Source of the DNA: Candidatus Gastranaerophilales bacterium
GTDB lineage: Bacteria; Cyanobacteriota; Vampirovibrionia; Gastranaerophilales; Gastranaerophilaceae
DNA: 43,146 bases
Reading direction: 5' to 3'
Assembly: GCA_944322935.1 (NCBI GenBank)
Contig: CALUQO010000022.1
Span: forward strand, 1 to 43,146
Shown here piece after piece: positions 1 through 43,146 of the stretch. The notes beneath the pieces are model-generated. The model was given only the letters and a program-made list of their open reading frames with translations. It was not told the origin of the DNA and did not search any database. Within the stretch, counting starts at the first letter, position 1. Every line of letters starts with the position of its first letter. The translations under genes and the position numbers were made by a program.

Positions 1-167
1 TCAGGGCAAACCATCATATGGTGTTCAAGTTCTTTTCTTGGCAGCTGTGCATTACAGTTAAAACATTTTACCCATAATTTTCCAATATAATCATCAATTT
101 TCGGATCAACCGGACGTGCTGCGATTTGTTCTTCTTTTCTGGTTTCAAACCAATCTTTTAGAGTCAT
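1..167 (-). CDS. accD: Acetyl-CoA carboxylase carboxyltransferase beta subunit, N-terminal fragment
   Basis: Partial gene cut by the left window edge; 55 residues are visible. The start reads MTLKDWFETRKEE and continues into LWVKCFNCNAQLPRKELE and then MVCP, which is the AccD beginning: a short KDWF/KxR leader followed by the Cys4 zinc ribbon (C-x2-C is visible, the second pair begins at the edge). AccD is the carboxyltransferase beta chain that, with AccA, makes malonyl-CoA for fatty-acid synthesis in the cytoplasm. The ATG at 165-167 is preceded by AAAGGA about 11 bases upstream. A TATAAT hexamer on the minus strand (205-210) could be its -10 box. Identification rests on the zinc-ribbon context only. 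Confidence 0.85.
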   Translation of the reverse strand, partial: MTLKDWFETRKEEQIAARPVDPKIDDYIGKLWVKCFNCNAQLPRKELEHHMMVCP

Positions 168-293
168 TTATGATTATTTCCTTTATAGAGTCTAATTTTT
201 TACTATTATACTACAAATTTAAAAAACACCTTACGGCTTTTATTATTGCATTACCTGATGTCAAACATCAGACCGTTGTGGGTAATATTTAAA

Positions 294-2456
294 TTACATT
301 CCCGGTGGTCTGATGAGCGAGGGCTGCAATATTGCCCCGCCCGGCATCATATTAAACTGAGGGTTGTAATCATCATAATCTTTTACCGAACGATTCATCG
401 GGTCGGATTCTTTTTCTTTTTTAGCTTCTTCTTTTTTCTTCTGGGCTTCACGTTTTTGCTTTTCTTTTTTATCGTGTTGCGCTATTGCCTGAGGGTCGTT
501 CAGCACAAGACGTCTGAATTCGATATCCGCATTTTCTGCTCCGACGTTCATCATTAAGCCCATAGAAGCATTTTGTCTGTATGCGTCATATCCTATTAAG
601 AATTTTAAATCATCAGGGCCGATTGCTGCCCAGAATCTGTTTTCCTGTAACATTTTATCGTTAGGTGTGTCAGCAAGTGCAATTGTTGCAGTGTACATTA
701 GGGTCAGATACTTACAGATTCTTAAAGATTCACCGAGTACAATGTTTGATTTACCATAGAAGTTTTTATCGAAATAGAACGGAGAATCACCGGCCTGACC
801 GCCCTGGAAATATGCAACATATTGCTGCCATGAACGGTACTGTGTTCTTAAATACGGGCCTGCTCTTAAAACACCCATGGTATCACCGGTACCATAAGCC
901 GCTACGTGAGATTGAACATTCAAGCCAAAATCCATGGCAAATTTTTGGTCGGTATTCTGGTATTTAAAAAACGATTTAGAAGTCTGTGTCTGCCATGCAA
1001 ATTTTGTTGTGGAAAAATCACGATCACCCCAGTCTTCCATAAAACCGGCCATAAATCTGTTTGTAAATGTTGCGCCCAAATCTTCAATCTGGTAGGTTTT
1101 TCTATGGTCAAACTGGAAGCCGTATTCAGGCATTCTGCCGCCCATAAAACCGTTGTTCATATAAGAATTTATACCGTATTGCAAACTTAAATTATCGGTA
1201 AATCTGTGACGGCCTCTCACTACAAATTTGTCATTCGAACTGGCCCAGCCAAAATCTGTTCTGTTATTTCCGTTTAAAAATCTTGCCAGAGCACCCACGC
1301 CTAATTCACTGTCACCGTATGTTAAAGCAGGGCCGACTTTTAAAGTTGAACCAAACGGCGCTTTAAATACCCAGCCGGGCGAAACAAATGCACCGATATT
1401 TCTTAAAGAGCCGAGTTCCAGCATATTTGTTTCTATATACTGTTGCTCTTTGTTTGTGAACAGTCTGAGATTCCCTGCCGACCCGAGTTTTGTATTTTTA
1501 ATATAAATATCGGCATTTTTAAGAGTTGCCACATCGTGGTCTTTATAGCTGTCTATAACGATAGTTTTAGCTTTTAAACGCCATTTGTTGTCGTACTTTT
1601 CTTTAAAGTAAAAATTTTTGGGTATAGCATCATCCATCATCGGATTGTCAAAGCCCATAATAGGACGGGAGGTAAATTTGAATTGAGATTTATCGTTAAA
1701 AGTTACTATACCGTCCAGTGCTTCTGTCTGGGCATCGTTTACTATACCTGTTTTGGCTCGTATTTTAATGGCCATGTGGTTTAAAACAGGATGAGTCATT
1801 AGAGCGTTATCTTCGTTTAAATCAACCTGTATAAAGTCACCGTTAACCTTCTGGTCATCTTTTACAAGCACAACATTACCAAAACCTTTTATGTAATTTG
1901 TGTCGTGGTTAAAAATTATTTTATCCGCATAAAGTATAGAGTTTTCGCTCGGGAATGTGACCTTGGCATCGCCGATTGCTTCAAACTCGTGTCTTTCAGG
2001 GAAATATTCTATTGTATCGCTGTCGACAAGAACATCAGTTGTCGGCCCCTGTTGTGCAGCTTCCGTATTTTCTTCTTCTGTCAAATCAGCAGCCTTTTGC
2101 GCTCCTGAGAAAAATTTGCGATTTTTTCCCTCTTTGGTTTCTTCTGCGGTTGTTTTGTCTCCGGCAGAATCATTCAACAGTTCGTCCGCTGCCTCATGTT
2201 TTAGCTGTTGAGGCTCCTGCGAGGAATTTTCATTGACTGATTCCGTATCATCAGCCTTTGATTTTTTCCCGAAAAAGTTAAACCATTTTCTTTTAGGAGC
2301 CGTATCTTGCGCAGATGTATTATCCTCAGGCGAAACACTTTCGCTTTGCACATCCGATGTATCCTGCGGAACATCAAGGGTTTCACCGGCATTAGCCGCA
2401 GCCGCCGTTGACATTAAGACTATTGATAAAAGAATTGTAAGTATTTTTTTCTTCAC
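294..2456 (-). CDS. LptD/OstA-like outer-membrane protein
   Basis: 720 residues with a GTG start preceded by AAAGGTG. Residues 1-23 form a signal peptide (MKKKILTILL..AAAANA). Residues ~25-140 are an acidic, low-complexity spacer. Residues ~142-250 hold an OstA/LptA-type beta-jellyroll (DVLVDSDTIEYFPERHEF, ADKIIFNHDTNYIKGFGNV). The remaining ~450 residues alternate polar and hydrophobic positions with many aromatics, as in a beta barrel. A Lys/Glu-rich segment and a GAILQPSLIRPPGM tail follow. By family, LptD-type proteins insert lipopolysaccharide or a similar lipid in the outer membrane; here that is inference. It lies 20 bp downstream of the M23 hydrolase and is probably co-transcribed. 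It is not a classical LptD by sequence, so no symbol is given. Confidence 0.7.
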   Translation of the reverse strand: MKKKILTILLSIVLMSTAAAANAGETLDVPQDTSDVQSESVSPEDNTSAQDTAPKRKWFNFFGKKSKADDTESVNENSSQEPQQLKHEAADELLNDSAGDKTTAEETKEGKNRKFFSGAQKAADLTEEENTEAAQQGPTTDVLVDSDTIEYFPERHEFEAIGDAKVTFPSENSILYADKIIFNHDTNYIKGFGNVVLVKDDQKVNGDFIQVDLNEDNALMTHPVLNHMAIKIRAKTGIVNDAQTEALDGIVTFNDKSQFKFTSRPIMGFDNPMMDDAIPKNFYFKEKYDNKWRLKAKTIVIDSYKDHDVATLKNADIYIKNTKLGSAGNLRLFTNKEQQYIETNMLELGSLRNIGAFVSPGWVFKAPFGSTLKVGPALTYGDSELGVGALARFLNGNNRTDFGWASSNDKFVVRGRHRFTDNLSLQYGINSYMNNGFMGGRMPEYGFQFDHRKTYQIEDLGATFTNRFMAGFMEDWGDRDFSTTKFAWQTQTSKSFFKYQNTDQKFAMDFGLNVQSHVAAYGTGDTMGVLRAGPYLRTQYRSWQQYVAYFQGGQAGDSPFYFDKNFYGKSNIVLGESLRICKYLTLMYTATIALADTPNDKMLQENRFWAAIGPDDLKFLIGYDAYRQNASMGLMMNVGAENADIEFRRLVLNDPQAIAQHDKKEKQKREAQKKKEEAKKEKESDPMNRSVKDYDDYNPQFNMMPGGAILQPSLIRPPGM

Positions 2457-2476
2457 TAAAGTGCACCTTTATTTTG

Positions 2477-3619
2477 TTAAATGTAATTTAACGGATTTTG
2501 AGGGCGTCCGTTAACCCTTACTTCAAAGTGGCAATGAGGGCCTGTAGAGTATCCTGTTGAACCTTCATAGCCTATAACCTGACCTTTTAATACGTTTTGA
2601 CCGGGGCTTACAACATAGCTGGACATATGTGCATATAAAGTTGTTGTCGGCTTGCCGTTAACCAGACCGTGGTCTAATATGACAACTTTTCCGTATCCGC
2701 CGTACCAGCCGGAATATAACACTTTGCCCGAGTTTGCAGCCCTGATTTTTCCGCCGTTTATACCGCCTATATCTATGCCGGAATGGAAAATTGTTCTTTT
2801 AAATATAGGGTGTGTTCTGTAACCGAAAGGCGATGTAATCGGCCCTGCAATAGGTTTCATAAAACCGGAAACAACTTTTACAGTAGAACCTTTTGTATTT
2901 TTGTTAATCATTCTGCCGAGAGCTTCGGATTGTTTGGCGAGTTCTCTTTCCGCTTTTTCATAATAAGCACGGTCGGTTCTGTAGCGCTGTATAGATGATT
3001 CATTCTGACTGATGGCACCTTGAATATATTGCTGTTGCGCATTTATGCTTTTGATTGAGTATGCAATAATGGTTTTTTGCTGTTCAATCTGGCTGCGCAA
3101 AAGGGCTATTCTACGGGATTTTTCTTTAAGATAAGCAAGTTTTTTCTTATCTTTTTTGGTTATCACGTTCTGGTAATATATTCTGTCCAAAAAGGTATTT
3201 ATATCCGTTGTTGCAAGCAAAAGCTGGAACATACCGCGTCTTTGTTTTTTAAAAATTTGTCTTATACGTTTTTTAGCAAGGATTTCAGTTGCGGAAAAGT
3301 CGCTGAGTGTTGCATTGAGATTTTTTTCCGCTTCGGCAAGCTGCTGCTCGGCGTCTTTGTATTCCTGTTTTGTTGATTTCAGTTTTTTAGTTGCATTTTC
3401 AAGACGCTGCTGGTTTTTATACAGTTTATTTGTTTCAATACTTTCAAGACGTTTGAGTTTAACAACTTTTGCATGGGTTTCTTTTCTCTTTTTTTCGATG
3501 TGGTTTTGATTACAAAACGCCTCCGGTACAAAAGAGAATACTATTATGAATATAAGAAAAGCTTTTACTATGTTAAGAGCAAAGCCTTTTTTTATGATTG
3601 AATGTGCTTTATGCGACAT
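2477..3619 (-). CDS. Secreted M23 peptidase with coiled coil (EnvC/NlpD-like murein hydrolase)
   Basis: 380 residues from the chosen ATG. A signal peptide spans about residues 1-36 (MSHKAHSIIKKG..IVFSFVPEAFC). A long Lys/Glu/Gln coiled coil runs to ~residue 245 (RIRQIFKKQRRGMFQLLL marks the EnvC-type hinge). The C-terminal LytM/M23 domain has HSGID (His279, Asp283), YAHMSS (His331) and GPHCHFE (His362, His364), all zinc ligands or catalytic residues of active M23 enzymes. It probably cleaves or helps cleave peptidoglycan crosslinks at division. The frame stays open to a TTG at 3706, but the ATG at 3617-3619 is preceded by GGATAAACAACAA and begins directly with the signal peptide, so it is preferred. 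The extension (EQLEAICREIKAL) does look protein-like, so some doubt remains. Confidence 0.82.
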   Translation of the reverse strand: MSHKAHSIIKKGFALNIVKAFLIFIIVFSFVPEAFCNQNHIEKKRKETHAKVVKLKRLESIETNKLYKNQQRLENATKKLKSTKQEYKDAEQQLAEAEKNLNATLSDFSATEILAKKRIRQIFKKQRRGMFQLLLATTDINTFLDRIYYQNVITKKDKKKLAYLKEKSRRIALLRSQIEQQKTIIAYSIKSINAQQQYIQGAISQNESSIQRYRTDRAYYEKAERELAKQSEALGRMINKNTKGSTVKVVSGFMKPIAGPITSPFGYRTHPIFKRTIFHSGIDIGGINGGKIRAANSGKVLYSGWYGGYGKVVILDHGLVNGKPTTTLYAHMSSYVVSPGQNVLKGQVIGYEGSTGYSTGPHCHFEVRVNGRPQNPLNYI

Positions 3620-3686
3620 TTGTTGTTTATCCTGAACATTTAACGCTTTTATTTCGCGGCAAATGGCTTCCAACTGTTCTTGCAAT

Positions 3687-3791
3687 TTATTTTGATACGA
3701 GTGCAATCAATATAGGCGCAAGCGTAAACAATATAAATGCAACAAATATTATTCCTATAATAACTTTTTGATTCTTTCTGAAAAATTCCAT
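3687..3791 (-). CDS. Small single-pass membrane protein (34 aa)
   Basis: Translation MEFFRKNQKVIIGIIFVAFI continues LFTLAPILIALVSK. A basic N-terminus is followed by one strongly hydrophobic helix. The ATG is preceded by GGATAAATAACAA, nearly identical to the leader of the M23 gene 67 bp downstream, which argues that it is translated. It has no recognised family; short N-terminal-basic single-helix proteins of this kind often accompany envelope genes. It was too short for ordinary gene-length thresholds. Function unknown. Confidence 0.55.
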   Translation of the reverse strand: MEFFRKNQKVIIGIIFVAFILFTLAPILIALVSK

Positions 3792-3868
3792 TTGTTATTT
3801 ATCCATAATGATTAACAATAACATTTTACATGCAAAATTTATCTTTTACAAGAAATTAACAAGCCGCA

Positions 3869-4321
3869 TTAGGATATCTTAACCTTAACAACAGCCTTTT
3901 TCACATATACGGAATCGTTAATTGCAATACAGGGCATATGTGCATCCTGCGGCATAAAAATTAAAAACGTATTTTCTTGTGCGGTTATAAAATCACCCTT
4001 ACCCTCAAGAAAAACTATATCGTTTTTATCGTCATAAAAAGTTGTCGGTGCACAGTTTTGTATATTGGTGCAGCCGATTTTTTCTTCACCTTTGATTATA
4101 AATTGGATATCGGCATATTTTTTATGTGCTTCGAATTTGCCTTCTGATTCCGGTTTTGTATGGTAATCCTGAACCGAGACAAATATGTTATCTCCGTCGA
4201 TTTCGTATTTGCCGTTTGCAAGATTTTTTAAATCGGTATTTTTTAAAAATTCAAAACCTTTTTGAAAATTTTCCCCGAGATTATAATACATTAGCGCATT
4301 TTCAATAGTATCTGCAATCAT
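3869..4321 (-). CDS. YhcH/YjgK/YiaL family (DUF386) cupin-like protein
   Basis: 150 residues, the usual family length. The family pattern is clear: FLKNTDL near residue 25, FVSVQDYHTKPESEGKFEAHKKYADIQ with the His/Glu/His metal-site region, GEEKIG, then FLIFMPQDAHMPCIA and a VKKAVVKVKI end. Members are beta-sandwich proteins related to EbgC and YiaL, linked to sugar-acid or sialic-acid handling; the exact reaction is generally unknown. It stands alone: the gene upstream is divergent and the M23 group downstream has its own leader. Substrate cannot be inferred from this window. Confidence 0.85.
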   Translation of the reverse strand: MIADTIENALMYYNLGENFQKGFEFLKNTDLKNLANGKYEIDGDNIFVSVQDYHTKPESEGKFEAHKKYADIQFIIKGEEKIGCTNIQNCAPTTFYDDKNDIVFLEGKGDFITAQENTFLIFMPQDAHMPCIAINDSVYVKKAVVKVKIS

Positions 4322-4398
4322 TTTATACTCCCCCTTGTTATTCCCATTGTTATTATTTATTAAGATTATAGCAAATTTTTTTATTTAGGGTTTTTATG

Positions 4399-4407
4399 TG
4401 GTATGAT
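4399..4407 (+). promoter_or_regulatory. Candidate extended -10 promoter for the 4435 gene
   Basis: TGG-TATGAT is an extended -10 (TGn plus hexamer), 27 bases before the ATG at 4435. No good -35 box is visible, which is usual for extended -10 promoters. The leader would be about 20 bases with no obvious Shine-Dalgarno. Confidence 0.4.
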
Positions 4408-4434
4408 TAGTCTACGAAGTTGCGATAGAAAATT

Positions 4435-5139
4435 ATGATAACATCAGTAAGTAATAAACCGAAACATAGCGTATTCAGTTCATTTCAGGAAGTGTCACAC
4501 ACCGGAAATGTATATTCAACTTTAAAATATAAAAGAAATCACCGTATAGAAGAGCCTGATTTTAAGAAAAAAGTTATAGTTGCGTCAGGTTCCGTTGCGG
4601 CTACACTTTTGCCTATGATATACTTTGCCAAAAAGCAAAACGGGCTGAAAAAAATAACAGACCTTGTGAAAGTTAAATACGAACTTCCGCAGGTAATAGG
4701 GCTAAGCACTGCAAGTATTTTAGGCGGTGTTGTAACAGGTATTGCAGCCGACCATAAATCAAACAAAAAGCGTAAAGTTCAAGAGGGTGTGTTCCAGTTT
4801 ATGAATGCTACTATCCCCACACTTCTTGTCGGCGGTGCAATGAAACTTATTGAAGACAACGTAAAATATAAAGATTCCAAAAAGGTTAAAGTGGCTGCTA
4901 TTGTCACAAGTCTTATTGCAGGTATGCCTTTGGCAGCTTTCATATCAAACATAATTAATGACCCCAAAGATAAAGAGCCTGACAGAAAATTAACTCTGAA
5001 AGACTCTGTTATCAACATGGATGATGCTCTTGGCGCACTTATTGTAGCAAAAATTCCTTTAGTAGAACATTTGCATTTAGATAAACTTATGCCGGCAATT
5101 TTTGCATGGTGCGGCTACAGAGCGGGACAAAGTAACTAA
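4435..5139 (+). CDS. Multi-pass membrane protein of unknown function
   Basis: 234 residues, unrecognised. About 45 polar N-terminal residues (MITSVSNKPKHSVFSSF) precede hydrophobic segments at ~47-66 (VIVASGSVAATLLPMIYFAK), ~85-103 (VIGLSTASILGGVVTGIAAD), ~125-140 (TIPTLLVGGAMKL) and ~155-175 (AAIVTSLIAGMPLAAFISNI). The layout, a Ser/Asn/Lys-rich leader before Gly/Ala-rich helices, resembles the two PSFG proteins at 25.2-27.2 kb, but the PSFG motif itself is absent. It ends two bases before the convergent gene at 5142. No function is proposed. Confidence 0.7.
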   Translation: MITSVSNKPKHSVFSSFQEVSHTGNVYSTLKYKRNHRIEEPDFKKKVIVASGSVAATLLPMIYFAKKQNGLKKITDLVKVKYELPQVIGLSTASILGGVVTGIAADHKSNKKRKVQEGVFQFMNATIPTLLVGGAMKLIEDNVKYKDSKKVKVAAIVTSLIAGMPLAAFISNIINDPKDKEPDRKLTLKDSVINMDDALGALIVAKIPLVEHLHLDKLMPAIFAWCGYRAGQSN

Positions 5140-5141
5140 TA

Positions 5142-5339
5142 TTACATATTATCCAGCATTTTTTTGTTATCTTCAGCGGTGTTTTCTCTTGAATTGATTA
5201 CACGGTCTATGCTTTTTTCAGTTTTAATTGAAGATGTTCCGCTTTTTACGACATTATCAACATTAAGAGGTTTGCCCCAGTTTGTGTAACCTATCCACAA
5301 TGCTGCAATTGCAATAACTAAAACAATAAATTTTACCAT
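5142..5339 (-). CDS. Small single-pass membrane protein (65 aa)
   Basis: The chosen start gives MVKFIVLVIAIAALWIGYTN, one N-terminal helix, followed by a polar tail containing SSIKTEKSIDRVINSRENTA. GGAG lies 12 bases upstream of this ATG (5337-5339). The frame stays open to 5408, but the extra 23 residues (IIEKKANINILGK) lack signal-anchor features. A second candidate ATG at 5355-5357 follows AGGTAAA. No family recognised; likely a small inner-membrane-anchored protein. Confidence 0.55.
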   Translation of the reverse strand: MVKFIVLVIAIAALWIGYTNWGKPLNVDNVVKSGTSSIKTEKSIDRVINSRENTAEDNKKMLDNM

Positions 5340-5429
5340 GATTGTATAAATCTCCATTTTACCTAATATATTAATATTAGCTTTTTTTTCAATAATGTAA
5401 TCCACCAAAAATATCAGATGTTAACTTTT

Positions 5430-6848
5430 TTAAAATTGAAAATATAAAAATTCAGAAACTTTATTTATTGAAAGTATTGATATTATTAATAATGTCAGCG
5501 TTATCAAAAAGTGTATTTTATCTGGTTTAAAAGACTTTACCCATTCCATTGAATTTTTGGAAAAGAAAACAAGGATAAGGCAGGCGCAAAAGAGAATCAT
5601 ACTTAATTTTATGCTGCCGGATTCAAAAGAAAATCTGAGTTTGTTTATTACAAGTGGGTTAATTCCATGCAAACCAACCATTGATTTTAAAATATCAATG
5701 GCTCTATGTATTGATAATGACCTGAAGAATACCCAGCTAATATTTACAAACAAAAATGTTATAGCTATTGCTGCAAATTTGTTAATTTTTATATTGAATT
5801 TTTGCCAGAATCTGTGTAAACAAATTCCGCATCCATGTAAAACTCCCCATATAATAAATGTCCAGTTGGCTCCGTGCCAGATTCCGCCGATTAAAAATGT
5901 TAAAAACAGATTGCGGTAGGTCTTCCATTCTCCTGCTCTGTTTCCGCCCAATGGGATATAAATGTAATTTTTTAGAAAACGAGATAGTGTAATGTGCCAT
6001 CTTCTCCAAAAATCCTGTATGCTGTCAGCTTTGTATGGGGAATTGAAGTTTACCGGCAGTGCTATATTAAACAAATATGCGATGCCCAGCGCCATATCAC
6101 AATATCCGGAAAAATCAAAATACAATTGAAATGTATAGGACAGGCTTCCTATCCATGCTTCCCAAAAATCAAGTACAGGTATCACGTCAAATAAATCCTG
6201 CACGACGGGTGAGAGATTGTCAGCAATAATTACTTTTTTAAATAATCCTATTGCCAGCAAAAACAGTCCGATGGAGATATTTTTGTGGTTTATAACTCTT
6301 TTTCTCAGGTTTTTAAATTGCGGCATCATTTCACTGTGATGCAGGATAGGGCCGGCTATCAGGTGCGGGAAAAATGTGACAAATAAAGAGTAGTTTAAAA
6401 AATCATATTCCTTTACTTCTCTTTTGTATGCATCAACAAGATATGCAATTTGTGTAAAGGTAAAAAAGCTTATGCCAAGAGGCAGTGCTATTTTTAAGGT
6501 GTCAAAGCCTGTATGCAGCACAAGGTTTATGTTATTTATCAAAAAATCGAAATATTTAAAATAACAAAGTAATGTGAGATTTCCTGCCAGACCGAATATT
6601 AAAACAGCTTTGCGATTCAGTCTTAAATTTGTTCTGTGTGATAGCGTATAGCCAACGCAGTAGTTGAATACCATTGAGGTTAATATCAGCGGCAAATAAT
6701 TTATATTCCAGTAAGAATAAAAAGCAAGTGAAGCCAGAACCAGCCAGCCTGTTGCTATCATAATTAATTTTTTTTTATTTAAATAAAAATATACAAAAAA
6801 TGTCACGGGTAAGAAAATAAATAGAAATTCTAAAGAATTAAAAAGCAT
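5430..6848 (-). CDS. MBOAT-family O-acyltransferase (AlgI/PatA-like)
   Basis: 472 residues, about 10-11 membrane helices, usual AlgI length. The signature is clear: FSGYCDMALGIAYLFNI, NFNSPYKADSIQDFWRRWHI and GGIWHGANWTFIIWG, with the invariant membrane histidine at His325. MBOAT proteins of this branch carry an acetyl group across the inner membrane to a partner that O-acetylates alginate, peptidoglycan or another glycan. The start at 6846-6848 is chosen for GAGGAG ten bases upstream; a TTG at 6866 would be the longer alternative. It overlaps the end of the SGNH-like gene at 6838 by 11 bases, which implies translational coupling. The acetylated polymer is not indicated. Confidence 0.88.
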   Translation of the reverse strand: MLFNSLEFLFIFLPVTFFVYFYLNKKKLIMIATGWLVLASLAFYSYWNINYLPLILTSMVFNYCVGYTLSHRTNLRLNRKAVLIFGLAGNLTLLCYFKYFDFLINNINLVLHTGFDTLKIALPLGISFFTFTQIAYLVDAYKREVKEYDFLNYSLFVTFFPHLIAGPILHHSEMMPQFKNLRKRVINHKNISIGLFLLAIGLFKKVIIADNLSPVVQDLFDVIPVLDFWEAWIGSLSYTFQLYFDFSGYCDMALGIAYLFNIALPVNFNSPYKADSIQDFWRRWHITLSRFLKNYIYIPLGGNRAGEWKTYRNLFLTFLIGGIWHGANWTFIIWGVLHGCGICLHRFWQKFNIKINKFAAIAITFLFVNISWVFFRSLSIHRAIDILKSMVGLHGINPLVINKLRFSFESGSIKLSMILFCACLILVFFSKNSMEWVKSFKPDKIHFLITLTLLIISILSINKVSEFLYFQF

Positions 6849-7959
6849 TATCCGAGTACTCCTCAATTTGTTTCACTGTTTGCGGATTGTCTTGTAAGTA
6901 GTTTTTCAACTTCAAATCTTCTTTTTGTAAGTAATCATTAACATTTTTTCTTGTGATAAAAACGGCGCTGTCATTTGGTGTTGTATAAAAATTAAGCGCA
7001 ATTTTTTCACCCAGCAGGCATGTTGCGTGCACCGCATCTCTGAAATATTTAATCTTTGAATTTACTGGTTCTGTATTGTATTTGTTGATTGACGCAAGGT
7101 CATAGTAATTAAACATATCAGCGAGTTTTTTCTTAAAAGTTTTATAATCAGCCCAGAGATTGTTATGGTAAATATTTATTAAATCGGCGATATGTGAAGG
7201 CGTAACAAAGAAAACGACCTCTACATTGTTTTGTTTGGCAAAGTCGTTAAATTCTTTGAGCGCAAGAAATGCTTTTTGGTTTAATTTGTAGTTAGAATAA
7301 TATTCTTTTTTATATTTTTTTATTGTCTGCTTAAAATAATATTCGGCTTTTGGGTTGTTAATATTACATATATTGCCGTTGGAGTCAGGGGATATGTCTT
7401 TTTGTTTTAAATTATTTATTACTGTCTGCAAACTATAGTTGAGTGTATCTAATGATATAAGCAGCGGAAGCAGCTCATTTTTCGTCAGATTTTTTTCTCT
7501 GATGGATTCCACATCAACAGCAGTGTCATAATAACCCTCGGTAAAAGAGAAAAAATCTATTCCAAAATAAATTTTTTGGATTTCAGGATGCAGGAATATA
7601 CTGTTTTTGGCCATGATAATACTTTCCTGCATGCTTGAAGAGCTTAGAGCCATTGAGTAAACATTTTTGCCGGAAAGTTTTGAGTGATAGTCTGTATTAA
7701 GCCACCAGTCCGTTTTGGAACTTCCTACATAAAGTATATCTATGTTGTTTTTATACAGTTTTAGCTGGGGGATTTTTGTAATACGCTCCTGTTTTGTTGC
7801 ACAGGGTTTTATTATATTAAATCTTTTTATTTTGAATGTTTTGAATATGTTATACGGGTCTACAGTAAAATTGATTGCTGCACTCATTACAACAAATACA
7901 ATACAGATAAGAATAATAGAAGAATTATAAAATTTTATTGTATTTTTTCGTCTACCCAT
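6838..7959 (-). CDS. Membrane-anchored SGNH-like protein (AlgJ/AlgX/DltD-like), copy B
   Basis: 373 residues with an N-terminal anchor at ~13-32 (SSIILICIVFVVMSAAINF). A periplasmic SGNH-like domain follows: block I is VGSSKTDWW (Ser80/Ser81), and the C-terminal catalytic pair is FRDAVHAT (Asp308, His311). Such proteins take acyl groups from an MBOAT partner and place them on extracytoplasmic glycans. It overlaps the next gene (MBOAT) by 11 bases and the previous one (7935) by 25, so the three form one operon. AAGG lies nine bases before the ATG. It is a diverged paralogue of the gene at 7935: both share DPYNIF/NPYNIF, xQERxTK and LHPEIxxxYxGxDF. Confidence 0.75.
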   Translation of the reverse strand: MGRRKNTIKFYNSSIILICIVFVVMSAAINFTVDPYNIFKTFKIKRFNIIKPCATKQERITKIPQLKLYKNNIDILYVGSSKTDWWLNTDYHSKLSGKNVYSMALSSSSMQESIIMAKNSIFLHPEIQKIYFGIDFFSFTEGYYDTAVDVESIREKNLTKNELLPLLISLDTLNYSLQTVINNLKQKDISPDSNGNICNINNPKAEYYFKQTIKKYKKEYYSNYKLNQKAFLALKEFNDFAKQNNVEVVFFVTPSHIADLINIYHNNLWADYKTFKKKLADMFNYYDLASINKYNTEPVNSKIKYFRDAVHATCLLGEKIALNFYTTPNDSAVFITRKNVNDYLQKEDLKLKNYLQDNPQTVKQIEEYSDNAF

Positions 7960-9044
7960 TCTTTTAAACCTTGTTTTTTGTTTATATATTCCAAAAGATT
8001 TGCTTTGTCTTTTTCAAGCAAAAAATCAACATTGTTTTTTGTTAAAATACGTCCGTATGATGTGTCTTTTCCCAGTAGATAGTCTGTTATTTTGTCCCCT
8101 AAGATATGAGTTGGGTGAGATGATTCAAAAAAATAAATTATATTTGGGGTCATATCTTCGTTATTATAAACATGCGGGTACTGAAAATCGTATATTGGTG
8201 CTATTTGTGTCAGTGTTTTTTTCCATTGAACAAAATCTTCCCAGAGTCCCATTTTGTAAATCAGATATTGATCGGTAATGTGTGAGGGCATTATAAATAT
8301 AACAATGTTTATATTTCTGTTTTGGCAGCTTTTGACAAGTTTTTGTATCGTGTTAAAAGCTTGCGGATTAAGTTCGTAATCTTGATAATATTTTTTGTAT
8401 TCTTTAAATGATTTGTTAAAACTTTTTTCTATATCTTTGTTGTAATACACATGCTTGGTGCCGTCTGTATTAAACATTCTGGACTCAATACCAAGCAAGT
8501 TTTTTATAATAGTCCAGATGCTGTCGCCTGTTGATTTTAGAGAAAGAATCGAAAAACCCAGTTCATTTGTGGTGATATTTGGTGTTTTTGATATTTGGTA
8601 TCTTGTTTTTTGATTGTTGTCTTCTCTGTTTTTGCTGAATGTTGCAAAATCTAACCCGAGATATACGTTTTTAATTTCTGGATGTATTAACAATATTTCA
8701 TCCAAAATGTCTGTGTATTCATTAATAAAAAGCCCGCCAACGCCAAGGTTTTCGGCTGTTTGACCGGTTATTCCCGCATAGTGTTTTTTTTGTATCGCAT
8801 AATCAACACGTGAAGTGCCAAGAAAAACTGTATCGAGCTCTTTTCTGTTTAATTTTAGAGCAATAAATTTTGTGTAACGTTCTTGTATTGTTGCTTCGGG
8901 TTTTAAAAGTTCAAATGGGATATATGAGTTATCGAATATATTGTACGGGTTAATAAAATAATTAAGACAAGCAATGCTAAAAATTAATATCAGGAAAGTT
9001 TTGAAAAATTTATTGTTGAAGTTTTTATAGTTTATATTATTCAC
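7935..9044 (-). CDS. Membrane-anchored SGNH-like protein, copy A
   Basis: 369 residues, GTG start with CGGA ten bases upstream. An N-terminal anchor covers ~13-30 (FFKTFLILIFSIACLNYF). Block I reads FLGTSRVDYA (Thr77/Ser78), and the C-terminal block reads FFESSHPTH (Glu307, His310), where the paralogue has Asp-x-x-His. First gene of the SGNH-SGNH-MBOAT operon; probably an O-acetyl transfer partner. The Asp-to-Glu exchange could alter or reduce activity and may divide labour between the two copies. Upstream is a region of TGTCA boxes shared with the divergent XRE regulator. Confidence 0.72.
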   Translation of the reverse strand: MNNINYKNFNNKFFKTFLILIFSIACLNYFINPYNIFDNSYIPFELLKPEATIQERYTKFIALKLNRKELDTVFLGTSRVDYAIQKKHYAGITGQTAENLGVGGLFINEYTDILDEILLIHPEIKNVYLGLDFATFSKNREDNNQKTRYQISKTPNITTNELGFSILSLKSTGDSIWTIIKNLLGIESRMFNTDGTKHVYYNKDIEKSFNKSFKEYKKYYQDYELNPQAFNTIQKLVKSCQNRNINIVIFIMPSHITDQYLIYKMGLWEDFVQWKKTLTQIAPIYDFQYPHVYNNEDMTPNIIYFFESSHPTHILGDKITDYLLGKDTSYGRILTKNNVDFLLEKDKANLLEYINKKQGLKEWVDEKIQ

Positions 9045-9058
9045 TATTTCTGATTCCG

Positions 9059-9159
9059 TGACATTTTTTATGGTTTTTATTGGTAAAATATGACAAATTA
9101 TTTCTTAATACATGTCATAATATATCTATTTTGTCAATCAAAATTGTCATTATTTGTCC
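9059..9159. promoter_or_regulatory. Cluster of TGTCA/TGACA boxes between divergent genes
   Basis: TGACA occurs at 9059-9063 and 9091-9095; TGTCA at 9113-9117, 9132-9136 and 9145-9149; a TGTCC variant at 9155-9159. TATGACA (9089-9095) and TGTCATA (9113-9119) form an inverted pair. The region separates the SGNH/MBOAT operon from the XRE gene, so these are candidate operators for that regulator. Confidence 0.45.
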
Positions 9160-9205
9160 TTATAGTTTGCCGATTTAACCGCTATCCTATTTATGGAGGC
9201 AAGTA

Positions 9206-9535
9206 ATGGAAGAACTCAAAAAGGATTTTGGCAAAAGGCTTAAAGAGTTAAGAAAAAGTCAGGGATTGACTCAAGAACAGCTTGCGGAAAAAATAGGGAT
9301 GGATACGCAAAATCTCTGTAAGATGGAAAACGGCTCGCATTTTCCACAGACAAAAAATTTGTATAAAATAGTCAAAGTGCTTGATATTGAAGTAAAAGAT
9401 CTTTTTGATTATGGACATTTTTTGCAAAGAGAAAAACTTATATCTGAGATAATGGATTTTTTGAATAAAGCTGCAAATAAAGAACTTGAATTTATTTATA
9501 AAATAGTAAAAAGTTTTAAAGAGTACGTTAAATAA
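9206..9535 (+). CDS. XRE-family helix-turn-helix regulator
   Basis: 109 residues with a strong GGAGG ribosome site. Residues ~7-63 are a Cro/CI HTH (RLKELRKSQGLTQEQLAEKI, then CKMENGSHFPQTKNLYKI). The C-terminal ~45 residues (REKLISEIMDFLNKAANKEL) are helical and may dimerise. It is divergent from the SGNH/MBOAT operon across 160 bp dense with TGTCA boxes, so autoregulation and control of that operon are the simplest reading. No ligand domain is visible. Confidence 0.88.
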   Translation: MEELKKDFGKRLKELRKSQGLTQEQLAEKIGMDTQNLCKMENGSHFPQTKNLYKIVKVLDIEVKDLFDYGHFLQREKLISEIMDFLNKAANKELEFIYKIVKSFKEYVK

Positions 9536-9611
9536 TATTATGTTTTGCGGTTTTGGCACAGTTATATAAATTTTGGTTTTTATTATTTTATGCGTACAAA
9601 ATAAAGAGTTT

Positions 9612-9667
9612 TGGAATTATGATTCCATAAGTGTTAATAATTGGTGTTTTTTGGAAGTGTGTTTCCA
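9612..9667. promoter_or_regulatory. Twin TGGAA-N6-TTCCA inverted repeats (candidate operator)
   Basis: Two perfect copies of TGGAA-N6-TTCCA lie at 9612-9627 and 9652-9667, with centres exactly 40 bp apart. The downstream copy sits inside an 11-bp perfect inverted repeat (9646-9656 with 9663-9673) that ends one base before the -35 box of the ATPase promoter. The 40-bp phase, close to four helical turns, suggests cooperative binding by a dimeric regulator. Alternatively the longer repeat might act as a terminator for the XRE gene, but no T-run follows it. Confidence 0.55.
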
Positions 9668-9673
9668 AAAAAC

Positions 9674-9702
9674 TTGAATTTATCAAAATTATTTTGTATA
9701 AT
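9674..9702 (+). promoter_or_regulatory. Sigma-70 promoter for the ATPase gene
   Basis: TTGAAT (9674-9679), a 17-base spacer and TATAAT (9697-9702), 18 bases before the ATG at 9721. The -35 box abuts the inverted repeat ending at 9673. Confidence 0.7.
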
Positions 9703-9720
9703 AAAATATAGAGGCTTAAA

Positions 9721-10914
9721 ATGATTGAACGTAATATATATTTAAAGAAACTTATCGGATTTAAAGACAAACAACTCATTAAAGTGATAACGGGAATCCG
9801 CAGATGCGGAAAATCAACTTTGCTAAAAATTTTTCAAAATTACTTATTGGAAAACGGGGTTAAACAAAGACAAATTATAACAATAAATTTTGAAAATCCC
9901 GATTACGATAATTTAAGAGATTACAAAGAGCTTTATAAATTTTTAAAAAATAAATTGGCAAAAAATACTAAGAATTATATATTTTTGGATGAAATACAAA
10001 ACGTAGCGGAATATCAAAAGGCAATTGACGGATTATACATAATGGACAACGTCGATTTGTATATTACGGGCTCTAACGCTTATTTTATGTCGGGAGAACT
10101 GGCTACTTTACTATCCGGACGTTATATAGAAATTGAAATGCTGCCTTTATCGTTTAAAGAATATATATCAGCGTTTTCTCAACAACAGGATTTGTCCGCA
10201 TTATACAGACAATATATAGAAAACGGTTCTTTTCCGTATATAACAAAACTGGATGACAACAAAGAGCAAATAAGGGATTATTTAAGCGGTATTTATAATA
10301 CGGTTATATTAAAAGATGTGGTTGCCCGCAAAAAAATACCGGATGTTCCCGCATTAGAGAGTATTGTTAAATTTCTGTTTGACAACATAGGAAATATAAC
10401 AACTCCCAAAAAAATCAGCGACACAATGACCTCAAAAGGAAGAAAAATATCAAATCATACTGTCGAAAATTATATTTCTGCACTTGTCGATTGTTTTGTT
10501 CTGTACAAAGCAGGCAGATATGATATTAAAGGCAAGCAATATCTGGAAACGATGGAAAAATATTATATTGCTGATACGGGTTTGAGATATTTCCTTTTGG
10601 GTTCAAAATACGTTGATATGGGACACATATTGGAAAATATTGTTTATTTAGAGCTTTTACGCCGCGGTTATAAAGTTTTTATAGGCAGGATAGGACAACT
10701 GGAAATAGATTTTGTTGCGGAAAAAAACGGAGAAACAGAATACTATCAGGTAGCCCAAACTGTTATGCCCAAAGATACTTTAGACAGAGAATTGGAACCG
10801 CTTTACAAAATAAAAAATCATAATGCTAAATATCTGATAACAATGGATAACGTACCCAATGTGTCCCATAACGGAATTAAACAAATTTATGCTTTGGATT
10901 GGCTGACAAAGTAA
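9721..10914 (+). CDS. AAA-type ATPase with C-terminal DUF4143 (AAA_14 family)
   Basis: 397 residues. Walker A is GIRRCGKST (Lys31), Walker B is YIFLDEIQN (Asp90/Glu91), and a sensor-like YITGSNAYFMSGELATLLSG follows. The C-terminal half fits DUF4143 (ISNHTVENYISALVDCFVLY, then YIADTGLRYFLLG) and ends in a restriction-nuclease-like fold (VYLELLRRGYKVFIG, IDFVAEKNG). Such proteins are common in gut anaerobes; their role is unresolved. Ribosome site GAGG eight bases upstream. It stands as a single unit with its own promoter and twin inverted-repeat operator, so it may be conditionally expressed. Confidence 0.88.
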   Translation: MIERNIYLKKLIGFKDKQLIKVITGIRRCGKSTLLKIFQNYLLENGVKQRQIITINFENPDYDNLRDYKELYKFLKNKLAKNTKNYIFLDEIQNVAEYQKAIDGLYIMDNVDLYITGSNAYFMSGELATLLSGRYIEIEMLPLSFKEYISAFSQQQDLSALYRQYIENGSFPYITKLDDNKEQIRDYLSGIYNTVILKDVVARKKIPDVPALESIVKFLFDNIGNITTPKKISDTMTSKGRKISNHTVENYISALVDCFVLYKAGRYDIKGKQYLETMEKYYIADTGLRYFLLGSKYVDMGHILENIVYLELLRRGYKVFIGRIGQLEIDFVAEKNGETEYYQVAQTVMPKDTLDRELEPLYKIKNHNAKYLITMDNVPNVSHNGIKQIYALDWLTK

Positions 10915-11011
10915 AATAATAAAAAATTGTTGTTTATTCATACATGATGAAATCTAATCCGATTGATTTTCAAGCATTTTTTTGCATAAATTATGCAAGG
11001 ATAACACTGCC

Positions 11012-11899
11012 ATGAAAAGACAAACAATAGGTATATTAAACGGAGCAATAGCCGCGGCAAGTTACGGGACGAACCCGCTTTTTGCGCTGCCGATGTATGC
11101 GGGGGGAATCGGTGTAAATTCCGTTTTATTCTACAGATACGCTATTGCCGTTGCGATTTATTTTTTATGGCTCAAGTTTGTAAAAAAAACCTCTTTAAAA
11201 ATTACCTTAAAAGAGGGTGTGTTGCTTTCAATTTTCGGGTTATTTTTTTCGTTGTCCTCGTTAACGCTTTTTGACGCATTTAATTACATAGAAGCGGGCA
11301 TTGCCTGCACGATACTTTTTATATATCCTCTGCTGGTTGCGATAATAATGACGATGTTTTTTCACGAAAAATTAACCAAAACTGTTATTTTTTCAATAAT
11401 ATTAACATTCAGCGGGATTTTCCTTTTGTATAACGGAAAACCCGGAACGACTCTTAACCTGCATGGTGTTATCATGGTGCTGCTTTCAGCGCTTTTGTAC
11501 GCACTTTATATTGTCGGGGTAAAAAACGTAAAAGCACTTAGGCACATAAAGCCGGACAAGTTGAGTTTTTATGTAATGTTATTCGGGCTTCTGGTTTATA
11601 TTGTTAATTTAAAATTTTGCACGCAGCTGCAAATAATACACACACCGTTTTTGTGGCTGTGTACATTCGGTCTGGCACTTTTTCCAACAATTATTTCGCT
11701 TGAGACAATTACTATTGCAATAAAGCTTATCGGCTCGACCACAACAGCCATTCTCGGTGCGTTGGAACCTTTAACCGCAATATTTTTCGGAGTCATTTTC
11801 TTTCACGAACAATTGACTTTAAAAATATGTATTGGTGTAGCGTTGATTTTGTCCGGCGTAATTTTAATTATCACCAGAAAGCAGATGAAAAAATCTTGA
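11012..11899 (+). CDS. EamA/DMT-family transporter
   Basis: 295 residues from the chosen ATG, about ten hydrophobic helices in two EamA repeats (GILNGAIAAASYGTNPLFAL at the start of the first, GVIMVLLSALLYALYIVGVK at the second). The C-terminal repeat has LGALEPLTAIFFGVIFFHEQL, the typical EamA helix 9 motif. DMT exporters move small metabolites such as amino acids across the inner membrane; the substrate cannot be read. The ATG at 11012 follows AAGGATAA; a TTG at 10982 would add ten residues without a ribosome site. It ends 19 bp from the convergent gene at 11919. Confidence 0.88.
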   Translation: MKRQTIGILNGAIAAASYGTNPLFALPMYAGGIGVNSVLFYRYAIAVAIYFLWLKFVKKTSLKITLKEGVLLSIFGLFFSLSSLTLFDAFNYIEAGIACTILFIYPLLVAIIMTMFFHEKLTKTVIFSIILTFSGIFLLYNGKPGTTLNLHGVIMVLLSALLYALYIVGVKNVKALRHIKPDKLSFYVMLFGLLVYIVNLKFCTQLQIIHTPFLWLCTFGLALFPTIISLETITIAIKLIGSTTTAILGALEPLTAIFFGVIFFHEQLTLKICIGVALILSGVILIITRKQMKKS

Positions 11900-11918
11900 T
11901 AAAAACTCTTTCTAATCT

Positions 11919-12491
11919 TTAGTAATAGTAGTAATAATAGTCATCATCATCATCGTCATCATCGTCGTCATCGTAATCGTCATCATCATCGTTGTCATTG
12001 CTATCACTGCCGAATATAATGCCGAGAACAATGCCGCCGACTACCAGCAGTGTTAATACTACAGCAATAATAATATTTTTTTTCTTGTCCTGGCCGGCTT
12101 TTTCCTGTTCAGCTTCCTGTGTTGCCTGCTGTACAGCCTGATAATCAGCCATATCCTCCGCTTCGCTGGAAGTTGTATTGGCAAAATCGTCCACTTCTAC
12201 GGACTTTACGGTTTCGTACGTTGTATCGGAGTATGTACCGTCAACGTAATCATCTAAAGTCGGGAGTTTTGTTTCTTTATAGGTTTCGGCATAGCTGGGC
12301 TCATTGTTCTGAAAGGAATTTGCCGACGGGGTAGTAGCAGCGGTATTATTTGAACCGGTATTTTCATCATTCACTACATAAGAACCGTTGGGCCCTATTT
12401 TTAATTTTGCCGCAAAACTGCAATTTGGGCTTACCAAAAAAGTCAACAGTAAAAATATAGCTATTGTTTTTTGCAAATCAATCTTTTTCAT
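11919..12491 (-). CDS. Membrane protein with Asp/Tyr-repeat C-terminal tail
   Basis: 190 residues. Signal peptide at ~1-27 (MKKIDLQKTIAIFLLLTFLV), a polar Thr/Asn/Glu-rich ectodomain, a second helix at ~140-160 (NIIIAVVLTLLVVGGIVLGI), then an extreme tail: D5-Y-D11-Y6 to the stop. Topology suggests the tail faces the cytoplasm if the signal peptide is cleaved. The tail DNA mixes GAT/GAC and TAT/TAC codons, so it is not a pure trinucleotide tract. Last of three same-strand genes with two TonB-C-like proteins; gaps are 16 and 12 bp. No family recognised. Confidence 0.7.
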   Translation of the reverse strand: MKKIDLQKTIAIFLLLTFLVSPNCSFAAKLKIGPNGSYVVNDENTGSNNTAATTPSANSFQNNEPSYAETYKETKLPTLDDYVDGTYSDTTYETVKSVEVDDFANTTSSEAEDMADYQAVQQATQEAEQEKAGQDKKKNIIIAVVLTLLVVGGIVLGIIFGSDSNDNDDDDDYDDDDDDDDDDDYYYYYY

Positions 12492-12507
12492 ATTCTATCT
12501 TTCTTTT

Positions 12508-13233
12508 TTATTGTTTTACACGTTCAATATCGTCATAGTCTGATGCATCAAAGCCTTTCCATTTTGAGGTTGTAGTGCTGCGCAATACCGCAGATACAAA
12601 AACCTTTTTACGCTGAGAGCCGTAAGGGTAAGTGTAGACCATGTTGCCTGATGTGTTTTTTATATTTTCCGCAGATTGCCGAAGATATACGGACCTTGGA
12701 ACATATTTTTCCGAAACAACACTGATTTTTGCTTTGCTTAAATTTTCCCGAAACTTGGAGCCGCCCAAAGTTTTAACATCCTCGGACAGTTTTAACTTGT
12801 AGAACGTATTATTATCAATACAGTATGCATAAAAAGGCGTATTTGCTTTATATACAGCGTCACCGGTTTTATCGGCACGTACTACATCATACGTTGAAAC
12901 CGGTATAAAATACACAACTATCTCCGACAACTTACGCTGATTATCTACAATAAGACTATAGGCGTATGAATTACCGGTCCATAAGGAGTATAATACACAA
13001 TTGCGTTTATCAATTTCGTTATTAACATCTGCATGCCACTGGTTCCACTGGATAGAAAGCCATTCTTCTTCAGGTTCTTCTTTTGTATTCTGAAAGAAGG
13101 TAGGCAAGGATATTGTGTATTCCGGGATTTCAAAATCCTCCGCATCCGTAACGTTAACTGCGCATAAACCAGTATTAAAACTGCAAAATACCGTTGCTGC
13201 CGCTATTAAAAAAGTATATATTGTCTTTTTCAT
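12508..13233 (-). CDS. Exported protein with TonB-C-like domain
   Basis: 241 residues; signal peptide ~1-24 (MKKTIYTFLIAAATVFCSFN). The core repeats the pattern of the TonB-C-like domain in the upstream gene: WNQWHADVNNEI, then GNSYAYSLIVDNQRKLSEIVVYF, compared with WRNNINTKI and GTKYSYSFYVDANRNISDIQVTV. It lacks a membrane anchor after cleavage, so it is probably a soluble periplasmic protein or part of an envelope complex with its operon partners. Middle gene of the 14196-11919 operon. Homology to TonB-C is by pattern only. Confidence 0.68.
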   Translation of the reverse strand: MKKTIYTFLIAAATVFCSFNTGLCAVNVTDAEDFEIPEYTISLPTFFQNTKEEPEEEWLSIQWNQWHADVNNEIDKRNCVLYSLWTGNSYAYSLIVDNQRKLSEIVVYFIPVSTYDVVRADKTGDAVYKANTPFYAYCIDNNTFYKLKLSEDVKTLGGSKFRENLSKAKISVVSEKYVPRSVYLRQSAENIKNTSGNMVYTYPYGSQRKKVFVSAVLRSTTTSKWKGFDASDYDDIERVKQ

Positions 13234-13245
13234 CTTTTCCTCGTG

Positions 13246-14196
13246 TTATCTTGTTATTGTGATATATGCCGCGACCTTTGCTCTTTCTATAGAAACATCT
13301 GACGGAAATTGCAGTATAGAATTTTTTTGGTATTGTTGTATACAGCTTTTTATTGTGTTTATTCCGCTTTTGGCCGCGGCATTGTTGGAGTTTTTAACAA
13401 CAGTTACCTGAATGTCCGATATATTCCTGTTTGCATCAACATAAAAACTGTAAGAATATTTTGTTCCCGTCGGGATTGTCTTGGACATTTTGGGTGTAGC
13501 CGAACTTATTATTTTTGTATTAATGTTGTTACGCCATCTTTCAAGCGAAATAGATTGCTGTGCTGCAGTTGCTGTTTTTGTTTGTTGAACTTTTGGAGCG
13601 GATTGTGTTTTTGTTGTTTGAGTTGTTTTTGCTGTCTGGGTGGTCTTTGTAACTTTAGGAGCGGTTGTTGCTGCCTTTTTTACGGTAGTAGTCTTTTTGG
13701 CAGCTGTTTTGGTCACTGTTTTTTGTTTAACGGTTTTTTGAGGCTGTACCGTTTGTACGGTTTGTTTGGGCGGAGTATATGATACATTTTGCTTTTCAAC
13801 TTCGGCTAAAGCTTTTGCCTCTTGTGCCGCTCTTTGTGCTTCTTCCTGCTGTTTTGCTTCTAAATATTGAGCATATTTTTGTTTTGCCCGTTCTTTCATT
13901 TGGGCCATGTATTCATCTCTGCTGACTGTTGTTATATTTTCAACAGACTCTGATGCAGTATTCAGAGTATTTTTCAGATTTTCAACGGGTTTGATTGCGA
14001 CAGTTTCCTTTGGAGTTGATACATTTTTTGATTCAACCTTAATGTCTTTATTTTGTATATTTTTTGATTCCGTTAATTCAATATTATTTGAGGACGACAA
14101 AAAATTGATACTTTTAGTCAGCTGCGGGTTTGCAGCTATCACTATAGTCGTCACAATCGCTATAAAAATTACTATGCCAGCATAAACTTTTAACAT
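13246..14196 (-). CDS. TonB-like protein: N-terminal anchor, Lys/Thr/Gln linker, TonB-C-like domain
   Basis: 316 residues. An uncleaved anchor sits at ~4-23 (VYAGIVIFIAIVTTIVIAAN). A coiled segment (RAKQKYAQYLEAKQQEEAQRA) and a long Lys/Thr/Gln/Val-rich linker follow, up to ~residue 215. The C-terminal ~95 residues (LERWRNNINTKII, SYSFYVDANRNISDIQVTVV, SIERAKVAAYITITR) match the TonB-C/TolA-C type fold. By family it would transmit energy or make envelope contacts from the inner membrane. The linker resembles TonB/TolA spacers that cross the periplasm. First gene of the three-gene operon; no TonB-dependent receptor or ExbB/D lies next to it. Confidence 0.72.
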   Translation of the reverse strand: MLKVYAGIVIFIAIVTTIVIAANPQLTKSINFLSSSNNIELTESKNIQNKDIKVESKNVSTPKETVAIKPVENLKNTLNTASESVENITTVSRDEYMAQMKERAKQKYAQYLEAKQQEEAQRAAQEAKALAEVEKQNVSYTPPKQTVQTVQPQKTVKQKTVTKTAAKKTTTVKKAATTAPKVTKTTQTAKTTQTTKTQSAPKVQQTKTATAAQQSISLERWRNNINTKIISSATPKMSKTIPTGTKYSYSFYVDANRNISDIQVTVVKNSNNAAAKSGINTIKSCIQQYQKNSILQFPSDVSIERAKVAAYITITR

Positions 14197-14350
14197 TTTA
14201 ATTTAAAAAATATCCGGTTATTATTCTTTGACTAGCAGTATATATTATATCAATTAAAGCTACAATACAGTTTTTATTGTATTTTTAAGTCTTGCAAAAT
14301 CCGTTGTTCTTTTTTGTATTTTTTAGCCGCAGAAGTAGTGTTATCAAATA

Positions 14351-14860
14351 TTACAATTCGTTTAGTTCGTATATATAATGCTGCAGCTGTAAAGCCCGTT
14401 CTTTAATCGTTTCTCTTTTTTGTCCGGCGTTCAGGGTGTAATAAATTGTTCCTGCTTTATTATAAATTATATTTTCGTTTACATCGAATTCGGATTTTAT
14501 ATAACTTTCCCATTTTTTCTGCGAATCAGCTATTTTTTCATATTTGTCAGCTGGTAAAATTTGTTTTAAAGTCATTAAGTTTTTATCAATTTTTTTAAAC
14601 CAATCCTCTGTTGCTTTAAGTGCACAATTACCCATTCCTATATCAGATGTATCTGCGATTTTTATACATTTTTCTTCTTCAATATCAATAGGATGTTTTG
14701 CAGGCTCAGGTGTTTCTGGTTCTTTTGCAACAGCATGTTCTTTGCAGTATTCCTCACAAGAAGGACACTGTTGTTCAACAGTAGCAGAGTGATTTTCCTG
14801 TACTTTGGTACAACCGGAAGAAATCAATATTAATGATAATAAAACAATTAGTTTTTTCAT
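14351..14860 (-). CDS. Lipoprotein with LprI/DUF1311-like domain
   Basis: 169 residues; a lipobox ISSGC puts the lipidated cysteine at Cys17. A Cys-containing spacer (CPSCEEYCKEH) precedes the domain at ~75-165: GNCALKATEDWFKKIDKNLM, then LPADKYEKIADSQKKWESYI, the CxxxAxxxW...L...QxxW pattern of the LprI/DUF1311 family, some members of which inhibit host lysozyme. Function here is inference. It is its own unit; the 154 bp between it and the TonB-like operon hold no visible gene. Confidence 0.75.
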   Translation of the reverse strand: MKKLIVLLSLILISSGCTKVQENHSATVEQQCPSCEEYCKEHAVAKEPETPEPAKHPIDIEEEKCIKIADTSDIGMGNCALKATEDWFKKIDKNLMTLKQILPADKYEKIADSQKKWESYIKSEFDVNENIIYNKAGTIYYTLNAGQKRETIKERALQLQHYIYELNEL

Positions 14861-15203
14861 AAACTTATTGTAACTTATTTTTTATTTATTGCTTTATTTT
14901 AAAATAATAATTGTAATAAATTGCAGTTTGTCTGTTTGACTTGTCTAAATATAAATTCTGCCGGCATGTCACGGGGCCAATTTCTTATAGCACTTGATTG
15001 TTCTGCCGAAATAGTGCATAATGTATTCAACGGCAATGTCTTTTAACAGGTTTGTTCAATTTGGAACATGCCCACGTTATCAAAATTTAGGCATAGCTGT
15101 GTTCATTTAGATGACAGTGATATTTACAGTTGTCTATTTGTCATGCAAAATTTAGGAGGTGAATTGTTATGTAAATAATAAAAAATAGGGTACAATTAAA
15201 TCT
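14861..15203. other. 343-bp divergent intergenic region
   Basis: Separates the LprI-like lipoprotein (minus) from the secreted protein at 15204 (plus). No gene is supported on either strand; only broken frames under about 45 codons are present. The notable item is a strong Shine-Dalgarno (AGGAGGTG, 15154-15161) followed by ATG-TAA at 15169-15174. A TACAAT hexamer at 15191-15196 is a possible -10, which would make the next gene nearly leaderless. Confidence 0.5.
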
Positions 15204-15818
15204 ATGAAAAAATTGTTTGCTATATTTATTATATCTTTTCTGCTGTCAAACAGTGCTTTTGCTTTAGATTATTCAAAGTACAATCTGTCTGATATAAATG
15301 CAATCAGAGAAGCAACAAAAGCTTATCAAAATGAATTTAAAGATAAAAAAGGCACAAAAGAAGCAGAAATTGAGTTTTTGAAATTCAGGGATTTTTATTA
15401 TGAAGCTGTAGAAAAACAGGATATAAGAATTAAACTAAAGGAACCGGTAAAACTATATAGAAACTCATATTACTGGCAAGCAAGAAAATATACAAAAGAA
15501 TACGCCGACAAAGGATTAAGAGTGGATTTTAATGGAGAGTTTTATATAACCGAAAATAATAAATACTTATACAAAAATTTCTGTTCTTATTTAAATGCGG
15601 ATTGGTGTGAGTTATTAAAGTTTTTGTCAAAACAAGATACAAAAAGAATCTTTTGGGATTCGGTTTATGTAATATCAAAAGACGAACTTGTAAAAATAAT
15701 AAATTTTTATAAAAACTTTGATAAGAAATACCCTAATTTTGTATTAAATGATTCTATAAAATCTATAATAAAAGATTATGAAAAAGATTTAAAACGTTAC
15801 CCTTATCTAACTGATTAA
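15204..15818 (+). CDS. Secreted hypothetical protein
   Basis: 204 residues, unrecognised. Signal peptide ~1-20 (MKKLFAIFIISFLLSNSAFA). The mature part is Lys/Tyr/Asp-rich and probably mostly helical (IREATKAYQNEFKDKKGTKE, then DSIKSIIKDYEKDLKRYPYL). It has two cysteines in one segment (NFCSYLNADWCELL), possibly a disulfide. No Shine-Dalgarno lies directly before its ATG; the nearest one drives a start-stop codon pair 29 bases upstream. It is followed by an inverted repeat at 15841-15866 and then by the M15-type peptidase. Very A-rich coding, like its downstream neighbour. Confidence 0.7.
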   Translation: MKKLFAIFIISFLLSNSAFALDYSKYNLSDINAIREATKAYQNEFKDKKGTKEAEIEFLKFRDFYYEAVEKQDIRIKLKEPVKLYRNSYYWQARKYTKEYADKGLRVDFNGEFYITENNKYLYKNFCSYLNADWCELLKFLSKQDTKRIFWDSVYVISKDELVKIINFYKNFDKKYPNFVLNDSIKSIIKDYEKDLKRYPYLTD

Positions 15819-15840
15819 TTTAGATTTTAATTAATCTTAC

Positions 15841-15866
15841 ACGCTAATTGAATCATCAATTAGCGT
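15841..15866 (+). terminator. Perfect 11-bp hairpin after the 15204 gene
   Basis: ACGCTAATTGA (15841-15851), loop ATCA, TCAATTAGCGT (15856-15866). Only a weak T-rich tail (TATTGT) follows, so termination may be partial and the peptidase gene at 15900 may still be read through. Confidence 0.55.
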
Positions 15867-15899
15867 TATTGTCGTACAAAAATTTAAGGAGAAAACAAA

Positions 15900-16829
15900 A
15901 TGACAAATCAAAAAGAAATATGGACACCGGAACAGGTAGAAAAATATTTACAAAGTCTAAAATCAGGTTCAAAACGAAGATTGCCAAATAATGTATATGT
16001 CACAGAAAATTTTACATGGAATGAAGTATTAAGAACTGATGCAAGAAATATAGATATGCCGTCAAGACAAGTGTTGGAAAATTTAAAGACAAGTGCAAAT
16101 GTATTACAGAATTACAGAAACAAAGTTGGTAAAGCAATAACAATAACATCAAGCTGGAGAACACCTACAGAGCAAAAAGCTTTAATAAACGCATATAAGG
16201 AAAAGAAGGCACAAAATAAACCTGTCGGCAGACCTTCAGAAACATCGTTGCACATGGAAGGATTAGCCTTGGATTTTATTGTTGATGGAGTAAAACCATT
16301 ATCAGTGTATGAACATTTTGATAAAACTCTTATGGGAGAGTTAGAAAAAAGTCCTATATATACACATGTAGGATTGCCTACATATTCAGAAAAGTACTTA
16401 AAAAACAACGGTATATTTAGTGAAAAACTTTATAAAAAATTAGATGTCAATGAAATTACACTTACACCTTACGAACAATCAAAAGTTATTAAAAGATTAG
16501 ATGCTTCTAGTTGGAAAACCATTCCTTCAAATTTTAATGCCAAAGCAAATGTACAGGAGTATAAAAACTTTAAAACAAAAATTCAAACTCCTAAAACAAA
16601 TATACCGGTTTCAAACCCTATTAACTCGAAACCTGCTCAAATTACAGCAGACAAAAGAACACCCGCTCAAAAGTTTGATGATGAAATCAGAACAAAATAC
16701 CTACTAATGCAGGAAGAAAGAAAAAGACGATATCCTGTCTTTAGAAAGGGGAGTTCCCCAGCAAAAAGTTCATCAGGTAAAGGCAGGTGGGTAACTATTA
16801 ACGGCAATCATGTATTTATAGAGGATTAA
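15900..16829 (+). CDS. M15-type peptidase (D-Ala-D-Ala carboxypeptidase-like) with phage-type C-terminal motif
   Basis: 309 residues with AAGGAG nine bases upstream of the ATG. Residues ~32-165 match the M15_3-like fold: an FTWNEVLRTDARN lead-in, ITSSWRTPTEQKALINAY (Arg87), then SETSLHMEGLALDFIVD with His118 and Asp125 as zinc ligands; the third ligand is probably His in YTHVGLP. No signal peptide. A Pro/Lys/Ser-rich linker leads to a C-terminal KGRWVTINGNHVFIED, a short WVTINGxHVFI motif that I associate with ends of phage structural and mobile-element proteins. It may cut peptidoglycan stems during phage or conjugative passage. A strong terminator follows. Confidence 0.72.
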   Translation: MTNQKEIWTPEQVEKYLQSLKSGSKRRLPNNVYVTENFTWNEVLRTDARNIDMPSRQVLENLKTSANVLQNYRNKVGKAITITSSWRTPTEQKALINAYKEKKAQNKPVGRPSETSLHMEGLALDFIVDGVKPLSVYEHFDKTLMGELEKSPIYTHVGLPTYSEKYLKNNGIFSEKLYKKLDVNEITLTPYEQSKVIKRLDASSWKTIPSNFNAKANVQEYKNFKTKIQTPKTNIPVSNPINSKPAQITADKRTPAQKFDDEIRTKYLLMQEERKRRYPVFRKGSSPAKSSSGKGRWVTINGNHVFIED

Positions 16830-16837
16830 TTTCAACT

Positions 16838-16870
16838 AAAAGAGCAGGTATAAAAAATACCTGCTCTTTT
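16838..16870 (+). terminator. Rho-independent terminator after the M15-type gene
   Basis: A 14-bp perfect stem (16838-16851 with 16857-16870) around an AAAAA loop; the outer pairs use the A and T runs on either side, and TTTT closes the right arm. Confidence 0.85.
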
Positions 16871-16927
16871 GGCGTTTACCTCAAGTTCAATAAAAACACT
16901 TCTAAAAAACATCATTATACAAGGCAA

Positions 16928-17026
16928 ATGGGATATCCCGCATATACGATAGGGAAATTATTAAATAAACAGGCTCAAATTGATTTAATGCAACAAATAC
17001 TGACTGCTATTTCTGAAACACAGTAA
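16928..17026 (+). CDS. Micro-ORF (32 aa), possibly mobile-element small protein
   Basis: Translation MGYPAYTIGKLLNKQAQIDL continues MQQILTAISETQ. The amphipathic composition with few rare residues looks coding, and AAGG lies five bases before the ATG. The same frame stays open upstream through the terminator. It sits between the M15-type gene and the hairpin island. No family is recognised; a short helical accessory protein is the most that can be said. Confidence 0.4.
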   Translation: MGYPAYTIGKLLNKQAQIDLMQQILTAISETQ

Positions 17027-17694
17027 TATCAACATTTATCAAATTGGATTATTCGGGTACGCATAGTCCTTAATTTCACTAAAATTTTGCTGTCGCAAAA
17101 TTGCCGTTCAATCGGACTATATGTTCTTACGAGTTTCGCAACTTCGTTGCTCACTCTACCGAAAATCCAGCAGTCCCTTAAACAGTCCCTTTTGGGACCC
17201 AAGCGGCTATTTCTTATTCAAGTGCAATATGGCCAAAATGCAATAATAAAGCACCGAAAAGGTGCGTTTTTATGGAGTGAGAGCCAAGTAGGGACTTCAT
17301 CTCTACGGCTCATTCTTCGCCTAGAGCTGAGGTCAACGAGGCTGTCTTGCTCGCTCGCAATAAACGGCATTACGTGTCGAAAACTCAACGTTTTCGCCAC
17401 TTCAGCCTCTGCTCGCTCGCGTTCGAACTTCGCGACAAAGCTTCGTTTTGTGCGAGTTCTTAAACCCATTCTAACTATAAAAAAACAGCACCCTATCGGG
17501 TGTTAACTTGAAAATGGAGCGAGAGACGAGGCTCTCTTGGATTTGCTCCACGCTCGGAAAGTTTCGCTTTTGAGCCTTCGGCTCAACTCCGCTCAATTTC
17601 CTCGCTATCCGGACTTGCACTTCGTGCATCGTCCGTCCGCAAATCCGCTCGAACTCTACTTGAGTTCTCGCCTCTGTCTCTCTATATACTAAAA
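17027..17694. other. Hairpin-rich non-coding island beside tRNA-Gly
   Basis: No credible gene on either strand; the open frames here are Arg/Ser/Leu-rich by-products of the repeats. The DNA is more GC-rich than the neighbouring genes and full of short palindromes centred on CTTCG: GCAAC-TTC-GTTGC (17138-17150, flanked by GAGT/ACTC), ACAAAG-CTTCG-TTTTGT (17435-17451), GAGCC-TTC-GGCTC (17572-17584) and TGCAC-TTC-GTGCA (17616-17628, inside CGGAC/GTCCG). GGATTTGC (17539-17546) pairs with GCAAATCC (17639-17646), enclosing the last two as a branched structure. It also holds one extra and one degenerate copy of the tRNA-Gly 3' end. It could be a relic of an integrated element, a structured RNA or a genome repeat. 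Confidence 0.6.
17489..17534 (-). repeat. 46-bp direct repeat, copy 1 (tRNA-Gly 3' end plus terminator)
   Basis: Identical over 46 bp to 17697-17742. It carries the last 20 bases of the tRNA-Gly (TGGAGCGAGAG... on the plus strand) and its terminator stem, but no tRNA body lies beyond it. This resembles an attachment-site duplication. Confidence 0.85.
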
Positions 17695-17712
17695 AACACC
17701 CTATCGGGTGTT
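17695..17712 (-). terminator. Terminator of tRNA-Gly
   Basis: On the minus strand AACACCC-GATA-GGGTGTT followed by TTTT, ten bases after the CCA end of the tRNA. Confidence 0.85.
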
Positions 17713-17742
17713 AACTTGAAAATGGAGCGAGAGACGAGGCTC
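17697..17742 (-). repeat. 46-bp direct repeat, copy 2 (overlaps the intact tRNA-Gly)
   Basis: Second copy of the 17489-17534 repeat, 208 bp away. It covers the 3' end of the functional tRNA and the downstream terminator. Confidence 0.85.
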
Positions 17743-17797
17743 GAACTCGCGACCCCTTCCTTGGCAAGGAAGTGTTCTACCACTGAACTACTCTCGC
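17723..17797 (-). tRNA. tRNA-Gly (GCC), CCA encoded
   Basis: Minus-strand cloverleaf: acceptor GCGAGAG pairs with CTCTCGC. The D-arm contains AGTTCAGTGGTAGAAC, the anticodon arm is TTCCTTGCCAAGGAA with anticodon GCC, and the T-arm carries GTTCGAGCC. The discriminator is T and CCA is encoded. Length with CCA is 75. The gene lies just downstream of cca on the same strand. Confidence 0.96.
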
Positions 17798-17839
17798 ATT
17801 CGGTAATTATTATTATACATGGCAAATTTTATTTTTCAA

Positions 17840-19051
17840 CTATTTTATTTTGTTCTTTACAAATTCTATTTCATCACTCTTTTTAACAATACTTCCGTTA
17901 AGTTTTCTTTTCAAAATTTCTTCTAAAATTTCTCCTATTTCCCTGCCGTTTGTTATTCCCATTTCTTTTAACTCATCGCCCTTTAACTCAACACGTATCA
18001 AAGACAAATTTTCAAGATATTTTAGAGCTTCTTTTCTCTGCGTAAGCAGATAATATACAATAATCGACTCTGTTGTACGCTTTACAAAAAACTTATAGAT
18101 ATCAAAATTTGTATTCATCACGCTAAGATAATTATTCATCAAATATTCAATATCGCTAAATATTTTCTTTTCACTTCGTGTAAAACAAAACTGTTCTATA
18201 ATTTTCGGGTTTGTTAAAACCGTTCCCAAATATACCAGCCAAACGTGATACGGATTGTACTTATCTACAAGCGTTTTAATTTCTAACCCTTTAAGTTCGG
18301 GCTTTTGCCCGTATATTAATTTATAGTTTTCATTCACTATAAACATGTCATATACTTTTGCACTGTTTAGAGAAAAGCACTGCTTAAGTTCAGATTTTAT
18401 CCTTGCCCATGATATATCTTCATGCATCTGCGTATTTATATATTTTTCCTGCAAAGCCTTAGTGTGAGCATCTCTGTGGAAGTTAAATCTTGCCGCAAAT
18501 TTTAATGCACGCAAGATTCTTGAGGGATCTTCGTTAAAGCTGTTGTCGTGCAATACTCTAATCTTTTTATTGTTTAAATCCTTTATTCCCCCGACATAAT
18601 CGATAACATCGCCGTAATTTTTTTTATTCAATGACATTGCAAGAGAATTGATGGTAAAATCACGTCTGTAAACATCTTCCTGCAGGGAACAGCCTATTTT
18701 AACAACAACAGGCAAATGTCCTCTATGCGGGTAAAACTCCTGTCTGGTTGAAGCAAAGTCAATCTCTACTTCTCCGTCAAAAACGGCCTTGGCCGTTTTA
18801 AGTTCGTTTTGCACCTGAAGTATTTTGCAATATTTTTTTTCCGCAAGAAGGTGACAAAATTTTATAGCATCGCCTTCTACCGTTACATCAATATCAAGAG
18901 ATTTTCTTTTTAATAACAAATCTCTTACAATACCGCCTATTAAATAAATTTTAAAATTGTGTTCATCCGCCGTTTGTGAGCACAATTTAAGAGCATTCAA
19001 TATTTCGTCAGAAAGCTGTGCTTTCATTTGTTTTTCTATATTTAAAGGCAT
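17840..19051 (-). CDS. cca: CCA-adding enzyme / tRNA nucleotidyltransferase (class II)
   Basis: 403 residues. The nucleotidyltransferase head shows IYLIGGIVRDLLL (Gly39-Gly40) and SLDIDVTVEG (Asp53, Asp55, metal ligands), then DFTINSLAMSL, VLHDNSFNEDPSRILRALKFAARF and the RNA/PAP-like second domain. The family adds or repairs CCA on tRNA 3' ends; poly(A) polymerase is the alternative activity. The class-II head and tail are complete, although the C-terminal region is shorter than in HD-domain enzymes. The start is six bases after the stop of the gene at 19058, so coupling is likely. The next gene on the strand is the tRNA-Gly, a fitting neighbour. Confidence 0.9.
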   Translation of the reverse strand: MPLNIEKQMKAQLSDEILNALKLCSQTADEHNFKIYLIGGIVRDLLLKRKSLDIDVTVEGDAIKFCHLLAEKKYCKILQVQNELKTAKAVFDGEVEIDFASTRQEFYPHRGHLPVVVKIGCSLQEDVYRRDFTINSLAMSLNKKNYGDVIDYVGGIKDLNNKKIRVLHDNSFNEDPSRILRALKFAARFNFHRDAHTKALQEKYINTQMHEDISWARIKSELKQCFSLNSAKVYDMFIVNENYKLIYGQKPELKGLEIKTLVDKYNPYHVWLVYLGTVLTNPKIIEQFCFTRSEKKIFSDIEYLMNNYLSVMNTNFDIYKFFVKRTTESIIVYYLLTQRKEALKYLENLSLIRVELKGDELKEMGITNGREIGEILEEILKRKLNGSIVKKSDEIEFVKNKIK

Positions 19052-19057
19052 ATTTTT

Positions 19058-19753
19058 TTAACGATTTTTTACGTATATATTACCGAATAATTTTACAAAA
19101 GAATTACGTTCTTTTTCAAGTTCTTCAATTCTTTTTATCAAAATTTTGTTATCGGATAAAATCTCTTCCAGCTTGTTTACAAGTATTTGATTATCTTTTT
19201 TGTATTCGCCAAGCTGCACCGCATCTTCAATAAAATCTGTCTGTTTTATGTAATCCGCAACATCACTCGTAATTTTTCTTGCAATGGATTCTGCCAGCAC
19301 CGCAAGAGTTTGATTGGAAATATCAAGAGTTACATTTTTTAATTCATTTTCAACTTCTCTGTTAACTTCATTCAATACTGCAACCGGAAGTTCTTGCGGG
19401 TCTTGAATATTTTGTGTTTGTTCGCCATTTTCCTGCGGAGGTATAATTTGTGTTTCGGCAATTTCCCGTACAAATTCTTTACCTTCTTCTTGCGGAGTTT
19501 CAGGTATTTCTACAGTCATATCAACAGGAGTAATGTCATCTTTGTTCATTATATTAATTTCATTTTTAGGCTCTTTTTGTTTTATCCCGTTACGGATTTT
19601 TTCCACGGCCATTTCGTCAAAAAATTCTATCCCGTTTGCATCTTCGTAAATCGGTTCGATTTTCCAATTTTTGATAAAAGCATCCAAAATAAAATTGTCT
19701 ATGAACAAATCTTCACTGTTTAAGATTTCAATAATTTTTTCTTTATTAAACAT
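19058..19753 (-). CDS. Coiled-coil protein with possible MerR-like N-terminal domain
   Basis: 231 residues from the ATG at 19751-19753 (GAGGT just upstream); a longer frame to 19825 adds a hydrophobic stretch without support. Residues ~1-50 (IIEILNSEDLFIDNFILDAF, NWKIEPIYEDANGIEFFDEM) look like a small helical DNA-binding or MerR-like module. An acidic Pro/Glu/Gln linker follows. The last ~100 residues form a coiled coil (QILVNKLEEILSDNKILIKR). No close family is recognised. It is coupled to cca downstream and divergent from the sigma gene across a structured 165-bp island. A scaffold or regulator is possible; neither is shown. Confidence 0.6.
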   Translation of the reverse strand: MFNKEKIIEILNSEDLFIDNFILDAFIKNWKIEPIYEDANGIEFFDEMAVEKIRNGIKQKEPKNEINIMNKDDITPVDMTVEIPETPQEEGKEFVREIAETQIIPPQENGEQTQNIQDPQELPVAVLNEVNREVENELKNVTLDISNQTLAVLAESIARKITSDVADYIKQTDFIEDAVQLGEYKKDNQILVNKLEEILSDNKILIKRIEELEKERNSFVKLFGNIYVKNR

Positions 19754-19849
19754 CAAGACCTCAACAACCTGAATGTATATAAATGATAATATATTTTGAA
19801 CAAAAAGAAAATACATTGTAAACATTTGAGGAAACTTTTTTTTTCACCC

Positions 19850-20015
19850 GTCGTCATGAAAATTAATATGTTCGAGAAAAATTCGTGATAAGTAACAAAG
19901 TGACGTGAACGAATTTTTTGACAAAGCGAACAGTAGAGCGTAAGCGATACTTGTGAGCCTGTCACCGAAACTTAACGAAGTTAAGTGTAGGCGAGTGACA
20001 TATTGAAAAGACGAC
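19850..20015. other. Structured non-coding element upstream of the sigma gene
   Basis: GTCGTC (19850-19855) pairs with GACGAC (20010-20015). Inside lie AAAAATTCGT (19877-19886) with ACGAATTTTT (19909-19918), and GTCAC (19961-19965) with GTGAC (19995-19999), which encloses CTTAAC-GAA-GTTAAG (19971-19985, the CTTCG-centred hairpin on the other strand). The layout is a branched fold of about 165 bp. It could be a 5' regulatory RNA for the sigma gene or a mobile palindromic element of the same kind as the island at 17.1-17.7 kb. Confidence 0.5.
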
Positions 20016-20072
20016 ACCGGATTAAATAGAGAGATTTACCAAATATAAATTTTTTGGATGAGGAATTTGGAA

Positions 20073-21062
20073 ATGTTAAATAATCTGACACAAAATTTTG
20101 CTGTCGAAGATTTTGACGTACAAAATTTTGAGGAAAATTTTTTGGAAAAAGAAGAAAATCAGGATTTACAAGATTCCGCTCAAGATGCTGAGATTGAAAC
20201 AGTCGAAACCTTCAGCACTATTGTGAAAAAAAATGATATCCTGCAAAACTATCTTAAAGATATAGGCCGGATAAAACTTTTAAAAGCGCAAGACGAGAGG
20301 GAACTCGGCAGGCAAATTAGAGAGGGAAGTGCAAAAGAGGCTGAACTTGCCAAGAAGAAACTTATTCAAGCAAATTTAAGACTCGTTGTCAGCATTGCAA
20401 AAAAATATATAGGTCAGGGTGTGTTGTTTATGGATCTGGTACAGGAAGGGTCTTTAGGACTGATTAAGGCCGCTGAAAAATTTGATTACAAAAAGGGTTT
20501 CAAATTCAGTACTTACGCAACATGGTGGATAAAGCAATCCATTGTGAGGGCAATATCTAATCATTCGCGTACAATAAGAATCCCAGTGCATATGACAGAT
20601 AAAATCAGGCTTTACAAAAAAGTTTCGGCAGCTTTGACAAGCAAACTCGGAAGAGAACCCAGCGATGCGGAAATGAGTGCAAAGCTCGGGATATCAGAAA
20701 AGAAGCTGGAAAATATAAAAAATGCAATTTTTAAAGATCCTGTGAGCCTTGATACGCCAATAGCCGAAGATTTGGTGCTTGAGGATTATGTGGCAGATGA
20801 CAGCTATCGTTCTCCGGACGCATCTACGCAATCAATGTTTTTATACAAGGACGTTATGTCCATGTTGAACTTCTTAAGCCAGCGTGAAAAAACAATATTG
20901 ATAAACCGTTTCGGGCTTAATGGCAACAGCAAACATACACTGGAGGAAATAGGCAGAATAATGGGTTTTTCAAAAGAGAGAATACGCCAGATTGAAAACA
21001 TTGCCCTGCAAAAACTAAAAGCCAAACAGGAAATTTCACACCTTAAAGAATATTTAAACTAA
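20073..21062 (+). CDS. RNA polymerase sigma-70 factor (SigA/RpoD-like)
   Basis: 329 residues from the chosen ATG; GAGGA lies eight bases upstream, while the in-frame ATG at 20058 lacks a site. An acidic N-terminal ~55 residues precede region 1.2 ([20 protein letters not shown]). Region 2 follows ([40 protein letters not shown]), then region 3 ([20 protein letters not shown]) and region 4 ([38 protein letters not shown]). The canonical region 1.1 is absent or very short, so it may be group 1 or group 2. It directs promoter choice; as a probable main factor it fits the TTGaaa/TATAAT boxes seen in this window. A strong terminator follows at 21173. Confidence 0.88.
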
Positions 21063-21172
21063 AAATCAGAAGTGCGAGGGTAACAACAACTTTCAAAGGA
21101 TACTTATAATTTCTCAACAGGAATTATACAGTCTTCTTTGGACATCTTAAACTCCTTAGTGACGCTATTTCA

Positions 21173-21204
21173 GCAAAATCCGGTTTCGGGTTTTGCTTTT
21201 TTTT
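21173..21204 (+). terminator. Rho-independent terminator after the sigma gene
   Basis: GCAAAATCCG (21173-21182) pairs with CGGGTTTTGC (21187-21196), one G-T wobble, loop GTTT, then T8. The ~110 bp between the sigma stop and this hairpin hold no open frame and may be 3' UTR or a short RNA. Confidence 0.9.
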
Positions 21205-21299
21205 GTTTAACTGGCCGGTTTTTGTATAGCCGGTATGCTATGACAGAAAGTATAATTTAAAGTATAAAAATTAATACCGAATTTTACAAACTTTACATA

Positions 21300-21328
21300 T
21301 TGAAATAATCAAAATATAGAGGTATAAT
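21300..21328 (+). promoter_or_regulatory. Sigma-70 promoter for the 21374 gene
   Basis: TTGAAA (21300-21305), 17-base spacer, TATAAT (21323-21328). The start of the small gene is 45 bases downstream. Confidence 0.8.
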
Positions 21329-21373
21329 AATTGAGCCGAAGAAAGTATTATGGGAATGAGAAAGGAGATTAAA

Positions 21374-21613
21374 ATGCGCGTCAGCTTAGCTACAAACCAC
21401 ATGTCATGTCAACCTTTGAGAAGTTTTGGAAAAGCTGAACAGCCTCAAAAAAATCCTCAGGCGAACCCTGCGTTTGCTTCTTCCAATAATACTGTATCTA
21501 AAGAAGAATACGATAAGTTGAGCGCAAAATACGATCTTGCTTGCCGCATTGCATGTGCACAGGCACAGCAGTACAACCAGCTTGCTGCTAAATACAGAGC
21601 TGTTGCTAAGTAA
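21374..21613 (+). CDS. Small SFG-motif protein of unknown function (79 aa)
   Basis: The ATG at 21374 has an ideal AAAGGAG seven bases upstream; the in-frame starts at 21350 and 21356 do not. The N-terminus (MRVSLATNHMSCQPLRSFGK) carries RSFGK, related to the PSFG motif of the 25.2-27.2 kb proteins, then an NPxF-like NPAFAS. The C-terminal half (VSKEEYDKLSAKYDLACRIA, AQQYNQLAAKYRAVAK) is a predicted helix pair with two cysteines. Own promoter and a clear ribosome site suggest good expression. No known family. Confidence 0.75.
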   Translation: MRVSLATNHMSCQPLRSFGKAEQPQKNPQANPAFASSNNTVSKEEYDKLSAKYDLACRIACAQAQQYNQLAAKYRAVAK

Positions 21614-21623
21614 GTTTTGTTTT

Positions 21624-21992
21624 TTAGTTTAAGCTCACATCTTTTAAATGTTCAATTTTGGGATTATCCTGTCCTAAAACTGATATTATATCTATACGGA
21701 ATTTTTTGTAGTCCTCGTCCGTTACCTGCATATAAGCCAATCCGGCTTTGAAAATGTGTTCAAGTTTTTTGTTATTTACCGCTTCAAAAGGGTGTCCGCA
21801 GTTTTCGTTTGTGCGTGTTTTAACCTCAACAAAGACAAGTGTGTCCTTGTCTTTTGCAATTATATCTATTTCCGCAAGTCTGGAATATCTGAAATTGCGC
21901 TCCAGTATCTTGTATCCCTGTTTTTGCAAAAATTGGCATGCCATATCTTCGCCGGAATTTCCTATAACTTTATTGTTTAAAAATCTAAACAT
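21624..21992 (-). CDS. yraN: YraN/UPF0102 family predicted endonuclease-like protein
   Basis: 122 residues. The family signature is visible: GNSGEDMACQFLQKQGYKIL, RNFRYSRLAEIDIIAKDKDT, then LVFVEVKTRTN. The E-x(n)-D...E-x-K layout (Glu15, Asp43, Glu56, Lys58 approximately) is the PD-(D/E)xK nuclease-like core of UPF0102. Function is poorly defined; such genes often sit near rnhB and DNA-processing genes. It overlaps the WYL gene at 21985 by eight bases, so the two are co-translated. Confidence 0.88.
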   Translation of the reverse strand: MFRFLNNKVIGNSGEDMACQFLQKQGYKILERNFRYSRLAEIDIIAKDKDTLVFVEVKTRTNENCGHPFEAVNNKKLEHIFKAGLAYMQVTDEDYKKFRIDIISVLGQDNPKIEHLKDVSLN

Positions 21993-22893
21993 ACATACTC
22001 TCCATATCTTCTATAAGACGGAGCATTTTATCTTTCATAGTTTTGGGATACAAAATTTCGCAATTATCAAAATATCTGATAAGCCTTTTTAAAATCAAAT
22101 CTTTATCTTCAAGATTGTTGGAAACAATAATGTAATCAACACCCTGTTCTATTACGCATTCCCCCTCTTTAAGCCTGTATGAAGAAGCGAGTCTGTTTTT
22201 TAATTTAAAAGTAACAGAGCCGGCCAGATTTATTGTAGAAACCTGTGGTGTCTGGTGTGCTTCTGTAATATTTTTTAATAAAAATTCTTTGTACGAGTTA
22301 GTTTCGTAATAATAACAGATGATAGCCGCATTATTGCTTTTGTAAACAATTTTTATAGGCGCAACATTATATTTCTCAGTTTCTCCGGTCGACTCATTTT
22401 TATATCTTATAGTCAATTTGAGCTTATCTTTGCAATATTTTTCGAACTTTTTGATATTTTCATCATACAAACCCAGCTGAAAATCTTCAATATACGGTTT
22501 TATTGTTTTTTGGGATATCAAATCAAGTGTACTGTCAGAAAAATTTTTTTCTATAACATCTAAAGCACTGACTAAATTTTCTTTTAATTCTTTACTTTGT
22601 ATATGCGGCAGAGAACTTTCAATAAGTTTAATTAAAGACAAATCATTTTCATTAAAATCAATAGGGTCAATGCTTCTTTGTATGTAATATTTGTTATCTT
22701 TTTGCTTTACAACCGGCAGATTTAAAAGTTTTAGGGTGTTTAAATATTTGTTAATCAGTTCTTTTCTATAGCTGTTGTCAGAAGTGTCTTCAACAATTTC
22801 CAGCAACTCTTCCATAGAAAGAGGATGTTTTATAAGCTCTTTCAACAGTTCAATTAATCTGTAACCGGCATTATTTATTTTACTGACAACCAT
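21985..22893 (-). CDS. WYL-domain helix-turn-helix regulator, copy B
   Basis: 302 residues. N-terminal HTH (NAGYRLIELLKELIKHPLSM) and C-terminal WYL-like domain (LKLTIRYKNESTGETEKYNV, KSNNAAIICYYYETNSYKEF), where the W-Y-L core is diverged. WYL proteins sense nucleic-acid or nucleotide ligands and often control DNA-damage or phage-defence genes. A paralogue of the gene at 22880: both open with xxGYRxLxLLxxLIKHPLS. The genes overlap by 14 bases. The pair might act as a heterodimer; that is inference. Confidence 0.8.
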   Translation of the reverse strand: MVVSKINNAGYRLIELLKELIKHPLSMEELLEIVEDTSDNSYRKELINKYLNTLKLLNLPVVKQKDNKYYIQRSIDPIDFNENDLSLIKLIESSLPHIQSKELKENLVSALDVIEKNFSDSTLDLISQKTIKPYIEDFQLGLYDENIKKFEKYCKDKLKLTIRYKNESTGETEKYNVAPIKIVYKSNNAAIICYYYETNSYKEFLLKNITEAHQTPQVSTINLAGSVTFKLKNRLASSYRLKEGECVIEQGVDYIIVSNNLEDKDLILKRLIRYFDNCEILYPKTMKDKMLRLIEDMESMYV

Positions 22894-23842
22894 TTTTATA
22901 TCCCGTTTTTATATCTGCCAAAATCCTTAAAAACTCTTCTTGCACGGATTTCGGCGAAAGCAGTTTGCAATCCGTGCCAAAAGACAAAACTCTCTGATAA
23001 AAATTAAATTTATTGCTTACATTAGCCAAAACTTTAATTGATGATTCATCTTTTTCCAAAATCTTTTCGTACTCATTGCAGGTAAAAGTTTGTACACTGC
23101 TGCCTTTTAACAAATATTCAACATCAGTAACCGGTTTCAAAAAGTTGTCAGTACCTGCATTGGGAGCACTGTATATTTGTGAGATAACTTCTTTAATTTT
23201 GTCAATTCTCAAATAACCGAAACTGTCATATTTTAAATTGTACCCCCAAACATAAAGCTTATTATGCTCAAAGGTAATATACTCGGGCGAAAATTCCAGT
23301 TCTTCAAGACCATAGTGAGGTGACTTATAAATAAATGTTGCCATTTTACGTGTTTTAATAAAAAGTATTACTGTATTTAATATATCAATATTGATATCAT
23401 TAAAAGGATGCTTTGTTGTTAAAATATCGACAGATTCCCTATCCGGTGCAAGACAAGATATTTTTGCAAACAAACTGTTTAAAAGAAAAACCGCCTGCCA
23501 ATTTTCACGTGCAATAATCCCTTCTCTAAATGTTTGCAATGCCATTATTTGCGCTTTGTCAAAATAAATGCCGAATGGGTGAGATTTCAGGACATATTTA
23601 TTATCGGTTTTCTGTGACGGTCTGCTTATAACACAGCCGGATTTTCTTAAAGTGTTAATAGTGTTTGTTATACTGTCTTTGGAAAGATCCTTTCCGACAA
23701 TAGCATCCTGTTCAAGAACTTCGATTAATTCATTTCTTGATAACGGATGTTTAATTAATTGTGAAAGCAAAAATAAAGCCCTATAACCTGTTTTGGTTAT
23801 ATTATTATTCTCGTTGAGATTTTTGTTTTGCAAAAAATTCAT
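22880..23842 (-). CDS. WYL-domain helix-turn-helix regulator, copy A
   Basis: 320 residues. HTH region TKTGYRALFLLSQLIKHPLS, then a helical linker. The WYL domain is recognisable around MATFIYKSPHYGLEELEFSP and HNKLYVWGYNLKYDSFGYLR (the YxWGY is a typical WYL hallmark). It is the first gene of a WYL-WYL-yraN overlap set, 13 bp after the 2-hydroxyacyl-CoA dehydratase-type gene, so possibly in one transcript. No strong ribosome site before the ATG. Confidence 0.82.
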   Translation of the reverse strand: MNFLQNKNLNENNNITKTGYRALFLLSQLIKHPLSRNELIEVLEQDAIVGKDLSKDSITNTINTLRKSGCVISRPSQKTDNKYVLKSHPFGIYFDKAQIMALQTFREGIIARENWQAVFLLNSLFAKISCLAPDRESVDILTTKHPFNDINIDILNTVILFIKTRKMATFIYKSPHYGLEELEFSPEYITFEHNKLYVWGYNLKYDSFGYLRIDKIKEVISQIYSAPNAGTDNFLKPVTDVEYLLKGSSVQTFTCNEYEKILEKDESSIKVLANVSNKFNFYQRVLSFGTDCKLLSPKSVQEEFLRILADIKTGYKNGCQ

Positions 23843-23855
23843 CGTGAGTTATTCT

Positions 23856-24920
23856 TTATTTTTTAGAAAACTTAACTTCCTTTGCAATTGTTTCTTTTAC
23901 AACATCATTGATATGTATTTTGTTGACAATACTTGCTCTTTTCTTACGGAAAAGCATATCCGTAAATGCCTCAATCCTTGTAATAAAACCGGCCTCGCCA
24001 GTTTGTTCATCAACTGAAAGATTTAAAATCGGTTTGTTGAATTTTCTTGCCGCTCTCGAAATTCTTTCCACCATTATTGAATCAGGCCCGCATCCGAAAG
24101 CATTTATCGTAATAATTCCGTCAATGTTGTTGTCCTGCAAATAATGACCGGCAGCACCCGTCATTTCATATTCATTTGCCCAGTAAAGTTTAGAATCCAT
24201 TGCTGAAATTCCTTCTTTTAACTGTTCAATTGATAGCTGCTCTGCAGTGTATGATTTAACATCCAGTTTTTCGAGTTTATCGAAAATTTTCATCGATATT
24301 CTGTCATCAAATAAATTGTAGCTGTGCGCAAGCACCGCAACACTAATCGGATAAGACTTCTGGTTGTTAACTATTACTACCTGCCCTTTTTTGGCGTAAT
24401 TCAACGCTTTTTCAAAAGAAATACCCGAATTGAGCATAATTTTGAAATTATTTAATACTTTCCAGCCTTCTTTAGAAGCTTCCTTAATCCTTTTTTCATC
24501 AGTTATACCGAAAGGTGCCACAGCTTCTTTTAAGAAAGAGTACAACCCCCTGTTTTTTTCGGATTTATCCAGTGTTGCATCTATTATAGTGAATTTTCTT
24601 TTAACAACGTTTTTGATTAAATCGGGAAGCCCTCTGATTTTAGAACAGTTGTATATTTTGTGATCAATGGATTGAATTGAAGGAATAAAAATTTTATCTA
24701 TACCTTTGTCTAAAAGGTTCAAAATATGGCCTACATAAACCTTTATAGGCAGGCATGTTTCCGATACAACAAGTGCCGAACCGTCCGACATGGTCTGTTT
24801 GGTAGTTTTGTCGGAAATAATTACTTTAATACCCAGCTTTTCAAAAAAGCCATACCAAAACGGGAAATAATTGTAGTATGACATAGCTCTCGGAATACCT
24901 ATTTGCATTGTTTCGGACAT
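23856..24920 (-). CDS. 2-hydroxyacyl-CoA dehydratase-family / DUF2229 protein
   Basis: 354 residues with AAGGA eight bases before the ATG. The fold signature is IGIPRAMSYYNYFPFW near the start, then three conserved cysteines: VVSETCLPIK (Cys56), YNCSKIRG (Cys92) and INAFGCGPDS, which in this superfamily bind a [4Fe-4S] cluster, plus LSVDEQTGEAGFITRIEAFT. This is the dehydratase-like half seen in DUF2229 and CoA-activase-associated proteins of anaerobes, a fragment-length stand-alone version. No ATPase activator (BadF type) lies in this window. The substrate is unknown. It suggests a strictly anaerobic host. Confidence 0.8.
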   Translation of the reverse strand: MSETMQIGIPRAMSYYNYFPFWYGFFEKLGIKVIISDKTTKQTMSDGSALVVSETCLPIKVYVGHILNLLDKGIDKIFIPSIQSIDHKIYNCSKIRGLPDLIKNVVKRKFTIIDATLDKSEKNRGLYSFLKEAVAPFGITDEKRIKEASKEGWKVLNNFKIMLNSGISFEKALNYAKKGQVVIVNNQKSYPISVAVLAHSYNLFDDRISMKIFDKLEKLDVKSYTAEQLSIEQLKEGISAMDSKLYWANEYEMTGAAGHYLQDNNIDGIITINAFGCGPDSIMVERISRAARKFNKPILNLSVDEQTGEAGFITRIEAFTDMLFRKKRASIVNKIHINDVVKETIAKEVKFSKK

Positions 24921-25226
24921 CTAATTTTCCTTCTGTGACTTATCCTATTCAGAATATATTATAAATCAAAAAAAATTTTTTTCAGAATAAGCATTTTTTA
25001 TAAAAGTTCAAAAAATTTTTTATTATACCTAAAACACTACATATATAGCAGTTTGAAACATGTTCGGCTGCTGCTACATTTTTAACATTACTTAACAAAA
25101 TGCAAAAAAATAAGTGTAAAGGGTACACATATTTGTAAATATATGTTAATATATTCGATACAAAATAGCAATTTATTTTTATGTTTTGCATTAAACAATC
25201 ATGTGTGAAGACTTTGGCAGGGTTAA
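24921..25226. other. 306-bp AT-rich divergent intergenic region
   Basis: Lies between the dehydratase-type gene (minus) and the first PSFG gene (plus). No gene is supported; short frames are AT-rich and lack ribosome sites. A minus-strand TATAAT (24958-24963) is a candidate -10 for the dehydratase-type gene. Plus-strand signals are unclear beyond the AGGG before the ATG at 25227. Confidence 0.5.
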
Positions 25227-26180
25227 ATGAAGTTACAATCACTAAATTACACCAGACAACAAAACGTTAATACGGAGCATGCTAATTCAAAGAAGAAAAA
25301 TCCTTCTTTTGGAAATCCTGCTGTTGCGTTTGCGACATTTATTGAAAACAACGGATTTTTGGGAGAATTTCTGAGTATTGATACATTCGGCATGATGGCA
25401 CCGAGAACGGGCCAGGGATATTTGAGAAACCGTAAAGAATTAGGCCATTTAAACTACAAAGCCGGAAGAGAAGAACTTGTAAGAGAGGTATTATCAGGCC
25501 CTGCATTTTTCTATGTACCGCTTTTGGTAATGACAGGCATAGGGCTGTTACGGGGCAAAGTAGCCAAAGTTCAAGCAGGTGTTCTTGACAGTTTCAAACC
25601 TATCATGCAAAAAACAACGGCTTCACTCAAAGATTCCGCAGCTATTAAAAAGAATTTTGTTAAAACTTTAACAGACGAAGCTTTCCAAGGTTATGACAAA
25701 GAAAAAGGTTTGATTAGCGAACTGTCGGATTTAATGGTTAAAAATGTTGAAAAAACAGAACCCGCAAAAAAACTTCGCGCGCAGGCAGTAAAAGTTATTA
25801 CAAAACTCAACAAGGCTAACGGAAAATACCTTGATAATGCTTCTACTATTCAAGCCGGCGGAAAAGACCATGATGTTAATTCATTGTTTAAGGATATGAG
25901 AAACTATCTCGATGATTTCACGAAAAAAGCAGAAAAAACCTCCGATGATAAAGAAACTTTTGTAAATAAATTCCACAAAAGAGCAAAAGAATTGCGCTAT
26001 GCAACCAACATTCTTGCAGTTGGTGCACTTTCAGCGTTCTTATGCATAATTCCGAAATTATATCAAACAGGTGACAAATTCCCGGGTGTGGACGGACTTA
26101 ATACCGGAGAAAACACAAATGCCGGCAATACAACAACGGCAAAACAACCTGATAAGGTTGAAGTAAAGGGGGCTGCATAA
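25227..26180 (+). CDS. PSFG-motif membrane protein, first of tandem pair
   Basis: 317 residues, unrecognised. The N-terminus reads MKLQSLNYTRQQN then SKKKNPSFGNPAVAF, with PSFG at ~24-27. Hydrophobic segments lie at ~90-108 (GPAFFYVPLLVMTGIGLLRG) and ~258-276 (ATNILAVGALSAFLCIIPKL). Between them is a Lys/Asp/Thr-rich helical region. It ends in an Asn/Thr/Lys tail. It is immediately followed (0 bp gap) by a second PSFG protein. The domain logic resembles a membrane-anchored scaffold; function is unknown. No signal peptide. Confidence 0.75.
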   Translation: MKLQSLNYTRQQNVNTEHANSKKKNPSFGNPAVAFATFIENNGFLGEFLSIDTFGMMAPRTGQGYLRNRKELGHLNYKAGREELVREVLSGPAFFYVPLLVMTGIGLLRGKVAKVQAGVLDSFKPIMQKTTASLKDSAAIKKNFVKTLTDEAFQGYDKEKGLISELSDLMVKNVEKTEPAKKLRAQAVKVITKLNKANGKYLDNASTIQAGGKDHDVNSLFKDMRNYLDDFTKKAEKTSDDKETFVNKFHKRAKELRYATNILAVGALSAFLCIIPKLYQTGDKFPGVDGLNTGENTNAGNTTTAKQPDKVEVKGAA

Positions 26181-27197
26181 ATGAAAATTAACGGATATTC
26201 ATCGGCAGCACCGCGTGCTTCGTACAAACAAAATCAAAATAACACTCAGCCGTCTTTTGGAAATAATATAGCTAACCGCGCATTTGAAACACTCGGCAAA
26301 GCTTGCAATATAGATTCAAACGGCTCATTGACAAGGAGCATGTTCTTTATTGTTGCCACACTGTTCATGCTTGGCGGAAGATTTTTTGAATCACGCAGCA
26401 ACGATGAAAAAAGAGAAGTTGTTACGCGTGATATACCGGCGGTAGCACTTTCTGTAGCCGGCGCACCGATAATTAACAAAGCGGTAGCTTACGCGGTAAC
26501 TAAAAAATCAGGTGTACCGATATCGGTTATGGGTAATCCGAATGACCCGATAATTTCCTTGGGCAAAGATGAAGCAGGCAAACCTAAATTTACGTTAGGC
26601 AAACAGGGCAAGGTTTTCAGCTCTTCATTTGCTTCTCAAAAACAAATCATAGACTGGTACTCCGGTTTTGACAATTTAGATAATGCCCTTGTAAATTTTA
26701 GCGAAACTGTTGATAAACACGGCGGTAAGTTGGAGAAAGTTTTCAACAAATTAGGTTTAACCGACATGTTGAAAGCCGTTACCGACAAAAAAGACAACAA
26801 GGGTATTTTAGAAGCAATTAAAGAAGCAAAAGCTAACGGCAATGAAGGCTTTAAAAACCTTGAAAATGCCTTAAAAGCCACGCCAAACGACAACAATCTG
26901 CTCAAGTTTGGTAAAAAAGCGCATGCTTATGTTAAACTGGGCGGCATTGCGTTTATGGCTGCAACGCTCGGATACTTCCTGCCGCATTTGAATATCATTA
27001 CAACAAAAAAGAAATACCAGAAAAAACTTGATGAAGGAAAAATTTCTCAATCTGATTTTGATATAAGAATGCAAAGAACATCACCGGTATTCAGAGTTTC
27101 TTCAGGTATATTGAGTTTCCACAGATCATCAGCTCAAAAGACTTTTAAAAATCTTTTGAGCATGATGGATGCTGCTTCTGTTTCGGAAACTAAATAA
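26181..27197 (+). CDS. PSFG-motif membrane protein, second of tandem pair
   Basis: 338 residues starting directly after the previous stop; AAGGGGG inside the preceding gene serves as its ribosome site. N-terminus MKINGYSSAAPRASYKQNQ then QPSFGNNIANRAFETL, with PSFG at ~24-27, the same offset as its neighbour. Hydrophobic parts at ~50-67 (SMFFIVATLFMLGGRFFE), ~85-100 (AVALSVAGAPIINKAV) and ~250-270 (LGGIAFMAATLGYFLPHLNI). The C-terminal end overlaps the convergent regulator by eight bases. Function unknown; probably works with its tandem partner. Confidence 0.75.
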   Translation: MKINGYSSAAPRASYKQNQNNTQPSFGNNIANRAFETLGKACNIDSNGSLTRSMFFIVATLFMLGGRFFESRSNDEKREVVTRDIPAVALSVAGAPIINKAVAYAVTKKSGVPISVMGNPNDPIISLGKDEAGKPKFTLGKQGKVFSSSFASQKQIIDWYSGFDNLDNALVNFSETVDKHGGKLEKVFNKLGLTDMLKAVTDKKDNKGILEAIKEAKANGNEGFKNLENALKATPNDNNLLKFGKKAHAYVKLGGIAFMAATLGYFLPHLNIITTKKKYQKKLDEGKISQSDFDIRMQRTSPVFRVSSGILSFHRSSAQKTFKNLLSMMDAASVSETK

Positions 27198-27435
27198 AAC
27201 GCATTTGTTGAATTTCAATATCTGAAATATCGCATAGTTCATTTGCTATGTCGATTCCTGTTTCATCATTTATAATTTCAAGAAGTATCAAGCCTTTGGG
27301 TGAACATTTGCCGTTTATTTCCTCGTGTAAACCTATTCTGGTTTTTATGATACAGCCGTATTTGGTTAAAATTTCCTGTACGGCAACAGCCGTATCAAGC
27401 CGGTTATTAATTTTTATACCGATAATTGTGGTCAT
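27190..27435 (-). CDS. TM1266-family (iron-only hydrogenase regulator-like) protein
   Basis: 81 residues from the ATG with GGAGG five bases upstream; the longer frame to 27477 lacks support. MTTIIGIKINNRLDTAVAVQ followed by VQEILTKYGCIIKTRIGLHE is the ferredoxin-like, NikR-C/ACT-type fold of the TM1266 family, which often accompanies [FeFe]-hydrogenase genes. No hydrogenase is in the window. It faces and overlaps the PSFG gene by eight bases, and lies just downstream of hsp20. Confidence 0.72.
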   Translation of the reverse strand: MTTIIGIKINNRLDTAVAVQEILTKYGCIIKTRIGLHEEINGKCSPKGLILLEIINDETGIDIANELCDISDIEIQQMRFI

Positions 27436-27508
27436 AATTCCTCCGTATTTATATAAAAAATCCGTTCTAATAGTCAAACAGTATGGGAACCGGCCCCAAA
27501 ATCAAGTT

Positions 27509-27961
27509 TTATTTTATTTCCAGTTTTTTAGTTTCTTCGTTTGATAATTTTAATTTTGGAAGGTCAAGACGCAATATACCGTTATCCAAATGAGCCTGAG
27601 CCTCGGAGGTGTTAATTTCTTGCGGGAAATAAACAGTTCTGCAATAATCACCGTAGGCAAACTCTGTTTTATGATATTTTTTGTTTTTTTCCTCTTTTTC
27701 TTCCTGCTTTCTGGCAGAAATAGTCATGTATGATTTGTTTAATTCAACATCAATATCTTCTTTTTTTATACCCGGGACTTCGACCCTGATTCTGTATTCA
27801 TTGTCAAACTCTTTTATATCAACAGGTATGGTCAATCCCTTTGTCTCTTTTTCAAGCACATATTCGGGGAAAACAGAATCAAAGCTGCGGCGCAGTATGG
27901 AATTGATTTCCTCATTTAATGTGTTCATAAAAGTATCAGGTTTTCTTATCAAATATTTCAT
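27509..27961 (-). CDS. hsp20: Small heat-shock protein, Hsp20/alpha-crystallin family
   Basis: 150 residues, the usual size. AAAGGAG precedes the ATG by five bases. The alpha-crystallin domain runs ~residues 45-140: VDIKEFDNEYRIRVEVPGIK, then EDIDVELNKSYMTISARKQE, and the GILRLDLPK strand, with a Lys-rich loop and an LEIK end. It is an ATP-independent holdase. No HrcA-type operator (CIRCE) was seen just upstream. Confidence 0.92.
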   Translation of the reverse strand: MKYLIRKPDTFMNTLNEEINSILRRSFDSVFPEYVLEKETKGLTIPVDIKEFDNEYRIRVEVPGIKKEDIDVELNKSYMTISARKQEEKEEKNKKYHKTEFAYGDYCRTVYFPQEINTSEAQAHLDNGILRLDLPKLKLSNEETKKLEIK

Positions 27962-28199
27962 ACGGACTCCTTTATTGTAATAATTAAAAAACTAAATAAT
28001 TTTACGTATATTTTGCATAAAAAAAATACCGTTTTCATTGCCCGAAAGCGGCATTTTTGCCGTAATAAATCCATCAATAAAATCATAATAAAATTATCAA
28101 CAGAAATTTGTATTTACACCGCTTTTTTAGTAAAATTTTTAATTGAAAATCGTAAATACGGGAAAATGGATTTTCCTGATGTGTGGGTACGGTGAGTTC

Positions 28200-29522
28200 A
28201 TGAAGTTTACATACGAGGAATTAGTTAAGGTCACGGAAGCGCAGGTGCTGCATTGCAGCAATACTTCAGGTGCATTGAGTATTTCCACAGATTCTCGCAA
28301 CATAAATGACACAAATGTTTATTTGCCCTTAAAAGGAGAAAAATTTGACGGGCATGACTTTATTAAAGATGCCGTAGATAAAGGTGCAAGGGGCTATTTT
28401 ACAAGTGATAAATCCCTTGTATTCCCGCAGGCAAAATTTGTTCTTTATGTAAAAAATACTCTTGAGGCTTATTTAAAACTTGCTTTATATTACAAAGAAA
28501 AAATAAATCCGATTACTATAGCAATTACGGGAAGCTCGGGCAAAACAACCACAAAAGAAATGATGGCATCTGTAGTTTCTCAGGCGTATAAAACACATAA
28601 ATCACCGTTGAATCACAACAATGAAATAGGTTTGTGCCAGACTTTGCTTTCCATGCCTGTTGATACGGAAGTATTGATTCTTGAAATGGGTATGCGGGGT
28701 CTGGGTGAAATTGAGCTGTTATCCAGGTATTCAAAACCCGATATAGCAGTTATTGTAAATACAGGCACTACTCATATCGGCCGGCTGGGGTCTGAAAAAA
28801 ATATCGCCATAGCAAAGTGCGAAATCACAAAATATCTGCACAAAGAAGGCTGCCTGTTTGCGCATGATACGGAATTAATCAGAGAAGTTAATAATTTTGA
28901 CGGGCAAACTGTATATTTAAGCTTGAACTCACCCGAGCTTAAAGATGTAAAATTAAACGAAAACTCCAGCACTTTTACTTACAAAAATTACCCTTACGAA
29001 TTGAATATCGAAGGACTGCATAATATACAAAATGCCCTGTTTGTAATTAGTGCAGCATTAAAACTCGGTATATGCGAAGATAAAATTGCAAAAGGTTTAA
29101 AAGAATATCACCCGATTGAAAAAAGATGGGAGCTTATTGATGCTGCCGGTTTTAAAATCATTAACGACAGTTATAATTCCAATCCGGAATCATTAAGAGC
29201 GGCTGTTTCAACATTTTTAACCACCAAAAAACCACCGAGACTCCTTGTACTGGGCGATATGGGGGAACTTGGCAAAAATGAAAAAGAATACCATAGAGAA
29301 ATCGGTGTATTTTTAAATAACTTTGATGATGTTAAACTTATTACGGTAGGCGAACTTGCAAAATATATTGCTCAGGGTACAAAACATAAATCAGTAAGTT
29401 TTGCGGGCAATGAGGGTGTTGCGTCTTATATCATTGAAAATATAGAAAAAGGCACTACAATACTTTTTAAAGCATCACGCTCAATGAAATTTGAAGAAAT
29501 AATCAAGGAGTTAAATCAATAA
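28200..29522 (+). CDS. murF: UDP-N-acetylmuramoyl-tripeptide--D-Ala-D-Ala ligase
   Basis: 440 residues from the ATG at 28200 (GGTGAG upstream); the TTG at 28143 is an unlikely longer start. Mur-ligase signatures: STDSRNINDTNVYLPLKGEK, the ATP loop ITGSSGKTTTKEM, LNHNNEIGLCQTLL, GMRGLGEIELLS, and the C-terminal NDSYNSNPESLRAAV with LLVLGDMGELG. It adds D-Ala-D-Ala to UDP-MurNAc-tripeptide in the cytoplasm. First gene of a five-gene operon; its stop overlaps the mraY start by one base (TAATG). Confidence 0.96.
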   Translation: MKFTYEELVKVTEAQVLHCSNTSGALSISTDSRNINDTNVYLPLKGEKFDGHDFIKDAVDKGARGYFTSDKSLVFPQAKFVLYVKNTLEAYLKLALYYKEKINPITIAITGSSGKTTTKEMMASVVSQAYKTHKSPLNHNNEIGLCQTLLSMPVDTEVLILEMGMRGLGEIELLSRYSKPDIAVIVNTGTTHIGRLGSEKNIAIAKCEITKYLHKEGCLFAHDTELIREVNNFDGQTVYLSLNSPELKDVKLNENSSTFTYKNYPYELNIEGLHNIQNALFVISAALKLGICEDKIAKGLKEYHPIEKRWELIDAAGFKIINDSYNSNPESLRAAVSTFLTTKKPPRLLVLGDMGELGKNEKEYHREIGVFLNNFDDVKLITVGELAKYIAQGTKHKSVSFAGNEGVASYIIENIEKGTTILFKASRSMKFEEIIKELNQ

Positions 29523-30487
29523 TGATATTAGCAATAGTAGCAGCACTTGTCGCATTTGTTTTGTCTTTGCTTCTGGGCGTGCCTTATATAGATTTTTTAA
29601 AGAAAAAAATGCTCGGGCAATATATCAGAGAAGAAGCCCCTGAATCTCACGCACAAAAAGGCGGAACACCGACAACAGGCGGCGTTTTTCTGGTTACAGC
29701 AGCTGTTATTGCTGCTGTTGTATCTCTGTTTATGGCTGAAAAAACCTCAACAGGAGCGTTTTTGCTTTTGATAACATTTATTTTTTACATGTTTGCAGGG
29801 TTTCAGGATGACTCGCAAAAATTTGAACACCACGCAAACAAAGGTCTGAGCGCAAGAGGAAAACTCATTTTGCAGATAGCCATTGCCTGTCTGCCTGTTA
29901 TGTTTGTTACAATAAGCGGCAGAACATTTTTGACCTTCGGAGAATATACTCTGAATCTCGGTTATTTGTATCCGGTTTTCGGAATTTTTCTTATAACCGG
30001 TGTATCTAACGCCGTAAACCTGACTGACGGATTAGACGGTCTGGCCGCTTCCAATATGGTTGTGTCAACGCTTGCGCTTGCAATAATAAATCTTATTATG
30101 GGAAACATTGATATTGCTATTATATGTGCTTCCGTAATGGGCGCGTGCCTTGGATTTTTATATTTCAACAGACACCCCGCAAAAGTGTTTATGGGCGACA
30201 CAGGCTCGCTTGCTTTGGGCGGTGTGTTAGGTACAATTGCAGTTATGGGCAAATTTGAACTCTGGCTTATTCCGATAGGAATAATATTTTTAATCGAAAC
30301 GTTGTCCGTAATGCTGCAGGTAACCAGCTACAAACTTACGGGCAAAAGAATTTTCAAAATGAGTCCGATACATCATCATTTTGAACTTTGCGGCTGGAAA
30401 GAGGTAACAATAGTAAAAGTCTTTACGCTTGTTAACTTTATTTTTTGCACCGGTGCTGTTCTTTTGTTCTGGTATTTAAACAGGTAA
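29522..30487 (+). CDS. mraY: Phospho-N-acetylmuramoyl-pentapeptide transferase
   Basis: 321 residues, ten membrane helices expected. Motifs: HAQKGGTPTTGGVF, FQDDSQK (the Asp-Asp pair), NAVNLTDGLDGLA, MGDTGSLALGG and the C-terminal SPIHHHFELCGW. It links UDP-MurNAc-pentapeptide to undecaprenyl phosphate to form lipid I at the inner membrane. All catalytic Asp and His residues are present. One-base overlap with murF and nine bases to murD mark a tight operon. Confidence 0.97.
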   Translation: MILAIVAALVAFVLSLLLGVPYIDFLKKKMLGQYIREEAPESHAQKGGTPTTGGVFLVTAAVIAAVVSLFMAEKTSTGAFLLLITFIFYMFAGFQDDSQKFEHHANKGLSARGKLILQIAIACLPVMFVTISGRTFLTFGEYTLNLGYLYPVFGIFLITGVSNAVNLTDGLDGLAASNMVVSTLALAIINLIMGNIDIAIICASVMGACLGFLYFNRHPAKVFMGDTGSLALGGVLGTIAVMGKFELWLIPIGIIFLIETLSVMLQVTSYKLTGKRIFKMSPIHHHFELCGWKEVTIVKVFTLVNFIFCTGAVLLFWYLNR

Positions 30488-30496
30488 GGTATAAAA

Positions 30497-31858
30497 ATGA
30501 AAAGAAAATGGTTTGATAAAAAAGTATTAATATTAGGACTCTCTAAAAGCGGCATAGCTGCAGCTAAATATCTTAACTCACACGGCGCAGACTGCTTTAT
30601 TACCGAAAAAAAACCGCTTGAGCCAAAAGATGAACAAACCGTTAAAGAGCTGAATGAAATAGGCATAAGAACAGAATTCGGCGGACACAGCGAAGAATTT
30701 ATGAGTGATGTTTATCTTGCTGTCACAAGCCCCGGTATTCCTCCAAAATCAGAGCTTATGCAAAAATTGAAAGAAAAAAATATTCAGGTCATAAGCGAGA
30801 TTGAGCTTGCTTATCTTGAAACCCAGATTCCTTTTATTGCAATAACGGGCACAAACGGAAAAACAACAACAACAGAGCTTACAAATTTTATAATAAACAA
30901 AGAATACCACTCAGAAAAATGCGGTAATATAGGCATTCCGCCATGCTCACTGCTGGACAACAGCAAGGATATGGATTATCTTGTGTGCGAGGTCAGCTCT
31001 TTTCAGCTTACTTACAGCCCGAGTTTCCGTCCGCAGATTGCAGTGTGGATGAACTTTACACCTGACCATATAGACTGGCACGGCGGTCTTGACGGGTATT
31101 TTGAAGCAAAAGCATCTTTATTTGCATCAAACAAAAAACCCGGCTTTGCTGTTTTTAATGCTGCAGATGAAAAAGTTTTTGACTTCGGCAAAAATTACGA
31201 CGGAGAAAAATACTTCTTTGACAAAGAACTGGAGAAAAACTGTTCTTATATTAAAGATAATGCCATATATTTTAAAAACAGCAAGGGTGAAGAAGAAAAA
31301 ATTATTGATATATCTGATGTTCCTCTTGTCGGAAACCATAATTATCAAAATATAATGGCATCTTTAATCTGTGCAAAAATCGTAGGCTTAGATACGGATA
31401 AAATTACTCAGGCAATAAAAGAATTTAAAGCCCCGGAACATAGATGCGAATTTGTTGACAATATCTGCGGAAAAGATGTATACAACGACTCAAAAGCAAC
31501 AAATCCCGAGGCGGCAATAGTTGCATTGAAATCTTTTGAAGGGAAAACAGTTACATTGATTGCCGGCGGAACAGACAAAAATACGGACTTAACGGAATTT
31601 TGTGAAACCGTTAAAAAATATGTAAATCACGTAGTGCTTTTGGGAGCGGCAAAAGAACGTTTTGAATCAGAACTTCGCAAAAACGGTTATGATAATATAA
31701 TAATGGAACAAGGAAGTTTTCAAGACGGAGTTGACAGAGCGTTTGAACTGCCTGATGAAGTGATTTTGTTATCACCTGCATGTTCAAGCTACGATATGTT
31801 CTCAGGTTACGAAGAACGCGGAAGGGTATTCAAAGAGTATGCCTTATCGAAAAAATAG
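30497..31858 (+). CDS. murD: UDP-N-acetylmuramoyl-L-alanine--D-glutamate ligase
   Basis: 453 residues. The N-terminal Rossmann part is KVLILGLSKSGIAAAKYL, the ATP loop ITGTNGKTTTTELTNF, then CEVSSFQLTYSPSFRPQIAV and the NDSKATNPEAAIVALKSF and LIAGGTDKNTDL motifs in the C-terminal domain. It adds D-Glu in the cytoplasm. The last 20 bases overlap ftsW. Confidence 0.96.
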   Translation: MKRKWFDKKVLILGLSKSGIAAAKYLNSHGADCFITEKKPLEPKDEQTVKELNEIGIRTEFGGHSEEFMSDVYLAVTSPGIPPKSELMQKLKEKNIQVISEIELAYLETQIPFIAITGTNGKTTTTELTNFIINKEYHSEKCGNIGIPPCSLLDNSKDMDYLVCEVSSFQLTYSPSFRPQIAVWMNFTPDHIDWHGGLDGYFEAKASLFASNKKPGFAVFNAADEKVFDFGKNYDGEKYFFDKELEKNCSYIKDNAIYFKNSKGEEEKIIDISDVPLVGNHNYQNIMASLICAKIVGLDTDKITQAIKEFKAPEHRCEFVDNICGKDVYNDSKATNPEAAIVALKSFEGKTVTLIAGGTDKNTDLTEFCETVKKYVNHVVLLGAAKERFESELRKNGYDNIIMEQGSFQDGVDRAFELPDEVILLSPACSSYDMFSGYEERGRVFKEYALSKK

Positions 31859-33047
31859 ACAAAATACAAATAATAATATAAATGATTATGACAACCTGAC
31901 ACCCACAAGTGATGTGGTGTTGTCTTCGGCCGACAGAACCCTGATGGTCGTGGTAGCATTTCTTGTTGTAATAGGTCTTATGGCAATTTTTTCTGCCGGT
32001 GCCCCAAAAGCCATGGATTTGGGGCAAAATCCTGCATCATTTGCGCTAAAGCAGTTTGCATATCTTGTTGTCGGCTTTTTCGGTCTTAAATATTTTATGA
32101 AATTAGATTATAAAAAACTGAGAGATTGGGCTGTACCTTTTGCCTGGTTTGTTATAATTATGCTTGCTCTGGTTGACTTTACACCGTTAGGGGTTATAGT
32201 CAACGGAGCCAGAAGATGGATTATACTTGGACCTATACAGTTCCAGCCTTCGGAAATGACAAAGCTTGCAGTGATTTTGCTTCTTGCTAACGCTTTTCAT
32301 CGTGACGGAAATTTGTTTGATACAACAAAGTGGACAAGATATTTTATACCGATTTTGATAATGGTATTTCTTGTTTTTAAACAGCCTAACCTTTCTATGG
32401 TAGTTCTGTTGTTTTTAACCTCGTGTGTAATGTATTTAAGTATTGCAGGCTCAATAAAATACATGATTGCCGCAGGATTAGCCCTGATAGGGACAATTGC
32501 CGGCGGGTTTATGATGTTCGGACATAAATTATTGCACGGATATCAGATGCAGCGTATTCAAATATGGTTGAACCCAAATTCTGACCCTTACGGGGCAGGA
32601 TATAACATTATTCAATCCTTACTGGCTTTTGCTGCCGGCGGATTCTGGGGAGTCGGGTACGGCAACTCCAAACAAAAACTCGCATGGCTGCCTGAAGGAC
32701 ATACAGACTTTATTTTTGCGGTAATTGCCGAAGAATTAGGATTTTTGGGATGTTTTTTAATTATAGGTCTATTCTGGACATTTATACACAGAGGTATTAT
32801 TATAGCCTCGAGAGCAAATGACATGTACGGCAAACTTCTGGCTGTAGGTATTACATTATCTATAGGTTTACAGGCGTTTATCAACATGAGTGTATCAAGT
32901 TCACTCATACCCGCAACAGGCGTTCCGCTTCCCTTTATAAGCTACGGCGGTACATCTCTTGTCGTTTCACTGTGTATGGTAGGAATTTTGTTAAATATTT
33001 CAAAAAAGAGAATAAAAAGGATAAAAAATTATGAGCGAAACTATTGA
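31839..33047 (+). CDS. ftsW: SEDS peptidoglycan polymerase FtsW
   Basis: 402 residues. An N-terminal polar leader (~45 residues) is followed by about ten membrane helices. SEDS signatures: PLGVIVNGARRWIILGPIQF, QPSEMTKLAVILL, WLPEGHTDFIFAVIAEELGF and the C-terminal ATGVPLPFISYGGTSLVVSL. FtsW polymerises lipid II during septation with a partner bPBP. It overlaps murD by 20 bases and murG by 17. The position between murD and murG favours FtsW over RodA. Confidence 0.95.
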   Translation: MPYRKNRQNTNNNINDYDNLTPTSDVVLSSADRTLMVVVAFLVVIGLMAIFSAGAPKAMDLGQNPASFALKQFAYLVVGFFGLKYFMKLDYKKLRDWAVPFAWFVIIMLALVDFTPLGVIVNGARRWIILGPIQFQPSEMTKLAVILLLANAFHRDGNLFDTTKWTRYFIPILIMVFLVFKQPNLSMVVLLFLTSCVMYLSIAGSIKYMIAAGLALIGTIAGGFMMFGHKLLHGYQMQRIQIWLNPNSDPYGAGYNIIQSLLAFAAGGFWGVGYGNSKQKLAWLPEGHTDFIFAVIAEELGFLGCFLIIGLFWTFIHRGIIIASRANDMYGKLLAVGITLSIGLQAFINMSVSSSLIPATGVPLPFISYGGTSLVVSLCMVGILLNISKKRIKRIKNYERNY

Positions 33048-34164
33048 TAACAAGAAAAAAGTTTATTTTGTAACAGGCGGAGGCACAGGCGGACATATAT
33101 ATCCTGCCGTTGCTGTCGGCAACGCTTTGCAAAAGGAAGATGATACAGAAAAAGTATACTATGTAGGCAATCCCGACAATTTAGAAAAAAAGGTTGCAGA
33201 CGAAAAAGTTTTTGACTTTTTACCCGTTTCCATAACCGCAATGCCAAAAACAATGAGCCTTGATTTTATAAAATGGGGCTTTAAATTATTGGGTGCAACC
33301 GCAAAATCAATGGGTTATATCTTTAAATACAAACCGGCTTTGATATTTGGTACAGGCGGATATGTCAGTGCACCTATGCTTTTTGCCGGTATTTTGACAA
33401 GAACTCCTATATTAATCCATGAGTGCGATGCTATTGCCGGCAAAGTTACAAAAGTTATTGCCCCCTATGCAAGTTCTGTTTCCGTTGCTTTTGAAAGCGC
33501 AAAAGATGATATTAAATCTGATAAAATCCACTATAACGGCAACCCTGTAAGAGAAGAATTCTCTACAGTTGACAGATACCATGCAAGACAAAAATGGAAT
33601 CTTAAAGACAAACTGACGATTATGGTTATGGGCGGTTCTCAGGGGGCTAAAAAACTTAATTCAGTGCTTGTAAACAGCATAAAGAACCTGTTTAAAAAAT
33701 ATGATATACAGATTATCCACCAGACAGGCCTTAAAAATTACGACGAAACAGTTAAAGAATTAAAGAAAATTTATCCTGAATATACAGAAAACTCACAGTA
33801 CATCATAAGACCATACTTTAAAAAGATGTATCTGCCGATGATTGCATCTGATATTGCAGTATCAAGAGCAGGCTCTTTAAGTATTTCAGAAATCTGTGTA
33901 TCAGGTCTGGCTTCTATATTAATCCCGTATCCGTATGCAGCAGCAGATCACCAGAGAAAGAACGCCAAAGAGATGGAAGAACTCGGTGCTGCTTTATACC
34001 TTGATGACTCTCAATGCACTGTAGAATCATTTACGGAAAAGCTTGAAGAATTGATAAACGATACTCAAAAAATGATAGAGCTTCAAAACAACGCAAAGGC
34101 GCTTGTTAAAACCGATGCAACAAAGAAAATTGTTGAACAGATTAAAGCTGTTTTAAATAAGTAG
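33031..34164 (+). CDS. murG: MurNAc-pentapeptide GlcNAc transferase
   Basis: 377 residues. GT28 motifs: YFVTGGGTGGHIYPAVAV at the N-terminus, LIFGTGGYVSAPMLFAG, PILIHECDAIAGKVTKV, then MVMGGSQGAKKLN and the C-terminal VSRAGSLSISEICVSG and DHQRKNAKEMEELG. It makes lipid II at the inner leaflet. Last gene of the operon; a terminator begins 20 bp after the stop. MurC/MurB, which often follow, are not here. Confidence 0.97.
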   Translation: MSETIDNKKKVYFVTGGGTGGHIYPAVAVGNALQKEDDTEKVYYVGNPDNLEKKVADEKVFDFLPVSITAMPKTMSLDFIKWGFKLLGATAKSMGYIFKYKPALIFGTGGYVSAPMLFAGILTRTPILIHECDAIAGKVTKVIAPYASSVSVAFESAKDDIKSDKIHYNGNPVREEFSTVDRYHARQKWNLKDKLTIMVMGGSQGAKKLNSVLVNSIKNLFKKYDIQIIHQTGLKNYDETVKELKKIYPEYTENSQYIIRPYFKKMYLPMIASDIAVSRAGSLSISEICVSGLASILIPYPYAAADHQRKNAKEMEELGAALYLDDSQCTVESFTEKLEELINDTQKMIELQNNAKALVKTDATKKIVEQIKAVLNK

Positions 34165-34183
34165 TTTTTAATATACGCAAATA

Positions 34184-34224
34184 AAAACGGGCCCATCTTA
34201 ACATCTTAACAGGCGGCCCGTTTT
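34184..34224 (+). terminator. Terminator of the mur/ftsW operon
   Basis: AAAACGGGCC (34184-34193) pairs perfectly with GGCCCGTTTT (34215-34224) around a 21-base loop that contains a CATCTTAA direct repeat; TTTTATTTT ends it. Confidence 0.85.
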
Positions 34225-34351
34225 ATTTTGCCGTTTTACAACAGCAATGTAAATTTATGTAAAGAATTTAAACAAAACTCTAAAGAAAATAAAAAAAATA
34301 CCGATAACTAAAATGTAAATGAAAACAAGTGAGTCTAAAGGGAAATAATTT

Positions 34352-34507
34352 ATGTTAAAAAAATTGGCAAAACCAACAAGCAACGTAAGCGACGGAGTAG
34401 CATTTTTGCTTAGAGGAGCAAAAAAAAGACGCTCTATGGCAATAGCAAGTGCAAAGATGATTAATTCCGATATCGGTATTTCTTCAAGACTTGTTGCAAT
34501 AAAGTAG
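34352..34507 (+). CDS. Possible small basic protein (51 aa)
   Basis: Translation MLKKLAKPTSNVSDGVAFLL then RGAKKRRSMAIASAKMINSD and ISSRLVAIK. It is Lys/Arg-rich. AAAGGGA lies about nine bases upstream, and a plus-oriented terminator follows at 34569-34604. The opposite strand (34255-34557) has a 100-codon frame that looks like a membrane protein but starts without a ribosome site, 12 bases beyond a terminator; I judge that one a shadow. Neither is certain. Confidence 0.4.
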   Translation: MLKKLAKPTSNVSDGVAFLLRGAKKRRSMAIASAKMINSDIGISSRLVAIK

Positions 34508-34568
34508 TTTATTAAAGAAAAAAGGCGATGTGAGGTTTTTACTGAACGAACGAACATTAATAAACCAA

Positions 34569-34604
34569 AAGTCTCTTTAGCAGTGTATGCAAAGAGGCTT
34601 TTTT
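34569..34604 (+). terminator. Terminator between convergent genes
   Basis: AAGTCTCTTT (34569-34578) pairs with AAAGAGGCTT (34591-34600) with one T-G wobble, an extra GCA/TGC inner stem, then T6. On the plus strand it ends the 34352 transcript; it may also help the minus gene at 34612. Confidence 0.75.
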
Positions 34605-34611
34605 GTTTGTC

Positions 34612-35043
34612 TTAACCTTTATTGGTTTTTCCGGTTTTTTCTGTTTTACTTTTGATTAAAGGATTTTTCTTTTTTTGTTTATCCGATTGAACAGGCTCCT
34701 GGGGTTTGTTAATTATAACAAGAACTTCGTCCTCTCCGGCCATTTTCAGGTTGTTTCTTGCAATAGCTTCAAGGCTTTTTGTAGAACTGAAATCTTCAAG
34801 CTCCTCTTTTAACCGCTGATTTTCCACATAAGCCTGTTCATTTAAGGCTTTCATTTTCTTTATTTTACCGTGATAACTTATGCTTTTAGTAATATTATTA
34901 AAAGCACTAAAACCAATTTGCACAAGACAAACAAGCAGCACTATTGTAAGAAAAGAATAGTAAAAACGTATTTTATTCTTTCTTTTGTTATTTTTTGCCT
35001 GAGTTTTCTCTATTAAATCAGGTTTGTTCATATCTAACCCCAT
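34612..35043 (-). CDS. FtsB/DivIC-type septum-formation initiator protein
   Basis: 143 residues. A cytoplasmic basic leader, one membrane helix at ~27-47 (FYYSFLTIVLLVCLVQIGFS) and a coiled coil (GKIKKMKALNEQAYVENQRL) are followed by the family's SLEAIARNNLKMAGEDEVLV, then a Lys-rich tail. It would join FtsL/FtsQ in activating septal synthesis. AGGA lies nine bases before the ATG. It lies apart from the division cluster on the opposite strand. Confidence 0.85.
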   Translation of the reverse strand: MGLDMNKPDLIEKTQAKNNKRKNKIRFYYSFLTIVLLVCLVQIGFSAFNNITKSISYHGKIKKMKALNEQAYVENQRLKEELEDFSSTKSLEAIARNNLKMAGEDEVLVIINKPQEPVQSDKQKKKNPLIKSKTEKTGKTNKG

Positions 35044-35173
35044 TTTTTGTTTGTCCTAGGTTATAATATTATAGCTTTAAAATGCGCAGCTGGCAACTTT
35101 AAGCCATTTTTAACAAATTTTAGACAGATTATCCGCTATATTTTACGGAATATTGTACTTAATCGGTTAAAAA

Positions 35174-35182
35174 TGGTATAAA
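35174..35182 (+). promoter_or_regulatory. Extended -10 promoter for the stator pair
   Basis: TGG-TATAAA; TTGTAC 18 bases upstream is a weak -35. It lies 34 bases before the ATG of the 35216 gene. Confidence 0.5.
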
Positions 35183-35215
35183 TATAATAAAACAAGCTAA
35201 ATATAAGGAAGTAAA

Positions 35216-36103
35216 ATGTTTGATTTATCTATTCTTTTTAACCCGATTATACTGGCAATAATCGTGTGTTTTATAGGTGTTGTGGTCTATTTTATTACTA
35301 AAGTTCAATATATCAATATGTCTTTAAACGGACTTACTAACATATTAAAGAGCTTTAGAAAGGGGAATATCGTTTACAGGTTCAAAGAACTGGATGACAT
35401 GTTTTTAAAAAATCCTTTTATCTCAAACTACTGGGTAGAATTCAAAAACACACTTGTTTTTAACGAGGGCATTTCACTCAAAGGCTCGCCTGTAGAAAAC
35501 TCTTCTATCCAGTGTACTGTTGATTCATCTTACTTTTTTAATGAAGAAACACTTATTAACAGCAAACTCAACTACAAATTTATATCAGCGGTACCTACAA
35601 TCCTAACAGGCTTAGGCCCTTTATTTACCTTTATGCATATTGCGATTGCCTTTTCAAAAGTAAATTTTGCCACACAAGAGGCTACTATAGCTTCTGTTTC
35701 ATCGCTTCTGGCTTCAATGAAAGTGGCCGCAATGATTTCAGTAGTCGCAGTAGGTACGTCTATTTTGTTTATGGTGATTGAAAGAATTTTATACAAAAAC
35801 ATGTGCAAAACTCCATTAAGCGCTTTCCAACTGGAGATGAACAAGCTTTTTGATACAATAACCTCCGAAAAATTCCTCGTTGAACTGTTAAGAGAATCAA
35901 AACTGCAAAACAGTGTTATGAATCAAACCTTTACAACAATGCCCCTGCAAATGAAAGCAGCATTTGATAAAAGTTTTAAAGAAACACTTGTACCATACCT
36001 TGATAACCTTATATTCTCTGTAAACAAACTGCAGGATAATATTAAAAACTCGGGTTCTAAAGGGATATTAGACGATTTGTTCGGCAACAATGATGATGAG
36101 TAA
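35216..36103 (+). CDS. MotA/TolQ/ExbB-type proton-channel protein (ZorA-like)
   Basis: 295 residues; AAGGAAG before the ATG. Membrane helices at ~8-28 (NPIILAIIVCFIGVVVYFIT), ~128-150 (VPTILTGLGPLFTFMHIAIA) and ~168-190 (KVAAMISVVAVGTSILFMVI). The two later helices with the Gly-rich LTGLGPLFTF and the Ala/Ser-rich SVSSLLASMKVAAMISV are the MotA/ZorA channel core. The cytoplasmic insert between helices 1 and 2 is long, as in ZorA-type proteins, but the long ZorA coiled-coil tail is missing; the end is acidic (NNDDE). Five bases before the MotB-like gene, one operon. Flagellar MotA and ExbB are less likely from the partner's domain layout. Confidence 0.75.
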   Translation: MFDLSILFNPIILAIIVCFIGVVVYFITKVQYINMSLNGLTNILKSFRKGNIVYRFKELDDMFLKNPFISNYWVEFKNTLVFNEGISLKGSPVENSSIQCTVDSSYFFNEETLINSKLNYKFISAVPTILTGLGPLFTFMHIAIAFSKVNFATQEATIASVSSLLASMKVAAMISVVAVGTSILFMVIERILYKNMCKTPLSAFQLEMNKLFDTITSEKFLVELLRESKLQNSVMNQTFTTMPLQMKAAFDKSFKETLVPYLDNLIFSVNKLQDNIKNSGSKGILDDLFGNNDDE

Positions 36104-36108
36104 TTTTT

Positions 36109-36819
36109 ATGAAATATATTAAGTACAAAACAGATTCACAAAGCGGAGGCGATGATAACGTTTTCTGGGTTACAATGAGTGACCTGCTGCTCGGTCTTGT
36201 GGTTGTATTCCTTGTATTATTTGTGTTCGCAATAACGGGATACACCCAGTCAAAAGTAGCTGAGCAGGAAAAACGCTATGAAGTTACGGAAAAAATAGCC
36301 GAAGAACTTAAAAAGAACAACATTAACGTTGATGCGGATAAATTTTCGGGCAGGATAAAAATTTCCGACCTTGAACTGTTTGAATTAAACAGCTGGGAAC
36401 TTTCACCAAAGGGTAAAGAGTACATGTCAAAATTCGTGCCGGTATATTTGAACGCTGTACTAAAAGATCCAAAAGTAAGAAAAAATATTACTCAAATTGT
36501 TATTGAGGGGCATACTGATTCTCAGACCTTTGCCGGTGCTAAATCAGAGGAAGAAAAGTATTACAGAAATATGGATTTAAGCTTAAAACGTGCGGCAAGC
36601 GTTGCACAATATATTATCTTTTCTGATTTTGAAGGGAAAAAAGAATATCAAAATGATTTATTTAAAATAATTTCGGTAGAGGGCAAAGGGCCGTCAAACC
36701 CCGTTATTGTGAACGGCAAAGAGGATTACGCCAAAAGCAGACGTGTTGAATTGCAAGTTGTGTTTAAAGAAAACTTTATGCTGGGCAAAGAGAAAAATAC
36801 CCAATCTAAAAACCAATAA
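36109..36819 (+). CDS. MotB/ZorB-like OmpA-domain stator protein
   Basis: 236 residues. A basic/polar leader (~17 residues), one membrane helix with the proton-binding Asp: FWVTMSDLLLGLVVVFLVLF (Asp25), a coiled segment, then an OmpA-like peptidoglycan-binding domain: SKFVPVYLNAVL, VIEGHTDSQT, NMDLSLKRAASVAQYI, then the YAKSRRVELQV end motif. The Asp-Leu in the helix and OmpA placement match MotB and ZorB. It would anchor the channel formed with the 35216 protein to the wall. The next gene (36857) is convergent and unrelated, so no third member of the set follows on this strand. Confidence 0.82.
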   Translation: MKYIKYKTDSQSGGDDNVFWVTMSDLLLGLVVVFLVLFVFAITGYTQSKVAEQEKRYEVTEKIAEELKKNNINVDADKFSGRIKISDLELFELNSWELSPKGKEYMSKFVPVYLNAVLKDPKVRKNITQIVIEGHTDSQTFAGAKSEEEKYYRNMDLSLKRAASVAQYIIFSDFEGKKEYQNDLFKIISVEGKGPSNPVIVNGKEDYAKSRRVELQVVFKENFMLGKEKNTQSKNQ

Positions 36820-36856
36820 AACGACTGCTACGATTAATTAAAAATAAGGTGGTCAG

Positions 36857-37171
36857 CTATTCAGCTTCCTCTTCGATTAATGCATCATAAGCTTCCAATT
36901 GTTTTTTCTTTAAATTGTGCACAACCGCATCTACCAAAAATTCATATGATTTCATTTTTGTAATTTCAGGTGTAAACTCTCTGATTAAAGATGCTCTGAC
37001 AATTTCTTCGAGCTTGTCGTTAGCGGTTTCCGTATCATTATCCGAGCAGATCATGTCAATATATTTTGAATTGACTTTATAGTCTTGCATTTGAGAAAAC
37101 ATAAGCCATTTTAAACGCGGTTTTATTGACTTAAGATGTTTTACTATTTTCAAATTTTTTAAATTAAACAT
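36857..37171 (-). CDS. Small hypothetical helical protein (104 aa)
   Basis: Translation begins MFNLKNLKIVKHLKSIKPRL and ends KKKQLEAYDALIEEEAE. It is acidic at the C-terminus and basic at the N-terminus, with no signal or membrane segment. GGCGGA lies about nine bases before the ATG. Convergent to the stator pair. No family recognised; a cytoplasmic helical protein. Confidence 0.65.
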   Translation of the reverse strand: MFNLKNLKIVKHLKSIKPRLKWLMFSQMQDYKVNSKYIDMICSDNDTETANDKLEEIVRASLIREFTPEITKMKSYEFLVDAVVHNLKKKQLEAYDALIEEEAE

Positions 37172-37355
37172 AATCTATTCCGCCCTATTAATATTTTTTT
37201 TAATTTAACACATCACACAGATATAAAGTTTGCTAAAAAATTAAATTTACTCTTTTAAAGCGCACTCTTAACAATTTGTTACCAAGGTAAACATGTTAAA
37301 TATCTTTATTGTATTGTCGTTTTTTTTTTAAGTTTTGTCAATGTTAAAATTGTAA

Positions 37356-37380
37356 AAACCGGCTTGGAATAAGCCGGTTT
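37356..37380 (-). terminator. Terminator for the minus-strand small gene
   Basis: AAACCGGCTT (37356-37365), loop, AAGCCGGTTT (37371-37380), a perfect 10-bp stem. On the minus strand T5 follows, fitting the gene that ends at 37418. Confidence 0.8.
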
Positions 37381-37417
37381 GATGTATTATGCTATTCAGT
37401 TTTATTAAAAGCTTGGG

Positions 37418-37576
37418 TTATTCCCAGCAGACTTTATTTTTAAATTTTTTCTCCTTCCTTCTTACTTTGATACATTTTTTTTCATTGAACATTAGCTTGA
37501 TTCCTTCCAATTCTTCTTGGAGTTCTTCTAAAGCTAAGTCTGCGTCCATTTCCAGGTACATGTTCTTTGAAATCAC
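37418..37576 (-). CDS. Small acidic-to-basic protein (52 aa), GTG start
   Basis: Translation MISKNMYLEMDADLALEELQ then EELEGIKLMFNEKKCIKVRR, KEKKFKNKVCWE. A GTG start with GGAGG seven bases upstream, an intact stop and its own terminator at 37356-37380 make it a real transcript unit. The first half is acidic (LALEELQEELEG), the second basic, with two cysteines. A promoter candidate TTGAAA, 17-base spacer, TATATG lies upstream, followed by an ATGAACC/GGTTCAT inverted repeat in the leader. No family recognised; missed by length cut-offs. Confidence 0.6.
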   Translation of the reverse strand: MISKNMYLEMDADLALEELQEELEGIKLMFNEKKCIKVRRKEKKFKNKVCWE

Positions 37577-37757
37577 GAATACGCCTCCAGTTATGTAATA
37601 AACTATGAACCTTCGTTTTCTATCCCTTCGGGTTCATATATTGTATTACGGCATTTTTTTCAAAAACTTTAGGAATTTTATGTAAAAAATTATAAAATTG
37701 TTTCTTTTCTTTACAAAAGATAATACAATATTAAAATGAGGAGACGAGGAGACTATT

Positions 37758-38873
37758 GTGGACAAACCGGAAATAATTTTTGATATAAACGGATTTTTAA
37801 AAAAAGCCGTAGCAGAAGAAGTTTCAGACGTACACCTGCGCATTGGCGAGGTGCCAGTTGTAAGAAAAGACGGAAAAATTGTAAAAACCAACTATCCCGT
37901 TATCAAGGAAAAAGACATATCCCATGTTTTGAATATAGTATTGCCAAAATACCTCAGAACAAAGGTTCAATCTGCTTTTGACCTTGACTTTTCTTATGAA
38001 ATTAAGGGTATTTCAAGATTCAGAATTAACCTTGCCCGCCAGATGGGGAATACATCACTTGTATTTAGAATCATTCCCTACGATATCCCCACCTTCCAAC
38101 AGTTAAGACTGCCGCCCGCTTTAAATCTGTTTTCAAAATTCAACAGCGGTATTGTTCTTATAACAGGGCCAACAGGCAGCGGTAAATCAACTACAATTGC
38201 GTCTTTAATTGACCTCATTAACAAAAACGAACGCAAACACATTATCACAATTGAAGACCCTATAGAGTTTATCTACTCAAACAAAAACTGTATTATTACC
38301 CAAAGACAGGTAGAAATCGATACAATGTCTTTCCCTGACGGTGTAAAATACGCACTAAGACAGGACCCCGATGTTATACTTATCGGTGAAATCAGAGACT
38401 TAGAAACACTCTCCAGTGCAATGAAAGCGGCAGAAACAGGCCACCTTGTTATTGCTTCACTGCACACAAACGACGCTATTCAAACAGTAAACAGAATAGT
38501 CGGCATGTTTGAACCTAAAGACAGAGAAGGCGTAAGAAAACAGCTTGCCGAAACTCTTAAGGCCTGTGTTGCACAAAAACTTATACCGCTCAAAGCGGGA
38601 CACGGACGTATTCCGGCATGTGAAATTATGGTTGTTACGCCGACTATCAAAGACTTCATTATTAAAGATGAGCTTGAACAAATTTACGACCTTGTTAAAA
38701 AAGGTTCTTACAACGACATGATTACAATGAATATGTCCTTGTTCCAGCTTATCAAAGAGGATTTAATCTCAAAAGATACAGCTATTGAAGCCAGTGATAA
38801 CAAAGTTGAGATTGAACAAATGCTTAGAGGGGCTTACCACGGAACTGTGGATAAATTCGATATCCAGTTCTAA
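37758..38873 (+). CDS. pilT: PilT-type type IV pilus retraction ATPase
   Basis: 371 residues, GTG start with GAGGAG eight bases upstream. N-terminal PAS-like part (KKAVAEEVSDVHLRIGEVPV), Walker A TGPTGSGKSTTIASLIDLIN (Lys143), Asp box IEDPIEFIY, Walker B IGEIRDLETLSSAMKAAETG and the His box VIASLHTND. These define PilT-like hexameric motor proteins that retract pili at the inner membrane. The absence of a long N-terminal domain separates it from PilB. Nine bases before recO, one operon. Confidence 0.95.
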   Translation: MDKPEIIFDINGFLKKAVAEEVSDVHLRIGEVPVVRKDGKIVKTNYPVIKEKDISHVLNIVLPKYLRTKVQSAFDLDFSYEIKGISRFRINLARQMGNTSLVFRIIPYDIPTFQQLRLPPALNLFSKFNSGIVLITGPTGSGKSTTIASLIDLINKNERKHIITIEDPIEFIYSNKNCIITQRQVEIDTMSFPDGVKYALRQDPDVILIGEIRDLETLSSAMKAAETGHLVIASLHTNDAIQTVNRIVGMFEPKDREGVRKQLAETLKACVAQKLIPLKAGHGRIPACEIMVVTPTIKDFIIKDELEQIYDLVKKGSYNDMITMNMSLFQLIKEDLISKDTAIEASDNKVEIEQMLRGAYHGTVDKFDIQF

Positions 38874-38882
38874 CCGTTCACC

Positions 38883-39644
38883 ATGCAAAACTTTACGACA
38901 AATGCAATAAATTTGAAATCCTATAACCTGTCCGAAACGGACAGGATAGTTGTCATGTATTCAAAAGACAAAGGCATCATAAGAGGGGTGGCCAAAGGGG
39001 CAAAGAAAACAACAAGCAAACTCGGCGGCAGGATGGATTTGTTAATAGCTAACAGGCTGCTTTTGCACAAAGGTAAAAATCTCGACACAATCTGCCAGGC
39101 AGAGGCCATTAACACCTTTAAAAATACAAGAAACGACATGAACAAACTGTTTTATTCAATATATTGCAGCGAAATTGTTCACAGTTTCGGCATAGAAAAT
39201 GACCCCAACAGCGAAGAAATCTATGAGCTTTTTTACAAAACTTTAGACGCAATATCAAAATCTAAAGATAAGGTTGCACTGCTTCTGGCTGTGTTAAAAT
39301 TCCAGCTTAAAATTACACACATCGCCGGATATTCGCTTGAGCTTGAGACCTGCGCATGCTGCGGCGGTATGCTGGACAAAGAAAACATCTGGTTTTCGGC
39401 GCAAAACGGAGGCACAATCTGTGAAGAATGCAAAAAACATTCCATAAAATCAGTCAAACTGCATTACAAGCTCAGAGATTTTTTAAATACTCTTTTGCAA
39501 ATGGACTTTGACGCCAAAACAAAGTATGACGAGCTGGCAACCGAAAAAATATGTGATTTTTGTTTTTCTTTAATGAGCAAACATGTAGAGCAGTTTGCCC
39601 CCAAAAAAATAAAATCTTCACAAATGCTTGAAATAATTAAATAA
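38883..39644 (+). CDS. recO: DNA repair protein RecO
   Basis: 253 residues. N-terminal OB fold: LKSYNLSETDRIVVMYSKDK then GIIRGVAKGAKKTTSKLGGR, helices with YSIYCSEIVHSFGIENDPN, and a zinc site with LETCACCGGMLDKENIWFS and the GGTICEEC pair. RecO loads RecA onto SSB-coated DNA with RecR. No strong ribosome site; probably coupled to pilT. The deoC start lies 13 bp after its stop. Confidence 0.93.
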   Translation: MQNFTTNAINLKSYNLSETDRIVVMYSKDKGIIRGVAKGAKKTTSKLGGRMDLLIANRLLLHKGKNLDTICQAEAINTFKNTRNDMNKLFYSIYCSEIVHSFGIENDPNSEEIYELFYKTLDAISKSKDKVALLLAVLKFQLKITHIAGYSLELETCACCGGMLDKENIWFSAQNGGTICEECKKHSIKSVKLHYKLRDFLNTLLQMDFDAKTKYDELATEKICDFCFSLMSKHVEQFAPKKIKSSQMLEIIK

Positions 39645-39657
39645 AAAGGAAATTAAA

Positions 39658-40305
39658 ATGAATTTGAATAAATATATTGAACATACGCTTTTAAAGCAGG
39701 ATGCAGCAAAACAGGATTTTGAAAAACTATTGCAAGAAGCTAAGGAATATGATTTTAAAGGTGTGTGCGTAAACCCGTTTAACGTTGCGTCGGCTAAAAA
39801 GTATCTGAAAGATACCGATGTAAAAGTCGTCACTGTTGTCGGATTCCCTCTTGGGGCAAGCGTTTCTGAGGTTAAAGCTTTTGAAGCACAAAGGGCTGTT
39901 CAAGACGGAGCGGATGAAATTGATATGGTTATAAATGTCTCAAAGCTTAAAGATAAGGACTATGACTATATAAAACAAGATATAGAAACTGTTAAAGCAG
40001 CCTGTGAAGGAAAAATTTTAAAAGTTATTTTAGAAACAGATTTGCTTACGAAAGAAGAAATTAAAAAAGCGTGTGAGCTTTGCGTTGAGGCAAAAGCAGA
40101 TTTTGTCAAAACATCTACGGGCTTTGTAAAAAACGGCATCGGGGCAAAGGTTGAGGACGTAAAACTTATGGCCGAAACAGTAAAACCTTACGGACTCGGA
40201 GTAAAAGCCTCGGGCGGAATAAGAGATAAGGAAAAAGCCATCGCTTTGATAGAAGCCGGAGCAGACAGACTGGGAACCAGCTCCGGTGTTGCTATAGTCT
40301 CGTAA
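39658..40305 (+). CDS. deoC: Deoxyribose-phosphate aldolase
   Basis: 215 residues, the short class. AAAGGAA precedes the ATG. TIM-barrel motifs: KYIEHTLLKQDA, GVCVNPFNVASA, VVGFPLGASVSEVKAFEAQR, GADEIDMVINV (catalytic Asp), FVKTSTGF (Schiff-base Lys151), GVKASGGIRDKEKAIALIEA (Lys183). It splits deoxyribose 5-phosphate into acetaldehyde and glyceraldehyde 3-phosphate. Third in the pilT-recO-deoC order, which is unusual only in its lack of functional link. Confidence 0.96.
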   Translation: MNLNKYIEHTLLKQDAAKQDFEKLLQEAKEYDFKGVCVNPFNVASAKKYLKDTDVKVVTVVGFPLGASVSEVKAFEAQRAVQDGADEIDMVINVSKLKDKDYDYIKQDIETVKAACEGKILKVILETDLLTKEEIKKACELCVEAKADFVKTSTGFVKNGIGAKVEDVKLMAETVKPYGLGVKASGGIRDKEKAIALIEAGADRLGTSSGVAIVS

Positions 40306-40345
40306 TTAAAAAGCGCTAAAAGCTTAAATGATAAGAATACAAAAC

Positions 40346-41467
40346 TTATTTTGTTTCATAAATCTGTTTTTGCAGATAACTGTATTTGGGGTAATAAGTT
40401 TCGGGGTCTTCTTTAGCGGCCTTAATTTCATCAGAACATTTCACAAAAAGGTCTGCAAGAACAGGGTCAAATTGAGTGCCCGCGCATCTTTTGATTTCTT
40501 CAATAGCTGTTTCGTGAGACAGTGCCTTGCGGTATGAGCGGGTAGATGTCATTGCGTCATAAGTGTCGGCAAGAGCAATTATACGGCCGGAAATAGGGAT
40601 TTCTTCGCCTTTTAGACCGTAAGGATAACCTTTACCGTCCCAACGTTCATGATGGGCCCTAAGCCAGTTTGACACTACCGTCAGCTTTTTAATACCCATA
40701 AGCATTTTTTCTGCTCGGGCAGGATGAGATTTCATAAGTTCATATTCTTCATCCGTAAGTTTATCAGGCTTGCATAAAATCTTTTGAGGAATACCGATTT
40801 TACCTATGTCATGCAGTAACCCGGCAGTTTCAATCTCTTCCAGCGTTGTATCATCAAGGTTTAGGTTTTTAGCCAGAATCAACGAATACATTGTAACGCG
40901 CAGTGAATGTCCGTGCGTGTAAGGGTCTTTTGCATCCAGAGCCGAGGCAATAAGTTTTATTGTCTTATAAAACAATTCCCTCAAATCTTTTAAAATAACC
41001 GTTTTATTATTAACAAGGTCAAATTTTCTTATGCCCGCATCTATTGTCATTTTAAGTTCTTCAGGGTCAAAAGGTTTTACAATGTACTGGTACAAATGAC
41101 AATCATTGATAGAATCAACAATTGCATCCACATCCAAATGACCCGTTAAAAGAATTTTTACAATATCGGGATACTCGCCCGCCACACGTTTTAAAAACTC
41201 CGTGCCTTCCATCTCAGGCATTTTTTGGTCGCTTACAATCAGCGCAATTTCGTCTCCCTTTCCTTCAACGATTTCTAAAGCTTCTCTTCCGTTTGAGGCG
41301 GTGAGGATATTGTAATCGTGACGAAGCGTCCTGCGCAGCAGTTGCAGGTTGTTGATTTCATCGTCTACCAAAAGTATAGTATGTTTTTCGTTTTTCTGAT
41401 TCAATTGAAGAATTTCGCTTAAACTTTCCTCAAAGGAATCTTCTTTTAATAATGCAAAATTGTCCAT
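40346..41467 (-). CDS. Response regulator with HD-GYP c-di-GMP phosphodiesterase domain
   Basis: 373 residues from the chosen ATG (GGTG upstream); an ATG at 41485 would add six residues. REC domain: HTILLVDDEINNLQLLRRTL (Asp35/Asp36), phosphoacceptor Asp80 in LIVSDQKMPEMEG, Thr108 (LLTGH) and Lys131 (YIVKPFD). The HD-GYP domain has LLHDIGKIGIPQKILCKPDK, then HHERWDGKGYP and GRIIALADTYDAMTS, all complete. It degrades cyclic di-GMP when phosphorylated. The sensor kinase is not in the window. Divergent from the PPC protein. Confidence 0.93.
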   Translation of the reverse strand: MDNFALLKEDSFEESLSEILQLNQKNEKHTILLVDDEINNLQLLRRTLRHDYNILTASNGREALEIVEGKGDEIALIVSDQKMPEMEGTEFLKRVAGEYPDIVKILLTGHLDVDAIVDSINDCHLYQYIVKPFDPEELKMTIDAGIRKFDLVNNKTVILKDLRELFYKTIKLIASALDAKDPYTHGHSLRVTMYSLILAKNLNLDDTTLEEIETAGLLHDIGKIGIPQKILCKPDKLTDEEYELMKSHPARAEKMLMGIKKLTVVSNWLRAHHERWDGKGYPYGLKGEEIPISGRIIALADTYDAMTSTRSYRKALSHETAIEEIKRCAGTQFDPVLADLFVKCSDEIKAAKEDPETYYPKYSYLQKQIYETK

Positions 41468-41535
41468 AAATACACCATAATACATGTTTTATTTCGACCA
41501 AATCGGGTCAAAACTTTATAGTTTTTCGAAAAAAC

Positions 41536-41564
41536 TTTACAAAAGTTTATAAAAAAGCTATAAC
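41536..41564 (+). promoter_or_regulatory. Candidate sigma-70 promoter for the PPC-domain gene
   Basis: TTTACA (41536-41541), 17-base spacer, TATAAC (41559-41564), 92 bases before the ATG at 41656. The leader of about 85 bases is AT-rich and without a hairpin. Confidence 0.5.
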
Positions 41565-41655
41565 GTGGTTTATTATATATTATTTTAGCGATAATGAAAA
41601 TACGGCATTTAAAGCACTTTAAATAAAAAATATTTTAAATTAGACAGGAAAAAAT

Positions 41656-42087
41656 ATGTTTTTAAAACAATACGAAAGAGGAAGAACATTTGTTGCAAAG
41701 CTGAATTACGGTTCAGACTTGCTTGAAGAATTAAACAAAATTTGCAGGCAGGAATATATTAAAGCGGGATATATTCAGGTAATTGGCGCTGTTTCAAGTT
41801 TAAAATACGGATTCTATGACCAGAGCACAAAAGAATATACATACACAACATATGCCTATGATGAGTCACTGGAAATAGTATCATGCAGCGGCAATGTATC
41901 TTTAAAAGACGAAAAACCATTCTGCCATATACATATAATTGCCTCCGACAAAAAAGGCAAATGCATAGGCGGTCATCTTGCTGCAGGAACGTCGGTATTT
42001 GCTGCTGAAGTTGTTATACAAGAAATTCTCGGTGAAGATTTAATAAGAGAATTAGACGAAACAACAAAGCTCACTTTGTGGAAATAA
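41656..42087 (+). CDS. PPC-domain (DUF296) protein
   Basis: 143 residues; AGGAAA before the ATG. PPC signatures: LLEELNKICRQEYIKAGYIQ, VIGAVSSLKYGFYD, CSGNVSLKDEKPFCHIHIIA and GGHLAAGTSVFAAEVVIQEI, with the FCHIH and GGHL zinc-type ligands. Bacterial members are trimeric, often called DNA-binding PCC-domain proteins, but the real role in bacteria is unsettled. Followed by a terminator shared with the last gene. Confidence 0.88.
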   Translation: MFLKQYERGRTFVAKLNYGSDLLEELNKICRQEYIKAGYIQVIGAVSSLKYGFYDQSTKEYTYTTYAYDESLEIVSCSGNVSLKDEKPFCHIHIIASDKKGKCIGGHLAAGTSVFAAEVVIQEILGEDLIRELDETTKLTLWK

Positions 42088-42118
42088 AAACGCATTAACT
42101 GTTTAAATTTGCAAAAAT

Positions 42119-42148
42119 AAAACCTTCCGCTTTTGTGCAGAAGGTTTT
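42119..42148. terminator. Bidirectional terminator
   Basis: AAAACCTTC (42119-42127) pairs with GAAGGTTTT (42140-42148), with extra GC/GC pairs inside. The outer A and T runs let it end both the PPC gene and the minus-strand repeat-protein gene. Confidence 0.75.
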
Positions 42149-42183
42149 ATTCAATGTTAATTCATTATTAACTGACAAAATTT

Positions 42184-43146
42184 CTATGCTTTTTTCTCTG
42201 CATTTTCTATAATTTTTGTCAACACATCGTCGAACAATTTATCAGGAGTTATGTTATTCTCCACTTTGCAGTTAGCAAGCTCTTTGGTACGGATATTATT
42301 TACACGAACAGCAGCTTCTTCAAGCGGCATGTGTGTGTATATTGTATACAAATCTTTATCACCCGTTATTATGCCATGTAAATAAGAAATTCCCGTTTTT
42401 TCTTTGCCCTCTGTTTTAATAGCCTCTCTTATATAAGATTGTTCAAGAAGATTGGCCGCTTGATGAAAACGATTATCGCCTCTGTCTTTGTCCGCACAGA
42501 ACTGACCTGCGGAATCTCTCATCTGGTCAAGGTCAACGTGTCCGTCTCTTGAATTTTCACCAATAATTTTATTCACTTCTTGCGAGCTGTCAGCGTTAAT
42601 TTTGTTAACTTTATCTAAAGTTTCTTTATTTGTAAGATTTATAGATTTTTTTATCTCTTCTACAGAAGCCTGCTCTGCTTTAGCATTCTGTTTAGCAGCC
42701 TCGGCCGGTTTGTTTTCTGCCTTTGCTGCATCTGTTTTTGAAGCTTTAGAAGTTTTAGATTTTGACTTTGCTGTTTTTTCCGTCTTATCTTTGGGAGCTT
42801 CCGCTTTGTCTTTAGCGATTTCAGCAGGTTTTGCTTCTGCGTTTGCAGCTGTTTCCGCTTTATCTTTGGCAGCTTCTGCAGGTTTTGCTTCTGCGTTTGC
42901 AGCGGTTTCCGCTTTATCTTTGGCGGCTTCTGCAGGTTTTGCTTCTGCGTTTGCAGCTGTTTCTGCTTTTTCTTTGGCGGCTTCTGCAGGTTTTGCTTCT
43001 GCGTTTGCAGCTGTTTCAGCTTTATCTTTGGCGGCTTCTGCAGTTTTAGTTTCCGCTTTTGCAGCGGCTGTTTCTGTTTTTGCGGCTGCAGCGGCATCGG
43101 TTTCTACTTTTTTTGTTGAAGTTTGTATTTCTTCTTTTATCTCCTC
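42184..43146 (-). CDS. Ala/Glu/Lys repeat protein, 5' end beyond the window
   Basis: One open frame runs without a stop from the right edge to 42184; 320 residues are visible. Residues ~1-110 hold Ala/Glu/Lys/Thr repeats, four of them 18 residues long (AETAANAEAKPAEAAKDK type). A Lys/Ser/Thr segment follows, then a more ordered C-terminal ~160 residues (VEEIKKSINLTNKETLDKVN, GQFCADKDRGDNRFHQAANL, ISYLHGIITGDKDLYTIYTH). The repeat part is likely a long helix or coiled coil, a possible spacer or envelope-linking region. A 130-codon frame starting with GTG at 42576 is only the tail of this gene, and a 145-codon frame at 42660-43097 is an out-of-frame shadow. No family recognised. Confidence 0.8.
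   Translation of the reverse strand, partial: EEIKEEIQTSTKKVETDAAAAAKTETAAAKAETKTAEAAKDKAETAANAEAKPAEAAKEKAETAANAEAKPAEAAKDKAETAANAEAKPAEAAKDKAETAANAEAKPAEIAKDKAEAPKDKTEKTAKSKSKTSKASKTDAAKAENKPAEAAKQNAKAEQASVEEIKKSINLTNKETLDKVNKINADSSQEVNKIIGENSRDGHVDLDQMRDSAGQFCADKDRGDNRFHQAANLLEQSYIREAIKTEGKEKTGISYLHGIITGDKDLYTIYTHMPLEEAAVRVNNIRTKELANCKVENNITPDKLFDDVLTKIIENAEKKA
42826..43041 (-). repeat. Four 54-bp tandem repeats inside the repeat-protein gene
   Basis: Units begin at 42826, 42880, 42934 and 42988, each exactly 54 bp, with a few silent or conservative changes. They encode four 18-residue units, so the reading frame is preserved by any unit gain or loss. Confidence 0.92.

Follow-up and report, generated by a model that had tools for sequence, protein, structure and literature searches.

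Downstream of an intact tRNA-Gly(GCC) gene of Candidatus Gastranaerophilales lies an island of palindromes that is a cluster of displaced tRNA-Gly 3′ ends. The explanation that we favour, and consider probable, is a displaced tRNA-Gly 3′-end array whose T-loops have been filled by non-autonomous miniature mobile elements, chiefly a 115-bp non-coding repeat termed element B and bounded by GGATTTGC/GCAAATCC. Element B is a real, mobile and structure-selected repeat family without a match to any described one; in general kind it belongs with the miniature palindromic elements of bacteria, and its occupation of spare tRNA ends is unusual. B-type elements are most likely selected as a folded single strand, either DNA or RNA, and land in these spare ends. 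The window referred to below is the whole stretch of DNA that was analysed (43,146 nt), and 'own genome' denotes the draft genome from which it comes.

A sequence-only reading of this DNA had described hairpins with differing arms around a constant CTTCG centre at 17131–17646, two of them enclosed in a branched fold. A sequence check bears out the palindromes, with GCAACTTCGTTGC at 17138–17150, TTGAGCCTTCGGCTCAA at 17570–17586, TGCACTTCGTGCA at 17616–17628 and the variant ACAAAGCTTCGTTTTGT at 17435–17451. Perfect C-TTC-G/C-GAA-G hairpins of at least 4 bp occur three times in these 516 bp against 0.04 in dinucleotide shuffles, of which none (0/2000) reaches three, while the remaining 42.6 kb of the window holds one more. 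The GC content of the region is 48%, compared with 35% for the window. Read on the minus strand, that of tRNA-Gly, the palindrome loops are C-GAA-G, and the branched fold of 17515–17690 on this strand is strong (z = −5.5 as DNA and −5.9 as RNA), no shuffle equalling it. Element B contains two of the palindromes; of the others, one belongs to the arm of the following module and one (17138) tips a B-like fragment.

The earlier reading had overlooked that the last 20 nt of tRNA-Gly, together with the terminator, are duplicated 208 bp apart with 96% identity (17483–17534 and 17691–17742); a second, interrupted copy of the tRNA-Gly end follows further on at 17273–17342 (table 1). Between the intact gene and the first displaced end there are an inverted tRNA 3′ end, which forms the outer 12-bp helix and a 6-bp hairpin of the predicted fold, the 5′ half of a T-arm, with TTCGA at its end, and element B, placed directly after this T-loop TTCGA. 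Several parts recur elsewhere: the small T-arm-like hairpin of the second module is present in other tRNA modules, element C is found after tRNA-Asn, -Asp and -Gln and in the Gly modules of congeners, insert A has the same or a similar form at four loci of relatives, and truncated B copies resembling the one in the window occur at two other loci. Just beyond the array, the window has an open reading frame with a peptidase M15/VanY-like domain (15900–16829) and another whose product is of no known kind (15204–15818); both may be left over from a prophage or island at this tRNA.

Table 1. Parts of the tRNA-Gly array, in window coordinates.
Feature	Position	Strand	Basis
Intact tRNA-Gly(GCC), from which the duplicated 3′ ends derive	17723–17797	−	ARAGORN; Rfam RF00005, 68.1 bits
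Terminator-like hairpin of intact tRNA (CACCC..GGGTG + T run), duplicated at 17483–17514	17691–17722	−	direct repeat, 96% identity
Inverted tRNA 3′ end, GA for TC opposite T-loop GA (GAGAGACaGAGGC-GA-GAACTC)	17662–17683	−	fold
T-arm 5′ side hairpin, GAACTC-AAGTA-GAGTTCGA	17649–17667	−	pattern match
Element B, GCGGATTTGC...GCAAATCCAAGA, branched	17534–17648	−	model R1, 127 bits; covariation; folds
Element B helix P1 (GGATTTGC 17539–17546, GCAAATCC 17639–17646)	17539–17546/17639–17646	−	
Element B helices P2, with TGCAC-GAA-GTGCA, and P3, with TTGAGCC-GAA-GGCTCAA	within 17534–17648	−	
Displaced tRNA-Gly 3′ half (GAGCCTCGTCTCTCGCTCCA)	17515–17534	−	repeat comparison
Terminator of displaced 3′ half	17483–17514	−	direct repeat
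T-arm-like hairpin, second module, ACAAAG/CTTCG/TTTTGT palindrome at tip	17421–17459	−	sequence
Element C (CGCGAGCGAGCAGAGGCTG...GCGAGCGAGCAAGACA), T-loop slot of second module	17343–17422	−	sequence
GCCTCG of second displaced tRNA-Gly 3′ end, interrupted	17337–17342	−	sequence
Insert A (TTGACCTCAGCTCTAGGCGAAGAATGAGCC...CTACTTG) within acceptor half	17285–17336	−	sequence
Rest of second displaced tRNA 3′ end (GCTCTCACTCCA)	17273–17284	−	sequence
Third terminator-like hairpin (GCACC..GGTGC + T run)	17244–17270	−	sequence
Truncated B-like element tip (GAGC-AAC-GAA-GTT-GCGAAACTC)	17131–17156	−	compared with B loops in 43-copy alignment

Displaced 3′ ends are found at many tRNA genes. Of the own-genome tRNAs, 26 have 200 nt or more of sequence on their downstream side, and in 15 of these the tRNA's own 3′ end recurs there; cross comparisons gave 2 of 628 (0.3%). 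In many copies an insert lies within the T-loop or close to it: element B at Gly, Leu and Tyr, C at Gly, Asn and Asp (and at Gln, there without a displaced end), D at Gly-CCC, F at Phe, His, Leu-CAA and Glu, and others too. The inverted arm matches each tRNA's own sequence save for GA opposite the T-loop GA, which is seen in 11 of 13 modules (TC in 0/13), so that tandem G-A mismatches replace a perfect palindrome. In the rtT repeats of E. coli tyrT, tandem repeats downstream of a tRNA likewise contain the tRNA 3′ end; rtT concerns one E. coli tRNA operon, whereas the present arrays follow more than one tRNA in two and have T-loops interrupted by unrelated mobile inserts. Arrays also lie 5′ of tRNA genes at three loci (L087, C12:30498–30741; L074 on C9; L080 on C15), where copies of the tRNA 5′ half carry an F insert in the D-loop region and three 100-bp tandem units stand beside tRNA-Met. 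Many tRNA genes are situated a few hundred bases from contig ends (on own-genome contigs C9, C21, C29, C37, C39, C43, C46 and C63), as expected if arrays break the assembly.

The T-loop of tRNA genes is a usual crossover region for integration. In a relative (locus L034), the immediate neighbour of this tRNA-Gly is a gene for a tyrosine integrase; similar sequence occurs at two further loci (L026 and L033), and the tRNA has therefore probably served the clade as an attachment site. The proposal of a relic attachment region is supported in part, by the displaced 3′ ends and the relatives' integrase; the array here contains no integrase, and none was seen to act on the elements, the one at L034 being unlinked to B. 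The own genome has five Phage_integrase matches. Were the array no more than an attachment site in decay, once used by a phage or island that integrates at tRNAs, with the hairpins as integrase arm or core sites, the duplicated tRNA 3′ end and the adjoining integrase would be explained; attachment arms would not be common to contexts as varied as those of B, which occurs at many sites without a tRNA, at a stop codon and in many tRNA contexts, and we give this account very little probability.

Integron attC arrays offer another comparison, being tandem cassettes that end in an imperfect inverted repeat folding as a single strand, as do the tRNA modules. The inverted copy of the tRNA end goes beyond ordinary integrase attachment sites and counts against the explanation that we favour. 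A further reading is a tRNA-based, integron-like system in this family of gut bacteria, in which each tRNA gene docks non-coding cassettes. Their imperfect inverted repeat would reproduce the tRNA 3′ end, tandem G-A mismatches marking the T-loop, and one recombinase that reads structure would insert or exchange several unrelated folds (B, C, D, E and F) there. The modules differ from integron cassettes in having no open reading frames and in arms that follow the tRNA sequence, and inspection of their ends by eye revealed no attC GTTRRRY/RYYYAAC boxes. Such a system is attractive as a reading of the module layout, and we think it distinctly unlikely.

The distribution of element B was followed with a covariance model (R1) built from eight copies. 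A search of the own genome places B beside tRNA-Leu(GAG) and tRNA-Tyr and also at sites without a tRNA, and the model finds 18 copies there. Within the family, the model matches 71 of 117 genomes, which represent 27 of 41 genera, and copy numbers range from 0 to at least 30; the named relatives are likewise Candidatus Gastranaerophilales. In a sample of the phylum, 102 of 292 genomes match, and among the matches listed none is outside the same family. B shows both the covariation and the conservation in relatives that the earlier reading had asked about, and the DNA is not decayed coding sequence. With the Rfam 15 covariance models, tRNA alone scores above threshold and element B matches no family; other hits are at chance level, the best being to the S10-Clostridia leader at 17235–17311 of the window (+), probably by chance (22 bits, E 0.05, cut-off 35). 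No report of repeats like B in Gastranaerophilales was found in the open-access literature. In two genomes (G053 and G105), most copies sit between short tandem repeats of 8–9 bp and few at tRNAs, and genomes of one genus (g17) have many intergenic 8–9 bp minisatellites (GTGATTAA, TTAACGTC, ACTAAGGC) with B copies inside. Some copies in G105 lie inside a palindrome, CGTCATTGCGA..GCAATCCAG, similar in appearance to a CGTC repeat, and at four loci (L091 and L138–L140) some split a palindrome, CGTCATTGCGA..GCGAATGCGAAGCAATCCAG, resembling CGTC-tagged REPs.

That these are palindromic mobile repeats, as the sequence-only reading had proposed among other options, is strongly supported by dispersed copies, presence or absence at orthologous sites, and nesting; comparison among genomes shows that B has been mobile over evolutionary time. 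The clearest case is tuf (EF-Tu), at its 3′ end. Here B of the own genome begins inside the stop codon (TA|GCG), its first base giving the G of TAG and turning TAA into TAG, and is followed by element E, which here carries an 82-bp relative. This stop codon in 18 congeners is filled in 6 (by B, B+E, E or partial E), empty in 10 and unreadable in 2; elements B and E are inserted inside it at L193–L197 and L203. The chassis of the Gly module, GAACTCAAGTARAGTTCGA, occurs in 5 of 239 genomes, all of the genus of the own genome. Three genomes have B in its tRNA-Gly T-loop slot, two have C and one has E; a pattern search found no insert-free Gly module. Nesting runs in both directions, with F inside B at two loci (L020 and L025) and B inside an F element near tRNA-Lys.

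Insertion of B is precise, between one A and another (A|GCGG...AAGAC|A): among 67 distinct junctions, an A stands at −1 in 62 and at +1, after AAGAC, in 57. Outside T-loops, a preference for hairpin loops as a general target is not significant (p = 0.09) and is not claimed; A|A is the clear rule. Insertions in T-loops mostly show one extra base relative to the native tRNA, which counts against the favoured explanation because simple insertion without duplication does not predict it. Some of the B copies could owe their spread to homologous recombination between the repeats that flank them. In the broad sense B is MITE-like, having multiple dispersed copies and both filled and empty orthologous sites. 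A DDE-type MITE, with terminal inverted repeats at the very ends on both sides and a target duplication of fixed length, was rejected: B is asymmetric, with GC before its inverted repeat and AAGAC after it, and the duplication is 0–1 nt.

The same reading had suggested selection for structure rather than sequence, and covariation in 43 distinct B copies (alignment A2, 24 consensus pairs) supports this strongly. Across these copies 99.1% of pair cells are paired, double changes occur at 13 of the 24 pairs, and the covariation score is 0.346, compared with 0.149 ± 0.008 for shuffled alignments and at most 0.086 for slid structures. The closing helix appears as GGATTTGC/GCAAATCC, GAATTTGC/GCAAATTC and GGATTTCC/GGAAATCC. 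Columns 56–60/98–102 of helix P3 were unpaired in the search model and still show double changes in all five pairs (5/5), and the covariation is therefore not a product of the model.

The earlier reading had also offered a structured RNA family. On this account B would be a functional RNA, either an sRNA or a cis-acting one, multicopy by chance and transcribed with the tRNA or an upstream gene, and its fold would be selected as RNA. The strong covariation is in its favour, as are the direction of B, which is that of the tRNA in T-loop modules and of tuf, and the excess of G-U over A-C cells on the B strand (11 against 2; binomial p = 0.02, with cells that are not independent). The excess points to selection on the B strand in single-stranded form and fits RNA as well as single-stranded DNA; the hairpin loops, mostly GNA or GNRA, also suit an RNA, although their mixture does not decide between RNA and DNA. 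Outside the tRNA modules, however, B has the same orientation as the upstream gene in 27 cases and the opposite in 17, it tends to the 3′ side of genes as expected of tolerated insertions, it lacks a counterpart in Rfam, and it is optional among congeners, with its widely varying copy number. On balance we regard a functional RNA as unlikely.

No mobilising enzyme gene was identified, and none of the B loci examined held a gene-carrying element with B's ends. The own genome has one RAYT gene (NCBIfam REP_Tyr_transpos; L082 1623–2153 (−), C7:23766–24128), situated in the tRNA-Phe 3′-end array, where the loop of an F hairpin contains it and GTAGGTTGGG repeats of its own flank it; a locus in another genome (L183) looks similar. 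Its presence inside a hairpin element of a tRNA array, and the hairpin nature of both kinds of repeat, would suit REP/REPIN-type repeats mobilised by this RAYT transposase. Yet the RAYT has its own GTAG-type REPs (GTAGGTTGGG..), unlike the ends of B, and several of the genomes richest in B lack Y1_Tnp, so that this origin seems highly improbable. At least seven B-rich draft genomes (G014, G027, G033, G046, G053, G065 and G092) were without Y1_Tnp and four (G000, G005, G072 and G027) without RVT_1, which removed RAYT as mobiliser and reverse transcriptase as a requirement; the own genome, as drafted, is among those that lack a reverse transcriptase. As far as draft completeness allows, the spread of B needs neither a RAYT/IS200 transposase nor a reverse transcriptase.

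BOX/ERIC-type intergenic repeats resemble B in being imperfect palindromes of 100–150 bp whose mobiliser is unknown; their sequence is not known to be related to that of B, and no BOX/ERIC repeat is known to land in the T-loop of a tRNA. REPs are single hairpins of 20–40 bp, GTAG- or CGTC-tagged, with RAYT for the GTAG class (PMC3116915, PMC3733652). Like the REP/REPIN–RAYT system, B comprises short non-coding intergenic palindromes in tens of copies that form hairpins on one strand and are thought to be mobile in trans; unlike REPs, it has a 115-bp branched fold, ends of the GCGG..AAGAC type (GCGR..AAGA in 43 copies) without a GTAG or CGTC tag, and a distribution independent of RAYT. CGTC-tagged REPs and Rickettsia palindromic elements are also palindromic repeats without a dedicated transposase (PMC3733652), but their ends, size and fold are different. 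Mitochondrial double-hairpin elements share with B optional hairpins or palindromes in small AT-rich genomes, some associated with tRNAs (PMC5910586, PMC7218506); they are organellar and consist of two simple hairpins.

The route by which such an array arises may be sketched as follows. Each integration at a tRNA T-loop would supply a tRNA 3′ half and terminator of its own and displace the former end downstream, where inserts would be harmless. Element B, folding on one strand into the branched structure closed by GGATTTGC/GCAAATCC, would be moved in trans by an enzyme acting on this folded strand.

As a rule, the miniature repeats of bacteria are short hairpins for which the transposase is known. 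Element B has a larger branched fold, its covariation is very clear for a mobile repeat, and it spreads without RAYT or reverse transcriptase, which makes it a tractable case for what moves structure-selected repeats. The array system touches more than half of the tRNA genes, the spare tRNA ends serving as landing sites. For annotation, the tRNA fragments of the arrays are open to confusion with tRNA genes or regulatory RNAs, and the arrays may explain why draft genomes of the group break at tRNA genes.
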